The translations under genes and the position numbers were made by a program. Below the pieces are notes generated by a model, which saw only the letters and a list, made by a program, of their open reading frames with translations, was not told the origin of the DNA and made no database searches. A stretch of 64,000 nt of DNA from Alphaproteobacteria bacterium (GTDB lineage Bacteria; Pseudomonadota; Alphaproteobacteria; Micavibrionales; Micavibrionaceae), in assembly GCA_021775915.1 (NCBI GenBank), contig JAJFGW010000005.1, positions 1 through 64,000 on the forward strand, given 5' to 3'. Position 1 is the stretch's first letter; every line of letters begins with the position of its first letter. Positions 1 through 64,000 of this stretch are shown here, one piece after another.

Positions 1-3000
1 TCTTTGTGCCGCCACTGCCGCTCAGAACGGTGTTAAGAGTTCCCGTTGTAATAGCAGCACCCGCATTAGTACCTACAGAGTTTTCCCCAAGGAACATATT
101 GCCGCTGGTGTAATTCGTTGACGCATCGGAGAGATCGTTGATCGCGCCACCGCCGCCGCCGCCAATCATGTCGGTCCACGCACCGTTTTCAATCGCGCGG
201 AGCTTATTGGTCGTAGAGTTGTAACGGATCATCCCGTTCAGCGCGACACTCGCCGCAGGCTCCTGCGCGGTTGTGCCTTTGGAGACAACAAACCCGCCAT
301 TATTGCTGATGTAAATAATCCCGGCCTGTGTCAGATCACCTTTGATGATGTCACCGATATTGAGTTCGTTGCTGGCTGTAATAACGCTCTTTTGAGTATT
401 ATACCCAATCAGAATATTGTCAGTACCGCTTGTCGCAAGGTTACCGGAGATACTTCCCAAGAATGTATTGTTAGCACCTGTGGCTAAAGTACCCGCATTT
501 GTACCTATATAAGTGCTATTGTTCGCCGTTGTGTTTTGCAGTCCGGTATTCGTACCAATAAAGGTGTTAAAGTCTCCTGTCGTGGTCAAACCACCAGCAT
601 CCCATCCCATAAAGGTATTACTAGCGCCCTCTGTATTGGTAGCACCAGCTGCATGCCCCATAAAGGTGTTAAAGCTCCCTGTTGTATTGGCGTTACCAGC
701 GGCACTACCTAGGAAGGTATTGCTGATGCCTGTCGTACTTGCGCCAGAATTTTGACCCAAGAACATATTGTTGCTGGCGTAATTCGTCGCCGCATCGGAG
801 AGATCATCAATCGCGCCGCCACCGCCGCCGATAAGAGCGCCGCCGGAAACAAACCGTACCCAGTCCGCCGCCGTGGTTGAATAAACTTCATAGGCATCTG
901 TTGTGCTGTTAAAGCGGAACATACCGTCCGCGCCTGCTGGCTGTTGTGCCGTGGTTCCGGCAGGAACATGAATAGCTGACGTTCCTATGATCTGAATAAC
1001 ACCCGCCGCCGTCAAATCACCGGTGATTTTGTCGCCGATATTAAGCCAGTTGCTCGTCGTTGGTGTCGGCGTATCAACGTTATACCCGAGCAAGATGTTA
1101 TCCGTACCGCCTGTGATACTATTCCCGGCCTGATAGCCGATGGCCACGTTATTGGCAACACCGGATGTAGCGCCATCCACACCCTGCAAGGCACGGTACC
1201 CCATCACTACGTTATTATTACCGGAGCTACTGTACTCCATCGCTTCCAGACCAATGACGACATTATCAGCCCCCGTTACACTGTCATGCATGGCATAACG
1301 ACCCATCCCTGTATTACCACCCTGTGTAGTCGACGACATAATGCTGTGTCCTACGCCGGTGTTATACCAGCCGGTTGTCGCGCGGAGGGCAGAACCCCCT
1401 ATCGCCGTATTGGAATGTCCCGTTACGTTTAAAAGAAGGGCATCGCTCCCCATCGCCGTATTACCAGTTCCCGTCGTCGTACTCGAGCCCGCAGCATTTC
1501 CTATAAAGACACTGTGCACAGCTGATGTAGCCGCGCCACCTGCCGAAGAACCGACAAAGGTGTTGGCAAGACCCGTCAAAGCAGCATCGCCGGCCCGGTC
1601 ACCAATAATGACATTGTAGCTGCTTGTCGCATTTTCACCGGCCCGGTGGCCGATATAGGTATTGCTTTCCTGATTTGTCAAAGTCTTGCCGGCAAACTGA
1701 CCAATTATGGTATTTCTCCGGGCCCCCGCTATAAAGTTCAGCCCTGCATCCTGACCCATATACATACTGCCGTCTGCGAAGTAATCCGTCTGCGCATCGG
1801 AGAGGTCGTCAATCGCGCCGCCACCGCCGCCGAGGACATCAGTCCACGCGCCGTTTTCAATCGTGCGGAGTTTGTTGGTTGTGGAGTTGTAACGGATCAT
1901 ACCGTTCAGCGCGACACTCGCCGCAGGCTCCTGCGCGGTTGTGCCTTTGGAGACAACAAACCCGCCATTATTGCTGATGTAAATAATCCCGGCCTGTGTC
2001 AGATCACCTTTGATGATGTCACCGATATTGAGTTCATTGCTGACATTACTGGCACTGACGAGAACGCCTTGTCCGATCAAAATATTACTGTCACCGGTTC
2101 CAATAACTGTTGCACCGTCGTCAGCCCCCTGACCTAAAACAACGTTGCTGCTGCCGGTTGTAAGCCCCGCACCTGCATTCTCCCCGACAAGCAGGTTGAA
2201 TCCTCCACTGGTTGCACTATCCCCTGCAGCGTCGCCGATATATGTGTTCCCTGAACTCGTATTCGAAAACCCGGCACTATTACCAATCATCGTGTTTTCT
2301 GTACCAGTTAGATTGCTGGCGCCAGCAGATTTTCCGACAAAAACATTCCCGCTGCCGGATGTAGCTGCTGTCCCGGCGTCCTTACCGATAAAGACGTTAT
2401 CTGCAGCCGTCAACGCCGCATCACCGGCATTGTGACCGATAATCACGTTGTCTTGTGCTGTGTTGGTGGCGCCACTTCCGGCGTCATGACCGATAGAAAC
2501 ATTGCGTGACGCGGTGGCGGCTGTGTAGGCCGCGCCCTTACCAATCGCGACATTCTCAACACCTGTCGTATTATTGTTACCGGCATCAAGACCGACAAAA
2601 ACGTTGTCCGTCCCTGTGGTTAACTGCCGTCCAGCCCGTGAACCCAGAGCGGTGTTGTTATCACCTGTCAGGCTGTTCCCCGTAAGCGATTGCCCGGCTT
2701 TTGTTCCGATTAGAGTATTGTACTGAGCACCATCATCCAGCCATTGTCCGGCCTGATGACCCATGGCAACGTTTTCGATACCGTCAGTGGTTACGGACCC
2801 TGACGAGACACCAACAAAGGTATTCGAACCACCCGTTGTTAAACTGTACCCTGCATCCGTCCCTATAAGTGTGTTGGCATTAGAGGTGGTTAAGACACGA
2901 CCGGCATTCTTACCCAGCGCGGTGTTAGCGCTACCCGTTGAGCTGCCGCCGGCCGTTTGACCGAGGAATACATTGCCACTCGTGTAATCTGTTGCCGCAT

Positions 3001-6000
3001 CGGTGAGTTCGTCGATGCTTGTCGCGCCGGCACCACCGGAAGACAGAAGCGTGCGCCATGTTGTGCCTTCGGCATCATAATATTCAACCACATCAGTAGA
3101 GGCGGTGTTGTTGTAACGCAGAAGACCCTCTTCACCAGTCGGTCTTTCAGTCGTGTTGTTACCAACAGGAATGCGCAACGCACCCGTGCTGCTTATATAC
3201 GTCACACCACCCGCCGTCAGATCACCGGTGATCAGATCGCCGATATTGAGTTCGTTGGAGGCTCCTACCGCGCTGGCAATTACTTCGTGGCCAATCAGAA
3301 TATTGTCCGTACCCGTGGTTGTGGCGCCAACGCCAACAGGACCATACCCGGCACCCATACCCAGGAAGGTATTGTTGTTACCTGTCGCGTCCGCCCCGGC
3401 GTTACTCCCGACATAAACACTGTCAGCACCACCGGCGCTGTTGAGTCCCGCACCGCCACCCAAGAAGGTGTTATTGTCACCAGTCGTACTAAACTTCCCG
3501 GCAACCGCCCCAAAGTAAGTATTTCCGGATCCTAGTGTGTCCTGCCCCGCGCTGCTACCGAAATAAGAATTGTTGTTACCCGCCACATTATCCGTCCCTG
3601 CGCCGGTACCAACAAAAGTGTTGGATGTCCCCGCTATATTGCCGTCGCCGGCCAGATAACCAATAAAGACACTAAAGTCTGCCGTGTTCACCAATCCGGC
3701 ATCCTTACCGATCAGAACGGAACCACTGCCCGTCGTCATGGCATTACCGGCGTTATAACCGAGGAAGACGTTGTCATTACCGGACTCTAAATTCTGCCCG
3801 GCTAGACCGCCGAGAGCGGTATTCCGTAAGCCAGTTGAGGACACGGTATCCGGATTCCCGTGCAAGGCAAATGGTCCAACCGCCACGTTATTGGCAGACC
3901 CGGCACCCGGCACGAAATAACGTAAAGCCTCATTACCAAACGCCGCACTGTAGTCGGCCAATAGGTTGTTCTCAAGCGCCCGATATCCGCTCGCTGTGTT
4001 ATTATTGCCTGTTGTGTTGTCTTGAAGCGCCCAAAACCCGCTCGCCGTGTTTGACCCTCCCGCTAAGTTAGATTTAAGCGCCCGATACCCGGTCGCCGTA
4101 TTATTATCGCCCGTTGTGCTACTGGTAAGCGCCCGATACCCGGTCGCCGTATTATTATTGCCTGTACTGGCATTCAAAGTGTCCGGGCCGAGAGCAACGT
4201 TACCTCCACCGGTCGCGCTCGCCCCAGCGCCCTGCCCAAGATACACACTACCGCTCGTGTAATTCGTCGCCGCATCGGTGAGTTCGTCGATTGTTGTTGC
4301 GCCCGCACCGCCGGAGGAGAGTAGGGTGCGCCATGTTGTGCCTTCGGCATCATAATATTCAACCACATCGGTGGAAGCCGTATTATTATAACGCAGCAGA
4401 CCTTCTTCGCCCGTTGGACGATCGCCTGCGTTATTCCCAACCGGAATACGCAATGCGCCGGTACCACTCACATAAAGAATACCTGCGCCAGTCATGTCGC
4501 CGTAAATCGTGTTACCGATATTGAGGTAATCGCTTGTTGCTGCGAGCGGTACATCCGCGCTTTTACCGATGATAATATTGTTGCTACCGGTCGCACCCGC
4601 TATATCATAAGCAAAGGCTCCAATCGCAACGTTAAAGTTTCCTGTCGCGTTCACCCCAGCCTGGCTACCAAAATAAGCATTTTCATCACCGGCACCGCTA
4701 TTTCGACCTGCCGCGTAGCCAAAGAAAGCGTTATCAGCGCCGCCCACACTTGTCCTCCCTGCGCTATCTCCAAACATGGAGTTCTGATCACCCGTTTCAA
4801 GATCGCCGGCCTGATTACCAAAATAAGAATTGTTGCCACCTGTTACATTAGCGGAACCAGCCGATACGCCCATAAAGGTGTTGCCGGGACCTGATGTATT
4901 AGAACCACCCGCGTTCTGTCCTACAAAGACATTATAGCTTGCGGTATTCACATCCCCGGCACCGGAACCTATCAGAACGGTTTCAATTCCCGTCGTCATG
5001 GCATTACCGGCGTTATAACCAATAAACACGTTGTCATTACCGGTTGTCAGGTTTTGTCCTGCCAGACCACCGAGGGCCGTGTTCTGAATACCGTCCGAAA
5101 GTCCGGCAGCACCCTGCAGGGCACTCGCCCCAATCGCGACGTTATAGGCATTACCTGCCGGTGAAGCGAATTGCCGCAATGCGAGCGAACCAAAGGCTAC
5201 ACTATTGCTTGCATCCGTGTTCTTCCACAGCGCCTGATAACCGTTGGCCGTATTGCCGGCCCCTGTTGTGTTGTCTATCAGTGCCTGATAACCGTAGGCC
5301 GTATTGCTGGCCCCTGACGTGTTGTTACCCAGAGTATTGGAGCCTAGCGCAACATTGCCTGTGCCGGTGTTTGAAGCACCCGAACCTTGACCCAGGAACA
5401 TATTGCCGCTTACGTAATTCGTAATCCCGTCGGTGAGTTCGTCGATGGAGGTCGCACCCGCGCCGCCGGAGGAGAGCAGGGTGCGCCATGTTGTGCCTTC
5501 AGCATCGTAATATTCAACAACGTCGGTGGAAGCCGTATTGTTATAACGCAGCAGACCTTCTTCGCCCGTTGGCCTTTCAGTCGTGTCGTTACCAACAGGA
5601 ATGCGCAAAGCGCCTGTGCTGCTAATATATGTCACACCACCCGCCGTCAGATCACCGGTGATTAAATTACCGATATTGAGTTCGTCATTGGCACCGACAG
5701 CAGTGGCGAGTACATCCTTACCGATTAAAATATTGCGGGAGCCTGTTGTGAGGGCCCCCACACCACCACCAGCTACATCATACCCGGCGCCCATACCAAT
5801 CAGAACATTGTCATCGCCGGACGTTACACTGAAACCAGTGAATTCGCCAAGAAATGCATTGTCATTCGCACCTTCAAAACTGCGTCCGGAACGGTGGCCA
5901 ATAAAGGTGTTGTTGTTTCCCGCGACAGCGCTAGCGCCAGTGCCGCCGCCGGCAAGATAACCCAGGAACGTATTGTCACTGCCTGCTGTGTGATCCCCGG

Positions 6001-9000
6001 AGAAATGTCCGATCATGGTATTTTGCGTTCCTGCTACGTTTTCCTGACCGGCCTGGTTACCGATATAAGTATTGTTGTCTGCGGTTGTATCCTCACCGGC
6101 CCTGTAGCCAATAATGGTATTGCCTTCTCCTGTCGTAAGCGACAACCCTGCCTGGGTACCCAACAGAGTGTTAAAGCTCCCTAGCGTTAAATCTCTACCA
6201 GCCAAATAACCAAAGACTGAGTTGTGGAGACACTCCCAGGCCGGGCCGGTTGTATCACAGGCAGCGCTCATGCTAGACAAGACATCGCCGCCCAGTCCGG
6301 TATTACCTGACCCGTTTGTACCGTTCCCGACACCTGTGCCAAGGAATATGTTGTTGCTCGTGTAATTCGTCGCCGCATCGGTGAGTTCATCAATATTCGT
6401 TGCGCCTGCGCCGCCGGAAGATAAAAGCGTGCGCCATGTTGTGCCGTCAGCATCGTAAAATTCAACCACGTCACTTCCAACAGGCGTTGTGTTATAGCGC
6501 AACAACCCGGCTTCAACCGCTGGCTGTTCGCCCGTCGTTCCAACAGGAATGCGCAGAGCGCCGGTACTACTTATATATGTCACACCACCTGCCGTCAGAT
6601 CACCGGTGATGAGGTTGCCGATATTGAGTTCGTTGGAAGCTGTTGTCGTGCTTTTTTGAATATTATTCCCGATGATAATATTGTCATTACCTGTTGTGCC
6701 AAGATTACCGGCAGAACTACCAATAAAGGTGTTCCCGCCGCCGTCAATATTGGCAAAACCCGCATCACCGCCAACGAAGGTGTTGTTATCAGCTATCGTG
6801 GTATTGGCCCCCGCATCATAACCAATAACGGTATTATGAATTCCTGTCGTATTTTTGTTACCAGCAGCAAGACCTACGAAGGTATTCCAGTCTCCAGTCG
6901 TGTTGGCCCAGCCCGCGGACACGCCAACAAAAGTGTTTGAATCTCCAGTTGTATTTCTTCTGCCCGTCTCAGAACCGATAAAGGTATTGCCTGCTCCGGT
7001 ATTGAGGGGATCATTTCCGGACAGATTCCCGACAAAAGTGTTTTGTAACTGTGTTGTCAGAGCCAACCCGGCGTCTTTACCAATCATGATGCTACCGCTG
7101 GCAGTTGTGTGTGCTGCACCGGCGTTGTAGCCCATAAAGACGTTGTCATCACCGGACTCTAAATTCTGTCCGGCAAAATGACCCAGAGCTGTATTCTGAG
7201 TACCGGTTGAAGACACCGCATCGACATTCCCCCGTAAAGCTTCCGTTCCAATCGCCGTGTTACTTCCTGTACCGACGAAGTATTCTAAGGCGTATTTTCC
7301 GAGCGCGGCATTGTTACCGCCGGTGACATTGTTAAGACCTGCGTAATAACCGACATAGGTGTTGTTGGCACCGGTTGTTGTCTTTTGACCGGCCCATGTT
7401 CCGACGGCGGTATTCGTGCTACCGCTCGTGTTTTCGAAACCTGCCTGATAACCGAGGAAGGTGTTGTCAGCGCCACCTACATTCTTCATGCCCGTCTGGT
7501 GCCCGACAAACGTATTAAATCCGGCTGTTGTTAATTCCCCGGCACGAGAACCGATCATCACATTATCACTGATTGTTGTCAGCGCCGCACCGGCGTTATA
7601 ACCGATCAGAACGTGGTCATTACCGCTCGTCAGGAGCGTACCGGCATGGGTACCAAGCGCAACGTTCCGAGCTCCCGTTAGATTTTGCTCGAGAGCGGAA
7701 TGCCCGAGCCCTGTGTTATCTGTCCCTGTTGTATTTTTCCAAAGAGCAAAGGAGCCAAAGGCTGCATTTTGACTTCCTGATGTATTGTCTCCCAGAGCAA
7801 TATTACCCATGGCTGTGTTGTTAGAACAATCGCCTGCGGCACAGACAGTATCCAGCGATCCCAACGCACCTTCACCCAGCGCGACGTTGCGTATACCTTC
7901 TGTCGCAGCGTTCCCGGCACTCTGCGCAAGAAACACATTATTGCTCGTGTAATTCGTGGCCGCATCGCCGAGATCGTCGATGACAACACCACCGGCGCCG
8001 GAGGTAATAATATCGGCCCACGCTCCACCCTGATAAGCCTCGAATTTATCGACGTCGCTATTATAGCGGAACATACCGTTTTCAGGCACGCCCGGGCGCT
8101 GCCCCGTTGTACCGACATTCATCATTAGCGCGCCGGTGCTTTGCAGGCGGATCAGACCCTGCGTATCGAACTGCATGATGTTCGTTGTCGCCGTTAAGCT
8201 GTCATCATAGAAAGCAAAATCGAGCGTATCGGTTTCGGGATTTAGCGTGAAGTAATCAAGAGGGTCTGTGAAGCCGTTCGTATCTGTTAACTGAAGACTG
8301 CCATCACCGCCGAGAACCCTGAGCGTACCGTTGCCGCCATTCAGATCAATGCCGATATTTCCGGCAGCGTCATAAATATATTGCCGCCCGGAGCCATCGA
8401 CAATCTGGTTAAACTGGAACGACGCCGCGCCGAGATCATTGATCATCTCCAGAAACTCGCCATTGTCTGTGGAGTTTTCAATCGTCGCCACATAATTACC
8501 ATTCGTCGCACCGCCACTGACATAAAGAAGCGTGGATGGTGCCAGTGTACCAATCCCGACATTGCCACTATCTAGTATCGTCATCCTCGTTCCATCATTG
8601 ACGAAATCAGCCGCGGTCATCGTCCGTGCGACATTACCCGTGCTGGGGTGAAGTATGAAATGCATGGCGCTTGAGCTATTGGTGATATACGTACCACCAG
8701 CATCATTCGAGCCCATGGCCTCCATGTTCCAGAGGTTGGTATTAAAGTCCCAGAATGCATTATGGCCGACGAACATGCGGTCAAAGCCCGTGTCCGCCTC
8801 CAGCATGTTTTGTAAAGTGACACCGCCGTTAGCAGCCCAGTCTGTTACAATACGAAGACCATGGTTTTGGTAACCAGCGACAGTGGTATCACCGTAAATC
8901 TCAAGCTGGCTTCGCGGTGTCGTTGTGCCGATTCCGACCAACGGCGAACCGGAATTATAATGAATAATGTCGCCCGCGCCCGCTGTCCAAAGCCCGCCGC

Positions 9001-12000
9001 CGCCAGCTGCAATGCTCGCCGCGGTGAAACAGTCATTCCCAAGCTCATCACAATATTTGGTCGCGCCCGCAGGACCTTCAACATCGAGAAAAAGCTGTCC
9101 GCCTGTGCCGATGTCAGGTGAGATGTCACCAATGCCAAGATTGCCTGAACTGAAGACCATCTGACTGTTGACGTTATCTGTGCCGAAAAGTATATCACCT
9201 GTGCCAAGCGCACCCGCAAGTAATGCCAGCGTTGTGTCAGAGGCAATATTTGCTCCGTTTGCGCTGCTGGTAAACCAAATCTCGGTCCCGGTGTGATTTA
9301 CAATTCTAACAAGGCCATCGTTATCGACTGTAAACTTATCACCATCCCCAACGGTCAAAAGGCCTGTCGGTGTGGAATCACCAATCCCAACTTTACCGTC
9401 GCCTCTAACCACGAACAGGTCACCGGCGTCATTTCCACCCGGCGATGCATCAGAACGTATTTGTAAAAGATCCCCTGTCTGGGCGGCAAGCGCCTGAACA
9501 GCAATACCGTACGAACCTGCATCATATGGTATAACGCCCACCCGTATTTCGGTCCAATCCGGCGTAGCCCAACCTCCAAATTCCGCATGCCTTAGACCAA
9601 AATGGGCCTGCGTATCACCAGAACCTGAGTCATAAGCAACCCGAAGTCCGTCAGCCGCATTCCCTGCTGCTTCTATCCTGAAGAGATCACGACTTGCCGT
9701 TGCGTCATGATTGATTGTAAGCATCCCGCCCGGCGTACTCGTCCCAATCCCCAAACTATCCGTTGCCTTGCTGTAGAAGAAAATCGTGTCCGTGCCCAAA
9801 ATCCCGCCGGAGTTAAACAGCACTTCGCCATCTGCCCCCGGTGCAGGTGTAGCGCCTCCCGCGACAGTCGCGGCAGTGAAACAATTGCCGCCGAGTTCAT
9901 CACAATATTGTTTCGCACCGATTTCGCCTTCGACATCGAGGTCGAGAATTCCGCTTGGTGCTGTTTGCCCGGCTGGAATGGTTGGATCAATCACCAATCG
10001 TCCACCGGCCAGAAGCATGGTGTTGGTTGTGGCCAGGTTAACCGCACTCTGATCACCCATGAAGATACCGAAGGAGCTATTTTGAGAAACTTGCGGGTCA
10101 ACACCGGCAGGAGCGCCAAGACCAAAGGCTACAGAGTAATCACCGCCAGCCGTGACCTCTTGCCCAAACGCGACACTTCTTTGCCCGCCTGCCGTGGTAT
10201 TAAGCCCCATCGCAAAGCTTTCATTATTGCTCGCCGTTGTGCCATCACCAAGCGCAACACTGCCCGAACCGCTTGCCGTCGTGTTAAAGCCCATGCCGAC
10301 ACTGTAATTTCCTATACTCCCATTATCCCAAGCCCCACCATTCACATTACCCGCGCGGAAAGCAGAACTTTCATGATCGAAGAACATGCGCGTTCCAGCA
10401 CCACCGGCAGGAACTGAATCAACACCTGTATGCGTACCTACAACGAGGAAGTCACCACCGGAAGTGTGCAAAAGAGCACTTGGGTTTGTTGTTCCAATAC
10501 CCAGATTTCCGGCAGAGCCAAAGACAAAATTTGCATCCGTCCCGAACACGCCGCCGGAGTTAAAGATCATTTCGCGATTAATTCCCGGCGCTACGCCACC
10601 GCCGCTGGAAACACTCGCCGCGGTGAAACAGTTCGCGAGATTTTCATCACAATATTTGAAGGAACCAACGCGCGGGTCGCCGCCGGCATCCGTATCACCC
10701 AAGAGTGTGTCGCCGATATTGAGGTAGTTACTGGTTGTTGCCAGCGGTGTATCAACATCATAGCCGATCAGGATATTGTCATCACCCGTTGTGATGCTGT
10801 CCCCGGCCAGCGCGCCAAGAGCTGTATTACGCTGACCGTCTGAAACACCATCAACACCAAGCAGTGCATTGGGGCCAAGAGCAACGTTATAAGCGTCACC
10901 GGCTGGTGGATTGAAGTATTGTAAAGCAAATTTACCTACGCCTACGCTATTACCTGCCACCGTGTTTTTGTTACCGGCCGTTAAGCCGACAAAGGTGTTA
11001 TTACCTCCCGTTGTGGTGTCGCTACCAGCCCATGAACCGACCAGAATATTATTTTGCGCTCCCAAAATACTAGCACCAGCCTGATTACCAATGGCGGTAT
11101 TGTTGACCCCTGTCGTAACGGACGAGCCAGCTAAATTACCAAGCAACGTATTACCCCCACCGGACGTAATAGCATCGCCAGCGCTATCACCCAGAGTAGT
11201 ATTGTCTGTTCCGCTTGTAACAGTCGCCCCTTCATGCCCGAGGAACATATTATTGCTCACGTAATTCGTCGCCGCATCGCCGAGATCGTCAATATCAATC
11301 GCGCCAGCCGCGCCGCCGAGATTAACCCAGGCACCGTTCTCGTAGAACTCCATCAGATTATCAGTGCTGGAATAACGGATCATACCGTGTTTCGGTGCCG
11401 CCGGACGCTCACCCACCAGACCAGCAGGTGTCCGCAACGCGCCCGTCCCGACAACTTCGATCGTCCCGGTCAGCATATCACCAGTGATGACATCACCGAT
11501 ATTCAGTTCGTTATCAGCATCAACACCGCTTGTCGTGACATTATATCCGATGACGATGTTATCATTGCCGTCTTCAATGTTTGCCCCGGCCAGACCGCCA
11601 ATGGCAGTATTACGCACCCCAATTGACGAAACACCATCGGCATTTCCGTTCATTGCCAAAAACCCCAATGCAACATTATGCGCAGCCCCCGCAGGTGGAT
11701 TGAAAAAACGTAGCGCATTAAGTCCGATCCCCGTACTCCCATCTCCAGCTACATTAGCAAGCATGGCATAGGTACCGAGCGCTGTATTATCATCCCCTGC
11801 CGTATTATCCTGAAGCGCCTGATACCCAACTGCCACATTCTGGGCCCCAGCTGCATTCGCTTGCAAAGACTGAGAACCGAGTCCGACATTAAACGCCCCT
11901 GCGCTTGTCTCATTTCCGCCATCGAGGAAAACGCTATTATTAGCATCCACCAAAAGCATCCGCCCGGCGGAGGTAAATTCAAATCCGGTGGCCGTGCCAA

Positions 12001-15000
12001 GAATGCCATTAGAATTAAAAAGAATTTCACGGTTATTTCCGGGTGCTGCACCGCCGCCGCCAGAAACACTCGCCGCAGTGAAACAGTTCGCGAGATTTTC
12101 ATCACAAAATTTGAAAGAACCAACGCGCGGGTCGCCGCCGGTGGAGTTTTCACCGAATAATGTCCCGCCGATATTGAGGTAATTGCTGTCGGTTGGATTG
12201 GGGACGTCAATGTTATAGCCGATCAGGATATTATCATCACCCGTGGTGATGCTATCGCCGGCCAACCCGCCAAGAGCTATATTGTTCACACCGTCGGATA
12301 CGCCAGCAACACCCCGCAACGCGCCTGAACCAAGCGCAACATTATAGGCATTTCCGGCTGGCGGGTTAAAATTACGCAGCGCCTGAAAACCAATTGCAGT
12401 ACTGTTGCTTGAGTCCGTGTTGTCGCGCAGGGCTTCAACACCAAATCCTGCGTTTGATTGTCCTATAGTGTTAGAATTTAAAGACCGAGTGCCGGTTGCT
12501 GTATTATTTTGGCCCGCCGTATTGTTAGTCATAGCCAAATAACCAATAGCCGTGTTGGCAAACCCGACATCGTTGATATCAAGAGCGTTCGGGCCAAGAG
12601 CAACATTATCGCCGCCGGTCGTAATCGCTGCACCGGAATTTTGACCAAGGAACATATTGTTACTGGCATAATTCGTCGCCGCGTCGCCGAGGTCATTGAT
12701 AACGATACCGCCGCCACCTGCTGTGATGATGTCCAGCCAGCTTCCATTCTGGTAAGCCTCGTATTTATTCGTGACCGTGTTATAGCGCATCATACCGTCA
12801 ACAGGGACAAGCGGACGGTTTGTGCCGTCACCGCGCGGGAAGAGAATTGCGTCTGTGCCGGCAACGTCAAGGGCAGCTTCCGGCGCTGCCGTGCCAATAC
12901 CCAGACTTCCCGTCGAGCGCATGTAAACCAGCCCGGTGTCTGCGCCCATCGCGCCATTGGAATTAAACAAAATCTCGCTGTCATTGCCCGGAATACCGAC
13001 CGCGCCGGTGAAGACATCCTCGGCGGTGAAACAGAAACTATCAACCTCGCTACAGAATTGCTGGGCACCGACCCGGCCTTCGACATCAACCGTCAATCCG
13101 CCATCCGGCGCAATAAAGCCTGCCGATGTTAAATCCGGATCAATAATTAATTTACCACCCGCCAACACCATCGCGTTTGGTGTGGCGACAGAAATGCCAG
13201 CCTGATCGCCCATAAAGACGCCAAGAGATCCTGCGCCCGTGACTTGCGGCGCTGCGCCCGCCGTCGTACCTAAACCAACTGCCATTGAATTTGTTGCGCC
13301 CGCCGCGACAACGGCCTGATTACCCAGCGCGACGCCGGCCGTTGCCCGTGCCTCTACTTGCGTACCAAGCGCTATCGCATCTTCGGTTGTGGCCAAAGCG
13401 CGATCACCGGCGGCAAAAGCGTTCTGTCCGGTGGCTTGAACATCCAGACCAAAGGCCGCTGAATCCTGCCCCATGTTTCCGTCGTCCCACTGCGTCCCCG
13501 TCACCGTACCGGCGCGGAAAGACCCGGCGCTCGGGTACCAGATAAAGCGCGTTCCCGCACCTTCGAGGGCAGAAGAGAATGTCAGGCCTGCACCTTCTTT
13601 GACAATATATGAAGAATTCTCATAGGCGATAAAATCGGGGAATTCATCCCACACACCACCAACGCCGCCACCGCCGCCGCCGGATGTACCAATCGTTTCC
13701 CAGAAGCCGGTATTCACGGAACAGATCAAAAGCTCGTCCGCGCCGTTATAAGCAATCATACCACTTTCCGGACAGGCCGCCCCGGCGGTATAGAGCGCGC
13801 TACTGCGTAATCTTATCTCACCCTGAATATCAAGAGTTGCGGTCGGATTCAAAATACCAAGACCGACATCTCCAGCGGAATCAATGGACAAACGAGCATT
13901 ATTATTCGTCCGTAATTCCAGCCCGTTCCCGGTGCTGGAATAGTAAAGCCCTTCGTCTTTCGCAACGCCATCACCATCAAGACGGAAAGCGTTGGCATAA
14001 ACATCATTGGTAACATTCAAATCACCGGCGGTAATATCTACACCCTGTGCATCGTCAAACGTTACAGCGCTATTACTATCGCTAATATTGCCCTGTAAAT
14101 CAGAGGTGCCTGTCACGGTCAGACTCCCACCAAGGCTTGTTGCAAAAGCAGCGACCGTCAAAGTATTATTCACCTGCACCGCACCGCCAGCCGTTACTGC
14201 CGCAACGGTAGAAAGCCCGGTTACACCCAGAGTATTATTAATTTGTGTTGCACCGCTTGCCGTTAACGCTGCCGTCCCTGTAACACCAAGCGTTGAAACG
14301 CCGGTCACGCCTAACGTACCACTTATATCCGCATTATCATTAACATCAAGAGCAGCATTAATTGTGGCCGTTGTACCGCTAACCGTTAAATCGGTGCCAA
14401 CTATGACATTGCCGGTTGTTGTCATGGCAGGAACAGTCATAAGACCGCCTACATATTTGAAAACGCCGCCGGGAGCAGCGTCAAACGCTCCAACCGTGGT
14501 CGAACGGAACTGAATATCACCTATAGCACTACCCTGCGCACCACTACCGGCCGCTGCGCTGGCAACATTGACCCATGCATTAACATCACAAATTTCAAGC
14601 AACTCTGCCGGCCCGGCAGTATTACGCCGCAACGAACCTTGGTTCGCGCCATTACAAACTATACTACCCGGCGTTAGATCGGTCGGCAGCAAGAGCAAAC
14701 TGTCCGCGCCAAATTCAAGACTTGCATTATTCAAACCGAAAGCACCACCAGCGAGATTACCACCGCTTTGGAAATTAGCGGCTCCTGTAACTTCAATGTC
14801 TTTATCAATTGTTGCCATTCCGGGGTTGCCACTTTTCAGACTCCACAAACCGCCGGAGGCTTGAACAGCACCGGCGTAGGTGAGATCAATGACAAGGTCA
14901 TCGCCAGCTTTGGTCAGATAACCCGGATCAGCCGCACAACTTGACTGGAAATTACGGTCAGGTCCGGCAGATATAATAGCAATGGAAACTTTGTCTTGAA

Positions 15001-15541
15001 CACCTGCAGGGTCACCAGCTAAAGCCACATCAGTATTGGCATTAAGGAAAGTAGAACACCCCGAAGCTACGACGGTACCGTGATCCCACGCACAATACCC
15101 GTAATTCGTACCCCAAGGGTCTTTCTTTGAAGATCCAATTTCGTTCGGTAAACAACCACCGCCACCAGGAACTGGTCCATCACAAGACCCCGCCCCCGTA
15201 TTGAGCGGGCCAATAGGCTCAACATAACCATCGGCATCACAGTCACCGCTATCAGTTTTCTGAGACGCTTCCAGCATCGCGAGCTTATGGGCGATTTGCA
15301 TTTGGGCGTCGGCTTTGGCGGTTTGGTTGAGTTTCATCACGGTACCCATCGGGCCGCGCATTAAGGTAGATGTGGCAACACCTACAACACCAACAAGGGC
15401 AACGGCACCAAACAAAGTGAAAAACACATTACCGCTTTCGCCCCAGCGGGAAGAACGGCCAGAGGCAGAACGCACTGTAGGGCGATCATTGCGATCACCC
15501 TTCCGTTTATTCCATCTGTGTTTTAAATAGCCAAGTATCAA
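1..15541 (-). CDS. Giant repeat-rich surface fibre/adhesin-like protein (C-terminus outside window)
   Basis: One minus-strand frame stays open from a TTG at 15541 to the left edge, at least 5,180 codons. I checked the frame at ten places and it never shifts. A start at GTG 15475 is also possible. Residues 1-37 are basic. Residues about 38-60 form one membrane segment (starts NVFFTLFGAVALVG), suggesting an N-in anchor with the rest outside. A Cys-rich region follows (about 95-200), then blocks with the phage tail fibre-like pattern FNSNG...LGIGT..P.A.LDV, then long arrays of Gly/Asn/Thr-rich repeats such as NNTATGYRAL and NTFVGLAAG. Ten linkers of the type DLSDAATNYTSNNMFLG split the arrays. 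The family makes beta-structured trimeric fibres; a surface adhesin or host/prey-binding fibre is inferred. No passenger-release or YadA anchor is visible because the C-terminus is missing. Confidence 0.85.
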   Translation of the reverse strand, partial: MILGYLKHRWNKRKGDRNDRPTVRSASGRSSRWGESGNVFFTLFGAVALVGVVGVATSTLMRGPMGTVMKLNQTAKADAQMQIAHKLAMLEASQKTDSGDCDADGYVEPIGPLNTGAGSCDGPVPGGGGCLPNEIGSSKKDPWGTNYGYCAWDHGTVVASGCSTFLNANTDVALAGDPAGVQDKVSIAIISAGPDRNFQSSCAADPGYLTKAGDDLVIDLTYAGAVQASGGLWSLKSGNPGMATIDKDIEVTGAANFQSGGNLAGGAFGLNNASLEFGADSLLLLPTDLTPGSIVCNGANQGSLRRNTAGPAELLEICDVNAWVNVASAAAGSGAQGSAIGDIQFRSTTVGAFDAAPGGVFKYVGGLMTVPAMTTTGNVIVGTDLTVSGTTATINAALDVNDNADISGTLGVTGVSTLGVTGTAALTASGATQINNTLGVTGLSTVAAVTAGGAVQVNNTLTVAAFATSLGGSLTVTGTSDLQGNISDSNSAVTFDDAQGVDITAGDLNVTNDVYANAFRLDGDGVAKDEGLYYSSTGNGLELRTNNNARLSIDSAGDVGLGILNPTATLDIQGEIRLRSSALYTAGAACPESGMIAYNGADELLICSVNTGFWETIGTSGGGGGGVGGVWDEFPDFIAYENSSYIVKEGAGLTFSSALEGAGTRFIWYPSAGSFRAGTVTGTQWDDGNMGQDSAAFGLDVQATGQNAFAAGDRALATTEDAIALGTQVEARATAGVALGNQAVVAAGATNSMAVGLGTTAGAAPQVTGAGSLGVFMGDQAGISVATPNAMVLAGGKLIIDPDLTSAGFIAPDGGLTVDVEGRVGAQQFCSEVDSFCFTAEDVFTGAVGIPGNDSEILFNSNGAMGADTGLVYMRSTGSLGIGTAAPEAALDVAGTDAILFPRGDGTNRPLVPVDGMMRYNTVTNKYEAYQNGSWLDIITAGGGGIVINDLGDAATNYASNNMFLGQNSGAAITTGGDNVALGPNALDINDVGFANTAIGYLAMTNNTAGQNNTATGTRSLNSNTIGQSNAGFGVEALRDNTDSSNSTAIGFQALRNFNPPAGNAYNVALGSGALRGVAGVSDGVNNIALGGLAGDSITTGDDNILIGYNIDVPNPTDSNYLNIGGTLFGENSTGGDPRVGSFKFCDENLANCFTAASVSGGGGAAPGNNREILFNSNGILGTATGFEFTSAGRMLLVDANNSVFLDGGNETSAGAFNVGLGSQSLQANAAGAQNVAVGYQALQDNTAGDDNTALGTYAMLANVAGDGSTGIGLNALRFFNPPAGAAHNVALGFLAMNGNADGVSSIGVRNTAIGGLAGANIEDGNDNIVIGYNVTTSGVDADNELNIGDVITGDMLTGTIEVVGTGALRTPAGLVGERPAAPKHGMIRYSSTDNLMEFYENGAWVNLGGAAGAIDIDDLGDAATNYVSNNMFLGHEGATVTSGTDNTTLGDSAGDAITSGGGNTLLGNLAGSSVTTGVNNTAIGNQAGASILGAQNNILVGSWAGSDTTTGGNNTFVGLTAGNKNTVAGNSVGVGKFALQYFNPPAGDAYNVALGPNALLGVDGVSDGQRNTALGALAGDSITTGDDNILIGYDVDTPLATTSNYLNIGDTLLGDTDAGGDPRVGSFKYCDENLANCFTAASVSSGGGVAPGINREMIFNSGGVFGTDANFVFGSAGNLGIGTTNPSALLHTSGGDFLVVGTHTGVDSVPAGGAGTRMFFDHESSAFRAGNVNGGAWDNGSIGNYSVGMGFNTTASGSGSVALGDGTTASNNESFAMGLNTTAGGQRSVAFGQEVTAGGDYSVAFGLGAPAGVDPQVSQNSSFGIFMGDQSAVNLATTNTMLLAGGRLVIDPTIPAGQTAPSGILDLDVEGEIGAKQYCDELGGNCFTAATVAGGATPAPGADGEVLFNSGGILGTDTIFFYSKATDSLGIGTSTPGGMLTINHDATASRDLFRIEAAGNAADGLRVAYDSGSGDTQAHFGLRHAEFGGWATPDWTEIRVGVIPYDAGSYGIAVQALAAQTGDLLQIRSDASPGGNDAGDLFVVRGDGKVGIGDSTPTGLLTVGDGDKFTVDNDGLVRIVNHTGTEIWFTSSANGANIASDTTLALLAGALGTGDILFGTDNVNSQMVFSSGNLGIGDISPDIGTGGQLFLDVEGPAGATKYCDELGNDCFTAASIAAGGGGLWTAGAGDIIHYNSGSPLVGIGTTTPRSQLEIYGDTTVAGYQNHGLRIVTDWAANGGVTLQNMLEADTGFDRMFVGHNAFWDFNTNLWNMEAMGSNDAGGTYITNSSSAMHFILHPSTGNVARTMTAADFVNDGTRMTILDSGNVGIGTLAPSTLLYVSGGATNGNYVATIENSTDNGEFLEMINDLGAASFQFNQIVDGSGRQYIYDAAGNIGIDLNGGNGTLRVLGGDGSLQLTDTNGFTDPLDYFTLNPETDTLDFAFYDDSLTATTNIMQFDTQGLIRLQSTGALMMNVGTTGQRPGVPENGMFRYNSDVDKFEAYQGGAWADIITSGAGGVVIDDLGDAATNYTSNNVFLAQSAGNAATEGIRNVALGEGALGSLDTVCAAGDCSNNTAMGNIALGDNTSGSQNAAFGSFALWKNTTGTDNTGLGHSALEQNLTGARNVALGTHAGTLLTSGNDHVLIGYNAGAALTTISDNVMIGSRAGELTTAGFNTFVGHQTGMKNVGGADNTFLGYQAGFENTSGSTNTAVGTWAGQKTTTGANNTYVGYYAGLNNVTGGNNAALGKYALEYFVGTGSNTAIGTEALRGNVDAVSSTGTQNTALGHFAGQNLESGDDNVFMGYNAGAAHTTASGSIMIGKDAGLALTTQLQNTFVGNLSGNDPLNTGAGNTFIGSETGRRNTTGDSNTFVGVSAGWANTTGDWNTFVGLAAGNKNTTGIHNTVIGYDAGANTTIADNNTFVGGDAGFANIDGGGNTFIGSSAGNLGTTGNDNIIIGNNIQKSTTTASNELNIGNLITGDLTAGGVTYISSTGALRIPVGTTGEQPAVEAGLLRYNTTPVGSDVVEFYDADGTTWRTLLSSGGAGATNIDELTDAATNYTSNNIFLGTGVGNGTNGSGNTGLGGDVLSSMSAACDTTGPAWECLHNSVFGYLAGRDLTLGSFNTLLGTQAGLSLTTGEGNTIIGYRAGEDTTADNNTYIGNQAGQENVAGTQNTMIGHFSGDHTAGSDNTFLGYLAGGGTGASAVAGNNNTFIGHRSGRSFEGANDNAFLGEFTGFSVTSGDDNVLIGMGAGYDVAGGGVGALTTGSRNILIGKDVLATAVGANDELNIGNLITGDLTAGGVTYISSTGALRIPVGNDTTERPTGEEGLLRYNNTASTDVVEYYDAEGTTWRTLLSSGGAGATSIDELTDGITNYVSGNMFLGQGSGASNTGTGNVALGSNTLGNNTSGASNTAYGYQALIDNTTGAGNTANGYQALWKNTDASNSVAFGSLALRQFASPAGNAYNVAIGASALQGAAGLSDGIQNTALGGLAGQNLTTGNDNVFIGYNAGNAMTTGIETVLIGSGAGDVNTASYNVFVGQNAGGSNTSGPGNTFMGVSAGSANVTGGNNSYFGNQAGDLETGDQNSMFGDSAGRTSVGGADNAFFGYAAGRNSGAGDENAYFGSQAGVNATGNFNVAIGAFAYDIAGATGSNNIIIGKSADVPLAATSDYLNIGNTIYGDMTGAGILYVSGTGALRIPVGNNAGDRPTGEEGLLRYNNTASTDVVEYYDAEGTTWRTLLSSGGAGATTIDELTDAATNYTSGSVYLGQGAGASATGGGNVALGPDTLNASTGNNNTATGYRALTSSTTGDNNTATGYRALKSNLAGGSNTASGFWALQDNTTGNNNTASGYRALENNLLADYSAAFGNEALRYFVPGAGSANNVAVGPFALHGNPDTVSSTGLRNTALGGLAGQNLESGNDNVFLGYNAGNAMTTGSGSVLIGKDAGLVNTADFSVFIGYLAGDGNIAGTSNTFVGTGAGTDNVAGNNNSYFGSSAGQDTLGSGNTYFGAVAGKFSTTGDNNTFLGGGAGLNSAGGADSVYVGSNAGADATGNNNTFLGMGAGYGPVGVGATTTGTDNILIGHEVIASAVGASNELNIGDLITGDLTAGGVTYISSTGALRIPVGNNTTERPTGEEGLLRYNNTASTDVVEYYDAEGTTWRTLLSSGGAGATSIDELTDAATDYTSGNVFLGQTAGGSSTGSANTALGKNAGRVLTTSNANTLIGTDAGYSLTTGGSNTFVGVSSGSVTTDGIENVAMGHQAGQWLDDGAQYNTLIGTKAGQSLTGNSLTGDNNTALGSRAGRQLTTGTDNVFVGLDAGNNNTTGVENVAIGKGAAYTAATASRNVSIGHDAGSGATNTAQDNVIIGHNAGDAALTAADNVFIGKDAGTAATSGSGNVFVGKSAGASNLTGTENTMIGNSAGFSNTSSGNTYIGDAAGDSATSGGFNLLVGENAGAGLTTGSSNVVLGQGADDGATVIGTGDSNILIGQGVLVSASNVSNELNIGDIIKGDLTQAGIIYISNNGGFVVSKGTTAQEPAASVALNGMIRYNSTTNKLRTIENGAWTDVLGGGGGAIDDLSDAQTDYFADGSMYMGQDAGLNFIAGARRNTIIGQFAGKTLTNQESNTYIGHRAGENATSSYNVIIGDRAGDAALTGLANTFVGSSAGGAATSAVHSVFIGNAAGSSTTTGTGNTAMGSDALLLNVTGHSNTAIGGSALRATTGWYNTGVGHSIMSSTTQGGNTGMGRYAMHDSVTGADNVVIGLEAMEYSSSGNNNVVMGYRALQGVDGATSGVANNVAIGYQAGNSITGGTDNILLGYNVDTPTPTTSNWLNIGDKITGDLTAAGVIQIIGTSAIHVPAGTTAQQPAGADGMFRFNSTTDAYEVYSTTAADWVRFVSGGALIGGGGGAIDDLSDAATNYASNNMFLGQNSGASTTGISNTFLGSAAGNANTTGSFNTFMGHAAGATNTEGASNTFMGWDAGGLTTTGDFNTFIGTNTGLQNTTANNSTYIGTNAGTLATGANNTFLGSISGNLATSGTDNILIGYNTQKSVITASNELNIGDIIKGDLTQAGIIYISNNGGFVVSKGTTAQEPAASVALNGMIRYNSTTNKLRAIENGAWTDMIGGGGGGAINDLSDASTNYTSGNMFLGENSVGTNAGAAITTGTLNTVLSGSGGTK
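175..376 (-). repeat. Internal coding repeat, linker type A, copy 1
   Basis: This linker segment of the giant gene is almost the same DNA as 1843-2044. The two are identical over 134 bp (234-367 against 1902-2035), with about eight differences over 194 bp. It encodes a linker including the stretch SNNGGFVVSKGTTAQEPAA. The offset of 1,668 bp is a multiple of three, so exchange between copies keeps the frame. Confidence 0.9.
1843..2044 (-). repeat. Internal coding repeat, linker type A, copy 2
   Basis: Partner of the copy at 175-376. Identity is far above that of the surrounding repeats, which points to recent duplication or gene conversion inside the giant gene. Confidence 0.9.
2995..3256 (-). 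repeat. Internal coding repeat, linker type B, copy 1
   Basis: Encodes a linker containing TGALRIPVG, EEGLLRYNNTASTDVVEYYD and TTWRTLLSSGGAGA, ending in DELTDAATDYTSGNVFLG. Close copies lie at 4270-4531 and 5425-5686, and a more diverged one near 6373-6634. All spacings are multiples of three. The linker breaks up the Gly/Asn repeat arrays. Confidence 0.85.
4270..4531 (-). repeat. Internal coding repeat, linker type B, copy 2
   Basis: Same linker as at 2995-3256, shifted by 1,275 bp. The protein core (EEGLLRYNNTASTDVVEYYD) is unchanged while silent third positions differ. Confidence 0.85.
5425..5686 (-). repeat. Internal coding repeat, linker type B, copy 3
   Basis: Same linker, 1,155 bp further along. 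A fourth copy near 6373-6634 has diverged: the core becomes RYNTTPVGSDVVEFYDADG. Confidence 0.85.
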
Positions 15542-15915
15542 GTCAGCCCCCGAAACTCCCTATATTGTGTACATGCACATACGTTAACAATAATTATGTA
15601 TATTATTAATTTTTTCACGAATTCGTTAATATATTGCCTACTAACGGTTAACAGAGTCTTACCGTCCCAAAGTATTTTTCGTTTATTTTCAATGAGTTTC
15701 GGAAATTCTGAGATTAATATCCCAAAATTATTTAAACTTTTATGCTTTTTGCGCCGCAACATTGCGCAAATTGAGCGGAGTAACATACAAATTCTTTCGT
15801 CAGGATGAAGAGAAAACGGCAGAACGCCGCCCTCTTTAGAGAAGACGCAAATATTCACTACTATCCTACTGATTTATTTAAGAAGAATCAAGATACTCAC
15901 AGATTTATACACATA
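15542..15915. other. AT-rich region upstream of the giant gene
   Basis: About 370 bp of clearly AT-rich DNA without a convincing gene. On the minus strand a possible promoter (TTAACG, 17 bp, TATAGG at 15587-15559) sits just before the TTG start, and a GGGGG at 15551-15547 could act as ribosome site. This would leave almost no leader, so the promoter is only tentative. A 106-codon minus-strand frame here (15538-15858) has no ribosome site and no recognisable features. Confidence 0.4.
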
Positions 15916-16034
15916 TTTTAAGGTTTTAAAGAACGCACTAACGCGCGGCGTGCCGTCGCACGCTCTTGGAGCGTTGTTCATACAAGCCCGCGACTGCGGG
16001 GCGTCCGGTTAGGACGTTCTTTAAAACCTTAAAA
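15916..16034. repeat. 119-bp element with perfect 20-bp terminal inverted repeats and inner hairpins
   Basis: The left arm TTTTAAGGTTTTAAAGAACG (15916-15935) is exactly complementary to 16015-16034. The 79 bp between them are GC-rich and hold further short palindromes: GCGTGC/GCACGC (about 15948-15963), ACGCTC-TTG-GAGCGT (15960-15974) and CCCGC-GACT-GCGGG (about 15988-16000). The first two overlap and exclude each other. The shape fits a branched RNA or cruciform, or a small non-autonomous mobile element. It ends 6 bp past the stop of the gene at 16041-16364 and lacks the T-run of a normal terminator. Confidence 0.65.
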
Positions 16035-16040
16035 GAGTCC

Positions 16041-16364
16041 CTAAATCATCATCCGCAAAACAACGCTGTCTTCCTTTATATCAACGGACTTGTTCGCTTT
16101 TTTAGGAAAAGGGATACCGAGTGACCGGCAATAAAGCATCAATGCCGCCGCAAGAAAGTCACGACTATAGTCAATTTTATGAGTCATCTCCTCCTGCGGG
16201 TTGGAAAGCTCAAAACTTAACTTCTTGTCATCATCGGGATCGATATTAATTTTATCAATTTGCCCCGGCGGCGGGCGCTTCATGTCCCTTTGCATGCACA
16301 AAGAATAAAGCGCCTTATAGGCTTCTTCGTATGTAAAAATAATTCGCCGGTCTTCGCGTGGCAT
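16041..16364 (-). CDS. Hypothetical protein, 107 aa
   Basis: A soluble, charged protein that begins MPREDRRIIFTYEEAYKAL. It has no signal peptide or membrane segment and no motif that I can name. Its acidic middle (IDPDDDKK) and C-terminal helix-like part look like those of a small globular protein. It is divergent from the exoD gene with about 60 bp between them, so the two may share a promoter region. The 119-bp palindromic element lies directly behind its stop codon. It reads like a conserved small alphaproteobacterial protein, but I cannot assign a function. Confidence 0.6.
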   Translation of the reverse strand: MPREDRRIIFTYEEAYKALYSLCMQRDMKRPPPGQIDKINIDPDDDKKLSFELSNPQEEMTHKIDYSRDFLAAALMLYCRSLGIPFPKKANKSVDIKEDSVVLRMMI

Positions 16365-16427
16365 ACATCTTCCCCCGTTTGCACCTTTAAAATATAAATC
16401 TTTTGTCCTGCCAAGTGGTTAACAAAA

Positions 16428-17093
16428 ATGGAAAAATACGATATTGTCACTTTCATGAGCAACCCCGCACCACCAATTCGCAGCCTTTCCGCTTTGCTTC
16501 AGGATCTGAAAAAAGACCTGAAAGGCGATAATATTAGCATTAACGATCTGGCAACGGCCCTGCATGAACGCGGAATTGCCATGTTACTTCTGCTCTTTGC
16601 CGCGCCAATGGCGCTCCCTATTCCGGTGCCGCCGGGCATTAACATTATGCTGGCGACGCCTTTATTGCTCCTGACCGGGCAACAGGCCATGGGCGCCCGC
16701 ACAATCTGGCTGCCGCAAAAAATAAAACAAAAAAGCTTTGCCCGCGTAAAACTGGAAAACATGATTGGCGGCATCATTCCCTGGATGAAGCGGCTTGAAG
16801 TTCTTCTCAAGCCGCGCCTCGGCTGGATAACACAGGATGGCCCTTCGCGCTTTTTTGGGTTGCTCGGCCTAGTCATGGCACTGACAGTCTGCATTCCCGT
16901 GCCGCTAACAAACACAGTGCCCAGCTTTGGCATCGCCCTGATGTCTGTGGGTTTTATCATGCGTGACGGACTCGCCATTATGGTCGGGGCACTCATCGGC
17001 ACGGCCTGGGTTTTGATGCTCACTACAGCTATTATTATTTTTGGCCCGGAAGCCTTTGACATCGTAAAAGAAACAATTAAATCTATATTGTAG
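16428..17093 (+). CDS. ExoD-family membrane protein
   Basis: A 221-residue integral membrane protein of the ExoD family, first linked to exopolysaccharide synthesis in rhizobia. Its biochemical role is still unclear. The N-terminal soluble part contains SLSALLQDLKKDL. It is followed by hydrophobic helices, including the family's AAPMALPIPVPPG stretch, and by a second half with MALTVCIPVPLTNTVPS. The repeated P-I-P-V-P-like turns are typical of the family. An in-frame ATG at 16455 is an alternative start, and neither start has a strong ribosome site. dsbB follows after 1 bp, so the two are probably co-transcribed. Confidence 0.85.
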   Translation: MEKYDIVTFMSNPAPPIRSLSALLQDLKKDLKGDNISINDLATALHERGIAMLLLLFAAPMALPIPVPPGINIMLATPLLLLTGQQAMGARTIWLPQKIKQKSFARVKLENMIGGIIPWMKRLEVLLKPRLGWITQDGPSRFFGLLGLVMALTVCIPVPLTNTVPSFGIALMSVGFIMRDGLAIMVGALIGTAWVLMLTTAIIIFGPEAFDIVKETIKSIL

Positions 17094-17094
17094 G

Positions 17095-17634
17095 ATGATG
17101 GACTGGATTAAAAACATAATGGCGAATGCGCTTGCTGTCTGCGGCGGAATATTCCTGATCTCCGCGATCAGCCTGATGATGGCACTAATCGCCCAATATG
17201 TTTACGGGCTACAGCCTTGCTCCTTATGCATTTACCAACGCTGGCCTTTTGCGATTGCCGGACTGCTGGGCGCTTGCGGTATGGCCGCGCTCTATAAACA
17301 GGAAGGGACAAAATACGCAGCTATCTTTGTCTTTCTATCTGCGCTTACATTCCTGGCCGGCGGCATCATCGCCTTTTACCATACCGGCGTGGAACAACAT
17401 TGGTGGACATCCATATTGGAGGGCTGTGCAGCAGACTTTAACGCAGGCAACGTCGAGGATTTGATGGCAATGCTTGATAACAAACCGGCTGTACGCTGCG
17501 ATGAAATTCCATGGGCTGATCCGATCTTCGGACTTTCCATGGCGGCTTATAACGCGATCATGTCACCCATACTTGCCATCGGCTGCGGCATCTCTGCGGT
17601 CCTAATAACCCGAAAAGCGAACGGTGTTTTATAA
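17095..17634 (+). CDS. dsbB: Disulfide bond formation protein B
   Basis: A 179-residue inner-membrane quinone reductase that reoxidises DsbA and passes the electrons to ubiquinone. The first redox pair is visible as CSLC (Cys42, Cys45) after the first membrane helix, in the typical context QPCSLCIYQRW. The second periplasmic pair lies in ILEGC... and ...AVRCDEIPW. Four membrane helices fit the family. The start could be ATG 17095 or ATG 17098. It follows the ExoD gene by 1 bp. Its stop overlaps the stop of a convergent 40-codon gene within the palindrome TTATAA. Confidence 0.93.
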   Translation: MMDWIKNIMANALAVCGGIFLISAISLMMALIAQYVYGLQPCSLCIYQRWPFAIAGLLGACGMAALYKQEGTKYAAIFVFLSALTFLAGGIIAFYHTGVEQHWWTSILEGCAADFNAGNVEDLMAMLDNKPAVRCDEIPWADPIFGLSMAAYNAIMSPILAIGCGISAVLITRKANGVL

Positions 17635-17751
17635 ACCCGCCAAATTTGCCAGCGCCGAAACGCCCAGAAAAATACCAGCGTAAAATATAAAGAAACCCAC
17701 TGATTGTTTCAGTGTACGCCTTTTTCCAAAATCAAATAAATCGTCAAACAT
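17629..17751 (-). CDS. Small membrane protein, 40 aa
   Basis: A short frame translating to MFDDLFDFGKRRTLKQ, then a hydrophobic helix (SVGFFIFYAGIFLGVSALAN) and a stop. The layout, with an acidic start, basic patch and single helix, is that of a genuine small membrane protein. Its stop codon lies inside the TTATAA that also ends dsbB, so the genes are convergent with shared bases. The ribosome site (TTTAGG) is weak. It sits downstream of the gene at 17871-18221, beyond that gene's terminator. The function is unknown. Confidence 0.5.
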   Translation of the reverse strand: MFDDLFDFGKRRTLKQSVGFFIFYAGIFLGVSALANLAGL

Positions 17752-17814
17752 GCCTAAAAAATCCCATAATAATGTGAGTGGTTTTTTTACAGGTTTTAAA
17801 GGCAAAAAGTCAAC

Positions 17815-17845
17815 AAAAAGAAAGGCCGGGTAAATAAACCCGGCC
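17815..17845 (-). terminator. Rho-independent terminator
   Basis: On the minus strand GGCCGGGT, a 6-base loop and ACCCGGCC form an 8-bp stem followed by TTTCTTTTT. It ends the transcript of the membrane protein at 17871-18221. Confidence 0.85.
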
Positions 17846-17870
17846 TCCCTCCAATACGAAGTGTAGTTCG

Positions 17871-18221
17871 TTATTTACTAATCGTCGTCAACAGGGCGAT
17901 AGGAACAAGTCCCAATATCGCGCCGCTCGTCCAGGCAAGGTACAGACCAATCATTACAATGATGATCGACATCGTATCACTCGTCAGCCCTCTTTTAGCA
18001 AGAACCGAACCGCCCAGCCATAAGACGAATAGAGAGCCTATGAGCGAGTATGTTTCTCCGCCTGCGAAGAAACTACCGCCGCCCTCGACGACACCAACCA
18101 TGCCCAAAAAATGGACAAGTACAGTTGATACGCCGACCAGAACCATCAAGTGCGCTACGAAAAACATAAACGCGCTCATAAAGTCCCGTTTGGCTCCTAG
18201 ATCTAATGAATTCCCAAACAT
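17871..18221 (-). CDS. Hypothetical membrane protein, 116 aa
   Basis: The start is set at ATG 18221 because AAGGAGG lies 7 bases in front of it; a longer frame to 18305 lacks such a site. The protein begins MFGNSLDLGAKRDF and contains about four hydrophobic helices, for example FVAHLMVLVGVSTVLVHFLG and IIIVMIGLYLAWTSGAILGL. No catalytic motif is seen. It has its own strong terminator and an excellent ribosome site, which suggests good expression. I do not recognise the family. Confidence 0.7.
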   Translation of the reverse strand: MFGNSLDLGAKRDFMSAFMFFVAHLMVLVGVSTVLVHFLGMVGVVEGGGSFFAGGETYSLIGSLFVLWLGGSVLAKRGLTSDTMSIIIVMIGLYLAWTSGAILGLVPIALLTTISK

Positions 18222-18280
18222 GACAACCTCCTTTGGTTTGGTTTTCAACTTACCATGCGTGCAGGCATGGTCTTTTTTTA

Positions 18281-18850
18281 TCAGTCCACCAACTCGGCGT
18301 CCCAATAAAGGAAATCCCCCCAGCTTTCATGCAGAAAGTTAGGAGGGAATTTTCTTCCGTTTTCCTGAATATCATAAATTGTCGGCTGCCTTGGTTCATG
18401 AAGAGGAAACATACCGCACTCATCAGGCATTTTGCTTCCCTTCTTGAGATTACAGTCCCGGCAGGCCGTAACAATATTGTCCCAGGATGTTCTGCCCCCG
18501 CGCGACCGGGGTATCAAATGATCGAATGTAAGGTCATTGGCCTTAAAACCACCCTGACAATATTGGCAGCTAAAACCATCGCGCAAAAATAAATTAAATC
18601 TCGTAAAGGCCGGCTTACGCGCCAGCGGAACATATTCTTTTAAAGCCAGTACGCTGGGAAGATGAATGTCCTGAGTAGGCGAGCGCACCACGCGCTCATA
18701 TTCTGATATAACGACAACTGAATCCCGAAAAATAGCTCTCACAGAATCCTGCCATGACCACAGCGATAAGGGAAAATAACTTAACGGTCGATAGTCTGCA
18801 TTTAGAATGAGCGCCGGGCATTTTTCCAGAGGCGTATGTACGTCCATCAT
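18281..18850 (-). CDS. HNH endonuclease family protein
   Basis: A 189-residue protein with a complete HNH/McrA-like nuclease core. A zinc-binding CQYC is followed by DHLIPRSRGG with the catalytic His, then SWDNIV and the second zinc pair CRDCN. The N-terminal half (LNADYRPLSYFPLSLWSW) matches a widespread, highly conserved stand-alone HNH family whose target is unknown. AGGAG lies about 10 bases before ATG 18850, and a TTG at 18853 is also possible. There is no methyltransferase next to it, so it is not an obvious restriction enzyme. Confidence 0.88.
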   Translation of the reverse strand: MMDVHTPLEKCPALILNADYRPLSYFPLSLWSWQDSVRAIFRDSVVVISEYERVVRSPTQDIHLPSVLALKEYVPLARKPAFTRFNLFLRDGFSCQYCQGGFKANDLTFDHLIPRSRGGRTSWDNIVTACRDCNLKKGSKMPDECGMFPLHEPRQPTIYDIQENGRKFPPNFLHESWGDFLYWDAELVD

Positions 18851-19071
18851 CAAGATACCACTCCTTTCATCTCCCGCTGATCGCGGCGGAAACCCTTACT
18901 GGAAAAAGGTTTCGCTAGAGCTCTTACTTTACATTTTACCGCAAAACGCTATATCCACCTAGAAAATCAGGGAAGTTATCCATGACGCACTGCGAAGTTA
19001 TTGTTTTTATTACAAAAAATAACTACACACGGAAATATTATTACAATTATGAAGGCTTTATTAACCCGGAA

Positions 19072-19728
19072 TCAGTTCAAAACAAGAGATAAAAACTGGC
19101 TACCACTGGCGATTCCCGCCTCATCTATACTATGAGTCAGGCCGGACGTAACACCGCCGGACACCGCAAATTTCGTGTTTTTCAGTGTTGTTTCAGCATG
19201 ATAGTACTGATCCACAGGCACAACATCGTCTTGATCACCGTGAACCAAATGCACTGGAATCCGAAAAATATCTTGTGAATCAAGACCTTCCTCACCAACC
19301 AGCGCCCCGGAATAGCCCAAAATCCCCGCCAGCTTTTCCGGATAACGCGGCCCGACATACAGGCTCATCATCGTACCTTGCGAAAATCCGATGAGCACCG
19401 TTCTGTCCGCCGGTACGTCATATTTTTCTATTTGCGCCGTAATAAAATGATCCAGAATCGGCGCCATTCTCTGTACCCCCGTAAGCATAGCGTCCGGCGC
19501 TCTGTCCTGCAGGCTAAACCATTGATATCCCATAGGCGCCATATCACAAGGGTGAGGTGCATCAGGCGAAACAAACACCGCATCGGGCAAGGCCTGCGCA
19601 TAAAGCGGCGCGAGCCCGATCAAGTCACGCCCGTCAGATCCTAGTCCATGGAGCAGTATCACAAGCTGTTTCGGCGCCCCGCCCGAGATCGGGCCGTGGG
19701 TATATGTTTTTAAATCAAACTCATTCAT
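19072..19728 (-). CDS. Carboxylesterase/phospholipase, alpha/beta hydrolase (Abhydrolase_2)
   Basis: A 218-residue esterase of the carboxylesterase/acyl-protein thioesterase-like family. The oxyanion-hole region LVILLHGLGSDG, the nucleophile elbow GFSQG, the acid in HGDQDDVVP and the catalytic His in GLTHSID are all present and in order. The start at 19728 is chosen because AGGAAG lies 6 bases upstream and it gives the usual family length. A longer frame would add a hydrophobic leader resembling a signal peptide and would run through the Fur-like palindrome. It is transcribed divergently from the iron permease gene. The likely substrates are short-chain esters or lysolipids. Confidence 0.87.
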   Translation of the reverse strand: MNEFDLKTYTHGPISGGAPKQLVILLHGLGSDGRDLIGLAPLYAQALPDAVFVSPDAPHPCDMAPMGYQWFSLQDRAPDAMLTGVQRMAPILDHFITAQIEKYDVPADRTVLIGFSQGTMMSLYVGPRYPEKLAGILGYSGALVGEEGLDSQDIFRIPVHLVHGDQDDVVPVDQYYHAETTLKNTKFAVSGGVTSGLTHSIDEAGIASGSQFLSLVLN

Positions 19729-19803
19729 CGTATCTTCCTGTACACCTGCAAGAGTATATCCTGCCATAAATAAGGCTTGCGTAAAAATAACACCACATGC
19801 GAC

Positions 19804-19822
19804 AATGAGAATGGTTCTCATT
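19804..19822. promoter_or_regulatory. Fur-box-like operator
   Basis: AATGAGAA-TGG-TTCTCATT is a perfect 8-bp inverted repeat with a 3-base centre. It closely resembles classical Fur operators of the type TGAGAAT-N-ATTCTCA. It lies 22 bp before the ATG of an FTR1 iron permease, where an iron-responsive repressor would be expected. Confidence 0.75.
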
Positions 19823-19843
19823 TTTGTTCTAAGGGATTCTGCC

Positions 19844-20623
19844 ATGCTGGAGACATTACTTATCACCTTTCGCGAAGGTCTTGAAGCCTTTTTAATTGTT
19901 GCCATCATGCTGGCCTACCTGGCACAAACCGGGCGGCAACACTTGTCCAAATCAGTCTATGGGGGCATTGGCGTGGCCCTGCTGATCAGCGCCACCACAG
20001 GATGGCATATCGCGGAACTTGCTGACAATCCAGCGACAGAAGGCATTCTATCATTGATCGCAGGGGCGCTTGTTGCCTCGCTAACATTCTATGTCATGAA
20101 AACCGCCAAAACGATCAAGCAATCCATTACCGGAAAAATTGATAACCATGCCGAAAAAGACGGCATGGCAGCGGCCTTTGGTATTTTTCTGTTTACGGTC
20201 ATCATGATAACGCGCGAAGGCATGGAAACCGCCCTGATGCTCGGCGCACTTTCAACGCAAATCGATGCCGCTACCATGTTAACAGGTGCTGCGCTCGGCA
20301 TTTTAGCAACCGCCATTATCGGCTACTTCTGGGTGACCCAAAGTCACCGTATTAACTTACGGATTTTTATGCAGGCCACAGGCATCTTCCTGATCCTGTT
20401 CGCCGCGCATTTGTTTCTTTACGGTATTTACGAACTGGCAGAAACGCCTCTCTGGCCTTTTGCGGGTGGTGAAGAATTACACAACGCTCTCCGCCCCTAT
20501 GCCAGCGGTAAAAGCCTGATCGGACAAATTACGATTTACGGCCTGCTCGCCCTGCCCTGTGCCTGGCTGCTTGTAGCCTATGTCAGAGACAAATGCGCCG
20601 CAAAATCCATCGCAGCAGAGTAA
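19844..20623 (+). CDS. FTR1/EfeU-family iron permease
   Basis: A 259-residue inner-membrane permease for iron. Both signature motifs are visible: FREGLEAFL near the N-terminus (residues about 8-16) and TREGMETALML in the middle. Their Glu residues pass iron across the membrane in this family. Seven hydrophobic helices are predicted by eye. The start at 19844 follows AAGGG by about 9 bases and gives MLETLLITFREGLE, the usual family beginning. No EfeO or EfeB partner, multicopper oxidase or cupredoxin gene is adjacent. The Fur-like palindrome in front suggests induction under iron limitation. Confidence 0.9.
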   Translation: MLETLLITFREGLEAFLIVAIMLAYLAQTGRQHLSKSVYGGIGVALLISATTGWHIAELADNPATEGILSLIAGALVASLTFYVMKTAKTIKQSITGKIDNHAEKDGMAAAFGIFLFTVIMITREGMETALMLGALSTQIDAATMLTGAALGILATAIIGYFWVTQSHRINLRIFMQATGIFLILFAAHLFLYGIYELAETPLWPFAGGEELHNALRPYASGKSLIGQITIYGLLALPCAWLLVAYVRDKCAAKSIAAE

Positions 20624-20631
20624 TTTAATAT

Positions 20632-21297
20632 CTACGCAAAACCGGGGAACAAACGCCAGATACTATCTTTATTTGAAGGCGCGCTTTTTACAGGCTGAAC
20701 TACGCTCATATGATTCAGCAAAGTATCTGAATTTGTAAAAAGGGCCTGCTTCTTTTTACCGGACCATCTTGATTTAACAGAGAACATATCCACCAATTCA
20801 CTATCAAAAAGCGGCTCTTCGCAATTCTGAATACAATCCGTAAGAACAACAACTTTATAATCGTCCTTAAGAGCATCGGCTGCTGTTTCCTGCACACAAC
20901 AAGATGTATATCCGCCTGTCAGGATAAGATTTTCTATACCAAGCTCTTCGAGCCTTTTTTTCAACTTTTTTCCTTCAAAAGCTGAATATCCCATTTTACC
21001 GAAAACCTCATCACCTTGCGCCTCATCAGGTTTGACCACATACCATTCTTTTCCAGCACACATATGGTACACCCATATCGTTTTACTCAGACCTGCCTGA
21101 TTAAAAAGCGGCGCTATATGAGCTATTCTTTTGGCAACGTTATCAGCGCTTTCTTTCATATTTTCATCAAAAAATTCACTCTTTTCAGGGTGAAAATAAT
21201 AGTCCTGCACATCAATGCAAATATGCGCGGTTTTAGCTGGATCTAGCCCTGCTAATTCCTTTGGGTCGCATAGTAAGTTAGAGCTGTAATCGTTCAT
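20632..21297 (-). CDS. Isochorismatase-family cysteine hydrolase
   Basis: A 221-residue protein of the isochorismatase/nicotinamidase fold. The catalytic Asp is in ICIDVQDYYF, and the nucleophilic Cys is in GGYTSCCVQETAADAL. The loop with VYHMC and the C-terminal extension after residue about 185 (KKKQALFTNSD...) are less typical. The substrate cannot be told from the sequence; small amides or isochorismate-like molecules are known for the family. The start may be ATG 21297 or ATG 21303. It is convergent with the iron permease, with only 8 bp between the stops. Confidence 0.8.
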   Translation of the reverse strand: MNDYSSNLLCDPKELAGLDPAKTAHICIDVQDYYFHPEKSEFFDENMKESADNVAKRIAHIAPLFNQAGLSKTIWVYHMCAGKEWYVVKPDEAQGDEVFGKMGYSAFEGKKLKKRLEELGIENLILTGGYTSCCVQETAADALKDDYKVVVLTDCIQNCEEPLFDSELVDMFSVKSRWSGKKKQALFTNSDTLLNHMSVVQPVKSAPSNKDSIWRLFPGFA

Positions 21298-21457
21298 TAT
21301 CATTTTCTCTTAAAACAAGGCTGTAAAGTATCATATTTTCATAACTACAGCAAACTTAATGAGATGGTGTCTGGATAATGTGGGCCAAGCCCGGTATAAT
21401 GTCTCCATAAGCGACTTTCGCTTTCCCACCTCTTCTTTCCGTTTCAGGACAAATATC

Positions 21458-21778
21458 ATGGACCACGATCTACTTCATATTCAGGGCAAGCCCTATGTTC
21501 TCGTTCCTTTGCACGAATACCGCATGCTCACGGGCGCGGCGGAGGAAAAAGAGGCCAATCTGCCGCAAGAAATCCTTGATGCTGTCTATATAGGAGAGCA
21601 ACATCCGATTAAAACCCTGCGCAAGCATCGCGGTATGACACAAGGGGACTTAGCCCACTCTGCTGGACTAAGTCGCCCTTATTTAACCGAAATTGAAACC
21701 GGCAAAAAAGACGGCTCTGTTAATGCAATCAAGGCCATTGCAGAAGCTTTGCAGGTAAATACAGGCTTGCTGGTTTAA
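21458..21778 (+). CDS. XRE-type HTH protein with Phd-like N-terminus
   Basis: A 106-residue DNA-binding protein. The first part (LLHIQGKPYVLVPLHEYRML) resembles the N-terminal segment found in antitoxin-like regulators. The second part is a Cro/C1-type helix-turn-helix: LRKHRGMTQGDLAHSAGLSR, then YLTEIETGKKDGS. The start at 21458 follows AGGA with good spacing; a longer frame from 21359 has no ribosome site. No toxin gene is adjacent. It may be an orphan antitoxin-derived regulator. Its stop overlaps the stop of the convergent nitrilase gene by 4 bases. Confidence 0.8.
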   Translation: MDHDLLHIQGKPYVLVPLHEYRMLTGAAEEKEANLPQEILDAVYIGEQHPIKTLRKHRGMTQGDLAHSAGLSRPYLTEIETGKKDGSVNAIKAIAEALQVNTGLLV

Positions 21779-22593
21779 GCAATTCTATAGTCCCGGTCAT
21801 GCTGCAAGGATGGAATGGCCTGCCGTGCTTTTTTGACCTCTTCCATATCCAAGTCAGCCATAATAATTCCCGGCTCTTCACCGCCTTCAGCCAGCACGTT
21901 TCCCCACGGGCCAATAATCATCGAATGACCGTAGGTTTTGCGTCCGCCTTCATGTTCACCACATTGCGCCGGAGCAATGACAAAAGAGCCGGTTTCAATC
22001 GCCCGCGCCCGCAGCAGCGTTTTCCAGTGGGCCTGCCCCGTCGGTACGGTAAAAGCAGCAGGAACGCTTAAAATTTCGGCACCGGCCTGAGCCATATCAC
22101 GATACAAGTGCGAAAATCGCAGATCATAGCAAATGCTCATCCCCAGCTTTGCCCATGGCAAATCGGCAATAACGGCCTGCTGTCCCGGCCTGACAAGATC
22201 GCTTTCGCGATGACTCTCGCCAGTCGGCAAATCAACATCAAACAAATGGATTTTATCGTAGCGCGCAACAACTTCGCCGGTATCGCTAAACAAAAAAGAA
22301 CGGTTAGCGATGTGGTCACCATCAAGCTTGACCGACATCGACCCCGCCAGCAACCAGACACCAAGTTCCTGTGCTAAATCGGAAAACACAGGAATACCGG
22401 GATGTAGCTCCTCAGTCTTAGCGGTTTTTAATTTCTCCGCCTGCTGTGCCCGCATACGGCACGTATTTTCGGGTGTCGCGATAAACTGCGCGCCCTGCCC
22501 CGCCGCCTCACGGATCAACGCCACCGCCCTATCCAGATTGACCTGCATATCCGGCCCGGAATTAAGCTGAACACAGGCCGTTTTTATAGACAT
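21775..22593 (-). CDS. Carbon-nitrogen hydrolase, Nit1-like (probable deaminated glutathione amidase)
   Basis: A 272-residue nitrilase-superfamily enzyme with the full Glu-Lys-Cys triad: Glu in FIATPENTC, Lys in YDKIHLFDVDL and Cys in SICYDLRF. The motif KIHLFDVDLP and the gene size fit the Nit1/NitFhit branch, which removes amide from deaminated glutathione as metabolite repair. Being translationally coupled to a glutaredoxin gene (10-bp overlap) agrees with a link to glutathione. The exact substrate is inferred. Confidence 0.85.
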   Translation of the reverse strand: MSIKTACVQLNSGPDMQVNLDRAVALIREAAGQGAQFIATPENTCRMRAQQAEKLKTAKTEELHPGIPVFSDLAQELGVWLLAGSMSVKLDGDHIANRSFLFSDTGEVVARYDKIHLFDVDLPTGESHRESDLVRPGQQAVIADLPWAKLGMSICYDLRFSHLYRDMAQAGAEILSVPAAFTVPTGQAHWKTLLRARAIETGSFVIAPAQCGEHEGGRKTYGHSMIIGPWGNVLAEGGEEPGIIMADLDMEEVKKARQAIPSLQHDRDYRIA

Positions 22594-22835
22594 TTGTCCA
22601 AATCGCCTTTTTTATCCAGCGCATGCAAATCATCGCAGCCACCAATATGGCGGTCATCAATAAAAACTTGCGGCAAAGAGCGCTTACCACCTGCCCGCTC
22701 AGCCATTTTAGCGCGCGCTGCTTCATCCCCATCTATTTTATGCTCGGTAAAATCAACACCCTTCTTGCTCAGCAGCCCTTTTGCCATCAAACAGAAAGGA
22801 CAAGTCGCCCATGTATAGATTTCAATTTTTGCCAT
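22584..22835 (-). CDS. grxC: Glutaredoxin 3
   Basis: An 83-residue glutaredoxin of the GrxC type. The dithiol active site CPFC follows the first strand (IEIYTWATCPFCLMAKGLL). The cis-proline loop (SLPQVFIDDRHIGGCDDL) completes the glutathione-binding site. It reduces protein and glutathione mixed disulfides in the cytoplasm. The next gene, a nitrilase-family amidase, starts inside its last codons, so the pair is co-transcribed. Confidence 0.93.
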   Translation of the reverse strand: MAKIEIYTWATCPFCLMAKGLLSKKGVDFTEHKIDGDEAARAKMAERAGGKRSLPQVFIDDRHIGGCDDLHALDKKGDLDKCL

Positions 22836-22903
22836 TTTCTTGCTATTCTTTCTCGTTGGTTACCTCCTATTTATATGGGCAAACAAACTAGGCAGGCAAT
22901 AGC

Positions 22904-23236
22904 GTGAATAAATTTTTAATCATTGCCATTTTTGCAGCCGCTTTAATAATTGGCGGCGCCGTTATGTATGTCAAAACAGGAGCGACGCCGGGGCCTGTTG
23001 CCCCCCCTGTTGATACCACCGCCTGCGCCACTGGCGATCAATGCATTGTTGTTGATACAAATTGCGGATTTTGCTGTGACTATCTGGCGATTAATGCCAA
23101 TCACGAACAATCCTTCAATCAGAGCTTTGACAAAAAATGTTCCCGCTATAGCGGCGAATTTTGTAAATGTTTTGATTTGTCCAGCTACCCGTCCTGCGTA
23201 GAGGGACAATGCCAGCTGATAAAATGGCCGGATTAG
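22904..23236 (+). CDS. Exported Cys-rich hypothetical protein, 110 aa
   Basis: Starts at GTG 22904. The first about 22 residues are a hydrophobic signal peptide or membrane anchor (FLIIAIFAAALIIGGAVMYV), and the rest would be periplasmic. The mature part is rich in cysteines: CATGDQC, CGFCCDY, KC, FCKC, CVEGQC. Several disulfides are likely, in line with a dsbB gene nearby on the chromosome. I do not recognise a family. It is divergent from grxC and convergent with comF. Confidence 0.65.
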   Translation: MNKFLIIAIFAAALIIGGAVMYVKTGATPGPVAPPVDTTACATGDQCIVVDTNCGFCCDYLAINANHEQSFNQSFDKKCSRYSGEFCKCFDLSSYPSCVEGQCQLIKWPD

Positions 23237-23298
23237 GCCGCAGATGTCCTGTTGATGGGTTGATTGTAGCAGATTACGGAATATAGGGCAAAGCCTTG

Positions 23299-24051
23299 CT
23301 ACTGCGCCCTGACAACCCTGACCACGGCGAGGACATGAACTTCTTTAGCGCCGGCCTTTAACAAAGCTTTAGTGCATTCTTTAACTGTAGCGCCGGTTGT
23401 GTAGACATCATCGACCAGAACAATGGTTTTGCCTTGCAGACAGGATTCATAACGAGGCAGTACAGAAAAAGCGTTCCTGACATTTTTCTGGCGGTCTTTG
23501 TAATCCATCTTTCCCTGACTCGGTGTCGGCCTTTGACGTTTTAGCGCTTGCGGCAAATAAGGTAGCTCACACGACTTGCCCAAAGTCTGCGCAATCAGAG
23601 CGGCCTGATTGTAACGCCGCCGCAAAAGCCGAAAAGAATGCAGCGGCACCGGAACAATATAATCAGCCCGACCCAGCATATCGCCCCCTACCCGCTTAAG
23701 CCACGGGATAAAAGCATGGGCGGCATGGGTCTGATCTGCATATTTAAACCTTAAAATCAAATTCCGGCTGAGGTCATTATAAACAAGTGCCGCCCTTGCG
23801 CTGGCATAGACAGGGCGGCTGGAAAGGCAGGAAACACATAGAGATCCGGGGCCAACATCAAATTCAAAAGGAAAACCGCAGCAATCACACACGGGATCAC
23901 TGATAAAACTCAAATCGCGCCAAACCTGCGGGTCAATCATCCCCTGCCGGTCAACGACGCCCCCCGTAACCACGCAACGCGGCGGCAGGACAGCATCAAC
24001 AGCCGCGGACAACCCGGTTTCAACAATTTTCAAGCTCTGCAACGCACGCAT
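23299..24051 (-). CDS. ComF-family phosphoribosyltransferase-like protein
   Basis: A 250-residue member of the ComF/GntX family. An N-terminal zinc-ribbon-like region has CDCCGFPF and CVSC. The middle holds FKYADQTHAAHAFIPWL and the conserved PVPLHSFRLLRRRYNQA. The PRPP-binding loop is VLVDDVYTTGAT. In competent bacteria ComF acts in handling incoming single-stranded DNA; in others the role is unclear. It stands alone and is divergent from the 823-residue methyltransferase gene. Confidence 0.9.
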   Translation of the reverse strand: MRALQSLKIVETGLSAAVDAVLPPRCVVTGGVVDRQGMIDPQVWRDLSFISDPVCDCCGFPFEFDVGPGSLCVSCLSSRPVYASARAALVYNDLSRNLILRFKYADQTHAAHAFIPWLKRVGGDMLGRADYIVPVPLHSFRLLRRRYNQAALIAQTLGKSCELPYLPQALKRQRPTPSQGKMDYKDRQKNVRNAFSVLPRYESCLQGKTIVLVDDVYTTGATVKECTKALLKAGAKEVHVLAVVRVVRAQ

Positions 24052-24131
24052 GGGATATTTTAACCTAATTTTATTGCGCGAAAATCGTTTTCATCATATA
24101 CATAGTGCCCGATTAAGAGAAGCAGGAAAAA

Positions 24132-26603
24132 ATGACGCGATCCAGTCTGCGTAACGGCCACAATACGGCCTCAAAAGTTGAGAGCAACACACCCGATTCT
24201 GGCCCTGTTGTGTCAAGAACGCTTGAAACCTATTACCAAAAACATGAAGAATTAAGAGGAATACCGGCCCCCCTTGTCCGCAAAGCCTGGTTTACAATGG
24301 CGCACTTACTAGTAAGACCCGGCGCCCTTGTCGTTGATATGGGCTGTAACCCTATGGCGACTTACGCCATGGCCGTGCTGAACCCACAAATCAACTTCAC
24401 CGGGGTTGATGTTAATAAGAAGCTTATCCGGGGTGCACAAAAAGCCTATCAGCGGCCCAATCTTGAATTTCGTTACGGCGATATAAAAACACATGCCGGC
24501 TTTGAAGAAGGCTCCGTTGATGCTGTCATCAACTCCTTTGTCCTGCACGAAATATTTTCCGTTCAAAAATATTCGGAAAAATCAGTTGTAAGCGCGCTTG
24601 AAAAGCACTTTGCCCTGCTAAAACAGGAAGGGCAAATGTTCATCCATGATTTTTCCATGCCCCCGCCGGAAGAATATGTCCTGATCGAAATGCCTGATGT
24701 TGAAAGCAAAGGCAAAGAGCTGGAAAATTTATCTGAGTCTGACTTGTTAATTTGGTACGCAGAAAATGCTCGCCCCTATGGTGATAAAATTTGCAAAGGC
24801 TTTTTTCTGGAAGAACTACCGCAAAGATTTCCAAAAACCCGCCTGTTCCGCTTGCCGTTCAAATGGGCCTATGAATTCATCATGCGTAAAGACAACCGCA
24901 AAGAATGGGAAACAGAATTACCGAAAGAATATACATTTTTCACCCCGCACGAATACCGCAAAAATTTACGGGGACTGGGCGCGCGCGTTCTTTATACCGC
25001 GCCACAATGGGAAGACAATATTATCAAAGAACGGTTTGAAGGGCGTTTCCGCCTCTATAGCGACGAAGGCAAACAGCTTAATACGCCACCTACCAGCTTT
25101 ATTGCTGTTGCCCAAAAAATGGGCGAGAAGAAAAGCCTTAATCTGCAAGAGCACCGTTCTTCCCCCACCACGGAAAATAATATTCGCATCACAGCCATGC
25201 GCAACGACACCAGCGGCGAACTTTTTGATATTATCTCCTGCGATACAGATTCAACCGAAATACTGCCCTATCGCATCACAGAAAATGATGAACTCAATAT
25301 ATTTATCCATGAGGGACTACCACGCGGCATAGCCAATGCCGTCCCCCGCACGGGAAAACAATTAGATGGGAAACGCTGGTCTGGCCACATGACCGAAGCT
25401 ATCGCCGTTCCCACAGAGGCTGTTTATGAAACCGAACAAGGAGAGCCCAAAGCGATCGTGCTCTTTAGCCGGGATTATCTGGGACTGAAGCCCGCCATGG
25501 GCAGTGCGCTGGAAAAAGGGCCTTCCTTTTACCCCGCACCGGATTTTATTGATGAACAAATTAAAACGCGGTTCTTACACGTTACTGAACACGAGTCCCC
25601 CATAGAACTCAAAAATATAACACGCGACCTAGAAGGGTTTGCGACCAAAGGGGTCATCCGCGAAATCAGCGCCCAAAATATTTTAAACGCCATCAGTGTC
25701 GGTTATATCCCGAATGCCCGCCTGGAAACACAGATTCTTAGTCTGTACGAAAAACTGGGAATGGAAGCAGAAACATGGGATGAATGCCCTCTGGTCATTG
25801 ATGAAGGAACACCGAAAAACCAACTGGATGGAAAAAAATTCGCCAACACATTAGCCGGAGAAGACAAACGCTTCAAAGATGTCAAAGGTACAACCGGGCA
25901 ACTGCGCGCGGTAAAATCAACGTTCGTCGATGAGGGCTGGGCCAATGACGGCATTGAAGGACTGGCCTCCCGCGATATTGAATTTGTAATTTCCGATGGC
26001 CAGACCGTCAACAAAGCCGTGATCCTGCCTTTAACAAAAGACGCCCAAAGCGGTGAGCTTATGGCAGGACTGAGCACGGAATTCATGCCCGTACCACAAA
26101 GGCATAAAGGCAACGGTCTCACATTAAGAGCGCCAAGCATTACCCTACCCAAAGAAATAGATAGCATAGATCAGGCCAAAAAATTTATTGCCGAACAGTT
26201 TGATGTCACGCCGGACAAAGTTGCGCGGCTAGGCGAAAGTTACTTTTGTCATCTCAGCGTAACACCGACAAGAATATTCCCGTTTTGCGTTGCCACCGGT
26301 GGCAAAGGCGATTCTCCGCTGGGCGGTCCCGTTCAATACGCGCCAGTGGATTACATTGGCATAATCATTGATATGTTTGATTGTTGGAACGAAGATTTAA
26401 ATGTTCTTTACAGGTGTAAGGTGGCCTTTAGAGATCAGGCCCACGATAGCGAAGTGGCCATGAACTGGTCTAATGGCACGAACAATCTACATGAAGACAC
26501 AATGAACAAAAACCCTGCCACAATGAATAGCACCGATATGACGGGACTAGGATATACGGCAACGGAAAATGACAACGGCCTATGTGCGCACAAGCCCAAA
26601 TAG
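24132..26603 (+). CDS. Fusion protein: SAM methyltransferase plus two Nudix-like regions
   Basis: An 823-residue protein with AGGAAAAA directly before its ATG. Residues about 50-320 are a class I SAM-dependent methyltransferase: motif I is VVDMGCNPMA (67-76), followed by FTGVDVN and the FVLHEIFS region. Behind it come two related regions, each with QLDGK (about 410 and 563). The first ends in LETQILSLYEKLGM, and the second contains AKKFIAEQFDVTPDKVARLG. Both resemble the helix of a Nudix box that has lost key Glu residues, so they may bind rather than cut a nucleotide. It overlaps the next methyltransferase gene by 22 bp. Substrate unknown. Confidence 0.7.
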   Translation: MTRSSLRNGHNTASKVESNTPDSGPVVSRTLETYYQKHEELRGIPAPLVRKAWFTMAHLLVRPGALVVDMGCNPMATYAMAVLNPQINFTGVDVNKKLIRGAQKAYQRPNLEFRYGDIKTHAGFEEGSVDAVINSFVLHEIFSVQKYSEKSVVSALEKHFALLKQEGQMFIHDFSMPPPEEYVLIEMPDVESKGKELENLSESDLLIWYAENARPYGDKICKGFFLEELPQRFPKTRLFRLPFKWAYEFIMRKDNRKEWETELPKEYTFFTPHEYRKNLRGLGARVLYTAPQWEDNIIKERFEGRFRLYSDEGKQLNTPPTSFIAVAQKMGEKKSLNLQEHRSSPTTENNIRITAMRNDTSGELFDIISCDTDSTEILPYRITENDELNIFIHEGLPRGIANAVPRTGKQLDGKRWSGHMTEAIAVPTEAVYETEQGEPKAIVLFSRDYLGLKPAMGSALEKGPSFYPAPDFIDEQIKTRFLHVTEHESPIELKNITRDLEGFATKGVIREISAQNILNAISVGYIPNARLETQILSLYEKLGMEAETWDECPLVIDEGTPKNQLDGKKFANTLAGEDKRFKDVKGTTGQLRAVKSTFVDEGWANDGIEGLASRDIEFVISDGQTVNKAVILPLTKDAQSGELMAGLSTEFMPVPQRHKGNGLTLRAPSITLPKEIDSIDQAKKFIAEQFDVTPDKVARLGESYFCHLSVTPTRIFPFCVATGGKGDSPLGGPVQYAPVDYIGIIIDMFDCWNEDLNVLYRCKVAFRDQAHDSEVAMNWSNGTNNLHEDTMNKNPATMNSTDMTGLGYTATENDNGLCAHKPK

Positions 26604-27460
26604 TAGAAATTTTTGACCGCCAGCTTGTACGCCGTCAACGCAACCGTGCGGCCCCCGCAATTGAAAACCACAACTTTCTGATAAACTGGGCCTATAAAAA
26701 TCTTCTGGATCGTCTGGAAGATATAAAGCGTGATTTTCCGCTAACCCTTCAAATCGGCGGAAGAGCGCAAACAGACAGACACTCTGCCATTAAAAAGCTT
26801 ATCACGCTGGACATAGCTGAGAACTATCTTGGCAACGCCGAAATAGCCGTTCAGGCCGATGAAGAGTTTTTGCCCTTCGCAGAAAATGCCCTTGATATGA
26901 TTATCAGTCCGCTTTCACTTCATACTGTAAACGACCTCCCCGGCGCGCTAATACAAATCAACAGAGCCTTAAAACCGGACGGTCTTTTTCTCGGGGCACT
27001 ACTGGGCGGCGAAACCCTTTTTGAGCTGAGGGACTGCATGATGCAGGCAGAGCTAAATATAAAAGGCGGTGCCAGCCCTCGTGTAGCGCCTTTTGCTGAC
27101 AAACAACAACTGGGCGCTCTTTTGCAGCGCGCGGGCTTTGCCCTGCCTGTTGTTGACTCGGAAATTGTTACCGTTACATATGATGACATTTACAAACTCA
27201 TGCGTGATTTGCGCGGCATGGGCGAAAGTAACAGCTTAAAAGATCGCAGTAAAAAACCTTTGGGCAGAAAAATGCTGGCTGAAACAGAGCGCCTTTACAA
27301 AGAAAAGTTCTCTGAAAAAGACGGGCGTATCGAGGCAAGCTTTGAAGTGATCTTCCTGATTGGCTGGGCACCGCACAAATCCCAGCAACAACCCCTGCGT
27401 CCGGGTAGTGCGGACATCAGGCTAGCCGATGTGTTAAAAACGAAAGAGGTCAAAGCATGA
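26582..27460 (+). CDS. SAM-dependent methyltransferase-fold protein, NDUFAF5/BioC-like
   Basis: A 292-residue protein that begins MCAQAQIVEIFDRQLVRRQR, a beginning typical of alphaproteobacterial relatives of mitochondrial NDUFAF5. NDUFAF5 hydroxylates an arginine of a complex I subunit during assembly. The SAM-fold core includes the switch region NALDMIISPLSLHTVNDLPG and the later ALLGGETLFELR, which is characteristic of that group. BioC is the other possible assignment, but there are no biotin genes here. It overlaps the genes on both sides (22 bp and 4 bp), so the three form one operon. Confidence 0.8.
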   Translation: MCAQAQIVEIFDRQLVRRQRNRAAPAIENHNFLINWAYKNLLDRLEDIKRDFPLTLQIGGRAQTDRHSAIKKLITLDIAENYLGNAEIAVQADEEFLPFAENALDMIISPLSLHTVNDLPGALIQINRALKPDGLFLGALLGGETLFELRDCMMQAELNIKGGASPRVAPFADKQQLGALLQRAGFALPVVDSEIVTVTYDDIYKLMRDLRGMGESNSLKDRSKKPLGRKMLAETERLYKEKFSEKDGRIEASFEVIFLIGWAPHKSQQQPLRPGSADIRLADVLKTKEVKA

Positions 27461-28173
27461 TTAACACCACCCTCATCCCCGTCCTTGAGGACAATTATAT
27501 TTACCTCCTCGAAAATGATGGTGTGACCGCTGTTGTTGATCCGGCGCTGGCCGATCCGGTTATAGAGGTGCTAAATAAAAGAGGACTTAAGCTCGACTAC
27601 ATTATCAACACCCACCATCACTGGGACCACACGGGTGGCAATGAAGAGCTGAAAAAATTCTATGACTGCAAAATTATCGGCGCGGCAAACGATGCTCACC
27701 GCATCCCCGGCATTGATCAAGGACTAAAAGAGGGCGATCTATTCAAGCTTGGCGGTGAAGCCGCCACTATCATGGAAACGCCAGGTCACACCACCGGGCA
27801 TATCTGCTTCCACTTCGCAGGTAGCAAGCTGCTATTCTGTGGCGATACGCTCTTTGCCATGGGTTGCGGACGCCTGTTTGAAGGTACCGCCGAACAAATG
27901 TGGCATTCTTTGTCTAAAATCATGGCGCTGCCGGACGATACTAAAATCTGCTGCACCCACGAATACACACAATCCAACGGTAGGTTTTGCCTGACCATCG
28001 AGCCAGACAACGAAGACTTACAAAACCGGATGATTGAAGTACAAAAAATGCGCGAAGCAGGGGAGTTCACGGTACCTTCCGTTCTGGAACTGGAGAAAAA
28101 AACCAACGCCTTCCTGCGCGCCGGTTCAGCAGAACGCTTTGCCGAAATCCGTAAAATCAAAGACGAATCTTAA
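27457..28173 (+). CDS. gloB: Hydroxyacylglutathione hydrolase (glyoxalase II)
   Basis: A 238-residue metallo-beta-lactamase-fold hydrolase that turns S-lactoylglutathione into lactate and glutathione, the second step of methylglyoxal detoxification. The metal-binding motif THHHWDHTGG is complete. The other ligands are in ETPGHTTGH, FCGDTLFAMGCGRLFEG and CTHEYTQSN, all typical of GloB. The start overlaps the stop of the preceding methyltransferase gene as ATGA. Its stop touches that of the convergent gene. Confidence 0.95.
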   Translation: MINTTLIPVLEDNYIYLLENDGVTAVVDPALADPVIEVLNKRGLKLDYIINTHHHWDHTGGNEELKKFYDCKIIGAANDAHRIPGIDQGLKEGDLFKLGGEAATIMETPGHTTGHICFHFAGSKLLFCGDTLFAMGCGRLFEGTAEQMWHSLSKIMALPDDTKICCTHEYTQSNGRFCLTIEPDNEDLQNRMIEVQKMREAGEFTVPSVLELEKKTNAFLRAGSAERFAEIRKIKDES

Positions 28174-28569
28174 TTAACCGGAACTTTTAGGGGCAGAGCC
28201 ACCAGCTTTACGACGTGGCGGTCTGCTGCTACCTGAGGGCTTACTTCTGCCACCAGATCTATTACCGCCATCCGTATTGCCCCGGTTATCTTCGCTGTTA
28301 TTATCGTGATATTGGCGCTTGTTGGAACGATGAGAAGGAATAGGAATAGGCTTGGAAGTCATCTCATTGCGCTCACTGATTGCGATTTCAATCTCAAGAC
28401 GGGCAGCAACCTTGCGCAGCTCATGCACGGCTTCCATCAAATTGCCCCGAATAGCGCCATCTTTTTGATTCTTGCTCCACTCGCCATGGCATTTAAGGCA
28501 AAGTTCAGTCGCTTCTTTCAGCCTTGTTTCAATATCAACTTTTTTATCAGCTTCTTCTTTATCTTCCAT
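28174..28569 (-). CDS. Hypothetical protein with disordered basic tail, 131 aa
   Basis: Start chosen at ATG 28569, 8 bases after AGGAG; a TTG one codon earlier is possible. The N-terminal part is helical and charged (DIETRLKEATELCLKCHGEW), with CLKCH as the only Cys pair. The C-terminal half is low-complexity and basic (RSGGRSKPSGSSRPPRRKAG), probably disordered and able to bind nucleic acid. I do not recognise a family. CLKCH is not a CxxCH haem motif in an exported protein, as no signal peptide is present. Confidence 0.65.
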   Translation of the reverse strand: MEDKEEADKKVDIETRLKEATELCLKCHGEWSKNQKDGAIRGNLMEAVHELRKVAARLEIEIAISERNEMTSKPIPIPSHRSNKRQYHDNNSEDNRGNTDGGNRSGGRSKPSGSSRPPRRKAGGSAPKSSG

Positions 28570-28631
28570 CAACCCGGCTCCTTATTAACTTTGAATAGTG
28601 AACACTAGCCTGCAGCGAAAAAAACCGCAAC

Positions 28632-29675
28632 CTAATCATTACCAAATATTGTGTTTAACTGCTGCGTCACTCGCACAAACGTCGTTCTTTTGGACAGCTC
28701 CTTTAGCGTCACCGCCCCAACATAGGTACAGGCAGAACGCAGCCCGCCTAGAATATCCTGCAATGTATCTTTCACATCGCCCTTATAGGGAACCTGCACC
28801 GTTTTGCCCTCGCTAGCGCGATATTCAGCCACACCGCCAGCATGTTTATCCATCGCCGTACTACTACTCATACCATAAAAGGTCACATGTTTATTACCAT
28901 GCTCGTCTTCCTCGACATGGCCTTCGCCTTGATCATGGCCGGACAGCATACCGCCCAGCATCACAAAATCTGCGCCCGCGCCAAACGCTTTGGCAATGTC
29001 CCCCGGTACAGAACAGCCGCCATCGGCACAGACAAGCCCTTTCAATCCGTGCGCGGCATCGGCGCATTCAATAACGGCGGAAAGCTGCGGATAACCGACC
29101 CCGGTCATTTTGCGGGTTGTGCAGACACTGCCCGGCCCAATACCGACTTTCACAACATCCGCACCGCTCAGCACTAATTCCTCGACCATTTCGCCGGTCA
29201 CAACATTCCCGGCCATAATCGTAACATCGGGCATCTTATCGCGCATACGCCGAACAAAATCGGTAAAAGGCTGGCTATAGCCATTGGCAACATCAACACA
29301 AATTTTATCAATGTCTTTGCCGCTTTTCAGGAAGGCATCGAGTTTTTCTTCGTCTTTATCTGAAACGCCAATACTGTACCAAACATTTTCATTGCCGTTT
29401 TCTTCATAAAACTTAAGAAGCTCTTCCAGCGGATAATGCTTGTGCAGTGCCGCCGTTAGGCCATTTCCCATTCCCGCAAAAACTTTGGCCATTTCCATCG
29501 TGCCTACGCCATCCATATTAGCAGCGATAACAGGCACACCGGAAAAGTCACGCCCGCTCCATTTAAATTGATAATTGCGACTTATATCAACCTCTTTACG
29601 AGAAGCCAGTGTTGAGCGCTTGGGACGGATCAGCACATCTTTAAAATCAAGTTTGACGTCTTCTTCTATACGCAT
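28632..29675 (-). CDS. guaC: GMP reductase
   Basis: A 347-residue enzyme that converts GMP to IMP with NADPH in purine salvage. It has the IMPDH/GMPR barrel with the phosphate- and nucleotide-binding stretch [20 protein letters not shown], in which Cys is the catalytic residue. It also has the GuaC-type YGMSSSTAM loop. The CBS domains of IMP dehydrogenase are absent and the length fits GuaC. AAGGAAAA lies just before the ATG. The DUF1192 gene lies upstream on the same strand, 8 bp away. Confidence 0.94.
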
Positions 29676-29683
29676 AGTTTTCC

Positions 29684-29866
29684 TTACTTAAACACTGAGG
29701 AAGCGGCATCCTTGGAAGCCTGCTTTTCTTTTATATCTGCTTCGGCCTTTGCTATTTCTTCTTGCAGCTCTGAAATATACTCGTTCAGTTCATGAACCGA
29801 CATATTTTCCATGTCACGCGGAAATACGCTTTCAGGTTTTATTTTGGGCAAATCTTCATTAAACAT
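29684..29866 (-). CDS. DUF1192-family small protein, 60 aa
   Basis: Starts at ATG 29866 ([18 protein letters not shown]), the usual beginning of the DUF1192 family. It is followed by the conserved core [19 protein letters not shown] and a coiled-coil helix. Function is unknown. Alphaproteobacteria usually carry this gene back to back with a quinone oxidoreductase and close to TrcR, as here. The longer frame to 29902 adds nothing family-like. The ribosome site is weak. Confidence 0.85.
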
Positions 29867-29907
29867 AGAGGCGAGACTATTATGTAGCGAGCAGAAAGGC
29901 AATATTT

Positions 29908-30870
29908 ATGAAGGCCATAGAAATTTCAGAATTTGGCAGCGCCGATGTCTTGACGCTTACAGAACGGCCACAGCCCGCACCAAAGGATGGCGAAGTCCTT
30001 ATCAAGGTACATGCCGCCGGAATCAACCGCCCGGATATTGTCCAGCGATTGGGCAAATACCCGCCGCCGCCGGGGGTGACCGACATCCCCGGACTGGAAG
30101 TTGCGGGAGAAATTGTAGAAAGCCTCTCAGAGCAGTGGCAAAAAGGAGATAAAATCTGCGCGCTTCTGGCCGGTGGCGGTTATGCCGAATACGCAACGGC
30201 TCCGGGCGGACAATGCCTGCCTGTGCCTGATAACCTTGATATGGCGCAGGCGGCCGCCTTGCCGGAAACAATCTTTACCGTCTGGAACAATCTTTTTAAA
30301 CGCGGTGCCCTCAAGGCAGGGCAAGTCGCGCTCATCCATGGCGGCTCATCCGGTATCGGCACCACAGCGATTCAAATGGCCGAAGCTATGGGCGCCAAAG
30401 TGGCTGTTACAGCAGGGTCAGATAAAAAGTGCGCCTCTTGCCGCGACCTCGGCGCTGATACGGCGATTAATTACAAAACACAGGATTTCGTGGAAGAACT
30501 CGGCGAAAATAGTATTGATGTCGTGCTTGATATGATCGGCGGTGATTATGTGCCGCGCAATCTGAAGGTCCTTAAAACAGATGGCCGTCATGTCAGCATC
30601 GCCTTTATGACCGGCGCAAAAACCGAGATTAATATTCCCATGGTGATGCAAAAGCGGCTAATCCTGACCGGCTCAACCCTGCGCCCAAGGCCGGTTGAGG
30701 AAAAAGAAGCGCTCAGGGATGAAATTCTGGAGCATGTCTGGCCGCATGTTGAAAAGGGTAGGGTTGTGCCTGTTATTTATAAAAGCTTCCCACTAGGACA
30801 AGCAGCAGAGGCACACCTTGCCCTTGAAGGGGGCGAGCATGTGGGGAAAATCATTCTACAAATAACCTAA
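29908..30870 (+). CDS. NAD(P)H quinone oxidoreductase, PIG3 family
   Basis: A 320-residue medium-chain dehydrogenase/reductase without the catalytic zinc site, typical of quinone oxidoreductases. The N-terminal GroES-like domain contains AAGINRPDIVQRLGKYPPPP and GLEVAGEIVE. The NADPH-binding Rossmann motif is HGGSSGIGTTAIQMA. It probably reduces quinones to protect against oxidative stress. Divergent from the DUF1192 gene with about 40 bp between starts. Confidence 0.9.
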   Translation: MKAIEISEFGSADVLTLTERPQPAPKDGEVLIKVHAAGINRPDIVQRLGKYPPPPGVTDIPGLEVAGEIVESLSEQWQKGDKICALLAGGGYAEYATAPGGQCLPVPDNLDMAQAAALPETIFTVWNNLFKRGALKAGQVALIHGGSSGIGTTAIQMAEAMGAKVAVTAGSDKKCASCRDLGADTAINYKTQDFVEELGENSIDVVLDMIGGDYVPRNLKVLKTDGRHVSIAFMTGAKTEINIPMVMQKRLILTGSTLRPRPVEEKEALRDEILEHVWPHVEKGRVVPVIYKSFPLGQAAEAHLALEGGEHVGKIILQIT

Positions 30871-31040
30871 CCTATATAATTGCATCCCCTTAAAAATTAA
30901 AAAAACAAATATTGCTGGCTTTTTGTAGCTAAATGACTATATAGTGCCGCTATTCCATGACAGCTTGATTAAGCTTTCGCCATTAGCCCCGGGATAACGG
31001 GCTGACGGAAGAGGATTATTTTTTTAAGGAGACCGTAACA

Positions 31041-31760
31041 ATGGCTAAAACAAAACTGGATGCGACCACCCTTTTAATGCCAAAGGCGACGGCTGTATGG
31101 CTGGTTGAAAACACAGCCCTGACTTTTGAGCAAATCGCTGAATTTACAGGTATTCACCATATTGAAGTTCAGGCTTTGGCCGATGAAGATGTCGGGCGCG
31201 GTATTGTCGGGCGTAGCCCCATTGACCATGGCGAGCTTGCACAAGAAGAGCTGGACAAGGCCGAGAAAGACCAGAACTACATTATGAAGCTGGAAAAAAG
31301 AGCCGACCTCCCTGCCGTCAAAATACGAGCAAAAGGCCCGAAATACACGCCGGTTTCCAAGCGTGGCGATAAACCGGACGCGATTGCTTACCTTCTGAAA
31401 CACCACCCGGAAGTTTCCGAAGCGCAAATTTGTAAGCTGGTAGGTACGACCAAGCCAACAATAGGCCGCGTCCGTGACCGCACGCTCCCTAATGCCTCCA
31501 GTATCAAACCGCGTCATCCTGTTGATTTAGGGCTATGCACCTATGCAGAGCTGGAAGCCTCCTCTAAAAAAGGCTTTAAAGCACAGGGCAAAACAGATGA
31601 AGAAATACAAGCACACAAGGACAAAATCCTTGGTAATCAGGAACAGGAAAAAAGCGAGAAGCCGTCTGAACCTGAAGTCACTTTTGATTTCTCAAACTTT
31701 ATGACGACAACACCAGCTAAAACTGATTCTGACACTGACACCGAAAGTCAGAATGGTTGA
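31041..31760 (+). CDS. trcR: Cell cycle transcriptional regulator TrcR (DUF1013)
   Basis: A 239-residue alphaproteobacterial regulator. The beginning KLDATTLLMPKATAVWLVEN and the motif FEQIAEFTGIHHIEVQALAD are diagnostic for DUF1013, and the core also contains DKPDAIAYLLKHHPEV and LVGTTKPTIGRVRDRTLPN. TrcR is a conserved, DNA-binding cell-cycle factor. The C-terminal tail (about 200-239) is acidic and low-complexity. AAGGAGA lies 9 bases before the ATG. A 170-bp leader with a small hairpin (AGCCC/GGGCT near 30990) precedes it, and a strong terminator follows. Confidence 0.92.
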   Translation: MAKTKLDATTLLMPKATAVWLVENTALTFEQIAEFTGIHHIEVQALADEDVGRGIVGRSPIDHGELAQEELDKAEKDQNYIMKLEKRADLPAVKIRAKGPKYTPVSKRGDKPDAIAYLLKHHPEVSEAQICKLVGTTKPTIGRVRDRTLPNASSIKPRHPVDLGLCTYAELEASSKKGFKAQGKTDEEIQAHKDKILGNQEQEKSEKPSEPEVTFDFSNFMTTTPAKTDSDTDTESQNG

Positions 31761-31781
31761 TTTTAAAACTATTTCATAAAA

Positions 31782-31817
31782 AACGCGGCCCTGTATTAAT
31801 CAAGGCCGCGTTTTTTT
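31782..31817 (+). terminator. Rho-independent terminator of trcR
   Basis: AACGCGGCC, a 13-base loop and GGCCGCGTT form a 9-bp stem followed by a run of seven T. The A-run on the other side could make it work for the opposing small gene too. Confidence 0.92.
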
Positions 31818-31830
31818 ATCAAAGTTATAT

Positions 31831-32025
31831 CTAGGCGCTTTTGCTTTCCTCTTCTATCTCATCTTTCAATTTAAGATTTTCAAGCTTAAGACGCTTTAAT
31901 TCTTCGCCACTCGTGGCTGGATGTTTCCGCTCTTCTTTTATTTGTGTCTTTAGAGCCAAACGTTTGGCCTGAAGAGCCTCAACATGTCCTGGTTGTGAAG
32001 AAATAAGTCCACGAGAATCCTGCAT
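31831..32025 (-). CDS. YdcH/DUF465-like small protein, 64 aa
   Basis: Start chosen at ATG 32025, 7 bases behind GAGGG. The protein is one long charged helical hairpin (EALQAKRLALKTQIKEERKH, then LKRLKLENLKLKDEIEEES), the pattern of DUF465/YdcH proteins. The function is unknown. A longer frame to 32091 has no ribosome site. It converges on trcR through the shared terminator. Confidence 0.7.
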   Translation of the reverse strand: MQDSRGLISSQPGHVEALQAKRLALKTQIKEERKHPATSGEELKRLKLENLKLKDEIEEESKSA

Positions 32026-32080
32026 AATATGCCCTCTATTGTTTTTATGATTAAACCAAGCGTAATATTCTGTCATTCCG

Positions 32081-32117
32081 CAAAAAAACACACGGCACTT
32101 TTAAATAAAGGGCCGTG
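32081..32117 (-). terminator. Possible terminator or hairpin
   Basis: On the minus strand GCACGGC and GCCGTG pair around a 15-base loop, followed by GTTTTTTT. The loop is long and no gene is seen between it and the terminator at 32225-32257, so it may end a short untranslated transcript or serve as a backup. The region 32118-32224 holds nothing else that I recognise. Confidence 0.45.
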
Positions 32118-32224
32118 CTTTTCATCATCTTTATTCCCCGGAATGTAAGAAATTATCACGCATTAGACACAGTATCTCATGATAATCTTTACATTTCTTT
32201 AACGTCTGCGCTTAAAATGACCGT

Positions 32225-32257
32225 AAAAAAAAGTCAACCGCCAAGTATGGCGGTTGA
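32225..32257 (-). terminator. Rho-independent terminator of the aldehyde dehydrogenase
   Basis: On the minus strand TCAACCGCC-ATACTT-GGCGGTTGA is a perfect 9-bp stem, followed by C and eight T. It lies about 100 bp behind the stop of the gene at 32359. Confidence 0.9.
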
Positions 32258-32358
32258 GCAGGTGTTGCGTGTGAGGAGGAACTTTAATATTCCATACTCT
32301 TATTGTATATGTAAAATAGTTAAAGGGCGTTAAATTTTAGATAAAATGCCACCTAATT

Positions 32359-33867
32359 TTAAACATCAAACTCAACGCCTTGCGCCAATGGCAATTCTGT
32401 CGAGTAATTCACCGTTTGGGTCTGACGACGCATATAAGATTTCCAGGCATCAGATCCGCTTTCACGGCCACCGCCTGTTTCTTTCTCACCGCCAAATGCA
32501 CCACCAATTTCAGCGCCACTCGGACCAATATTGACATTAGCTATGCCGCAATCACTTCCAGAGGCCGCAAGAAAACCTTCAGCTTCACGTATATCAGTGG
32601 TGAAAATACAAGAAGAAAGCCCCTGCGGCACATCATTTTGCAACGCCACAGCCTCATCCATGTCTTTATAAGTCATGACGTAAAGGATCGGCGCGAAGGT
32701 TTCATCTCTCACAATTTTAGTTTGGGACGGCATTTTAACAATCGCCGGTGTGGCGTAATAACCGCCTTCATCGCCAGTACGATCACCGCCAGTCAAGACC
32801 TCGCCGCCCTCTTTTTCAGCCTGCTTAAGCGCGTCTTGCATGGCATTAAAAGACTGCTCATCAATCAGCGGCCCCATCAAAGTGTCCGTATCCAGCGGGT
32901 TGCCAATACGAATGCTTTTATAAGCCGGAACCAGCTTGGCTATAAGCTCGTCCGCAACGCTTTCATGCGCAATGATACGGCGCAAGGTCGTGCAGCGCTG
33001 ACCACATGTACCCACGGCAGAAAAAACCGCACCGCGCATCGTCATATCGAGATCAGCAGACGGCGCCACGATCATCGCGTTATTACCACCAAGCTCCAGC
33101 AGGCTCCGGCCCAAACGCGCCGCAACACGTTCATTAACAGCCCGCCCCATAGCAGTGCTACCCGTGGCGCTAATCAGCGGCAGCGCAGGGTTATCAACCA
33201 TCGCCGCGCCAACATCGCGCCCGCCAATAATAACTTGTGATAGATTATCCGGCAGATCGTGCCCGGCTTCTTTAAAGCGCTTCACGGCCCGCTCGAAAAT
33301 TTTCTGACAGGCCAGCGCGGTCAGCGGTGTTTTTTCCGATGGCTTCCAGATCACCGGATCACCACAAACAAACGCCAGTGCCGCATTCCACGACCACACA
33401 GCAACCGGGAAGTTAAAGGCGCTAATCACGCCAATCGGCCCCAGCGGATGCCATGTCTCACGCATATGGTGACCGGGACGCTCAGAGGCAATGGTCAGGC
33501 CGTATAATTGCCGCGACAAACCGACAGCAAAATCACAAATATCGATCATCTCCTGCACTTCACCGAGGCCTTCCGAAAGAATCTTGCCGCATTCCAGCGT
33601 CACAAGCCGCCCGAGGTCATCTTTGGATGCCCGTAATTCTTCGCCCAGAAGCCGGACAAATTCGCCACGCACCGGAGCAGGAATAACACGCCATTCCTTA
33701 AAAGCAATTTCCGCGTTTTGAACCATCGAGGCTACATCCGCAGATGTATGCTGCTTCACATTGGCCAAAACCTCGCCATTGATCGGTGAGCGCACTTCAA
33801 GATCACCGCCCGTGACATCTGAACTCGTTAAACCCAGACTCCCTAGAATTTCCTGAGCATTAAACAT
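32359..33867 (-). CDS. Aldehyde dehydrogenase, ALDH7 type (probable piperideine-6-carboxylate dehydrogenase)
   Basis: A 502-residue NAD-dependent aldehyde dehydrogenase. The catalytic Cys292 is in GTCGQRCTTLRR, and the general-base Glu is in LLELGGNNAM. The motifs FNFPVAVWSWN and SATGSTAMGRAV are those of the ALDH7/AmaB branch, which oxidises 2-aminoadipate semialdehyde in lysine breakdown. AAAGGAG lies 9 bases before ATG 33867; ATG 33909 has a weaker site and adds 14 unrelated residues. No other lysine-catabolism gene is near, so the substrate is inferred from family only. Confidence 0.87.
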   Translation of the reverse strand: MFNAQEILGSLGLTSSDVTGGDLEVRSPINGEVLANVKQHTSADVASMVQNAEIAFKEWRVIPAPVRGEFVRLLGEELRASKDDLGRLVTLECGKILSEGLGEVQEMIDICDFAVGLSRQLYGLTIASERPGHHMRETWHPLGPIGVISAFNFPVAVWSWNAALAFVCGDPVIWKPSEKTPLTALACQKIFERAVKRFKEAGHDLPDNLSQVIIGGRDVGAAMVDNPALPLISATGSTAMGRAVNERVAARLGRSLLELGGNNAMIVAPSADLDMTMRGAVFSAVGTCGQRCTTLRRIIAHESVADELIAKLVPAYKSIRIGNPLDTDTLMGPLIDEQSFNAMQDALKQAEKEGGEVLTGGDRTGDEGGYYATPAIVKMPSQTKIVRDETFAPILYVMTYKDMDEAVALQNDVPQGLSSCIFTTDIREAEGFLAASGSDCGIANVNIGPSGAEIGGAFGGEKETGGGRESGSDAWKSYMRRQTQTVNYSTELPLAQGVEFDV

Positions 33868-33974
33868 TGATGAACTCTCCTTTGATTGAACTGCCAGATT
33901 TGAAGACATTGTTGTTCCCTTCCCTTTTTATGTTTCCAAAGGATTCATACACAATTCGGGAGAAAAGCTAAAGC

Positions 33975-35618
33975 CTAATTGTTTTTAAGCTTTTTAAGCC
34001 TGCTGGAGCGCAGTTCACCGCGTTCTTCGAGGATGGGGTAGGCAACAGAGACCATATAGCTGTTAATCCGGTGTAAATCCCGGATGACATCAAGATGCAT
34101 TGAGCTTGTTGCAATCGTTTCGGAAACACCGCCGCTAATACGTTCCATATGGGCCTGCGTCACGTTCTGCTCTCTGAGCCTGAGATCTTCCTTACCTTCC
34201 AGCATCCGGCGTGCCAAAAGCGAGTCGCCGGAAACAAACACGCTTTGCGCTAGCCGCACCGTCTCAAGCACAAACTCGTGGATTTCCTCGATCTCCTTCA
34301 TCCCGTCTTTGGAAAAACGCTTTTTGCCATCTATTTTCTTACGCGCCATCTCCATCAAGCTATTGTCAATCGTATCGCCGGCATTCTCGATATTTGAAGC
34401 AAAGCTTAAAATTTGCACGTAATGATAGGATTCTTCAGGGTCAAGGGACTGGCGCGTGATTTTGGCCATATAAAGTTTTACGCCCTTATAAAGGCCGTCG
34501 ATAATATCATCCTGCTTTTTGATTTTCTTCATGATCGCAGCATCATTATCGCGCAGGGCAATGATCGTTTGCTCCAGCATTTTTTGCAAAACATCGGCCA
34601 TCCGCAGCGTTTCCCGCATGGCCCCTGCCAGCGCTATCGCAGGCGTATCAAGCTCCTTCTCATCAAGATACATAGGTTTTGCCGGATCGGCTTTTTCAGT
34701 CCCTTTGGGCACAAGCCTGATACACAGCTTTGCCATCGGCCCGGTCAGCGGAATGAAGAAGAAGGCCAAAGCCAGGTTAAAGGCCATATGAAAATCAACA
34801 AGCAGTCGTTCCGGCGTACTTCCCATCGCAATAAGCCAGTCATGGGCAAGGCCAATGAAGGGCAACACGGCCACGGCCGCAACGGATCTCATCACCAGAT
34901 TACCTATCGGCACCCGGCTGGCCTCCCGGCTATCACGCAACGTCGCAAAAATAGGAACAACAGCGCCGCCAAGATTTGCCCCCACCACCATCACAAGCCC
35001 GACATCATGGGGCAAGACACCGCTCAGCACCAACGAGGCAAGCAGCAAGACAATCGCCAGCGATGAATGGGCCAGCCACGTCATCACCGCCGCCAGCAAC
35101 AAAGCCATAATCGGATCTTTGTTCAGCGACTGCAAAACAATCGCCAGCGCCTCGGAGTCTTGCAGGGGGGCGGCTGACTGCTTAATCCACATCAGGGCAA
35201 ACAACATCAGCGCCAGCCCCATCAGAAGCTTACCGATATGCTCCATCTTGCCGCGTTTTTTATTAAAAGAAAAAAGCACATAGCCAAAAATAATCAATAA
35301 AGGCGCCAGCCATGACAAATTATATGAAAGAATTTGAGCCACCACAGCGGTTCCAACGTCAGCCCCCAAGATAACGGCAAGACCGGAGGAAAGAGACAAA
35401 AGCCCCTGCCCGCAGAACGCCGCAATAATAAAGGCCGTCGCCGTAGAGCTTTGCAGCAGCGCGGTAACGCCAACCCCCGACAAAAAAGCCGAAAAACGGT
35501 TGCCCGTTGTTTTTGATACGATGGCGTGAAGATCAGCACCAAAAGCACGCGTCATACCATTGCGCACCGCCCGCAACCCCCACAGCAGGAAGCAAACACC
35601 CCCCATAATATTTAGCAA
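33975..35618 (-). CDS. Na/Pi cotransporter family protein with PhoU-like C-terminus
   Basis: A 547-residue protein. Residues about 1-310 are membrane helices of the NptA/Na-Pi cotransporter family, with the inverted-repeat motif LLQSSTATAFI in the first half. The second half shows TWLAHSSLAIVLLLASL, where Gln of the usual QSS is replaced by His. The C-terminal 200 residues are helical and PhoU-like (MADVLQKMLEQTI). It likely imports phosphate with sodium or regulates phosphate flux. The annotated TTG start is poorly placed. GAAGGG lies 8 bases before an in-frame ATT (35639), so initiation at this rare codon is possible. Confidence 0.88.
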   Translation of the reverse strand: MLNIMGGVCFLLWGLRAVRNGMTRAFGADLHAIVSKTTGNRFSAFLSGVGVTALLQSSTATAFIIAAFCGQGLLSLSSGLAVILGADVGTAVVAQILSYNLSWLAPLLIIFGYVLFSFNKKRGKMEHIGKLLMGLALMLFALMWIKQSAAPLQDSEALAIVLQSLNKDPIMALLLAAVMTWLAHSSLAIVLLLASLVLSGVLPHDVGLVMVVGANLGGAVVPIFATLRDSREASRVPIGNLVMRSVAAVAVLPFIGLAHDWLIAMGSTPERLLVDFHMAFNLALAFFFIPLTGPMAKLCIRLVPKGTEKADPAKPMYLDEKELDTPAIALAGAMRETLRMADVLQKMLEQTIIALRDNDAAIMKKIKKQDDIIDGLYKGVKLYMAKITRQSLDPEESYHYVQILSFASNIENAGDTIDNSLMEMARKKIDGKKRFSKDGMKEIEEIHEFVLETVRLAQSVFVSGDSLLARRMLEGKEDLRLREQNVTQAHMERISGGVSETIATSSMHLDVIRDLHRINSYMVSVAYPILEERGELRSSRLKKLKNN

Positions 35619-35682
35619 TACAAGCGTCGGTGTAATGGTTTTAACCCTTCAGTCTTTTATGCTTTCATTCCAAATACTTATT

Positions 35683-36234
35683 CTAAAACCCGGAACCGGG
35701 CGCGGCAAGGTATTCTTCTTCTTCCGGTGTGCTTTTTCGTCCTAATCTCGCATTACGGTGAGGAAAACGGCCAAATCTTTCAATTAATTCCATATGGCGT
35801 AAAGCGTAATCGTAACCTAGAGGATCATCCTTTTTCATCTTTTCAAAGAACTTTACCGATTTTTTCTGATCTTCCATTTTTTCGCTATGCTCATAAGGAA
35901 GATAAACAAACCCCCGCTGAGTTACGTGCAGAACCTGATCAAATCCGTTTGACACGGCATATTTTGCCACCAGCAGCGCCTTACCATCTGTTGAAAAGGC
36001 ATCCGCTTCCCCCCGAAACATATTACGCGGAAACTGATCGAGCAAAATACACAGAGCGAGGCAGCCTTCTGCATCCCGGTTCCAGCCATCACACAACCCA
36101 TCTCGCGCCATTTCATAGGTAACAAGAAAGCGGTCTCTAATCTGATCATCAAAGTCGCTGTTTTTCTGGAACCATTGCTGCGGCGCCGTTTCCTCAAACC
36201 AGAAATGTATGATTTCCTGTTTCGTATCGCGCAT
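35683..36234 (-). CDS. DUF924-family protein
   Basis: A 183-residue protein of the DUF924 family, recognised by the beginning EIIHFWFEETAPQQWF and by the motifs LCILLDQFPRNMFRG and YLPYEHSE. It is a TPR-like helical fold with no established biochemical role. GRFPHRNARLGR near the end is also conserved in the family. It lies between a small membrane protein gene and the phosphate transporter gene, all on the minus strand. Confidence 0.9.
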   Translation of the reverse strand: MRDTKQEIIHFWFEETAPQQWFQKNSDFDDQIRDRFLVTYEMARDGLCDGWNRDAEGCLALCILLDQFPRNMFRGEADAFSTDGKALLVAKYAVSNGFDQVLHVTQRGFVYLPYEHSEKMEDQKKSVKFFEKMKKDDPLGYDYALRHMELIERFGRFPHRNARLGRKSTPEEEEYLAAPGSGF

Positions 36235-36248
36235 ATCGTCATTTCCGT

Positions 36249-36530
36249 TTACTTTTTATTCGTCTTTTCCGTACCGCCGAGCAACTTTGCTAGTTTTTTC
36301 TCAGCGCCCGCCGCCATTGAGGACAGAACAAAAGCAGGCAAAAAAGGAATAATGATAATAAATATAGTTGATACGCTTGTAGCGGCCTCCATTAAATCGC
36401 CGTCAAACCACTTAAAATAAAGCCAGGCGAAAATCAGAACACCTACCCCTGCAAAAATGAGGGCTACAAACCTATAAATCTTTGAACGCAGCAAGAGTTC
36501 TCTTGCCTGCAGACGTGTTTCCTCGTCCAT
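36249..36530 (-). CDS. Hypothetical membrane protein, 93 aa
   Basis: Starts MDEETRLQARELLLRSKIYR, followed by two membrane helices (FVALIFAGVGVLIFAWLYF and VSTIFIIIIPFLPAFVLSSM) and a short basic C-terminal tail. It lies 26 bp behind the cytochrome c1 gene and may be transcribed with it. I know no family for it; a small accessory protein of the respiratory operon is a guess. Confidence 0.6.
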   Translation of the reverse strand: MDEETRLQARELLLRSKIYRFVALIFAGVGVLIFAWLYFKWFDGDLMEAATSVSTIFIIIIPFLPAFVLSSMAAGAEKKLAKLLGGTEKTNKK

Positions 36531-36556
36531 TTAAATGCTCCGGTAAGAACAGTATA

Positions 36557-37318
36557 TTAGTGGATGTCAGCCCACACCTTCTTCTTCACACCATACATAA
36601 CGAATGCAAAAACGAGAAGAAAAAGGAAAGCTTTTAAACCTGTTCTTTTGCGTGCTTCCATGTGCGGCTCTGACACCCAGGCCAGAAAATGGGAAACATC
36701 CATAGAATATTGGTGAAGAGTCTCAGGCGATCCATCCTCATAAGCCACCATGCCGTCCGCAATAGGCGGCGCCATAGCAAGAACATGGCCCGGCATATAT
36801 TTATTCCAGTATTGCCCATCAAGAAGCTCATCACCATGCGGCGGTTCATCATAGCCGGTCAGAAGAGCATAGATATAATCTGCGCCACCGGCCCGCGCTT
36901 TCACAAGCAAGGACATATCCGGTGGAAAAGCGCCGTTATTGGCATACATCGCCGCCTGCCTGTTGGCAAAAGGGCTCACAAAATTATCACTCGGCAAAGC
37001 CGGGCGTTCAAACATTTCGCCTTCATCATCGGGCCCGTCCACCACTGTGTACTCCGCAGCGATCGCCTTTACTTCCTGCGCGCTATAACCAAGATCAGCA
37101 AGATTTCTGTAACTCGCACGCTCCATAGAATGACAAGATGCACAAACTTGGGAATAAACTTTATAACCTCTCTGCAGGGCGGCACGATCATAAGTGCCTA
37201 ATATACCATTAGAGCCCCACTCCTGCTGCGGAGGTTTCTCAGCATCGCCAGACGCATAAACCGGAACGGCAACAGTAAGAACAAAAAGACAGAACAGAGC
37301 AGAAATAAATTTAAACAT
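36557..37318 (-). CDS. petC: Cytochrome c1 of the bc1 complex
   Basis: A 253-residue subunit that takes electrons from the Rieske protein and passes them to a soluble cytochrome c. It has a signal peptide (FISALFCLFVLTVAVPVYA), the haem-binding CASCH in QVCASCHSMERASY, and the C-terminal anchor helix before KKKVWADIH. The Met ligand is probably in the MPGHVLAMAPP region. Its start overlaps the stop of petB by one base, giving the operon petA-petB-petC on the minus strand. Confidence 0.95.
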   Translation of the reverse strand: MFKFISALFCLFVLTVAVPVYASGDAEKPPQQEWGSNGILGTYDRAALQRGYKVYSQVCASCHSMERASYRNLADLGYSAQEVKAIAAEYTVVDGPDDEGEMFERPALPSDNFVSPFANRQAAMYANNGAFPPDMSLLVKARAGGADYIYALLTGYDEPPHGDELLDGQYWNKYMPGHVLAMAPPIADGMVAYEDGSPETLHQYSMDVSHFLAWVSEPHMEARKRTGLKAFLFLLVFAFVMYGVKKKVWADIH

Positions 37319-38619
37319 TATGTGGCAGTCCCCGTTGTCGTTTGCGCCTTGGATTTATTTTCTTCCAGCACAGCAGCGCTAATACTCTTAGGCAAAGCCA
37401 ATGCTTTTTCATTCTTTGACAGCCACGGCAGAATAATAAGAAAGAAAGCGAAGTAATAAGCCGTTCCAATCTGCCCAACCAGCACAGGCAACCCTTCAGG
37501 AAGCTGGGCACCGGCCCACCCTAGCGCCAGAACCGCTACCACCAATAAAAGCAGGGCTTTTTTGTAAAGCGGACGGTAGCGGGCACTTTTAACCGGATGA
37601 TTATCCAGCCATGGCAGGAAGAACAGAAGGAAGACTGCCCCGAACATGGCAATCACGCCGCCCAGCTTGGCCGAGACAAACACAACATCCGTAAAAGGAA
37701 TACCTATATCAAAAGTAACCGCCTTCAAAATGGCGTAGAATGGTAGGAAGTACCATTCAGGCACGATATGCGGCGGCGTTACCATCGGATTAAACTCAAC
37801 AAAATGAGCCGGGTGCGCGAAGATATTCGGCGTATAAAAGCTTACCGCGGCAAAAAACAGCAAGAACACAGCCAGCCCAAACGTATCTTTCGCCGTGTAA
37901 TAAGGGTGGAACGGCAACGTATCCTGTTTCCCCTTTGGCTCAACACCAACCGGATTGTTAGAACCGGTAACATGCAGTGCCCAGACATGAAGGAACACAA
38001 CGGCGCAAATCACAAACGGCAGCAGGTAATGCAGCGAAAAGAACCGGTTCAGAGTTGGGTTATCAACGGAAAAACCGCCCCACAGGAAATGCAGCAAATC
38101 TTCACCAATAAAAGGAATCGCCGAAAACAGACTGGTAATCACGGTTGCTGCCCAGCCACCCATCTGGCTCCACGGCAAAACATAGCCCATAAAGGCCGCC
38201 GCCATCATCAACACAAAAATAAGAACACCGAAAATCCACAGCAACTCACGCGGCTTCTTGTAAGAACCGTAATACATGCCCCGAAAAATATGGATATAGA
38301 CAGCAATAAAGAAGAACGCCGCGCCGTTCATATGGAGGTAACGCAGCAGCCAGCCCCAATTCACATCGCGCATAATGCGCTCAACACTGCCAAAAGCATG
38401 GTCAGCGTGAGGCGTGTAATGCATAGCCAGCACAATGCCTGTTACGATCATCAACACCAGCATCACCGTAGCAATGGCACCAAAATTCCAGAAATAATTG
38501 AAATTTTTTGGCGTTGGAAACGTCCCGTATTCCTTCTGCATGAGGGAAAAAACCGGAAGACGTTCATCAATCCAGCTTACAACGGGGTTCTTAAATTCGG
38601 CGCGTTCTCCACCGGACAT
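37318..38619 (-). CDS. petB: Cytochrome b of the bc1 complex
   Basis: A 433-residue membrane subunit with eight or more helices, carrying both b haems and the quinol and quinone sites. Haem His residues lie in [20 protein letters not shown] and in [20 protein letters not shown]. The Qo-site signature [12 protein letters not shown] is present. The length is that of the undivided bacterial cytochrome b. It sits between petA and petC with 15 bp and a 1-bp overlap. Confidence 0.96.
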
Positions 38620-38634
38620 TATCTTTTCTCCTGC

Positions 38635-39180
38635 TTATCCAATCAGCAATCTTGTATCATTCATAAACTTATAATTAGGCACGGTCAGATTCTTAGGCGC
38701 CGGGCCTTTTCTGATTCGTCCCGATGTATCATAGTGCGATCCATGACAAGGACAGAACCAGCCGCCAAAGTCACCTTTGGGCTGTGTTATTTTCTGCCCC
38801 AACGGTACGCAACCCAGGTGGGTACAGATACCGACCATCACCAGCCATTTTTCATTCTGGACACGGTCTGAATCGACCTGCTTGTCGCGCAAGTCTTTTA
38901 GATCCGTGCTACGCGCCTGCTCAATTTCCGCGGCTGTCCTGTGACGGATAAAGACGGGCTTACCCTGCCAGACAACCGTAATCGACTGCCCTTCTTGAAT
39001 CGGGCTTATATCAACCTCGATCGTGGACATGGCCAGCGTATCAGCCGCCGGATTCATCGAATCCAGAAACGGCCAGGCAAAGCTGGTCAGCCCCACTGCG
39101 CCAAAAGCACCGGCCGTTAAATAAAGGAAGTCACGGCGGGTTTCGCCATCATCATTGTGGTCTATATTCTGAGTACTCAT
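38635..39180 (-). CDS. petA: Rieske iron-sulfur protein of the bc1 complex
   Basis: A 181-residue ubiquinol-cytochrome c reductase subunit. The two cluster-binding motifs CTHLGC and CPCHGSHYD are complete. The N-terminus carries a twin-arginine motif ([18 protein letters not shown]), so it is probably inserted by the Tat system and stays anchored. It is the first gene of the petABC operon, and its promoter lies in the 126-bp gap before trmL. Confidence 0.96.
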
Positions 39181-39306
39181 TTTAGTATTAACCTTGAAAG
39201 ATTAGAGAAAAGGCATGTACCCGTTATTTATAACGGATGCAAGTCCCATGATCTACCCCCTAAAAAAATTTTGCCTATAACTAACAAAACATGATTAATA
39301 TTCACC

Positions 39307-39765
39307 ATGATCAGACTAGCTTTATACCAACCGGACATCCCGCAAAACACAGGCGCTGCCATGCGTTTGTGTGCCTGTTTGGGCATGGGGCTGGATATTA
39401 TCGAGCCTTGCGGCTTTGTTTTTGATGACAGGAAAATTAGGCGCAGCGGTATGGACTATATTAAAGACACCGCCATAATACGGCACAGCTCATGGAATAA
39501 ATTTTTGGAAACATACCAGGGAAAACAGCGCATAATTCTGATGACAACCAAGGCTGAAAAGACCTATACAGATTTTATGTTTGAAAAAGACGACATATTG
39601 CTGGCTGGCAGTGAGAGCTCAGGCGTTCCCGAAGATGTTTATAAAGCCGCGGACGATCACATCACCATACAAATGCAAGAGGGGCTGCGGTCTTTAAATG
39701 TTATCAATGCCTCATCCATGATCGCGGGAGAGGCTTTAAGACAAACCGGAGGATTTACACCATGA
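39307..39765 (+). CDS. trmL: tRNA (cytidine/uridine-34-2'-O)-methyltransferase TrmL
   Basis: A 152-residue SPOUT methyltransferase that modifies the wobble base of certain leucine tRNAs. The start [20 protein letters not shown] is diagnostic, and the knot region [18 protein letters not shown] and [18 protein letters not shown] completes the SAM site. The length is typical for TrmL, with no extra RNA-binding domain. Its stop overlaps the hemF start as ATGA. Confidence 0.93.
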
Positions 39766-40673
39766 ACGCGCCATTACCAAAAGAAGACATTAACTGGGAA
39801 AGCCGTAAAGAACAGGCCACCGGCTGGTTTAAAGAGTTACGCGACCAAATCTGCGCTGAGTTTGAAACACTGGAAGACGAATTAACCGGTACGGAGTTCA
39901 CCACACAGGAAGCGGCCCGCTTCGCATGCAAGCCATGGAGCCGCGACGAATCAGACGAGAAAAACGAATCAGGCAGTATCCTGAACGGCGGCGGCGAGAT
40001 TTCCCTGATGCGTGGCCGGGTTTTTGAAAAGGTCGGCGTGAACATATCCACCGTTTACGGTACATTCTCGGAACAATTCCAAAAAGAAATTCCCGGCGCA
40101 GAAGACTCTGACGGCGCATTTTGGGCCTCTGGAATTTCACTGGTCGCCCATATGCAATCACCGCTCGTCCCTGCCATTCACATGAACACGCGGATGATTG
40201 TCACCTCCAAAGGCTGGTTTGGCGGCGGCGGTGATTTAAACCCGATGGTTGAAGTTCCCAAAGACACGGAAGACTTTCATGCGGCCTGGAAAGAATGCTG
40301 CGACCGCCACGACCCGGATTATTACCCGAAATTCAAAGAATGGTGCGATGAGTATTTCTTTATCAAACACCGGAACCAGCCACGCGGTGTCGGCGGTATT
40401 TTCTATGATTACCTTGATTCAGGAAGCTGGGACGATGACTTTGCCTTCACGCAGGATGTCGGCAAGACCTTCACCAAAATATACCCGGAGATCGTCCGGC
40501 GCCACATGAACGAAGACTGGACGGAAGAGCAGCGCGAGCACCAGCTCGTCAAACGCGGACATTATGCCGAATATAATCTGGTCTATGACCGCGGCACGCG
40601 CTTTGGCCTGATGACCGGCGGCAACACAGAAGCCATACTTATGTCATTGCCTCCCATTGCCAAATGGCCTTAA
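39762..40673 (+). CDS. hemF: Oxygen-dependent coproporphyrinogen III oxidase
   Basis: A 303-residue enzyme that decarboxylates coproporphyrinogen III to protoporphyrinogen IX in haem synthesis, using oxygen. Family signatures are [24 protein letters not shown] and [18 protein letters not shown]. The second gene of a pair with trmL (4-bp overlap). An aerobic life style agrees with the bc1 complex genes upstream. Confidence 0.95.
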
Positions 40674-40714
40674 CCCTCTCAAACCCTTATACACCAACAA
40701 AAAACACCTAAAAG

Positions 40715-40729
40715 TTAACGGGTTCTTAA
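40715..40729. promoter_or_regulatory. CtrA-type binding site
   Basis: TTAACGGGTTCTTAA is a perfect TTAA-N7-TTAA site, followed by C as in the extended consensus. It lies just upstream of the promoter at 40748-40777. CtrA is the master cell-cycle regulator of alphaproteobacteria and is controlled by CckA, whose gene appears to start beyond the right edge of this window. Confidence 0.6.
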
Positions 40730-40747
40730 CCGTTTTCAGTGCATAAT

Positions 40748-40777
40748 TTGCGCATAAACATACATATTCTGTATAAT
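40748..40777 (+). promoter_or_regulatory. Sigma-70-like promoter
   Basis: TTGCGC, an 18-bp spacer and a perfect TATAAT. Transcription would begin near 40784, directly before the GAGGG ribosome site of the ATG at 40799. This rules out the earlier in-frame ATG at 40739. Confidence 0.65.
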
Positions 40778-40798
40778 ATGCATGTAATAGAGGGTGTA

Positions 40799-43700
40799 AT
40801 GGATTTAAAGGAATTTAATAGGATAAATGGCACTATAGCTATGGCAGACAAGAGTCTTGCTCAAAATTTGCTTGCCTCCACGGCCTTTACCCCCGCCGCC
40901 CGAGATCCCGGCAGACCACGCGATTACGGCGCGGGTAGCTTTGACCAAATGATCGGCGCAGGCGCAGAGGGACACTTTAATACCCGCGCCGCTTTAGCCG
41001 CAAAAGCCAGAAAAAAGAAGAAAAGCAACGCCTTCATGCCCATGCAGGATCTTCTGGGCAAAAATTCTGATGTTCTTGACGGCGGCGATATATACCCCTG
41101 GAGCAGGCGCATGCGCCGCATGAAAGGAATCAGGCGCGTTCGTCGTATGCGCGGCGATCTGGATGGAAAAGCACGTAAGGGCGGGGCTGATGCCGATGGC
41201 AAAACAAAAAGAACAGTTACCGATTCTGACGGGAAAAAGATTGTTGTCGACAAGGATGGTCGTATTGCCACAGATGCCGACGGCAAGAAAATAACGATAG
41301 GGGACGGAGAAAATGGTCACAGGATCGCCGATGCCGGAGATGGCACCCGCGTTATCGTCGACCCCAAAGGCAGAGTGCTTAACGGCCCGGACAAAAAGCC
41401 CATCATCGTCGATGACAGCGGCAAACATAAAATGACAATCGACCCCGACGGCACTCGCGCTGCGATAAGCGATGACGGGCTTGACCGCATTGTCATGCAG
41501 CCGGAAACACCGAAGGTAAAAGCCACCCCTGACGAAATGAAAAAAATAAACAAGTTCATGGAAACGGACTCCAGGGCCGTTGCCGCCACCAGAGCGCTGG
41601 ACACCATCGACCAAAAACCCGGCATCATGAACAGAATCAGCGGAGATAAAGGTGACATAAAAATCGCCACCAAAAATATTAATGATCTCACCGCCGCCAG
41701 AGACGCCAGACTGCGCGAAGCTAAAAACCCGGCGACCTACCTGTTAGATGGCCCCATTGCCCGTCAGAAACCAGAGGTCGGGAAAGCGATCAACGAAGCG
41801 GTACAAAGTGGCGATTACAAACAAGCCGCCCGCATTGCAGAAAAATCAGGCATTGGTGAATGGGCTTTCTGGAACAAAACCCGCCGTCAATTCAGCGCCG
41901 ACGAGATCAAACAATGGAATAAGGGCGTAGACGATCTTTCCAATTTTGCCCGCAATCGCGGAGATGACGGCTATAAAAAGGTCAATAAGAGGCTCAAAAC
42001 AGCGCAAAAAGCACTGGATAAAGCCAAAATAGTGGAATCAAAAATAACGGTAGAACGCCTCCAAACGGTTATAAAGAAAAAAATCCCTCAGGACATTTTT
42101 GCCAAAACCAAAGGCATTGAAAGGGCTCCTATAAAGAAGACCCCCTATGCAGACCTTCTAGAAAGCTATGCGACAAAGGGCGGAACCGTTCCCAGCCGGG
42201 CACAGATCCAGATGGACCTGGAAAGACTGGGCGTACCTCCAACAGAAATTTCCAGAGGCGCGCTAGCAAAAGAGCTAGTCGATACGCAAATTGACCACCT
42301 ATACAAAACAAGTCCAGACATAAAACCGAGAGTTCCCGGTGAAGCTCCTGATGTTTCACGGAGTGCAACACCTGCGAAAAATATAGACATTGCCCAAGCG
42401 CAGAGCAGCGCGGCTACCCCTAAAAAAATCAACAGCGATTTCAGCAATGTTAGCGCCAAAAAACCAACAGATATTATTGAGACACAAGACAGCACCCCCC
42501 GGACGGCATCTGACCCGGATATAAAACAGAGAACGCCTGATCTTGACGCCAAGCTAAGAACCGTTCCCGGCGCTGATTTAGAAACCGTCAAGGCGCAGAA
42601 CACTCCCGACAAGCTTAAAAGTAACTTTGGTGATGTAAACGGCGCAGACATAAAAACAAACAAAATGAATTCTTTCCTCGCAGAAAGCGGGGACAGCCTT
42701 GATGCCTTTAAAACCCGCATCAAAGCATCAATTGACGGGCCACCAAACGTGCCCCGCGGCGCAGATATTGATATTCCCACACGCGGCATTAATACCGGAC
42801 AAATCCGAAAAAGCCGGGCCATAAGAATGTTGATACCGGGCTATTTTGACGTCGCCCTCATGACTGTTATTGCCGGCGGCGTAACGCTCTATGCCGGTCA
42901 GGAAGCCGCCGCCATGGAAAAAATTACAGGCGGATCTGATATGGATGCTCTCGGTGCCGCTATCACCGCAGGTGGCAAGAACGGCGCGGAAACACTGCCC
43001 GTTGCCGGCACAACGATTGCCTTTAATGACGGGCGCAACGCCGAAGGCACGGTAAGAGCCATAGAAGACGTTGTAGAATTTGCCAGCCCCTTTGCTTTTG
43101 CCGCTATGGGCGCGGGCGGCGGCGCTGTTGCAGGCGGCGGCGTCCTTAGTATTCCCGGCGCCATTCTGGGCGGACTAGGAGGACTGGCAGTTGGTGTCGC
43201 CGTGTCTCTGGGCGTCAGCGAAGCAACCAGAAGCATTGCCCGTGGCCTCGGTTATGACGATGTTGACCGTGGCATGATTGGATCAATGTTCGCCCCCGAA
43301 TATGCCGACGCCATGGAGGGGTGGGTTAAAGAAGTCGCTGCGGACGGAAAAGGTTTCCGTGACGGCGAAAGTCTTTCCGATGTCATGGAGCGTATCAATG
43401 AAGATGCGGACACAGACCATGAAAAAATAGAAAACTTCAGAGACCTTTTGGGCGTCATGAGAACAGGCATCCTCCACAAACAGAAGAAACAAGTAGAGGC
43501 TGTGTCAGACCGGATCATCCGTGACAATGTAGGCATAGAAGGTGATTCAAAAGATGTTCTGGCCGCCCTGCGCCTGCCCGAAGCAAGAGAAAAAATCACA
43601 GGTTTTTACAAACGGCAAGCACAGAAAAATCCGGATGACCCCGAAATATCAGAAATTCTGGACGTACTGGAAGACTTTGGGAAATCAGAAACCGAGAGAG

Positions 43701-44581
43701 TTAAGCTTGCTTATGCCCATGCCGGAGCCGACATCATGGACGCCCGTGAAATGAGCGAAAAACTTGAGCAGGAACTTTCATTCAGAAGCAGTGGTGGACT
43801 TGGCTTTTACGCTATAGAAGAAAGCACGTTCAGCCCGTCATACAGAGGGGAAGAAGTTTCCATCAGAAATGATCTGGAATCAGAATCTGTCAACTACAGC
43901 GGCCGTCTAAAAGACATTAGAGAACACATAGAAGCAGCGGACGATGTTAATGTGAAAGAAACTATAGGAAACTCCTTTAAACACGGCACAACGATCTATG
44001 AAGAAATGGGGACAGTCGCCCTTCTGGCAGAATCCTATAACCTCGTACTGGATGTCGAAGAAGCCTTAGCAAAGGGGCAGCTCGAGATCGTGAATAAAAA
44101 CTGGGGTCAAATCCAGAAACATATGCAGTGGGACTCCGCGGACACCGCAGACTGGAACGAGATTTTTACCAGCGACACAACATTGGGGGCGCAGCTTAAA
44201 TCAGCAATGAAAAGCGCAAAAGCAAATGATCCTGCAGCACAGGAGCTAAAAGAGCTTCTTGAAAAGACCGGTAATTTGAAAAACACAACACCGGAACTGG
44301 CGCGGCAACTCCTGAACAACGAAATGTTCCGCAAGCAATTTGATGAAATTGTTGATGACGCCGATGATGATGCATTAAAAGACACGCTCGATGAAAGTGG
44401 CTTTGACCGCAGGACAGACCTTATTAATGATGCGCGCAAACAAATAAACGCTCTGGAAGCACGGGCGGAAATCTACGGCTTCAAAATCGGCCTTGATACA
44501 CAAGCAGAACAGAAACTTACCCCACGCGCCGCGCGCGACCTCACAACAGAAACCGAGCCTGAGCCTGCACCGCAATTATAG
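40799..44581 (+). CDS. Large orphan protein with DxDG repeats and Gly-rich membrane segment, 1,260 aa
   Basis: I do not recognise this protein. The start is set by GAGGG and the promoter just upstream. Residues about 101-119 are strongly basic (RRMRRMKGIRRVRRMRG). Residues about 119-235 hold roughly nine short repeats around D-x-D-G-K (DSDGKKIVVDKDGRIATDAD), which could form a calcium-binding or beta-strand array. The region 235-670 is charged and Pro/Thr-rich. About 675-700 and 757-812 are hydrophobic, the second very Gly-rich (AAMGAGGGAVAGGG), like a pore-forming or glycine-zipper segment. The rest is helical and acidic. There is no signal peptide. A CtrA-type box precedes it. A secreted effector or large structural cell-surface protein are possibilities. 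Confidence 0.75.
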   Translation: MDLKEFNRINGTIAMADKSLAQNLLASTAFTPAARDPGRPRDYGAGSFDQMIGAGAEGHFNTRAALAAKARKKKKSNAFMPMQDLLGKNSDVLDGGDIYPWSRRMRRMKGIRRVRRMRGDLDGKARKGGADADGKTKRTVTDSDGKKIVVDKDGRIATDADGKKITIGDGENGHRIADAGDGTRVIVDPKGRVLNGPDKKPIIVDDSGKHKMTIDPDGTRAAISDDGLDRIVMQPETPKVKATPDEMKKINKFMETDSRAVAATRALDTIDQKPGIMNRISGDKGDIKIATKNINDLTAARDARLREAKNPATYLLDGPIARQKPEVGKAINEAVQSGDYKQAARIAEKSGIGEWAFWNKTRRQFSADEIKQWNKGVDDLSNFARNRGDDGYKKVNKRLKTAQKALDKAKIVESKITVERLQTVIKKKIPQDIFAKTKGIERAPIKKTPYADLLESYATKGGTVPSRAQIQMDLERLGVPPTEISRGALAKELVDTQIDHLYKTSPDIKPRVPGEAPDVSRSATPAKNIDIAQAQSSAATPKKINSDFSNVSAKKPTDIIETQDSTPRTASDPDIKQRTPDLDAKLRTVPGADLETVKAQNTPDKLKSNFGDVNGADIKTNKMNSFLAESGDSLDAFKTRIKASIDGPPNVPRGADIDIPTRGINTGQIRKSRAIRMLIPGYFDVALMTVIAGGVTLYAGQEAAAMEKITGGSDMDALGAAITAGGKNGAETLPVAGTTIAFNDGRNAEGTVRAIEDVVEFASPFAFAAMGAGGGAVAGGGVLSIPGAILGGLGGLAVGVAVSLGVSEATRSIARGLGYDDVDRGMIGSMFAPEYADAMEGWVKEVAADGKGFRDGESLSDVMERINEDADTDHEKIENFRDLLGVMRTGILHKQKKQVEAVSDRIIRDNVGIEGDSKDVLAALRLPEAREKITGFYKRQAQKNPDDPEISEILDVLEDFGKSETERVKLAYAHAGADIMDAREMSEKLEQELSFRSSGGLGFYAIEESTFSPSYRGEEVSIRNDLESESVNYSGRLKDIREHIEAADDVNVKETIGNSFKHGTTIYEEMGTVALLAESYNLVLDVEEALAKGQLEIVNKNWGQIQKHMQWDSADTADWNEIFTSDTTLGAQLKSAMKSAKANDPAAQELKELLEKTGNLKNTTPELARQLLNNEMFRKQFDEIVDDADDDALKDTLDESGFDRRTDLINDARKQINALEARAEIYGFKIGLDTQAEQKLTPRAARDLTTETEPEPAPQL

Positions 44582-45763
44582 ATCGATCAATTCTTTGATT
44601 TTATTCATACAAGCACCATGGTCAGGTAAGAAATCCTGCCCTATCCACCATTGTTCCGTTTTTTCCAAAATTTCTCCGACTGCAGGGCCAGCGGCAACAC
44701 CCGCCTTCATAACATCATCACCTCCCACCGGGAATTTTGGCACCTGCCAGTCTTTTACAAACGCCAAATCAACAACATCCTTTTCGCCAAGCAGTAAAAC
44801 CTGCTCCGCTATGTCTGCGCCATATTTATAAATCAGCATTTTAATGTTTTTTTCTCCGCCATCACCCAGACTTTTCTGTGCCTGAATGATAGAAGAAAAA
44901 CGCTTTTTCTGTTTATTAGACAGGATCATATATTTATCAAAAACAGCCCTGTGATCTTCCTGCCCGCCAGCCAGAATAACCAGCCGCGCGATAACATCAG
45001 GCAGCTTATCGAAAAGATCAGGGCGGTAATTTTCATGCGGAACATCAGATAAAACATTATTTTCAAACATAAGCCCCAAGACAAGTGCAGCCCTGTCAGT
45101 CGCCAAAATTTTAAAGAATTCCTGCGTGATCCGTTCATGGGATAAATTCACCACTTTATCCGCAGAATCCCGGCACGCTTTTAAGGCCGTGGGGTCAGGC
45201 TCCCCAGCGCCATAAACTGCATAAAAACGGAAAAACCGCAGGATACGCAAATAATCCTCAGCAACGCGCGTTTTTGCCTCGCCTACAAACACGACCCTGC
45301 CCGTCGCAAGATCATCCAGCCCTTTGCCGGTAAGATCGTAAACTTGTCCCTCCGTATCAGCCAGCAGCGTATTAATGGTAAAATCGCGCCGCGCCGCATC
45401 GGCGACCCAATCATCGGTAAAAGCCACCTCGGCATGGCGGCCATAAGTTTCCACATCATGCCGTAACGTCGTGATTTCAAATGTTTTTTTACCAATAATG
45501 GCCGTTACAGTACCGTGGTCAATGCCCGTCGGTACGACTTTAATCCCGGCGCTTTTAAGCTTTTCTGTGACTTCGCCCGGTGTCCAGCACGTCGCAATAT
45601 CAATATCGCCAACCGGCCTGCCCATAAGCGCATTACGGATGCAACCACCAACGAAAAGCGCCTGCGGCTCTGCCTTTCCTTCGTTTAACACCTTCATAAC
45701 CGCGAGAGATTCACGAGCTGTCATCCAAGGCTGAAGGTCCATTTTTCTTGCTACGGTAATCAT
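44576..45763 (-). CDS. cca: CCA tRNA nucleotidyltransferase / poly(A) polymerase family
   Basis: A 395-residue class II nucleotidyltransferase that adds or repairs the CCA end of tRNAs. The nucleotidyl-transfer motif GGCIRNALMGRPVGDIDIA with the catalytic DxD is present. It is followed by RRDFTINTLLAD and the neck motif RVAEDYLRILRFFRF. The C-terminal region is helical. Alphaproteobacteria often have this gene near the MoxR/DUF58 cluster, as here. Its stop overlaps that of the convergent large gene by 6 bases. Confidence 0.92.
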   Translation of the reverse strand: MITVARKMDLQPWMTARESLAVMKVLNEGKAEPQALFVGGCIRNALMGRPVGDIDIATCWTPGEVTEKLKSAGIKVVPTGIDHGTVTAIIGKKTFEITTLRHDVETYGRHAEVAFTDDWVADAARRDFTINTLLADTEGQVYDLTGKGLDDLATGRVVFVGEAKTRVAEDYLRILRFFRFYAVYGAGEPDPTALKACRDSADKVVNLSHERITQEFFKILATDRAALVLGLMFENNVLSDVPHENYRPDLFDKLPDVIARLVILAGGQEDHRAVFDKYMILSNKQKKRFSSIIQAQKSLGDGGEKNIKMLIYKYGADIAEQVLLLGEKDVVDLAFVKDWQVPKFPVGGDDVMKAGVAAGPAVGEILEKTEQWWIGQDFLPDHGACMNKIKELIDL

Positions 45764-45893
45764 TTAGCTATCTTTACATGAGGCTGGCATGCAAAAAACA
45801 GAATTTTTTAATATATTAGCATTTTTTCTTGCCATAGAGCTGCATTTGCAATAATGGTGGAGTAAGCCATTTATACAGGGAAGGCACAACGCC

Positions 45894-47039
45894 ATGAGCG
45901 ATCCGTCGGAAACAAATCCGAAAAAACAGAAGATTTCTCCGGAAATACTGAAAAAAATCGATGATATGTCGGCAAGGCTGCAAGAAGCCAAAGAAGAAGC
46001 TGGAAGAGCCGTCCTAGGGCAAGAGCAGCTTATAGAAGATGTTATTATCACACTCATGTCAGGCGGCCACGCGCTGCTCGTTGGTGTTCCCGGTCTGGCC
46101 AAGACCGTGCTGGCTGAAGCAATATCCAAAGTATTCGGCCTGAGCGAAGGCCGGGTTCAGTTTACCCCGGACATTATGCCTTCCGATATTACAGGTATTG
46201 AGGTTCTTGAAGAAAACAAACAAACAGGAGACCGGAAATTTCGTTTTGACCCCGGCCCTGTCTTTAACCAATTTTTTCTGGCCGATGAAATTAACAGGGG
46301 TAACACCCGTACACAGGCCGGTCTGCTGCAAGCCATGCAAGAGGGGAAAGTTACCATTGGTAAACACACCCACCGCCTCCCTAAACCTTTCCACGTTCTG
46401 GCAACCCAGAACCCGATTGAGCAAGAGGGAACCAATGAACTACCGGAAGCGCAAAAAGACCGTTTTCTAATGGAAATCGTCCTGACCTACCCTGATCGCA
46501 AATCAGAAGGCGAGATCATGCTGAAAACCACCGGAACGCAGCATTCACTCGAAGAGATTTTTAATGAAGAGGTAGATCTCGAGCCACCGGAAAATGGCGT
46601 AATTAGCCCGAAAGAGCTTAAATCTGTATTCAACGGTAACGATTTAATCCGTATACAACATCTGGTGCGTAAGCTGGACATGGGCGAAAAACCCTATAAC
46701 GCCATCCTTGATATTGTAAGAAACGCCCGCCCTTATATGAGAGACCTGAAAGAAGGTGAAGTAGAAACCGAGGATCTATCCAAGCTCAATGAATATATAG
46801 ATACCAATGTCGAATACGGCCCTGGAACGAGAGCGCTGCAGGCCTTCGCATTGGCAACAAAGGCAAGAGCCTTGCTAAACGGAAGGTTATTAACAACAGT
46901 TGATGACGTTGTTGCTCTGGCCGACCCCATTCTCAGACACCGTTTTGGTATGGGTGTAGAAGCAAGGGGCAAGGAAATTGATGAGGCTGACGTTATTAAA
47001 AACCTGATTCAAAAATATCAGCAGCCAACGCCTGCTTAA
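45894..47039 (+). CDS. MoxR-family AAA+ ATPase (first copy)
   Basis: A 381-residue ATPase, with an N-terminal extension of about 35 residues rich in Lys and Glu. Walker A is GVPGLAKT (64-71) and Walker B FFLADEINRG. The sensor/arginine region follows ATQNPIEQEGTNELPEAQKD. MoxR proteins act as chaperones that remodel or load metal into partner proteins, typically with VWA-domain proteins encoded beside them. A terminator separates this gene from the second copy, so the two can be expressed independently. Confidence 0.93.
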   Translation: MSDPSETNPKKQKISPEILKKIDDMSARLQEAKEEAGRAVLGQEQLIEDVIITLMSGGHALLVGVPGLAKTVLAEAISKVFGLSEGRVQFTPDIMPSDITGIEVLEENKQTGDRKFRFDPGPVFNQFFLADEINRGNTRTQAGLLQAMQEGKVTIGKHTHRLPKPFHVLATQNPIEQEGTNELPEAQKDRFLMEIVLTYPDRKSEGEIMLKTTGTQHSLEEIFNEEVDLEPPENGVISPKELKSVFNGNDLIRIQHLVRKLDMGEKPYNAILDIVRNARPYMRDLKEGEVETEDLSKLNEYIDTNVEYGPGTRALQAFALATKARALLNGRLLTTVDDVVALADPILRHRFGMGVEARGKEIDEADVIKNLIQKYQQPTPA

Positions 47040-47070
47040 TACTTTAACAATACCAGCACCGAGATTAATT

Positions 47071-47095
47071 AGCCCCGTAACAAGCGGGGCTTTTT
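47071..47095 (+). terminator. Rho-independent terminator between the two moxR genes
   Basis: AGCCCCG-TAACAAG-CGGGGCT is a 7-bp GC-rich stem followed by TTTT. The second moxR gene therefore needs its own promoter, probably in the 90 bp that follow. Confidence 0.85.
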
Positions 47096-47187
47096 ACATG
47101 GGGTTATATCTCACCTTTTCCTTCACTCTGCGCCCGTTCGTGCTATTTTCAATAGCAGACATATCCAGATATAAAAGGAGCACTATC

Positions 47188-48180
47188 ATGAGTGGGGCAA
47201 AAGCGCTGAAGGATATAGAATCCAGACTGGCTGATACGACCGCAAAGCTTGGAAAAGTAAGGGCGGAAGTTGGCAAAGTTATTTTTGGTCAAGACAAAGC
47301 TGTAGACCGGATTTTTATCACCTTACTCTCCGGCGGGCATGTTTTGCTCATCGGCGTACCGGGGCTGGCAAAAACTCTGATGGTTGAAACCATTTCCAAA
47401 GCACTTGGACTTTCCGCAGGGCGTATTCAATGCACCCCGGATCTGATGCCTGCCGATATTATTGGTTCCGAAGTGTTGGAAGAAGATGAAAAAGGAAAGC
47501 GCTCTTTCCGCTTCATTAAAGGGCCGGTTTTTACCCAGTTTCTAATGGCTGACGAAATTAACCGCGCCAGCCCGCGCACACAATCTGCCTTACTGCAAGC
47601 CATGCAGGAAGGGCAAGTTACAGTCAGCGGCAAGGAGTACGACCTACCAAAACCATTTCATGTACTCTCGACCCAGAATCCGATTGAGCAAGAAGGCACT
47701 TACCCCCTGCCCGAAGCACAGCTCGACCGTTTCCTGATGCAGATTGATATTGACTACCCGGACAAGACAAATGAGCGCGCCATCATTCTGGCGACAACCA
47801 CCAATAATGATGAAAAAGTTAACGCCGTTATGAAGCCGCAGGATCTACTGGAGATTCAGTCTCTGGTACGCGACATGCCTGTCGGCGAAAGCGTTATCAA
47901 GGCTATTTTAAAAATAGTACGCCGCGCCCGGCCCGGCCCGGAGTCACCGGACAGCGTCAATGATTACGTTTCATGGCCACCCGGTCCGCGCGCTTCGCAG
48001 GCCTTAATGCTGGCCTCTCGCGCTAAAGCGCTTCTCGAAGGGCGCAGCGCGCCGTCAGTTGAAGATGTTGTTGACCTCGCCGAGCCTATTCTAAAACACC
48101 GCATGGCGCTTAATTATCAGGCGCGGGCCAACGGGGTTACGCTTTCTGATGTCATTCACGAGCTAACCAGTGATTTATAA
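47188..48180 (+). CDS. MoxR-family AAA+ ATPase (second copy)
   Basis: A 330-residue paralogue of the preceding ATPase, with Walker A GVPGLAKT (56-63) and Walker B FLMADEINRA. The sensor region STQNPIEQEGTYPLPEAQLD and the later VSWPPGPRASQALMLASRAK match canonical MoxR more closely than copy one. The start at 47188 follows AAAAGGAG; the frame to 47098 lacks such a site. It leads the tight operon MoxR-DUF58-BatA/DUF4159-VWA, with 3 bp to the next gene. Confidence 0.94.
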   Translation: MSGAKALKDIESRLADTTAKLGKVRAEVGKVIFGQDKAVDRIFITLLSGGHVLLIGVPGLAKTLMVETISKALGLSAGRIQCTPDLMPADIIGSEVLEEDEKGKRSFRFIKGPVFTQFLMADEINRASPRTQSALLQAMQEGQVTVSGKEYDLPKPFHVLSTQNPIEQEGTYPLPEAQLDRFLMQIDIDYPDKTNERAIILATTTNNDEKVNAVMKPQDLLEIQSLVRDMPVGESVIKAILKIVRRARPGPESPDSVNDYVSWPPGPRASQALMLASRAKALLEGRSAPSVEDVVDLAEPILKHRMALNYQARANGVTLSDVIHELTSDL

Positions 48181-48183
48181 AAA

Positions 48184-49092
48184 ATGCGCGCGCTAAAAAA
48201 TATTTCTTTTCTGAAATATCGCCACAAAGCAGAAGAAGCTGCGGGCGCTCTGCCCGGTCTTATTATGGCCGCGGAAAAAGCCGCCACCAGCATATTGTCC
48301 GGCGACCATGCGCAACGTAAATCAGGTATGGGCGAAAAATTCTGGCAATTCCGAGAATATGATACATCAGACCGTCCGCAGGATATTGACTGGCGACAAT
48401 CAGCCAAAGGTGACCGCGTCTATGTCAGGGAAAAAGAATGGCAAACAACACAAACCGCGATGCTCTGGTGCCAGCGCAATGAAGGCATGGATTATCACTC
48501 TCAAGATACTCTACCCACGAAACAGGATACCGCCATGACCCTAACGATGGCTCTTGGTATTTTACTTTCAAGAGCCGGGGAACAAATTGCGCCACTCGAA
48601 GGCTCGGCCATGCCGGGGCGCAGTAGCCTCGCCATCCAGAATTTGGGAGAGCAACTGATCGAAAACCATACAGGTGACTTGCCAGATACGGCTCTGCGAA
48701 AGATACCAAGAAACAGCTCTCTTATTCTGGTTGGAGATTTTCTCGCTCCCTCGGATGAGATAAAAGAAATTTTTGACCTGCTGGCAAATCAAGCACAAAA
48801 CGCCATGGTTGTTCAGGTTCTAGACCCGGCGGAACTGACACTTCCTTTTGACGGGCGCGTTATATTTGAACGAAGTAACGCCAATGAACAACATCACGTT
48901 GATAACGTCGAGACCATTCGCACGGCTTATCAGGAGCGCCTGCACGACCATATGGGTTTCATTAAAGACTACTGCAAAAAACACCAATGGAACTGGCTAC
49001 TCCACACAACGGATGAAGATATTAGCAATACTCTTTTTGATTCCTGGATGATGATGGCCCCTGAATCCTTTCACGGCGGGAGCAGAAAATGA
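48184..49092 (+). CDS. DUF58 domain protein
   Basis: A 302-residue protein with the DUF58 signature YDTSDRPQDIDWRQSAKGDR followed by YVREKEWQTTQ. DUF58 proteins have a VWA-like fold and always travel with MoxR ATPases. They are thought to be the ATPase's adaptor or substrate. No membrane segment is evident. The next gene starts 4 bp before its stop. Confidence 0.92.
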   Translation: MRALKNISFLKYRHKAEEAAGALPGLIMAAEKAATSILSGDHAQRKSGMGEKFWQFREYDTSDRPQDIDWRQSAKGDRVYVREKEWQTTQTAMLWCQRNEGMDYHSQDTLPTKQDTAMTLTMALGILLSRAGEQIAPLEGSAMPGRSSLAIQNLGEQLIENHTGDLPDTALRKIPRNSSLILVGDFLAPSDEIKEIFDLLANQAQNAMVVQVLDPAELTLPFDGRVIFERSNANEQHHVDNVETIRTAYQERLHDHMGFIKDYCKKHQWNWLLHTTDEDISNTLFDSWMMMAPESFHGGSRK

Positions 49093-51830
49093 TAACAGGA
49101 AGCTTCGGCACTCTGGCCTTTCTAAATCCGTGGGTTCTTGCCGGACTAATCTTCCTGCCTGCGCTGTGGTTTTTGCTCCGGGTCACGCCGCCTGCGCCGC
49201 GCCTTATTGTTTTTCCTGCCGCGCGTTTTGTCTCCGGTCTCATTCCCGAAGAAACAACGGCCAGCCGCACACCATGGTGGGTCTTACTTCTGCGACTTAT
49301 AACATTAGCTCTGATAATTTTTGCATTAGCGCGCCCTGTTCTTAACCCCGGAGAGGCTCTGCCGGGACGCGGCTCTATTCGTATCATCGTAGATAATAGC
49401 TGGGCATCCGCGCAATCCTGGGTATTACAAAAGGAAGAGGCGCAGCGCCTTATCAGTAGCGCAGGCCACGACAAAAGAGAGATTTATATCCTGACCACGA
49501 CAAAGGAACCGGGAGCAGATGCTCCGGCCTATCACGGGCCATTAACGCAAGGACAGGCGGAATCAATTCTACGCGGCCTGAAACCTCGACCATGGACGGC
49601 AGATTACGAGGCGGCAACAAAGCTGATAAAAGAAAACACATACAGCGAAAGCCTGCAAAGCCACTGGCTTTCCCATGGCCTGAAGGAAGGGAAGAAAGAA
49701 GACGGCAGAAAGCTCATACAGACCCTACAAAATCAGGGCGGATTGCGCTACGTGCAGCCTAACGACACGGGGCTTCCTATCCTGTTACGCCCGGCAAATA
49801 AAATCACATCGAATATCTCCGTTCTCGTCAGCGCCCCTAAAAAACTGCCCAAGGGAACGCCTGTGACCGTAAACGCGCTCGGCACGGACGGTCACATACT
49901 GGATTCGCAAAAAACAGAGCTTGATGTCAGCAAAAAATCAGCAGAAATAACGTTCGATATTCCCGATGCCATGCGCAACCAGATACATCAGATACGCCTT
50001 GCCGGACGCAAAGGCGCGGGCGCTGTTTTATTGCTGGACGACCAATTTAAAAGGCACAACATAGGTATTGCCGCACCGTCAGGAGACTCAAAAAATACAG
50101 CGCTAACCAATGAGAGTTTTTACCTTGAACGCGCCCTGGAGCCTTACGCCAATATTTCGGTCGCCCCGATACAGGACATACTCGCGGAAAATCCTGCGGT
50201 TATTATCTTACCCAATATTGGCGCCATACCGCCGGGAGAACTAAACACCCTTGAAGACTGGGTCAAAAACGGCGGGCTTCTTCTACGTTTTGCCGGGCCC
50301 AACATGACACAGGGCGATAATTTTCTAATCCCCGTTTCCCTGCTAAAAGGAGGCCGCGCCCTTGATGGCGCCTTAACATGGAACGAACCCGTCAATCTGG
50401 CCTCATTCCCTGAGCACAGTCCTTTATACGGGCTGGACTTACCGGATGACATTGAAGTGCGACGGCAACTTTTGGCAGCACCTGCCCCCGGCCTTGACCA
50501 AAAAAGCTGGGCTATACTTGAAGACGGAACGCCGCTTATAACAGCGGATAATCTTGATAACGGTCTTATCGTTCTTGTTCATACCACGGCAACGCCGCTC
50601 TGGTCTGACTTGTCCCTGTCCGGCATATTCATACAAATGCTACGCCGTATTGTTAACCTCGCAGGAAATAACAGCTCTCAAAATAGCGATGGAGGCATGT
50701 TAAACCCCCTGCTTGTTCTTGACGGATATGGTGCCGTGACACAGCCCGGCAATTTTGTTCAGCCTATCTCCGCCAAAGATTTTGATAAAACAAACCCCGG
50801 CCCGATGAATCCTCCTGGTTTATATGGCCGTGCCGGATACCAAAAATCATTTAACCTCGGAGACCATATTGGTGCATTGGAAACATTTTCATCACTTCCT
50901 GTTGGGGTAGAAACCGGCCATTACGGCAAGCAAAACGAGACAAATCTTATGCCTTTTATTTTAGCCGCCGCGTTTCTTCTTTTCATGCTCGACTGGCTGC
51001 TAATGTCCCTGATGCAGTTTAGCTGGCGACGTTTTAGTCCTGCGGCGCTCTGTTTAGCCCTGCTCATAATGTCTTCCACTCCGGCACAAGCGCAAAGCAA
51101 ACAGCTTATGGCCAGCTATGCTGACAATATTCACCTTGCCTATGTTCAAACAGGCAATCCGGCCATTGATAAAATGGCGCATAACGGCCTTGAAGCCTTA
51201 AGCGAGATTTTAAAACGCCGCACCTCGGTTGAACCTTCGGGTATTGTCGCCATCAATCCGGAACAAACTGAGCTCTCCTTTTTTCCTCTGATTTACTGGC
51301 CGGTGGCGCAGGAGCAAAAACCACTATCCGGGAAAGCTCTGCAAAATATTCAATATTATATAGATCACGGTGGCACCATCTTGTTTGACACACGCGATAT
51401 GATCTCACAAACCAAAAGAACATACGGCCAGAATAAAGGCATGGGCGGAGGACGTAACGCCGAAAAACTTAGGTCCCTGATCGGCGGCCTGAATATTCCG
51501 CCGCTTATTCCCATCAAGGGAGACCATGTCCTGACAAAATCATTTTACCTCATGGGCTCTTTCCCCGGTCGCTATACCGGCGGTACGATCTGGGTTGAAG
51601 AACAAAGCACCAGTGGGCGTGATGGCGTGTCCTCGGTGATTATCGGCAGTCATGACTGGGCGAGCGCATGGGCAAGCGCAGGCGGTTCCGGCCCCCGTCT
51701 GAGCGGCGGGCCACAGCAACAGGAAATGGCGCTCCGCTTTGGCGTTAACCTTATGATGTACGCCTTAACCGGCAACTATAAATCCGATCAGGTTCACCTG
51801 CCGCACATACTGGAAAGGCTGGGGCAATGA
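49089..51830 (+). CDS. BatA-like membrane protein with C-terminal DUF4159
   Basis: A 913-residue protein. The N-terminus is BatA-type: FLNPWVLAGLIFLPALWFLL, then a second helix (WWVLLLRLITLALIIFALA). A VWA-like part follows with IIVDNSWAS (Asp102, incomplete MIDAS). The middle resembles a glutamine-amidotransferase-like fold. A membrane helix lies near 618-640, and a second hydrophobic stretch ending STPAQAQS near 650-670 looks like an internal signal sequence. The last about 230 residues are DUF4159 (LSFFPLIYWPVAQEQ, GGTILFDTRD). It overlaps its neighbours by 4 bp on each side. Probably the membrane partner of the MoxR ATPase. Confidence 0.88.
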   Translation: MITGSFGTLAFLNPWVLAGLIFLPALWFLLRVTPPAPRLIVFPAARFVSGLIPEETTASRTPWWVLLLRLITLALIIFALARPVLNPGEALPGRGSIRIIVDNSWASAQSWVLQKEEAQRLISSAGHDKREIYILTTTKEPGADAPAYHGPLTQGQAESILRGLKPRPWTADYEAATKLIKENTYSESLQSHWLSHGLKEGKKEDGRKLIQTLQNQGGLRYVQPNDTGLPILLRPANKITSNISVLVSAPKKLPKGTPVTVNALGTDGHILDSQKTELDVSKKSAEITFDIPDAMRNQIHQIRLAGRKGAGAVLLLDDQFKRHNIGIAAPSGDSKNTALTNESFYLERALEPYANISVAPIQDILAENPAVIILPNIGAIPPGELNTLEDWVKNGGLLLRFAGPNMTQGDNFLIPVSLLKGGRALDGALTWNEPVNLASFPEHSPLYGLDLPDDIEVRRQLLAAPAPGLDQKSWAILEDGTPLITADNLDNGLIVLVHTTATPLWSDLSLSGIFIQMLRRIVNLAGNNSSQNSDGGMLNPLLVLDGYGAVTQPGNFVQPISAKDFDKTNPGPMNPPGLYGRAGYQKSFNLGDHIGALETFSSLPVGVETGHYGKQNETNLMPFILAAAFLLFMLDWLLMSLMQFSWRRFSPAALCLALLIMSSTPAQAQSKQLMASYADNIHLAYVQTGNPAIDKMAHNGLEALSEILKRRTSVEPSGIVAINPEQTELSFFPLIYWPVAQEQKPLSGKALQNIQYYIDHGGTILFDTRDMISQTKRTYGQNKGMGGGRNAEKLRSLIGGLNIPPLIPIKGDHVLTKSFYLMGSFPGRYTGGTIWVEEQSTSGRDGVSSVIIGSHDWASAWASAGGSGPRLSGGPQQQEMALRFGVNLMMYALTGNYKSDQVHLPHILERLGQ

Positions 51831-53932
51831 ACGGGGCCATCAATTCATCAATGACCGTCCATTTTGCGCCTCTCATTCCAGAGCCTATGCTTTACGGCAT
51901 GGTCGCCGCCTCTGCCATCATGCTTGTCCTATCTTTCTTCCTTTACCGGCGCGGACTATTTTGGCGCATGGCTGTGGTCGCCGGATTTCTTCTAATATTT
52001 CTAAACCCATCAATTGCTGTGGAAGACCGCAAACCTGTATCCGATGTCGTCGCGCTAGTCATAGATAAATCTCCCAGCCAGCTAAACGGCGACCGCACAC
52101 AGCGCAGCAATGATGCTTTCGCTTACCTGAAAGAAAAGCTCGAAAAATTTTCTGGACTGGAAGTGCGGACAATAGAAGAGCCGGCAAACACAGAAACCAT
52201 AGCGAACGAAACCCGGCTTTTTGACTCCCTTGACCAAATCATGAGCGACGTGCCGTTAAAAAGACGGGCGGGCGCAATATTCATTACAGATGGGCAAATT
52301 CATGATGTTCCGGGCAATCCAGAGAGGTTCAATGATTACGGCCCTGTCCATGCGCTTCTTACAGGAGAGAAAAACGAACGTGACCGTCAACTTGTTATTC
52401 TCGAAGCGCCAGCCTATGGCATTGTCGGGCAAAGCGTTACTATCCGTTACCGTATTGAAGACACAAAAAATATAAAGGAAGAATACGCAACGATTATAAG
52501 CCGCGCGAGCGATGAGAAACCGGCAATGGATCTTGTGCCTGTTGGAGAAGAACAAAGCCTCACGGTTACAATAGGCCACGCCGGACAGAATGTTGTCGAT
52601 CTTCAGGCGTCACCAATTAACGGCGAGATCACACTGGCCAACAACCGCGCACCTCTTATTATCAACGGCGTGCGTGACCGCTTGCGCGTCCTTTTGGTTT
52701 CAGGACAGCCGCACGCGGGCGGGCGCACATGGCGCAATCTTTTAACTGCCGACCCCGGTGTTGACCTTGTCCATTTCACTATTCTGCGCGAACCTAACAA
52801 ACTCGATGCCACGCCTCAAAATGAACTCTCGCTGATTGCCTTTCCATTCCGGGAACTATTTGAGATTAAACTTTATGATTTTGATCTTATTATTTTCGAC
52901 CGTTACCGGCTCAACCGCATCCTGCCCAACTATTACTTTGCCAATATTGCAAACTACGTAAAAAAAGGTGGTGCCCTTTTAGAAGCCAGCGGGCCATCTT
53001 TTGCCACCAACAATTCAGTTTACTCAACCGCATTAAAAGATGTGCTACCCGCCTACCCCACCGGACAGGTTTACCAGCAGGGATTCAAACCGGAAATCAC
53101 AGATATAGGGTTCCGGCACCCGGTCACACAGGGCTTGCACTGGCTTAACCAAAAAGACAAATCAGAAAACTGGGGTTCGTGGCTGCGCCAGGTTGCCGTG
53201 CACCCTCTAAGCGGCAACGTCCTGATGACCGGCATCCAAAAACAACCTCTGCTTATTCTGGACAGAGTTGAAGAAGGTCGGGTAGCACAATTAGCCAGCG
53301 ACCAGATATGGCTCTGGTCACGCGGCTTTGATGGCGGCGGCCCGCAAGCGGAGTTACTGCGACGGCTCGCGCACTGGCTAATGAAGGAACCGGAGCTTGA
53401 AGAAAATGCGCTTGATGTCAAAGTCTTTGGGCAAACCATTACCATCACGCGGCGCTCTTTAAAGGACATTCCGCTAACAGCTACGCTGACAAAGCCTGAC
53501 GGCACAGAACAGCCAATAGAACTTTTGCCGACCAAACAAGGCAATTTACAGGCAAAAATCAAAGGCAATGATCTGGGCATTTACAGTGTTGATGACGGCA
53601 TGCAAAAACGTTTTGCCATTATTGGTGATTTAAACCCTCTGGAATTGCGCAGTGTTATCACCACGCCTGACAGGATAAACCCCATCACCACCGCATCAAA
53701 AGGACATGTCCACTGGCTTGAAAATAATGCAACGCCTGATTTGCGATTGCTGCCGCCCGGACGCGATTATGGCGGCGCTAACTGGCTAGGCCTCCGTAAA
53801 AATCGCAGCTATACGGTAACAGGCGTAAAGGATCATCCGTTCCTTCCTTCGTGGCTCTATGCGCTTGGTCTTTTGACCCTGATGATTGCTGCATGGTGGT
53901 TTGAAGGGCGGAACCGCAAACAAACATCATAA
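51827..53932 (+). CDS. Membrane protein with VWA-like and amidotransferase-like regions
   Basis: A 701-residue protein, last of the MoxR operon. Two helices near 20-63 are followed by a VWA-like domain with an intact DxSxS metal site (VIDKSPS, Asp80) and the later TDGQ. Residues about 280-520 resemble a class I glutamine-amidotransferase fold without an obvious catalytic Cys. A C-terminal helix (SWLYALGLLTLMIAAWWFEG) anchors it. It would face the periplasm between the helices. The family is known as the partner of BatA/DUF4159 proteins, but its job is not established. Confidence 0.85.
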   Translation: MNGAINSSMTVHFAPLIPEPMLYGMVAASAIMLVLSFFLYRRGLFWRMAVVAGFLLIFLNPSIAVEDRKPVSDVVALVIDKSPSQLNGDRTQRSNDAFAYLKEKLEKFSGLEVRTIEEPANTETIANETRLFDSLDQIMSDVPLKRRAGAIFITDGQIHDVPGNPERFNDYGPVHALLTGEKNERDRQLVILEAPAYGIVGQSVTIRYRIEDTKNIKEEYATIISRASDEKPAMDLVPVGEEQSLTVTIGHAGQNVVDLQASPINGEITLANNRAPLIINGVRDRLRVLLVSGQPHAGGRTWRNLLTADPGVDLVHFTILREPNKLDATPQNELSLIAFPFRELFEIKLYDFDLIIFDRYRLNRILPNYYFANIANYVKKGGALLEASGPSFATNNSVYSTALKDVLPAYPTGQVYQQGFKPEITDIGFRHPVTQGLHWLNQKDKSENWGSWLRQVAVHPLSGNVLMTGIQKQPLLILDRVEEGRVAQLASDQIWLWSRGFDGGGPQAELLRRLAHWLMKEPELEENALDVKVFGQTITITRRSLKDIPLTATLTKPDGTEQPIELLPTKQGNLQAKIKGNDLGIYSVDDGMQKRFAIIGDLNPLELRSVITTPDRINPITTASKGHVHWLENNATPDLRLLPPGRDYGGANWLGLRKNRSYTVTGVKDHPFLPSWLYALGLLTLMIAAWWFEGRNRKQTS

Positions 53933-53934
53933 CA

Positions 53935-56547
53935 CTACGCCGCCGCTTTTTTCTCCTGCAAAACCGTATGGATATGTTTTGAAAGGACGTCGCGCTTAAC
54001 CGGCTTACGCAGCACAGCCTTAATGCTTTGGTTTTCTGCCATAACATTTTTTAACCGCCTTTTACTGTACCCCGACAACATAATGATCGGCAGATCAGGA
54101 AAGTCGCCTTCAAGCTCTTTTGCCATTTCCGCCCCGTTCATGCGCGGCATAGTATAATCCGAAATGATAAGATCATAGCGTTCAGGGTTCTCGCGCAAAT
54201 GATCAACGGCAACATCACCATCCTCACAAGCATGCGCTTGGTAGCCAAGGCGATCGATCATCTGAAGAAGCATATCCCGAACACGCTCTTCATCTTCGAC
54301 CAACAAAACATAGCCTGTTCCACCACAAGAATTTTTATCATCCAGGGAAACCAAATCTCTCGCCCCCGCATTTTCTGAAATAGGGAAGAATAATGTAAAA
54401 CTTGTTCCCCTGCCCTCATGGCTCTCAACAACAACAGCGCCATTATGCGCAGTCATGATACCATGAACAGATGAAAGCCCCAGCCCGGTACCATGATCTA
54501 CCGGCTTAGTTGTAAAGAAAGGTTCGAAGATATGTTCCATGACTTCCCGCGGCATACCGGTTCCCGTATCAGAAACCTGAAGACGAGCATAATCCTGATC
54601 GCGCACCAGCTTCCCAAGCTTTAACAGTATAGCCCCATTGACATCAGATATATGAACGGGTGGTGCTTCATCAGCAGTAAGAGGTTCGTCCACCAACATA
54701 TCAGGGTAACCCGTATCGTCACCGTTTTTCCTGTCTATATGAATGGAAAGGCAACCATGTTCTTCCCCCATGGCATCTATAGCGTTTACACATAAATTCA
54801 TAAGGGTTTGGCTTATATGCGTGGCATTTCCGCTCACGGGTGCCTCAGCCTCATCAACCTCTATTTTCAGTTCTATACTGGAAGGCATCATAGCCTTTAA
54901 CATGGCGCCAGTTTCGCCAACAGATTCAACCAAATCAACAATATCTTTGGCCCCTTCATTGCGTCTGGAAAAAGCGAGTATTTGTTCTACTAGCCCCTGA
55001 GCCTGCAAGCTGCCGCTCATAATTTGGCTAGCGAAATGGTGTTCTTTTGACTCCGCCGGAAGGTCCTCCAGCAAAAATTCTGCGTAGCCAAGCGTTGAGG
55101 CGAGAATATTGTTAAAATCATGAGCAATACCGCCAGCCAGTCGCCCGATAGCTTCCATTTTCTGCGCCTGAAAGAATTGTGTTTGAAGGTCTTCTTTTTC
55201 CTGCTCTGCCTTTTTGCGGCTTGTAATATCACGGGCCGTGCCGATAAAACCACCATCGTTCAAAAGAGTTAGCGACATTTCCGCATAAACAGTTTCTCCA
55301 TCTTTCCTCAGAATCGGCGCATCGCCTTTCCAATAGCCTTCCTTTTTCAAAAGCGGCAAAATGTTATTCTTAACTTCTTCCTGCCCTGCGCCGTTATAAA
55401 GACTTTCCCATTTCTGCCCTATATAATTTCCCAGATCCTCTTTTTCAATACCATGAAGACACATAAGCGCCTTGTTAATGTAAGTAATATTACCTTCTGA
55501 ATCGACAAGACCAATACCATCGTCAGCAGCCTCAATCGCCGCCAGACGTTTAGAGGCAAGAGCGGTAGATTCCATTACTTCGGTATAATCACGAACCACC
55601 CAAACATGACCGCCATCTTCCAACGCTGTCATTGATATATCCTGATAAAAGTCAGTGCCATCCTTCCTTAACCCTAACGAATGACCATGCCAATGCCATT
55701 GCAGTAAAAGCTCCTTAAAGACCTCTTTTTCAAACCAGTTACATTGCTCTTCGCTATAAAGGGCTTTCCATGATTTTCCAACAATTTCATCGGCCCCTTC
55801 ATAACCATGTAAAAAGGCAAGAGCAATATTGGCGTAGGTAACCTCCCCTTGCTTGTTCGTAATAGCAATCCCGTCCATGGCCGCCTCCATAGCGGCGGCA
55901 CGCGACACAAGCAAATCCATAACTTTCTTTTTATCTATGCTTGCCTGCCCTAGCTTTCGTAGCTTAAGCATAAGAATCATAATCAGGCCAAGACCGGAAA
56001 TAGCCATACTGGCAATTGAGAAAAAGAAGAATATATGTTCACTGTAAATATACGCTTGATTCTTCTCCTGATTTAACCTGCCAACAACCTCCGTCAACTC
56101 ATTTCGTGAAGCATTTAAGGTCACCATAAGGCTTATAGCCTTGCTAATCTGCCGTCTGACCAATAAATCGTCCTGCTTAAGAAACGTGACTAATTCACCC
56201 AAACTATCCTCAAATTTTTCAATATATTTTTTCCCCTGGGCTGAACTCAAGGCTATGGGATACATAGACGTTTTCAATATATTATTAAGATAAGAAAGCT
56301 CACTTACAATGCTGGTTTTTGAAAAACTATCCGCCCCTGACAAATAGGAGAAGAACATACTCTCAAAGTTATCTTCTGCTGTATTAACAATCCACTCAGT
56401 ATCATGAAGGGAATCATTCTGTTCCCCTTCCACTATTTTCTTATAGATTAGGTGAGTAGACTGCCCCCCTGACAGACTAAAGATAAGAACAATAAAGAGG
56501 ATAAGAAACAGCTCCAACTTCACCGTATGGCTTTTGTTAAATTTCAT
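53935..56547 (-). CDS. Hybrid sensor histidine kinase with two PAS domains
   Basis: An 870-residue sensor. A membrane helix near 8-33, a helical periplasmic region (34-175) and a second helix (about 176-197) are followed by PAS 1 (about 215-325) and PAS 2 (340-455). The HisKA domain has the phosphorylated His476 in GGIAHDFNNIL. The ATP-binding domain (G-box GTGLGLSSVHGI) ends near 735. A receiver domain with Asp797 in IISDYTMPRMNG closes the protein. The signal is unknown; the periplasmic part looks like a four-helix bundle. The response regulator gene lies 8 bp upstream in the same operon. Confidence 0.93.
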   Translation of the reverse strand: MKFNKSHTVKLELFLILFIVLIFSLSGGQSTHLIYKKIVEGEQNDSLHDTEWIVNTAEDNFESMFFSYLSGADSFSKTSIVSELSYLNNILKTSMYPIALSSAQGKKYIEKFEDSLGELVTFLKQDDLLVRRQISKAISLMVTLNASRNELTEVVGRLNQEKNQAYIYSEHIFFFFSIASMAISGLGLIMILMLKLRKLGQASIDKKKVMDLLVSRAAAMEAAMDGIAITNKQGEVTYANIALAFLHGYEGADEIVGKSWKALYSEEQCNWFEKEVFKELLLQWHWHGHSLGLRKDGTDFYQDISMTALEDGGHVWVVRDYTEVMESTALASKRLAAIEAADDGIGLVDSEGNITYINKALMCLHGIEKEDLGNYIGQKWESLYNGAGQEEVKNNILPLLKKEGYWKGDAPILRKDGETVYAEMSLTLLNDGGFIGTARDITSRKKAEQEKEDLQTQFFQAQKMEAIGRLAGGIAHDFNNILASTLGYAEFLLEDLPAESKEHHFASQIMSGSLQAQGLVEQILAFSRRNEGAKDIVDLVESVGETGAMLKAMMPSSIELKIEVDEAEAPVSGNATHISQTLMNLCVNAIDAMGEEHGCLSIHIDRKNGDDTGYPDMLVDEPLTADEAPPVHISDVNGAILLKLGKLVRDQDYARLQVSDTGTGMPREVMEHIFEPFFTTKPVDHGTGLGLSSVHGIMTAHNGAVVVESHEGRGTSFTLFFPISENAGARDLVSLDDKNSCGGTGYVLLVEDEERVRDMLLQMIDRLGYQAHACEDGDVAVDHLRENPERYDLIISDYTMPRMNGAEMAKELEGDFPDLPIIMLSGYSKRRLKNVMAENQSIKAVLRKPVKRDVLSKHIHTVLQEKKAAA

Positions 56548-56555
56548 TAAAATTC

Positions 56556-57239
56556 CTAGCTTTCTGAATCCAGGCCCATCTGCTGCGCTCTGAGCGCTGC
56601 CTGCGTCCTGTTTTTTGCGCCGAGCTTACGGCATATGCCGCGCACATGAAGCTTGACCGTGACAACCTGAAGATCAAGCGCTCTGGCTATATCCTTGTTC
56701 GATGCACCGCGCAGCAAATGAGAAAGGACATCTTTTTCCCGCGGCGTTAGCCTTACTTCATCCATATTTTTATAAGCAGTATCAGAGCCTTCCTGAGATT
56801 CGCTATGCGCTCCGGCACCATTATAATAGGAGGGCATAACCTCATTTGTATTATGATCGATCGCTACATAATCTTCGCCTTCCAGAATTTTATGAATACC
56901 GCCGAGCATCGCCTTGCCGGACATTGTCTTCGGAAAAAAACCTGAAGCGCCCAACTCTATGGCTTTTTGCACATCACGCTTTTCAGCAATGCCGGAGAGC
57001 AATGCCACGGACGTATCAGGATAACTTTCGCGCAGTTTTTCCAGCCCCTGCAAACCATCCATACCGGGCATACGAAAATCAAGTAAGATAAGATCAAGTT
57101 CCGGGGCACCTTCCATGATGTCCATGACTTCGTGCAAGTCCTTAGCGAGCAGAACAACAGCCTCCGGATCAGCGCGTTCAATAAACTGCACCAAAGCATC
57201 CCTAAATAGCGTGTGATCATCAGCAAGTAATAATCTCAT
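56556..57239 (-). CDS. LuxR/NarL-type response regulator
   Basis: A 227-residue regulator with an N-terminal receiver domain (phospho-acceptor Asp54 in LILLDFRMPG, acidic pair ADDH at 6-9). The C-terminal LuxR-type helix-turn-helix (about 160-215) contains LTPREKDVLSHLLRGASNKD. The linker is Ser/Gly-rich. It is encoded just before a hybrid kinase, so it is the likely final phosphate acceptor. The targets are unknown; about 150 bp in front (57240-57390) may hold its promoter. Confidence 0.93.
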   Translation of the reverse strand: MRLLLADDHTLFRDALVQFIERADPEAVVLLAKDLHEVMDIMEGAPELDLILLDFRMPGMDGLQGLEKLRESYPDTSVALLSGIAEKRDVQKAIELGASGFFPKTMSGKAMLGGIHKILEGEDYVAIDHNTNEVMPSYYNGAGAHSESQEGSDTAYKNMDEVRLTPREKDVLSHLLRGASNKDIARALDLQVVTVKLHVRGICRKLGAKNRTQAALRAQQMGLDSES

Positions 57240-57390
57240 AACAAACCCCTACCCCCATGCACTTTTGACTACCTTCTAAAGGATAGATAAAGCAAGTAGC
57301 TTGCCAAACTACGCCCGTATTATAAAAATGATTTTATTAAACAAAAACAGAGAGGTATATTATTTTGATTACAGCCAGAAACAGAAATTA

Positions 57391-59370
57391 TTACGATTTT
57401 GAGTTGCGTAATGCGACATGAATGGGCGCTCCCGCATTCTCCTGTACGTCACGTAATTTAATTCTATAAACATAAACGCCTTCTAAAACGCGCTGCACAT
57501 AGTTACGTGTTTCATAAACAGGAATAAGCTCAACCCAATCCACAATATCAATCTCACCTTTACGCGGATCGCCGAACTGTTTAAGCCATTTGCTTACGCG
57601 CCCCGGCCCTCCATTATACGCCGCCAAAGCCAAGGGATAGGAACCACCAAACCGGGCCAGCATTTGCTCCATATAAGATGACCCCAACATAATATTATGG
57701 TTGGGACGACTAGTTAGCCAGCTTTTACGATGCGACCAGCCTTTACGGCGCGCCACTTCCTTTGCCGTCGCGGGCATAAGCTGCATCAACCCTCGTGCCC
57801 CCGCCGGGCTCTTTGCATCGTAATCAAAAGCACTTTCCTGTCTGATGAGCGCATGAACAAGCGCCCATTCCAGATCAATTTTTTCAAGCCGAGCCAAAAT
57901 AGTAGGATAGGCATGCTCCATCATAAAGATGTTCTTTTGCAGCCCTTTTTTAGCAACACGAACAGCATTGTGATAATGATCAAGATCTTCGGCCAGATCA
58001 GCAACAAGAATGTAATCATCCGGCGTTTCAATTTTGCGTGCTAAGGCTTCAATAAAAATCGTCGTTTCTTTGCGCAAACGCACCTTGTGCAAAATATGCG
58101 CGACCTGAACCATCTCCGAACGATTAAAAGCATTTTGCGATTCAAGAGAGCGCTGCGGCGGCATTTGTTGCGGCGGTTTATATTCGTCCTCTAAAGCAGC
58201 GAGAGCAAATTGCCCGTAATAAGTTGTTTGGTGCCGCGCCGCTGTACGAAACCATTTTCGGGCGATTTCAGGATGACCTAAATCCGCGCTAGCCCGCCCC
58301 GCCCAATAAGCACCGCGCGCTTTACTAATGGGAGTAGATGTCCGGTGATAAAGCGCTTCAAAATGTTCAAAAGCGCGCCAGGGCTTATCCATAAACTGCA
58401 ACGCCAGCCATCCGGACAAAAACTCGGCCTGCGCAAAGGCAAACCCCTCTTCCTGTTGATGCTTGGACACCAAAAGATAAGCGCTTTCATACTGTTTTTC
58501 TTCCATCAAACGGCGCGCCATAATATGACGTTCTTTCCACCAATCAGACAGATTAGTTATGCGTTCGGCTGAAGGCGGGTTATGAAGAATCTCAAGCGCC
58601 CCAAATGTTTTGTTATGACGGCGACGCCAGCGCAGCCGCTCGTAAGCCAGTCCAGGATCGCCCGCCAGATGTGGTGGCACAGCCGCAATTTTACCATCGA
58701 CCCCACCACCATCGGCAGCCACAGCAATACGCGCTTCCGCCAAAGTCGGATAACCACGTCCCAACAAACGCGCAACAGCGCGCGCATTGGTAAAATGCTC
58801 CTCGAACAAAAGATTATCCAGACGCACACGGTGTGTGTTTTCATCAATATACCGACTATATTTTTTAAGAAAGCGCTTCTGCTGCGCCGGCGTTAACAGG
58901 GTATCGCTCCACCAGCCCCGCACGACCTCCTTCATTTTTGTTTTAAACCCCCGGCGCTGCAAAGCATCCAGGTACCGCTCCATTCCATCCGGTGTCAGAG
59001 GCGCATAATCATTAAACCAGGTAATAATTTGATCATCGCCTATTCCATCGACAATATTCTTTTCCGCAGTCAGCCGCATCTTACCTTTGCGCGGCCAATC
59101 GGGATTTTTTCTAACAAAGCCTGTGACCTGCGAAAACGAAACAGTGCCTTCATTTTTAGTATAGGAAAGCCAGGAATATATCTTGGCAGCCAAAGGATCA
59201 TGAGTTTGCGCGATCAGATTTTCAGCTCTCTTCCACTGCCCCTTTTTAACAGCCTGCAAAGCCTGCACCACAGCAGTCCTGTCGTCGGAAGACATAACCC
59301 CCGCCTTTGTGTCCATGGCATAAGGCGCCGCAGCCATAAAAAACACAAAAAAGCCCGTAAAAAGAACCAA
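57391..59370 (-). CDS. Soluble lytic murein transglycosylase (Slt-like)
   Basis: A 659-residue periplasmic enzyme that cleaves peptidoglycan. A TTG at 59370, 6 bases behind AAAAGGG, gives a signal peptide (LVLFTGFFVFFMAAAPYA). A longer frame would run into dapA. The N-terminal 450 residues are helical superhelix repeats. The SLT domain is at the end, with catalytic Glu512 in ALIRQESAFDYDAKSPAGAR, then GLMQLMPATA and ALAAYNGGPGRV. It is divergent from dapA, an arrangement common in alphaproteobacteria. Confidence 0.9.
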   Translation of the reverse strand: MVLFTGFFVFFMAAAPYAMDTKAGVMSSDDRTAVVQALQAVKKGQWKRAENLIAQTHDPLAAKIYSWLSYTKNEGTVSFSQVTGFVRKNPDWPRKGKMRLTAEKNIVDGIGDDQIITWFNDYAPLTPDGMERYLDALQRRGFKTKMKEVVRGWWSDTLLTPAQQKRFLKKYSRYIDENTHRVRLDNLLFEEHFTNARAVARLLGRGYPTLAEARIAVAADGGGVDGKIAAVPPHLAGDPGLAYERLRWRRRHNKTFGALEILHNPPSAERITNLSDWWKERHIMARRLMEEKQYESAYLLVSKHQQEEGFAFAQAEFLSGWLALQFMDKPWRAFEHFEALYHRTSTPISKARGAYWAGRASADLGHPEIARKWFRTAARHQTTYYGQFALAALEDEYKPPQQMPPQRSLESQNAFNRSEMVQVAHILHKVRLRKETTIFIEALARKIETPDDYILVADLAEDLDHYHNAVRVAKKGLQKNIFMMEHAYPTILARLEKIDLEWALVHALIRQESAFDYDAKSPAGARGLMQLMPATAKEVARRKGWSHRKSWLTSRPNHNIMLGSSYMEQMLARFGGSYPLALAAYNGGPGRVSKWLKQFGDPRKGEIDIVDWVELIPVYETRNYVQRVLEGVYVYRIKLRDVQENAGAPIHVALRNSKS

Positions 59371-59451
59371 TAGCGCCCTTTTCTTGCAAGATTTATAGAT
59401 TATCGTTACATTACCCGGCAGACCAAGAAATTTGGCATGGAGGACAGGATT

Positions 59452-60363
59452 ATGTTTCGCGGTTCTATTACGGCGCTTATTACCCCGTTTAAAAACGGAC
59501 AGATTGACTGGCAGGCCTTTGATAACCTTATCGAATGGCAGATTGAAAACGGTACGCAAGGGCTGGTGCCCTGCGGTACAACCGGTGAATCCCCTACTCT
59601 GTTGTCTAATGAACATATGTCTATTGTTAAGCGCTGCATCGCTGCGGTCAAGGGAAGAGTGCCAGTTATCGCCGGAACGGGCTTTAATAGTACACAAAAA
59701 ACAATAGAGATGACAGGTTTTGCCAAAGAAGCCGGGGCCGACGCGGCTCTTATTGTTGCGCCTTATTATAACAAACCGACCCAGGAAGGACTGTATGCAC
59801 ATTATCGTACAGTCGCCGAGGCGGTAAATATCCCTATCATTATCTATAACATTCCGGGTCGCAGCGTGGTGGATATGATCCCCGAAACAATGGGACGCCT
59901 TGCCAAAGTCCCTAACATTATTGGCGTGAAAGACGCGACCGCAGACCTAAGCCGGGTTAAAAAACAGGCAATGAACTGCGGCGCAGGTTTTTGCCAGCTC
60001 TCCGGCGAAGACGCCACGATCTATGACTTTCTCGAACAAGGCGGCCATGGCTGTATTTCTGTGACCGCAAATGCCGCGCCTAAATTATGCGCCGACCTGC
60101 ATAAAGCATGGGCAGCAGGAAATAAAAACAAAGCACGCGCCATTTCTGAAAGACTTATGCCCCTGCATAGCGCGCTATTCTACGAAAGCTCGCCACAGCC
60201 CATAAAATATGCGCTTAAACAGATGGGCTTACTCAGCAGCGATGAACTGCGCCTGCCACTAGTACGCGCCTCCGAACCCGCTCGCAAGGCTGTCGACAAG
60301 GCCTTGGCAGGAGTGGGAGGGCTTTTAGAAGAGAAAAACACCGCGCTCCGCGCCTGCGGATAG
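59452..60363 (+). CDS. dapA: 4-hydroxy-tetrahydrodipicolinate synthase
   Basis: A 303-residue aldolase that condenses pyruvate with aspartate semialdehyde, the first step of the lysine and diaminopimelate branch. The start MFRGSITALITPF follows AGGACAGG. GTTGESPTL holds the pyruvate-binding Thr pair. The catalytic Tyr is in APYYNKPTQEGLYAHY, and the Schiff-base Lys is in GVKDATADL. With the lytic transglycosylase gene beside it and smpB behind, the order matches many alphaproteobacteria. Confidence 0.95.
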   Translation: MFRGSITALITPFKNGQIDWQAFDNLIEWQIENGTQGLVPCGTTGESPTLLSNEHMSIVKRCIAAVKGRVPVIAGTGFNSTQKTIEMTGFAKEAGADAALIVAPYYNKPTQEGLYAHYRTVAEAVNIPIIIYNIPGRSVVDMIPETMGRLAKVPNIIGVKDATADLSRVKKQAMNCGAGFCQLSGEDATIYDFLEQGGHGCISVTANAAPKLCADLHKAWAAGNKNKARAISERLMPLHSALFYESSPQPIKYALKQMGLLSSDELRLPLVRASEPARKAVDKALAGVGGLLEEKNTALRACG

Positions 60364-60451
60364 GGCTATTTCACCACAAAGATCACAGCGATCACGGAGA
60401 CCACAGAATAAAAAACTTCGTTTCTGCGCTGCTTCGCGGTAAAACACCCTT
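60364..60451. repeat. Imperfect inverted repeat between dapA and smpB
   Basis: The left part TTCACCACAAAGATCACAGC is related to the reverse complement of the right part (TTTACCGCGAAGCAGCGCAG). Together they could fold into a long imperfect hairpin. Its purine-rich ACCACAAAG/ACGGAG wording resembles dispersed intergenic repeats in various bacterial genomes. Only one copy is seen in this window. Confidence 0.4.
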
Positions 60452-60943
60452 ATGGCTAAGAAAAACAAAAGTAAATCGGGAATGCTCTCAACCGACGCGA
60501 CGGTCGCTGAAAACCGCCGCGCGAAATTTGATTACCATCTTGAAGATAAATTCGAGGCGGGAATTATGCTTGTCGGCACGGAAGTAAAATCACTGCGCCT
60601 CGGGCAATGCAGCATCAACGAAGCCTACGTTGGCCCTAAAGACAATGAGATATACCTGATTAATGCGAATATCCCGGAATACCAGCAAGCCGGCCCTAAG
60701 ATGCAACATGCCCCAACAAGGCCACGCCGCCTGCTATTGCACACAAAAGAAATCAATAAACTCATCGGTTCGGTTACACGTGAAGGCTATACTATTGTCC
60801 CGACCCGGCTATATTTTAACAGCCGGGGCATTGCCAAGCTCGAGATTGCTCTGGGTAAAGGCAAACAAGACCGAGACAAACGGGAAACCCAGAAAAAACG
60901 CGACTGGGGCCGGGACAAACAACGGATCATGAAAGACCGTTAA
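60452..60943 (+). CDS. smpB: SsrA-binding protein SmpB
   Basis: A 163-residue RNA-binding protein that carries tmRNA to stalled ribosomes for trans-translation. The core signatures are [40 protein letters not shown] and the basic C-terminal tail [20 protein letters not shown], which enters the mRNA channel. The gene lies downstream of dapA. No ssrA gene is seen in the window. Confidence 0.95.
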
Positions 60944-60954
60944 AGCCCTGCAAT

Positions 60955-60985
60955 AAAAAAAGGCCGCTAATAAGCGGCCTTTTAA
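60955..60985. terminator. Bidirectional terminator between smpB and recA
   Basis: AGGCCGCT-AATA-AGCGGCCT is a perfect 8-bp stem (60961-60980), with A on the left and T on the right. It can stop both smpB and the convergent recA transcript. Confidence 0.9.
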
Positions 60986-61005
60986 TCAAGCTGCTATGGT
61001 CCTGA

Positions 61006-62154
61006 CTAACCCGCAGCCTTCTTTGTATCCTTCTTCTCAACCTTATCATTTGCCGTTTTCTCCGCCGCTATTTCAGCAGCTTCCTCAACTTTTTCTGATC
61101 CCGTTAACATACCATCACTCATAATTCCGGCATTTGTACGGATTTGACCTTCAAGCTTTTTGGCAACTTCAGGGTTATCACGCATAAATTTCTTGGCATT
61201 TTCACGCCCCTGACCAATACGCTGCCCATCATAAGCAAACCATGAGCCAGATTTTTCAACGAACTCACCCTGAACCCCAAGATCAATTAACTCGCCCATT
61301 TTGGAAATGCCTTCGCCATATATAATATCAAACTCAACCTGACGGAAAGGCGGTGCCATCTTGTTTTTCACAACTTTAACACGGGTCTGGTTGCCGACGA
61401 TTTCATCCTTGTCCTTGATCGCGCCAATGCGACGAATATCAAGACGCACTGAAGAATAGAATTTCAGTGCATTACCGCCGGTCGTTGTTTCAGGCGAACC
61501 GAACATCACACCAATTTTCATACGAATTTGGTTAATAAAGATCACCACCGTTCCCGATTTTGAAATCGATCCCGTCAGCTTCCGCAACGCCTGAGACATT
61601 AATCTTGCCTGCAGGCCCATATGTGAATCACCCATCTCACCTTCAAGCTCCGCACGAGGCACCAGCGCCGCCACAGAGTCAACAACAAGCACATCCAGCG
61701 CACCGGAACGTACCAACGTATCGGTAATCTCTAAGGCTTGCTCCCCACCATCCGGCTGGGAAATCAGAAGATTCTCAACATCAACGCCAAGCTTACTCGC
61801 ATAGGCCGGGTCGAGCGCATGTTCCGCATCAACAATCGCGCATGTTCCGCCTGTTTTTTGCGCTTCAGCAATAATATGCAGAGCGAGCGTCGTTTTACCG
61901 GAACTTTCCGGCCCGTAAATTTCAACAACCCGGCCCCGCGGTACGCCACCAATACCAAGCCCTATATCAAGCCCGAGCGACCCCGTGGAAACGCTTTCCA
62001 CCTCCATCGGGTTATGATCCCCGGTCAGTTTCATAACCGAGCCTTTACCAAAGGCGCGCTCAATCTGCGACAACGCCGCATCAAGTGCCTTTTCCTTATC
62101 TGATGAAGATGTTTTTTCCATGGTTTCCCCCAGTTTAAGTTTTGTAACGGACAT
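61006..62154 (-). CDS. recA: Recombinase A
   Basis: A 382-residue ATPase for homologous recombination and for LexA self-cleavage. Walker A is GPESSGKT, and [20 protein letters not shown] holds Walker B. The DNA-binding loops [20 protein letters not shown] are conserved. The start at 62154 ([11 protein letters not shown]) agrees in length with other alphaproteobacterial RecA proteins and has AAGGGG in front; ATG 62121 is an alternative. The C-terminal tail is acidic/basic with [11 protein letters not shown]. An SOS box lies about 115 bp upstream. Confidence 0.97.
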
Positions 62155-62270
62155 GATTGTTCCCCTTAATTTGCACAGTTTCGGTAATGATGCAATGGCG
62201 CCTTAACACGAATCGCCAAAAGATCTCTAAACAAAACTGTACACTATTTGTTCTCACTGTAAAGAAAAAA

Positions 62271-62285
62271 GAACAAATTCAGAAC
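62271..62285 (-). promoter_or_regulatory. LexA (SOS) box upstream of recA
   Basis: On the recA strand GTTCTGAATTTGTTC is a perfect GTTC-N7-GTTC, the LexA site of alphaproteobacteria, in the expected place. It indicates that recA is induced by DNA damage. Confidence 0.88.
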
Positions 62286-62301
62286 ATTTGAGCTGAAAAC
62301 C

Positions 62302-62763
62302 TTAACCTATAACGAATTTTTTTACCGCGCCCCATGCATGTTTCGTAGCGTCCCATGAATGAATGGCTGATTGTTTTGTCGTATCCCATGCAAGACCAAG
62401 GCTCTTCACCCTGTGGATATCAGTCTTTTCAGGATGAGGTTCCAAGAATTCCTTATGAGCACAGACCAGCGCCGCATGATTAAATGAGTCTTTTATACGG
62501 CGATTAAGCTCCCTTGCCAGTGGGGTCATGCCCCGCTTTGCCCAGACTGCCGTGGCCATAACCAACATTGTTGCCGCACTCGGAAAGGGTAGAGGCGTTG
62601 TTACTACAACAAAATAACAGGCATAAAAAGGATAGCGCCATGGCTGCGCCTGCGTATCATCCCTGATTAGACCTGTAATCGTCTTAGTGAGGGCCGCCCC
62701 CCTTAACTGAAGGCGATCCGTCTTTGAAAGACCGTTAAATACAGATTTACAATCGTAAGCCAT
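62302..62763 (-). CDS. Hypothetical protein, 153 aa
   Basis: Starts MAYDCKSVFNGLSKTDRLQL. The middle has one or two hydrophobic stretches (YACYFVVVTTPLPFPSAAT). The C-terminal part repeats a Trp-containing motif (GLAWDTTKQS, HSWDATKHAWGAVK), suggesting amphipathic helices lying on a membrane. No family is recognised. It lies just upstream of the recA control region on the same strand and reads towards it. GC and codon use appear slightly lower than in recA. Confidence 0.6.
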   Translation of the reverse strand: MAYDCKSVFNGLSKTDRLQLRGAALTKTITGLIRDDTQAQPWRYPFYACYFVVVTTPLPFPSAATMLVMATAVWAKRGMTPLARELNRRIKDSFNHAALVCAHKEFLEPHPEKTDIHRVKSLGLAWDTTKQSAIHSWDATKHAWGAVKKFVIG

Positions 62764-62836
62764 AATGCTTTGCGTTTAATAATTTTCATATCTCAAAAAA
62801 ACTATAACGCACACTCGAGCTAGAAGAAAGAAAAAA

Positions 62837-62865
62837 TTGACATAATTTAAATAGCGAACTATAGT
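62837..62865 (+). promoter_or_regulatory. Sigma-70 promoter
   Basis: TTGACA, 17 bp, TATAGT: a near-consensus promoter 36 bp before the ATG at 62901. Confidence 0.8.
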
Positions 62866-62900
62866 ACCCACCATTAACATATTAAAATGAGAACGAATTC

Positions 62901-63332
62901 ATGACAAAGCTAAAACCATTGTTTCTTGTAGCGGCAGTAGGAACCGGAATTGCTTTAGCAAGCACCGCATTGGCCGGTGACAGTGAAACCTTGACAACCT
63001 GCTACCAAGCAGTCGCGTCCTATCCTATAATAAGATCAATCGCTACAGGCGCTATAGTACTAGGATGTGCCTTCGGAGTCGCCAAAGGTGGCGGCCGTTT
63101 AGGATGGGCTCTTGGCAAGAATAAAAATAAGGAAATGGCAGGTTTAGTAGATGTCATTGGCTACGCCGTCATCGGTGGCATTCTTGGTCTTTTAGGCGGC
63201 GGATATATTGCTGATAAACTTATTTGGGAAGGCGAAAAGGTTCCCTGTAGTAAGAGCGCACTTATCGAACAAGCCCCAGTACAACCAACAATCGCTGAGA
63301 CGTTAAAGAAGCATAAGCTTTCTTTAGTTTAA
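62901..63332 (+). CDS. Exported or membrane hypothetical protein, 143 aa
   Basis: Begins with a signal peptide (LKPLFLVAAVGTGIALASTA, then LAGDSE). Two more hydrophobic Gly-rich stretches follow (IRSIATGAIVLGCAFGVAKG and VDVIGYAVIGGILGLLGGGY), separated by a basic loop. It may be an integral membrane protein with a cleaved signal. A strong promoter of its own lies upstream. The family is not recognised. Confidence 0.65.
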   Translation: MTKLKPLFLVAAVGTGIALASTALAGDSETLTTCYQAVASYPIIRSIATGAIVLGCAFGVAKGGGRLGWALGKNKNKEMAGLVDVIGYAVIGGILGLLGGGYIADKLIWEGEKVPCSKSALIEQAPVQPTIAETLKKHKLSLV

Positions 63333-63384
63333 TCACTCCTCCAGTGCCTATTTTTCAATTGATAGCGCCATAGTCGCTTTTATA

Positions 63385-63413
63385 TTGACATATTTTTTAT
63401 ATTTCCATACAGT
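63385..63413 (+). promoter_or_regulatory. Sigma-70 promoter
   Basis: TTGACA, 17 bp, TACAGT, about 43 bp before the ATG at 63456. It is very similar in form to the promoter at 62837, so both small genes are expressed separately. Confidence 0.75.
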
Positions 63414-63455
63414 TACCCTTATTCGTAACAAATGATGGCTTCGGAAGGACACCCC

Positions 63456-63887
63456 ATGAACAATATTTCCAACGAACTGAAATATTTTTTAGAACAAAAA
63501 GAGAAAGTAGCGAAAGACCTTTCTGACATTATCGGCTTTGATTTCCGCCTTCTTAAGCATCATCAGTCAAAAAACAAAAATTTTCTCTATGAAACTATTG
63601 AACAGGACTTCACTGGCTTTAGTCTTGGCCAACCTATTTTCTTTGCCTTTAAACGCTCTCTATCAGGATTAAGCTCCTACTTTACGGAACAAACAGGGAA
63701 TTCTCTTCTTTGTATTTCCTGTGAGAACGGAAACTGGCGTGTGAAAAACGAAAATAGAAGTAAACTCGTAACCCCGGAAGAACTTAAAAATATTGCACTT
63801 ATTAGCATGCGAGATATTAACTTTAGCCCTGAAAAATACAAAAATTATAGAAAAATTAGTGCTCACGTACCACTCTCACCAACTTAG
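63456..63887 (+). CDS. Hypothetical protein, 143 aa
   Basis: Start at ATG 63456, 6 bases behind GAAGGAC; the ATG at 63432 lacks a good site. A soluble, Phe- and Lys-rich protein (ELKYFLEQKEKVAKDLSDII, GFDFRLLKHHQSKNKNFLYE) without a signal peptide or membrane helix. Base composition is AT-rich compared with recA and cckA, which may mean recent acquisition. I know no family for it. Confidence 0.6.
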   Translation: MNNISNELKYFLEQKEKVAKDLSDIIGFDFRLLKHHQSKNKNFLYETIEQDFTGFSLGQPIFFAFKRSLSGLSSYFTEQTGNSLLCISCENGNWRVKNENRSKLVTPEELKNIALISMRDINFSPEKYKNYRKISAHVPLSPT

Positions 63888-63898
63888 CAAAAATACTG

Positions 63899-64000
63899 TC
63901 ACTCCTCTAGCGCTTCCTTCACCTTAGCGGCGAGCTGCTTGAGCGTAAAAGGCTTGGGCAGGAACCAGATATTCTCGCCCATATGGTCTTTGAGCTTTTC
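63899..64000 (-). CDS. cckA: C-terminal end of CckA-like hybrid histidine kinase (partial)
   Basis: Only the last 33 codons are inside the window: ENIWFLPKPFTLKQLAAKVK and a short end. This is the final helix of a receiver domain with the conserved Lys-Pro, and the wording matches the end of CckA, the alphaproteobacterial cell-cycle kinase that feeds phosphate to CtrA. CckA genes are often near recA in this class. Since only the receiver tail is visible, another hybrid kinase remains possible. Confidence 0.6.
   Translation of the reverse strand, partial: EKLKDHMGENIWFLPKPFTLKQLAAKVKEALEE

Follow-up and report, generated by a model that had tools for sequence, protein, structure and literature searches.

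A palindromic element of 119 bp in a genome of the Micavibrionaceae (Alphaproteobacteria) is probably a relict, REPIN-like inverted pair of an alphaproteobacterial REP-like repeat. It lies in a window of 64,000 nucleotides, the whole stretch of DNA that was analysed. In the repeat unit in question, the tetranucleotide CAAG would precede a pair of short neighbouring hairpins whose loops, GACT and GGTYA, hardly vary; units of this kind appear to be dispersed over the Alphaproteobacteria. Membership of the window copy in this family is likely but falls short of certainty, as the search pattern that led to the family derives partly from the window copy itself.

The limits of the element and its perfect 20-bp inverted ends (Table 1) agree with those given in an earlier first-pass annotation of the window, as a direct check of the arms confirmed; when extended, the arms reach 27 nt at 93%. 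The element is the only perfect inverted repeat in the 64 kb with arms of at least 14 nt and a spacer of up to 150 nt, and the longest arms in 20 first-order Markov simulations of the window measured 10 to 16 nt. The same annotation had described a GC-rich core without coding potential, and the element is indeed non-coding, with 66% GC in the core versus 25% in the arms. Read on the opposite strand, the left half is a diverged copy of the two hairpins of the right half. The right half satisfies the loop rule of the family exactly, namely a GACT hairpin followed within 3 nt by a GGTYA hairpin, and the left half has diverged in both loops. The halves differ in their stems and each keeps the order of CAAG, first hairpin and second hairpin, which is as expected of two inverted family units. 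In many family members CAAG likewise precedes the first hairpin, two positions further in.

Table 1. Coordinates of the palindromic element, its neighbours and related modules (positions in the window unless a locus is named)
Feature	Position	Strand	Remarks
Whole palindromic element	15916..16034	.	119 bp, single copy in genome
Left outer arm	15916..15935	+	AT-rich, perfect complement of right arm
Right outer arm	16015..16034	+	
CAAG ahead of right module	15983..15986	+	from reading the sequence
Right hairpin 1	15987..16000	+	stem CCCGC/GCGGG, loop GACT
Right hairpin 2	16002..16016	+	stem CGTCC/GGACG, loop GGTTA
Left hairpin 1	15949..15962	-	stem CGTGC/GCACG, loop GACG (diverged from GACT); model match E 0.18
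Left hairpin 2	15934..15947	-	stem CGCGC/GTGCG, loop GTTA (one base shorter than GGTTA)
Short spacer hairpin between both modules	15961..15973	+	CGCTC-TTG-GAGCG
107-aa gene upstream of element	16041..16364	-	homologues in 13/33 other genomes searched
Giant reading frame downstream of element	2..15541	-	runs off window
G021 module, in frame in Mfd homologue	L003 1498-1534		same place as L131 4654-4690
tRNA-facing form-A modules (examples)	L068 5332-5368; L114 5979-6015		loci set L050-L131

Folding predictions for the element are extreme. As RNA with its flanks it folds to -64.7 kcal/mol (z -6.9), a value as low as which was reached by 0 of 200 shuffles; the DNA fold has a z of -8.1, and the RNA of the minus strand has a z of -6.7. 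For the complete element, the predicted RNA ensemble gives the first right hairpin a probability of about 0.18, the second right hairpin about 0.01 and the spacer hairpin about 0.67. Most short stems are unlikely in this ensemble because both halves also pair with each other, and the several short stems listed in the first pass are thus present as sequence but mostly improbable in an RNA of the full element. No T-run follows the palindrome on either strand, as had been noted before, and an intrinsic terminator was rejected on this ground. A terminator scan returned one hit within the left half, with a weak tail, and 4 hits in 1.2 kb versus 1.2 expected. The window has no Rfam match at the gathering score and no tRNA according to ARAGORN; the element with its flanks (L002) has no Rfam match by E-value up to 1.

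The first hint of a relative was obtained without any pattern, as a 32-nt match at 88% in a single genome, G021 (E 1.2e-4 for one genome), which is the only DNA match to the element in a search of 57 further genomes from the same order and family. The matching module is located within a gene for a homologue of Mfd. Like the window copy, it comprises two adjacent hairpins with the loops GACT and GGTYA, and where the stems of the two copies differ, they differ on both sides. Alignment to an Mfd of known structure places the module at about residues 389-401, within an unaligned stretch (298-433) that is about 50 residues longer than its counterpart in solved Mfd structures. An insertion in this stretch of the G021 protein is likely, though not proven. 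REPs of other families are reported within repair genes (PMC3733652).

The positions shared by the window copy and the G021 copy in mfd provided a search pattern. Scanning 84,980 species with it yielded 82 stretches, of which, by record title, 79 belong to Alphaproteobacteria and one to Streptomyces, and two carry no class; the classes were assigned by genus name. Each module consists of a hairpin with the loop GACT and, within 3 nt, a hairpin with the loop GGTYA. The sequence behind the second hairpin follows one of two forms, form A in 52 of 83 modules and form B in 25, with neither present in 6. These shared flanks, CAAG on one side in many hits and form A or B on the other, mark the pattern hits as a family. 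Among 131 structural matches, in which overlapping loci are counted repeatedly, a C-G pair closes the GACT loop every time, and this closure was not required by the scan.

The stems of the family covary; for the stems of the element itself, a covariance analysis had been proposed in the first-pass annotation. For the model, the hits in Streptomyces (L059) and Rhizobium multihospitium (L123) were dropped as chance, together with identical rows, and the genomes of these two hits contain 0 model matches each. In the 61 distinct modules that were left, with the window copy excluded, 549 of 549 stem cells are paired. All three pairs that the pattern leaves free have changed on both sides, in a total of 32 cells, and 0 of 500 shuffles reached as high a total; the slid controls of this test fail. 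The bare count of such double-changed pairs (3) was matched in 49 of 500 shuffles. A further stem, the third, lies beyond the pattern and also appears to keep its pairing in 42 form-A members, the rows kept from 52 after removal of similar ones. At four pairs of this stem, 7 to 14 sequences are double-changed and 5 to 8 are broken or gapped, in a structure predicted from the same alignment. Rfam searches of 8 of the 82 pattern loci returned tRNAs only, and searches of L208, L209 and L073 by E-value up to 1 returned only tRNA, 5S and sub-threshold matches. As for genomic context, a crude ORF caller placed 16 of 81 modules inside ORFs of at least 150 aa, several of them surely spurious, 16 between co-directional, 11 between convergent and 6 between divergent ORFs, and 32 at locus edges.

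The element stands between two genes of the minus strand. The order on this strand is the 107-aa gene, 6 bp counted from its stop codon, the element, a short stretch containing a DnaA-box-like 9-mer, a stretch conserved in G002 and the giant reading frame. This frame exceeds 5,180 codons and has a hydrophobic segment among its first residues; no protein family scored over cut-off in a Pfam search of 12000-15541 or in NCBIfam searches of five pieces. Genes of the ExoD and DsbB families lie on the opposite side of the element, on the plus strand. In the congeneric genome G002 the 107-aa gene and ExoD are both present, as are the conserved stretch and the beginning of the giant frame, and the hairpin is missing. 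The distance from the stop codon to the shared stretch is 73 nt in G002 versus 28 nt plus the element in the element's own genome, and G002 hence offers no clean empty site. No direct repeat of 2-9 nt was found at the borders of the element. In 9 relatives with enough sequence, the 400 nt that follow the 107-aa gene contain no perfect inverted repeat of at least 10 nt, and a conserved hairpin at this place was rejected on this result; in G001 and G003, for which no 107-aa gene was detected, the same search over 1500 nt next to exoD also gave none.

The 9-mer TTATACACA at 15905-15913, which resembles the consensus of a DnaA box, directly adjoins the element, and G002 has a similar 9-mer at roughly the corresponding position. 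Within the window TTATNCACA occurs once, beside the element, with 2.1 expected per window by chance. A replication origin was rejected, as the GC skew keeps its sign around the element and such a 9-mer is expected by chance. These observations bear on the proposal that the element is a DNA structure, for instance a cruciform beside the DnaA-box-like site, that insulates or regulates the giant gene or nearby replication. An insulator of the giant gene was among the ideas of the earlier annotation; the element does lie between the 107-aa gene and the giant gene, and the adjoining 9-mer with its counterpart in G002 would suit a role in replication. Nevertheless, this proposal is very unlikely: in G002 the gene order is the same and the stretch ahead of the giant gene is retained although the palindrome is absent, so that the element is not a required part of the giant-gene locus, and neither the chance frequency of the 9-mer nor the unchanged sign of the skew favours it.

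Several results connect the window copy to the family. A family model built without this copy matches it with an E-value of 3.6e-6 in 64 kb, a value that is not independent, because the pattern used to collect the family came from the window copy and G021. The second-best match in the window is the left half of the element on the other strand, which follows partly from the element being a palindrome. A loop-and-pairing rule, written after the fact, finds a single site in the window, 84 sites across 80 family loci and 0 in 303 kb of S. meliloti pSymB; simulated sequence that matches the window in composition gives 8 sites in 342 Mb, and sequence that matches the core gives 6 in 213 Mb. Behind the second hairpin of the window copy stands TTCTTTAAAACC, which is neither form A nor form B, as in 6 of 83 modules, and no family match extends beyond the core of the element.

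This missing family sequence outside the core is what would be expected if the palindrome were a locus-specific 3' hairpin of the 107-aa gene that arose locally, serving as an mRNA stabiliser or transcription boundary and resembling the family by chance or convergence. The single copy, the high stability and the position immediately past the stop codon fit such an origin as well. It is nonetheless unlikely, since it would have to produce two inverted modules, each in the family order and with near-identical loops, such a double hairpin arises 8 times in 342 Mb of simulated sequence, and a comparable hairpin is missing at this place from the 9 relatives that have the 107-aa gene.

The element is alone in its own genome (2.45 Mb, 51 contigs), where both a DNA search and the family model return nothing else; the model search, in which 150 of 1844 candidates were scored, gave it an E-value of 1.4e-4 over the genome. 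The multiple copies that the first pass had suggested looking for are thus not found in this genome. Exact matches to the 16-nt core of the arms occur inside the element only, across 34 genomes, and with up to 2 mismatches the own genome has 9 matches, 2 of which are the element's own arms, compared with 3 for a reversed control. This excess, together with AT-rich ends formed by perfect 20-bp terminal inverted repeats, would agree with the remnant of a MITE or other transposon that is defined by these repeats and carries the core as cargo. Such a remnant is very unlikely, however, as no second element was found, exact arm matches are confined to the element among 34 genomes and no target duplication was found. 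MITE was accordingly rejected as a candidate, on the lack of a second copy of element or arms and of a target duplication. The MITE-like label still came nearest among the three guesses of the first pass, in that the core very probably belongs to a family of palindromes with many copies in other Alphaproteobacteria; with a single copy here, no target-site duplication found and arms without exact matches elsewhere in the 34 genomes, the element resembles a REP or REPIN, not a transposon derivative.

The family has a patchy distribution, in which the window copy stands isolated and would be a minor member. The model matches 14 of 16 genomes reached through pattern loci, the two exceptions being the genomes of the dropped hits. 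Amorphus coralli has at least 56 copies, with part of the candidates scored. The module is present in 4 of 143 relatives and, under strict filters, in 18 of 385 genomes of a class-wide sample, with the own genome included in both counts. In the class of Streptomyces 0 of 98 genomes match, a null that shows little, with no known positive in the set. In all surveys of more than 40 genomes weak matches are lost to the strict filters, and the scoring covered only some of the candidates. The 303 of 1683 kb of S. meliloti pSymB that were searched contain short repeated stretches and three weak model matches (E 0.1 to 0.63), none of them convincing. A Y1_Tnp domain (PF01797) was found in 2 of 12 genomes searched, and in neither the own genome nor Amorphus coralli; this search of 12 genomes provided no transposase candidate for the family.

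Tandem arrangements also occur (L075 40-195, L094 7923-7959, L207 12120-12480). Caenispirillum salinarum contains a tandem array of form-B units of about 119 nt, and a contig from a viral collection carries a similar three-copy array. A phage origin of the family was considered and rejected: there are 2 stretches from viral_contigs, and the array in one of them is Caenispirillum-like, not letter-identical over the 360 nt compared.

An association with tRNA genes is evident in part of the family. Of 83 modules, 17 lie within 150 nt of a tRNA, compared with one or two expected by chance in a rough estimate from 31 tRNAs in 610 kb. Fifteen of the 17 face the tRNA 3' end at 36-58 nt, and all of these are form A. 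Two plasmid relatives found with blastn (L208, L209) are placed one beside a 5S gene and one between two tRNAs. By eye, the upstream flanks of form A in L054, L067, L083, L098 and L130 resemble a decayed tRNA 3' end (TGGTGGAGCT...CATCGAACC), and the repeat unit looks as if it carried the 3' half of a tRNA. These relations raise the possibility that the double hairpin is a class-wide structured element working as RNA, with the window copy being a stray inverted pair at the 3' end of a protein gene. A branched regulatory RNA, another guess of the first pass, may likewise apply, as stems covary across the family. If the double hairpin works as RNA, its GACT loop could contact its GGTYA loop, GAC pairing with GUC or, through a wobble, with GUU, and the complement of form A behind tRNA genes, once behind 5S, would be the 3' trailer of a stable RNA. 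This explanation is tentative and rather unlikely.

Under the preferred reading of a relict REPIN-like pair, the pair with its AT-rich arms would have arrived next to the 107-aa gene, 6 bp past its stop codon, once the lineage had split from the congener G002. It was probably copied or moved in trans by a putative enzyme acting on single-stranded hairpin DNA, or the mobilisation may lie in the past. If the message of the 107-aa gene reads into the element, it would end in a very stable RNA hairpin, at about -57 kcal/mol for the minus strand. Enterobacterial REPs slow 3' exonucleases. A transcribed hairpin would do the same here, setting the 107-aa message apart from the giant gene. Against the preferred reading stand the isolation of the element in its own genome, the small number of relatives with the module and the minor share of the local hairpins in the RNA ensemble.

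The double-hairpin repeat family is apparently undescribed and is set apart from CGTC REPs and CIR by their descriptions. No description of it was found in the literature searched, which mostly excludes subscription papers, and four family sequence strings are absent from the same literature. Copies may have been counted without being described, because a REP-counting tool of 2025 lists thousands of REPs in Erythrobacter and Hyphomonas genomes (PMC12306157). If the interpretation is correct, a REP-like family with its own anatomy, favouring the 3' side of tRNAs and having no evident transposase, has been overlooked across Alphaproteobacteria. For CGTC REPs, the published description treats the manner in which REPs spread when they have no transposase of their own as an open question (PMC3733652). 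This question becomes testable in a genome such as that of Amorphus coralli, which carries 56 copies or more and in which the search detected no Y1 transposase.

Several known types of repeats resemble the family in part. RIMEs and other rhizobial repeats are likewise structured intergenic repeats of Alphaproteobacteria (PMC2573895), but the searched 303 kb of pSymB, within which RIMEs were not singled out, has no convincing family match (best E 0.1). CIR repeats of Caulobacter and other Alphaproteobacteria are similar in length (about 110 bp), class-wide occurrence, two-armed structure and a GAN-type loop at the stem end (PMC2229807). They differ in carrying the methylation site GANTC, whereas the family loop reads C-GACT-G and never GACTC in the 131 structural matches; the hairpin loops of the element contain no GANTC, which by description sets it apart from CIR.

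CGTC-tagged REPs of Alphaproteobacteria are short palindromes, arranged mostly as inverted pairs and mostly behind reading frames (Di Nocera et al. 2013, PMC3733652). Some lie in repair genes, some pairs stand inside longer palindromes and no dedicated transposase is assigned to them (PMC3733652). Each is a single hairpin with a stem of 8-9 bp almost always starting with A-T, a CGTC tag and a CCA-like tail (PMC3733652). In contrast, as compared by description, the window family has two adjacent GC-rich hairpins of 4-5 bp with constant GACT and GGTYA loops and no CCA tail; set against that description, the sequence of the element shows neither the CGTC tag nor the A-T-started stem of 8-9 bp nor the CCA-like tail. 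REPINs and GTAG REPs are associated with RAYT transposases (PMC3116915), in contrast to the own genome and Amorphus coralli, which lack a Y1 transposase, and no GTAG-type tag was recognised at the foot of the unit in the element. The likeness lies in the overall design, as REPINs are also non-autonomous inverted pairs of REPs that form one long hairpin.
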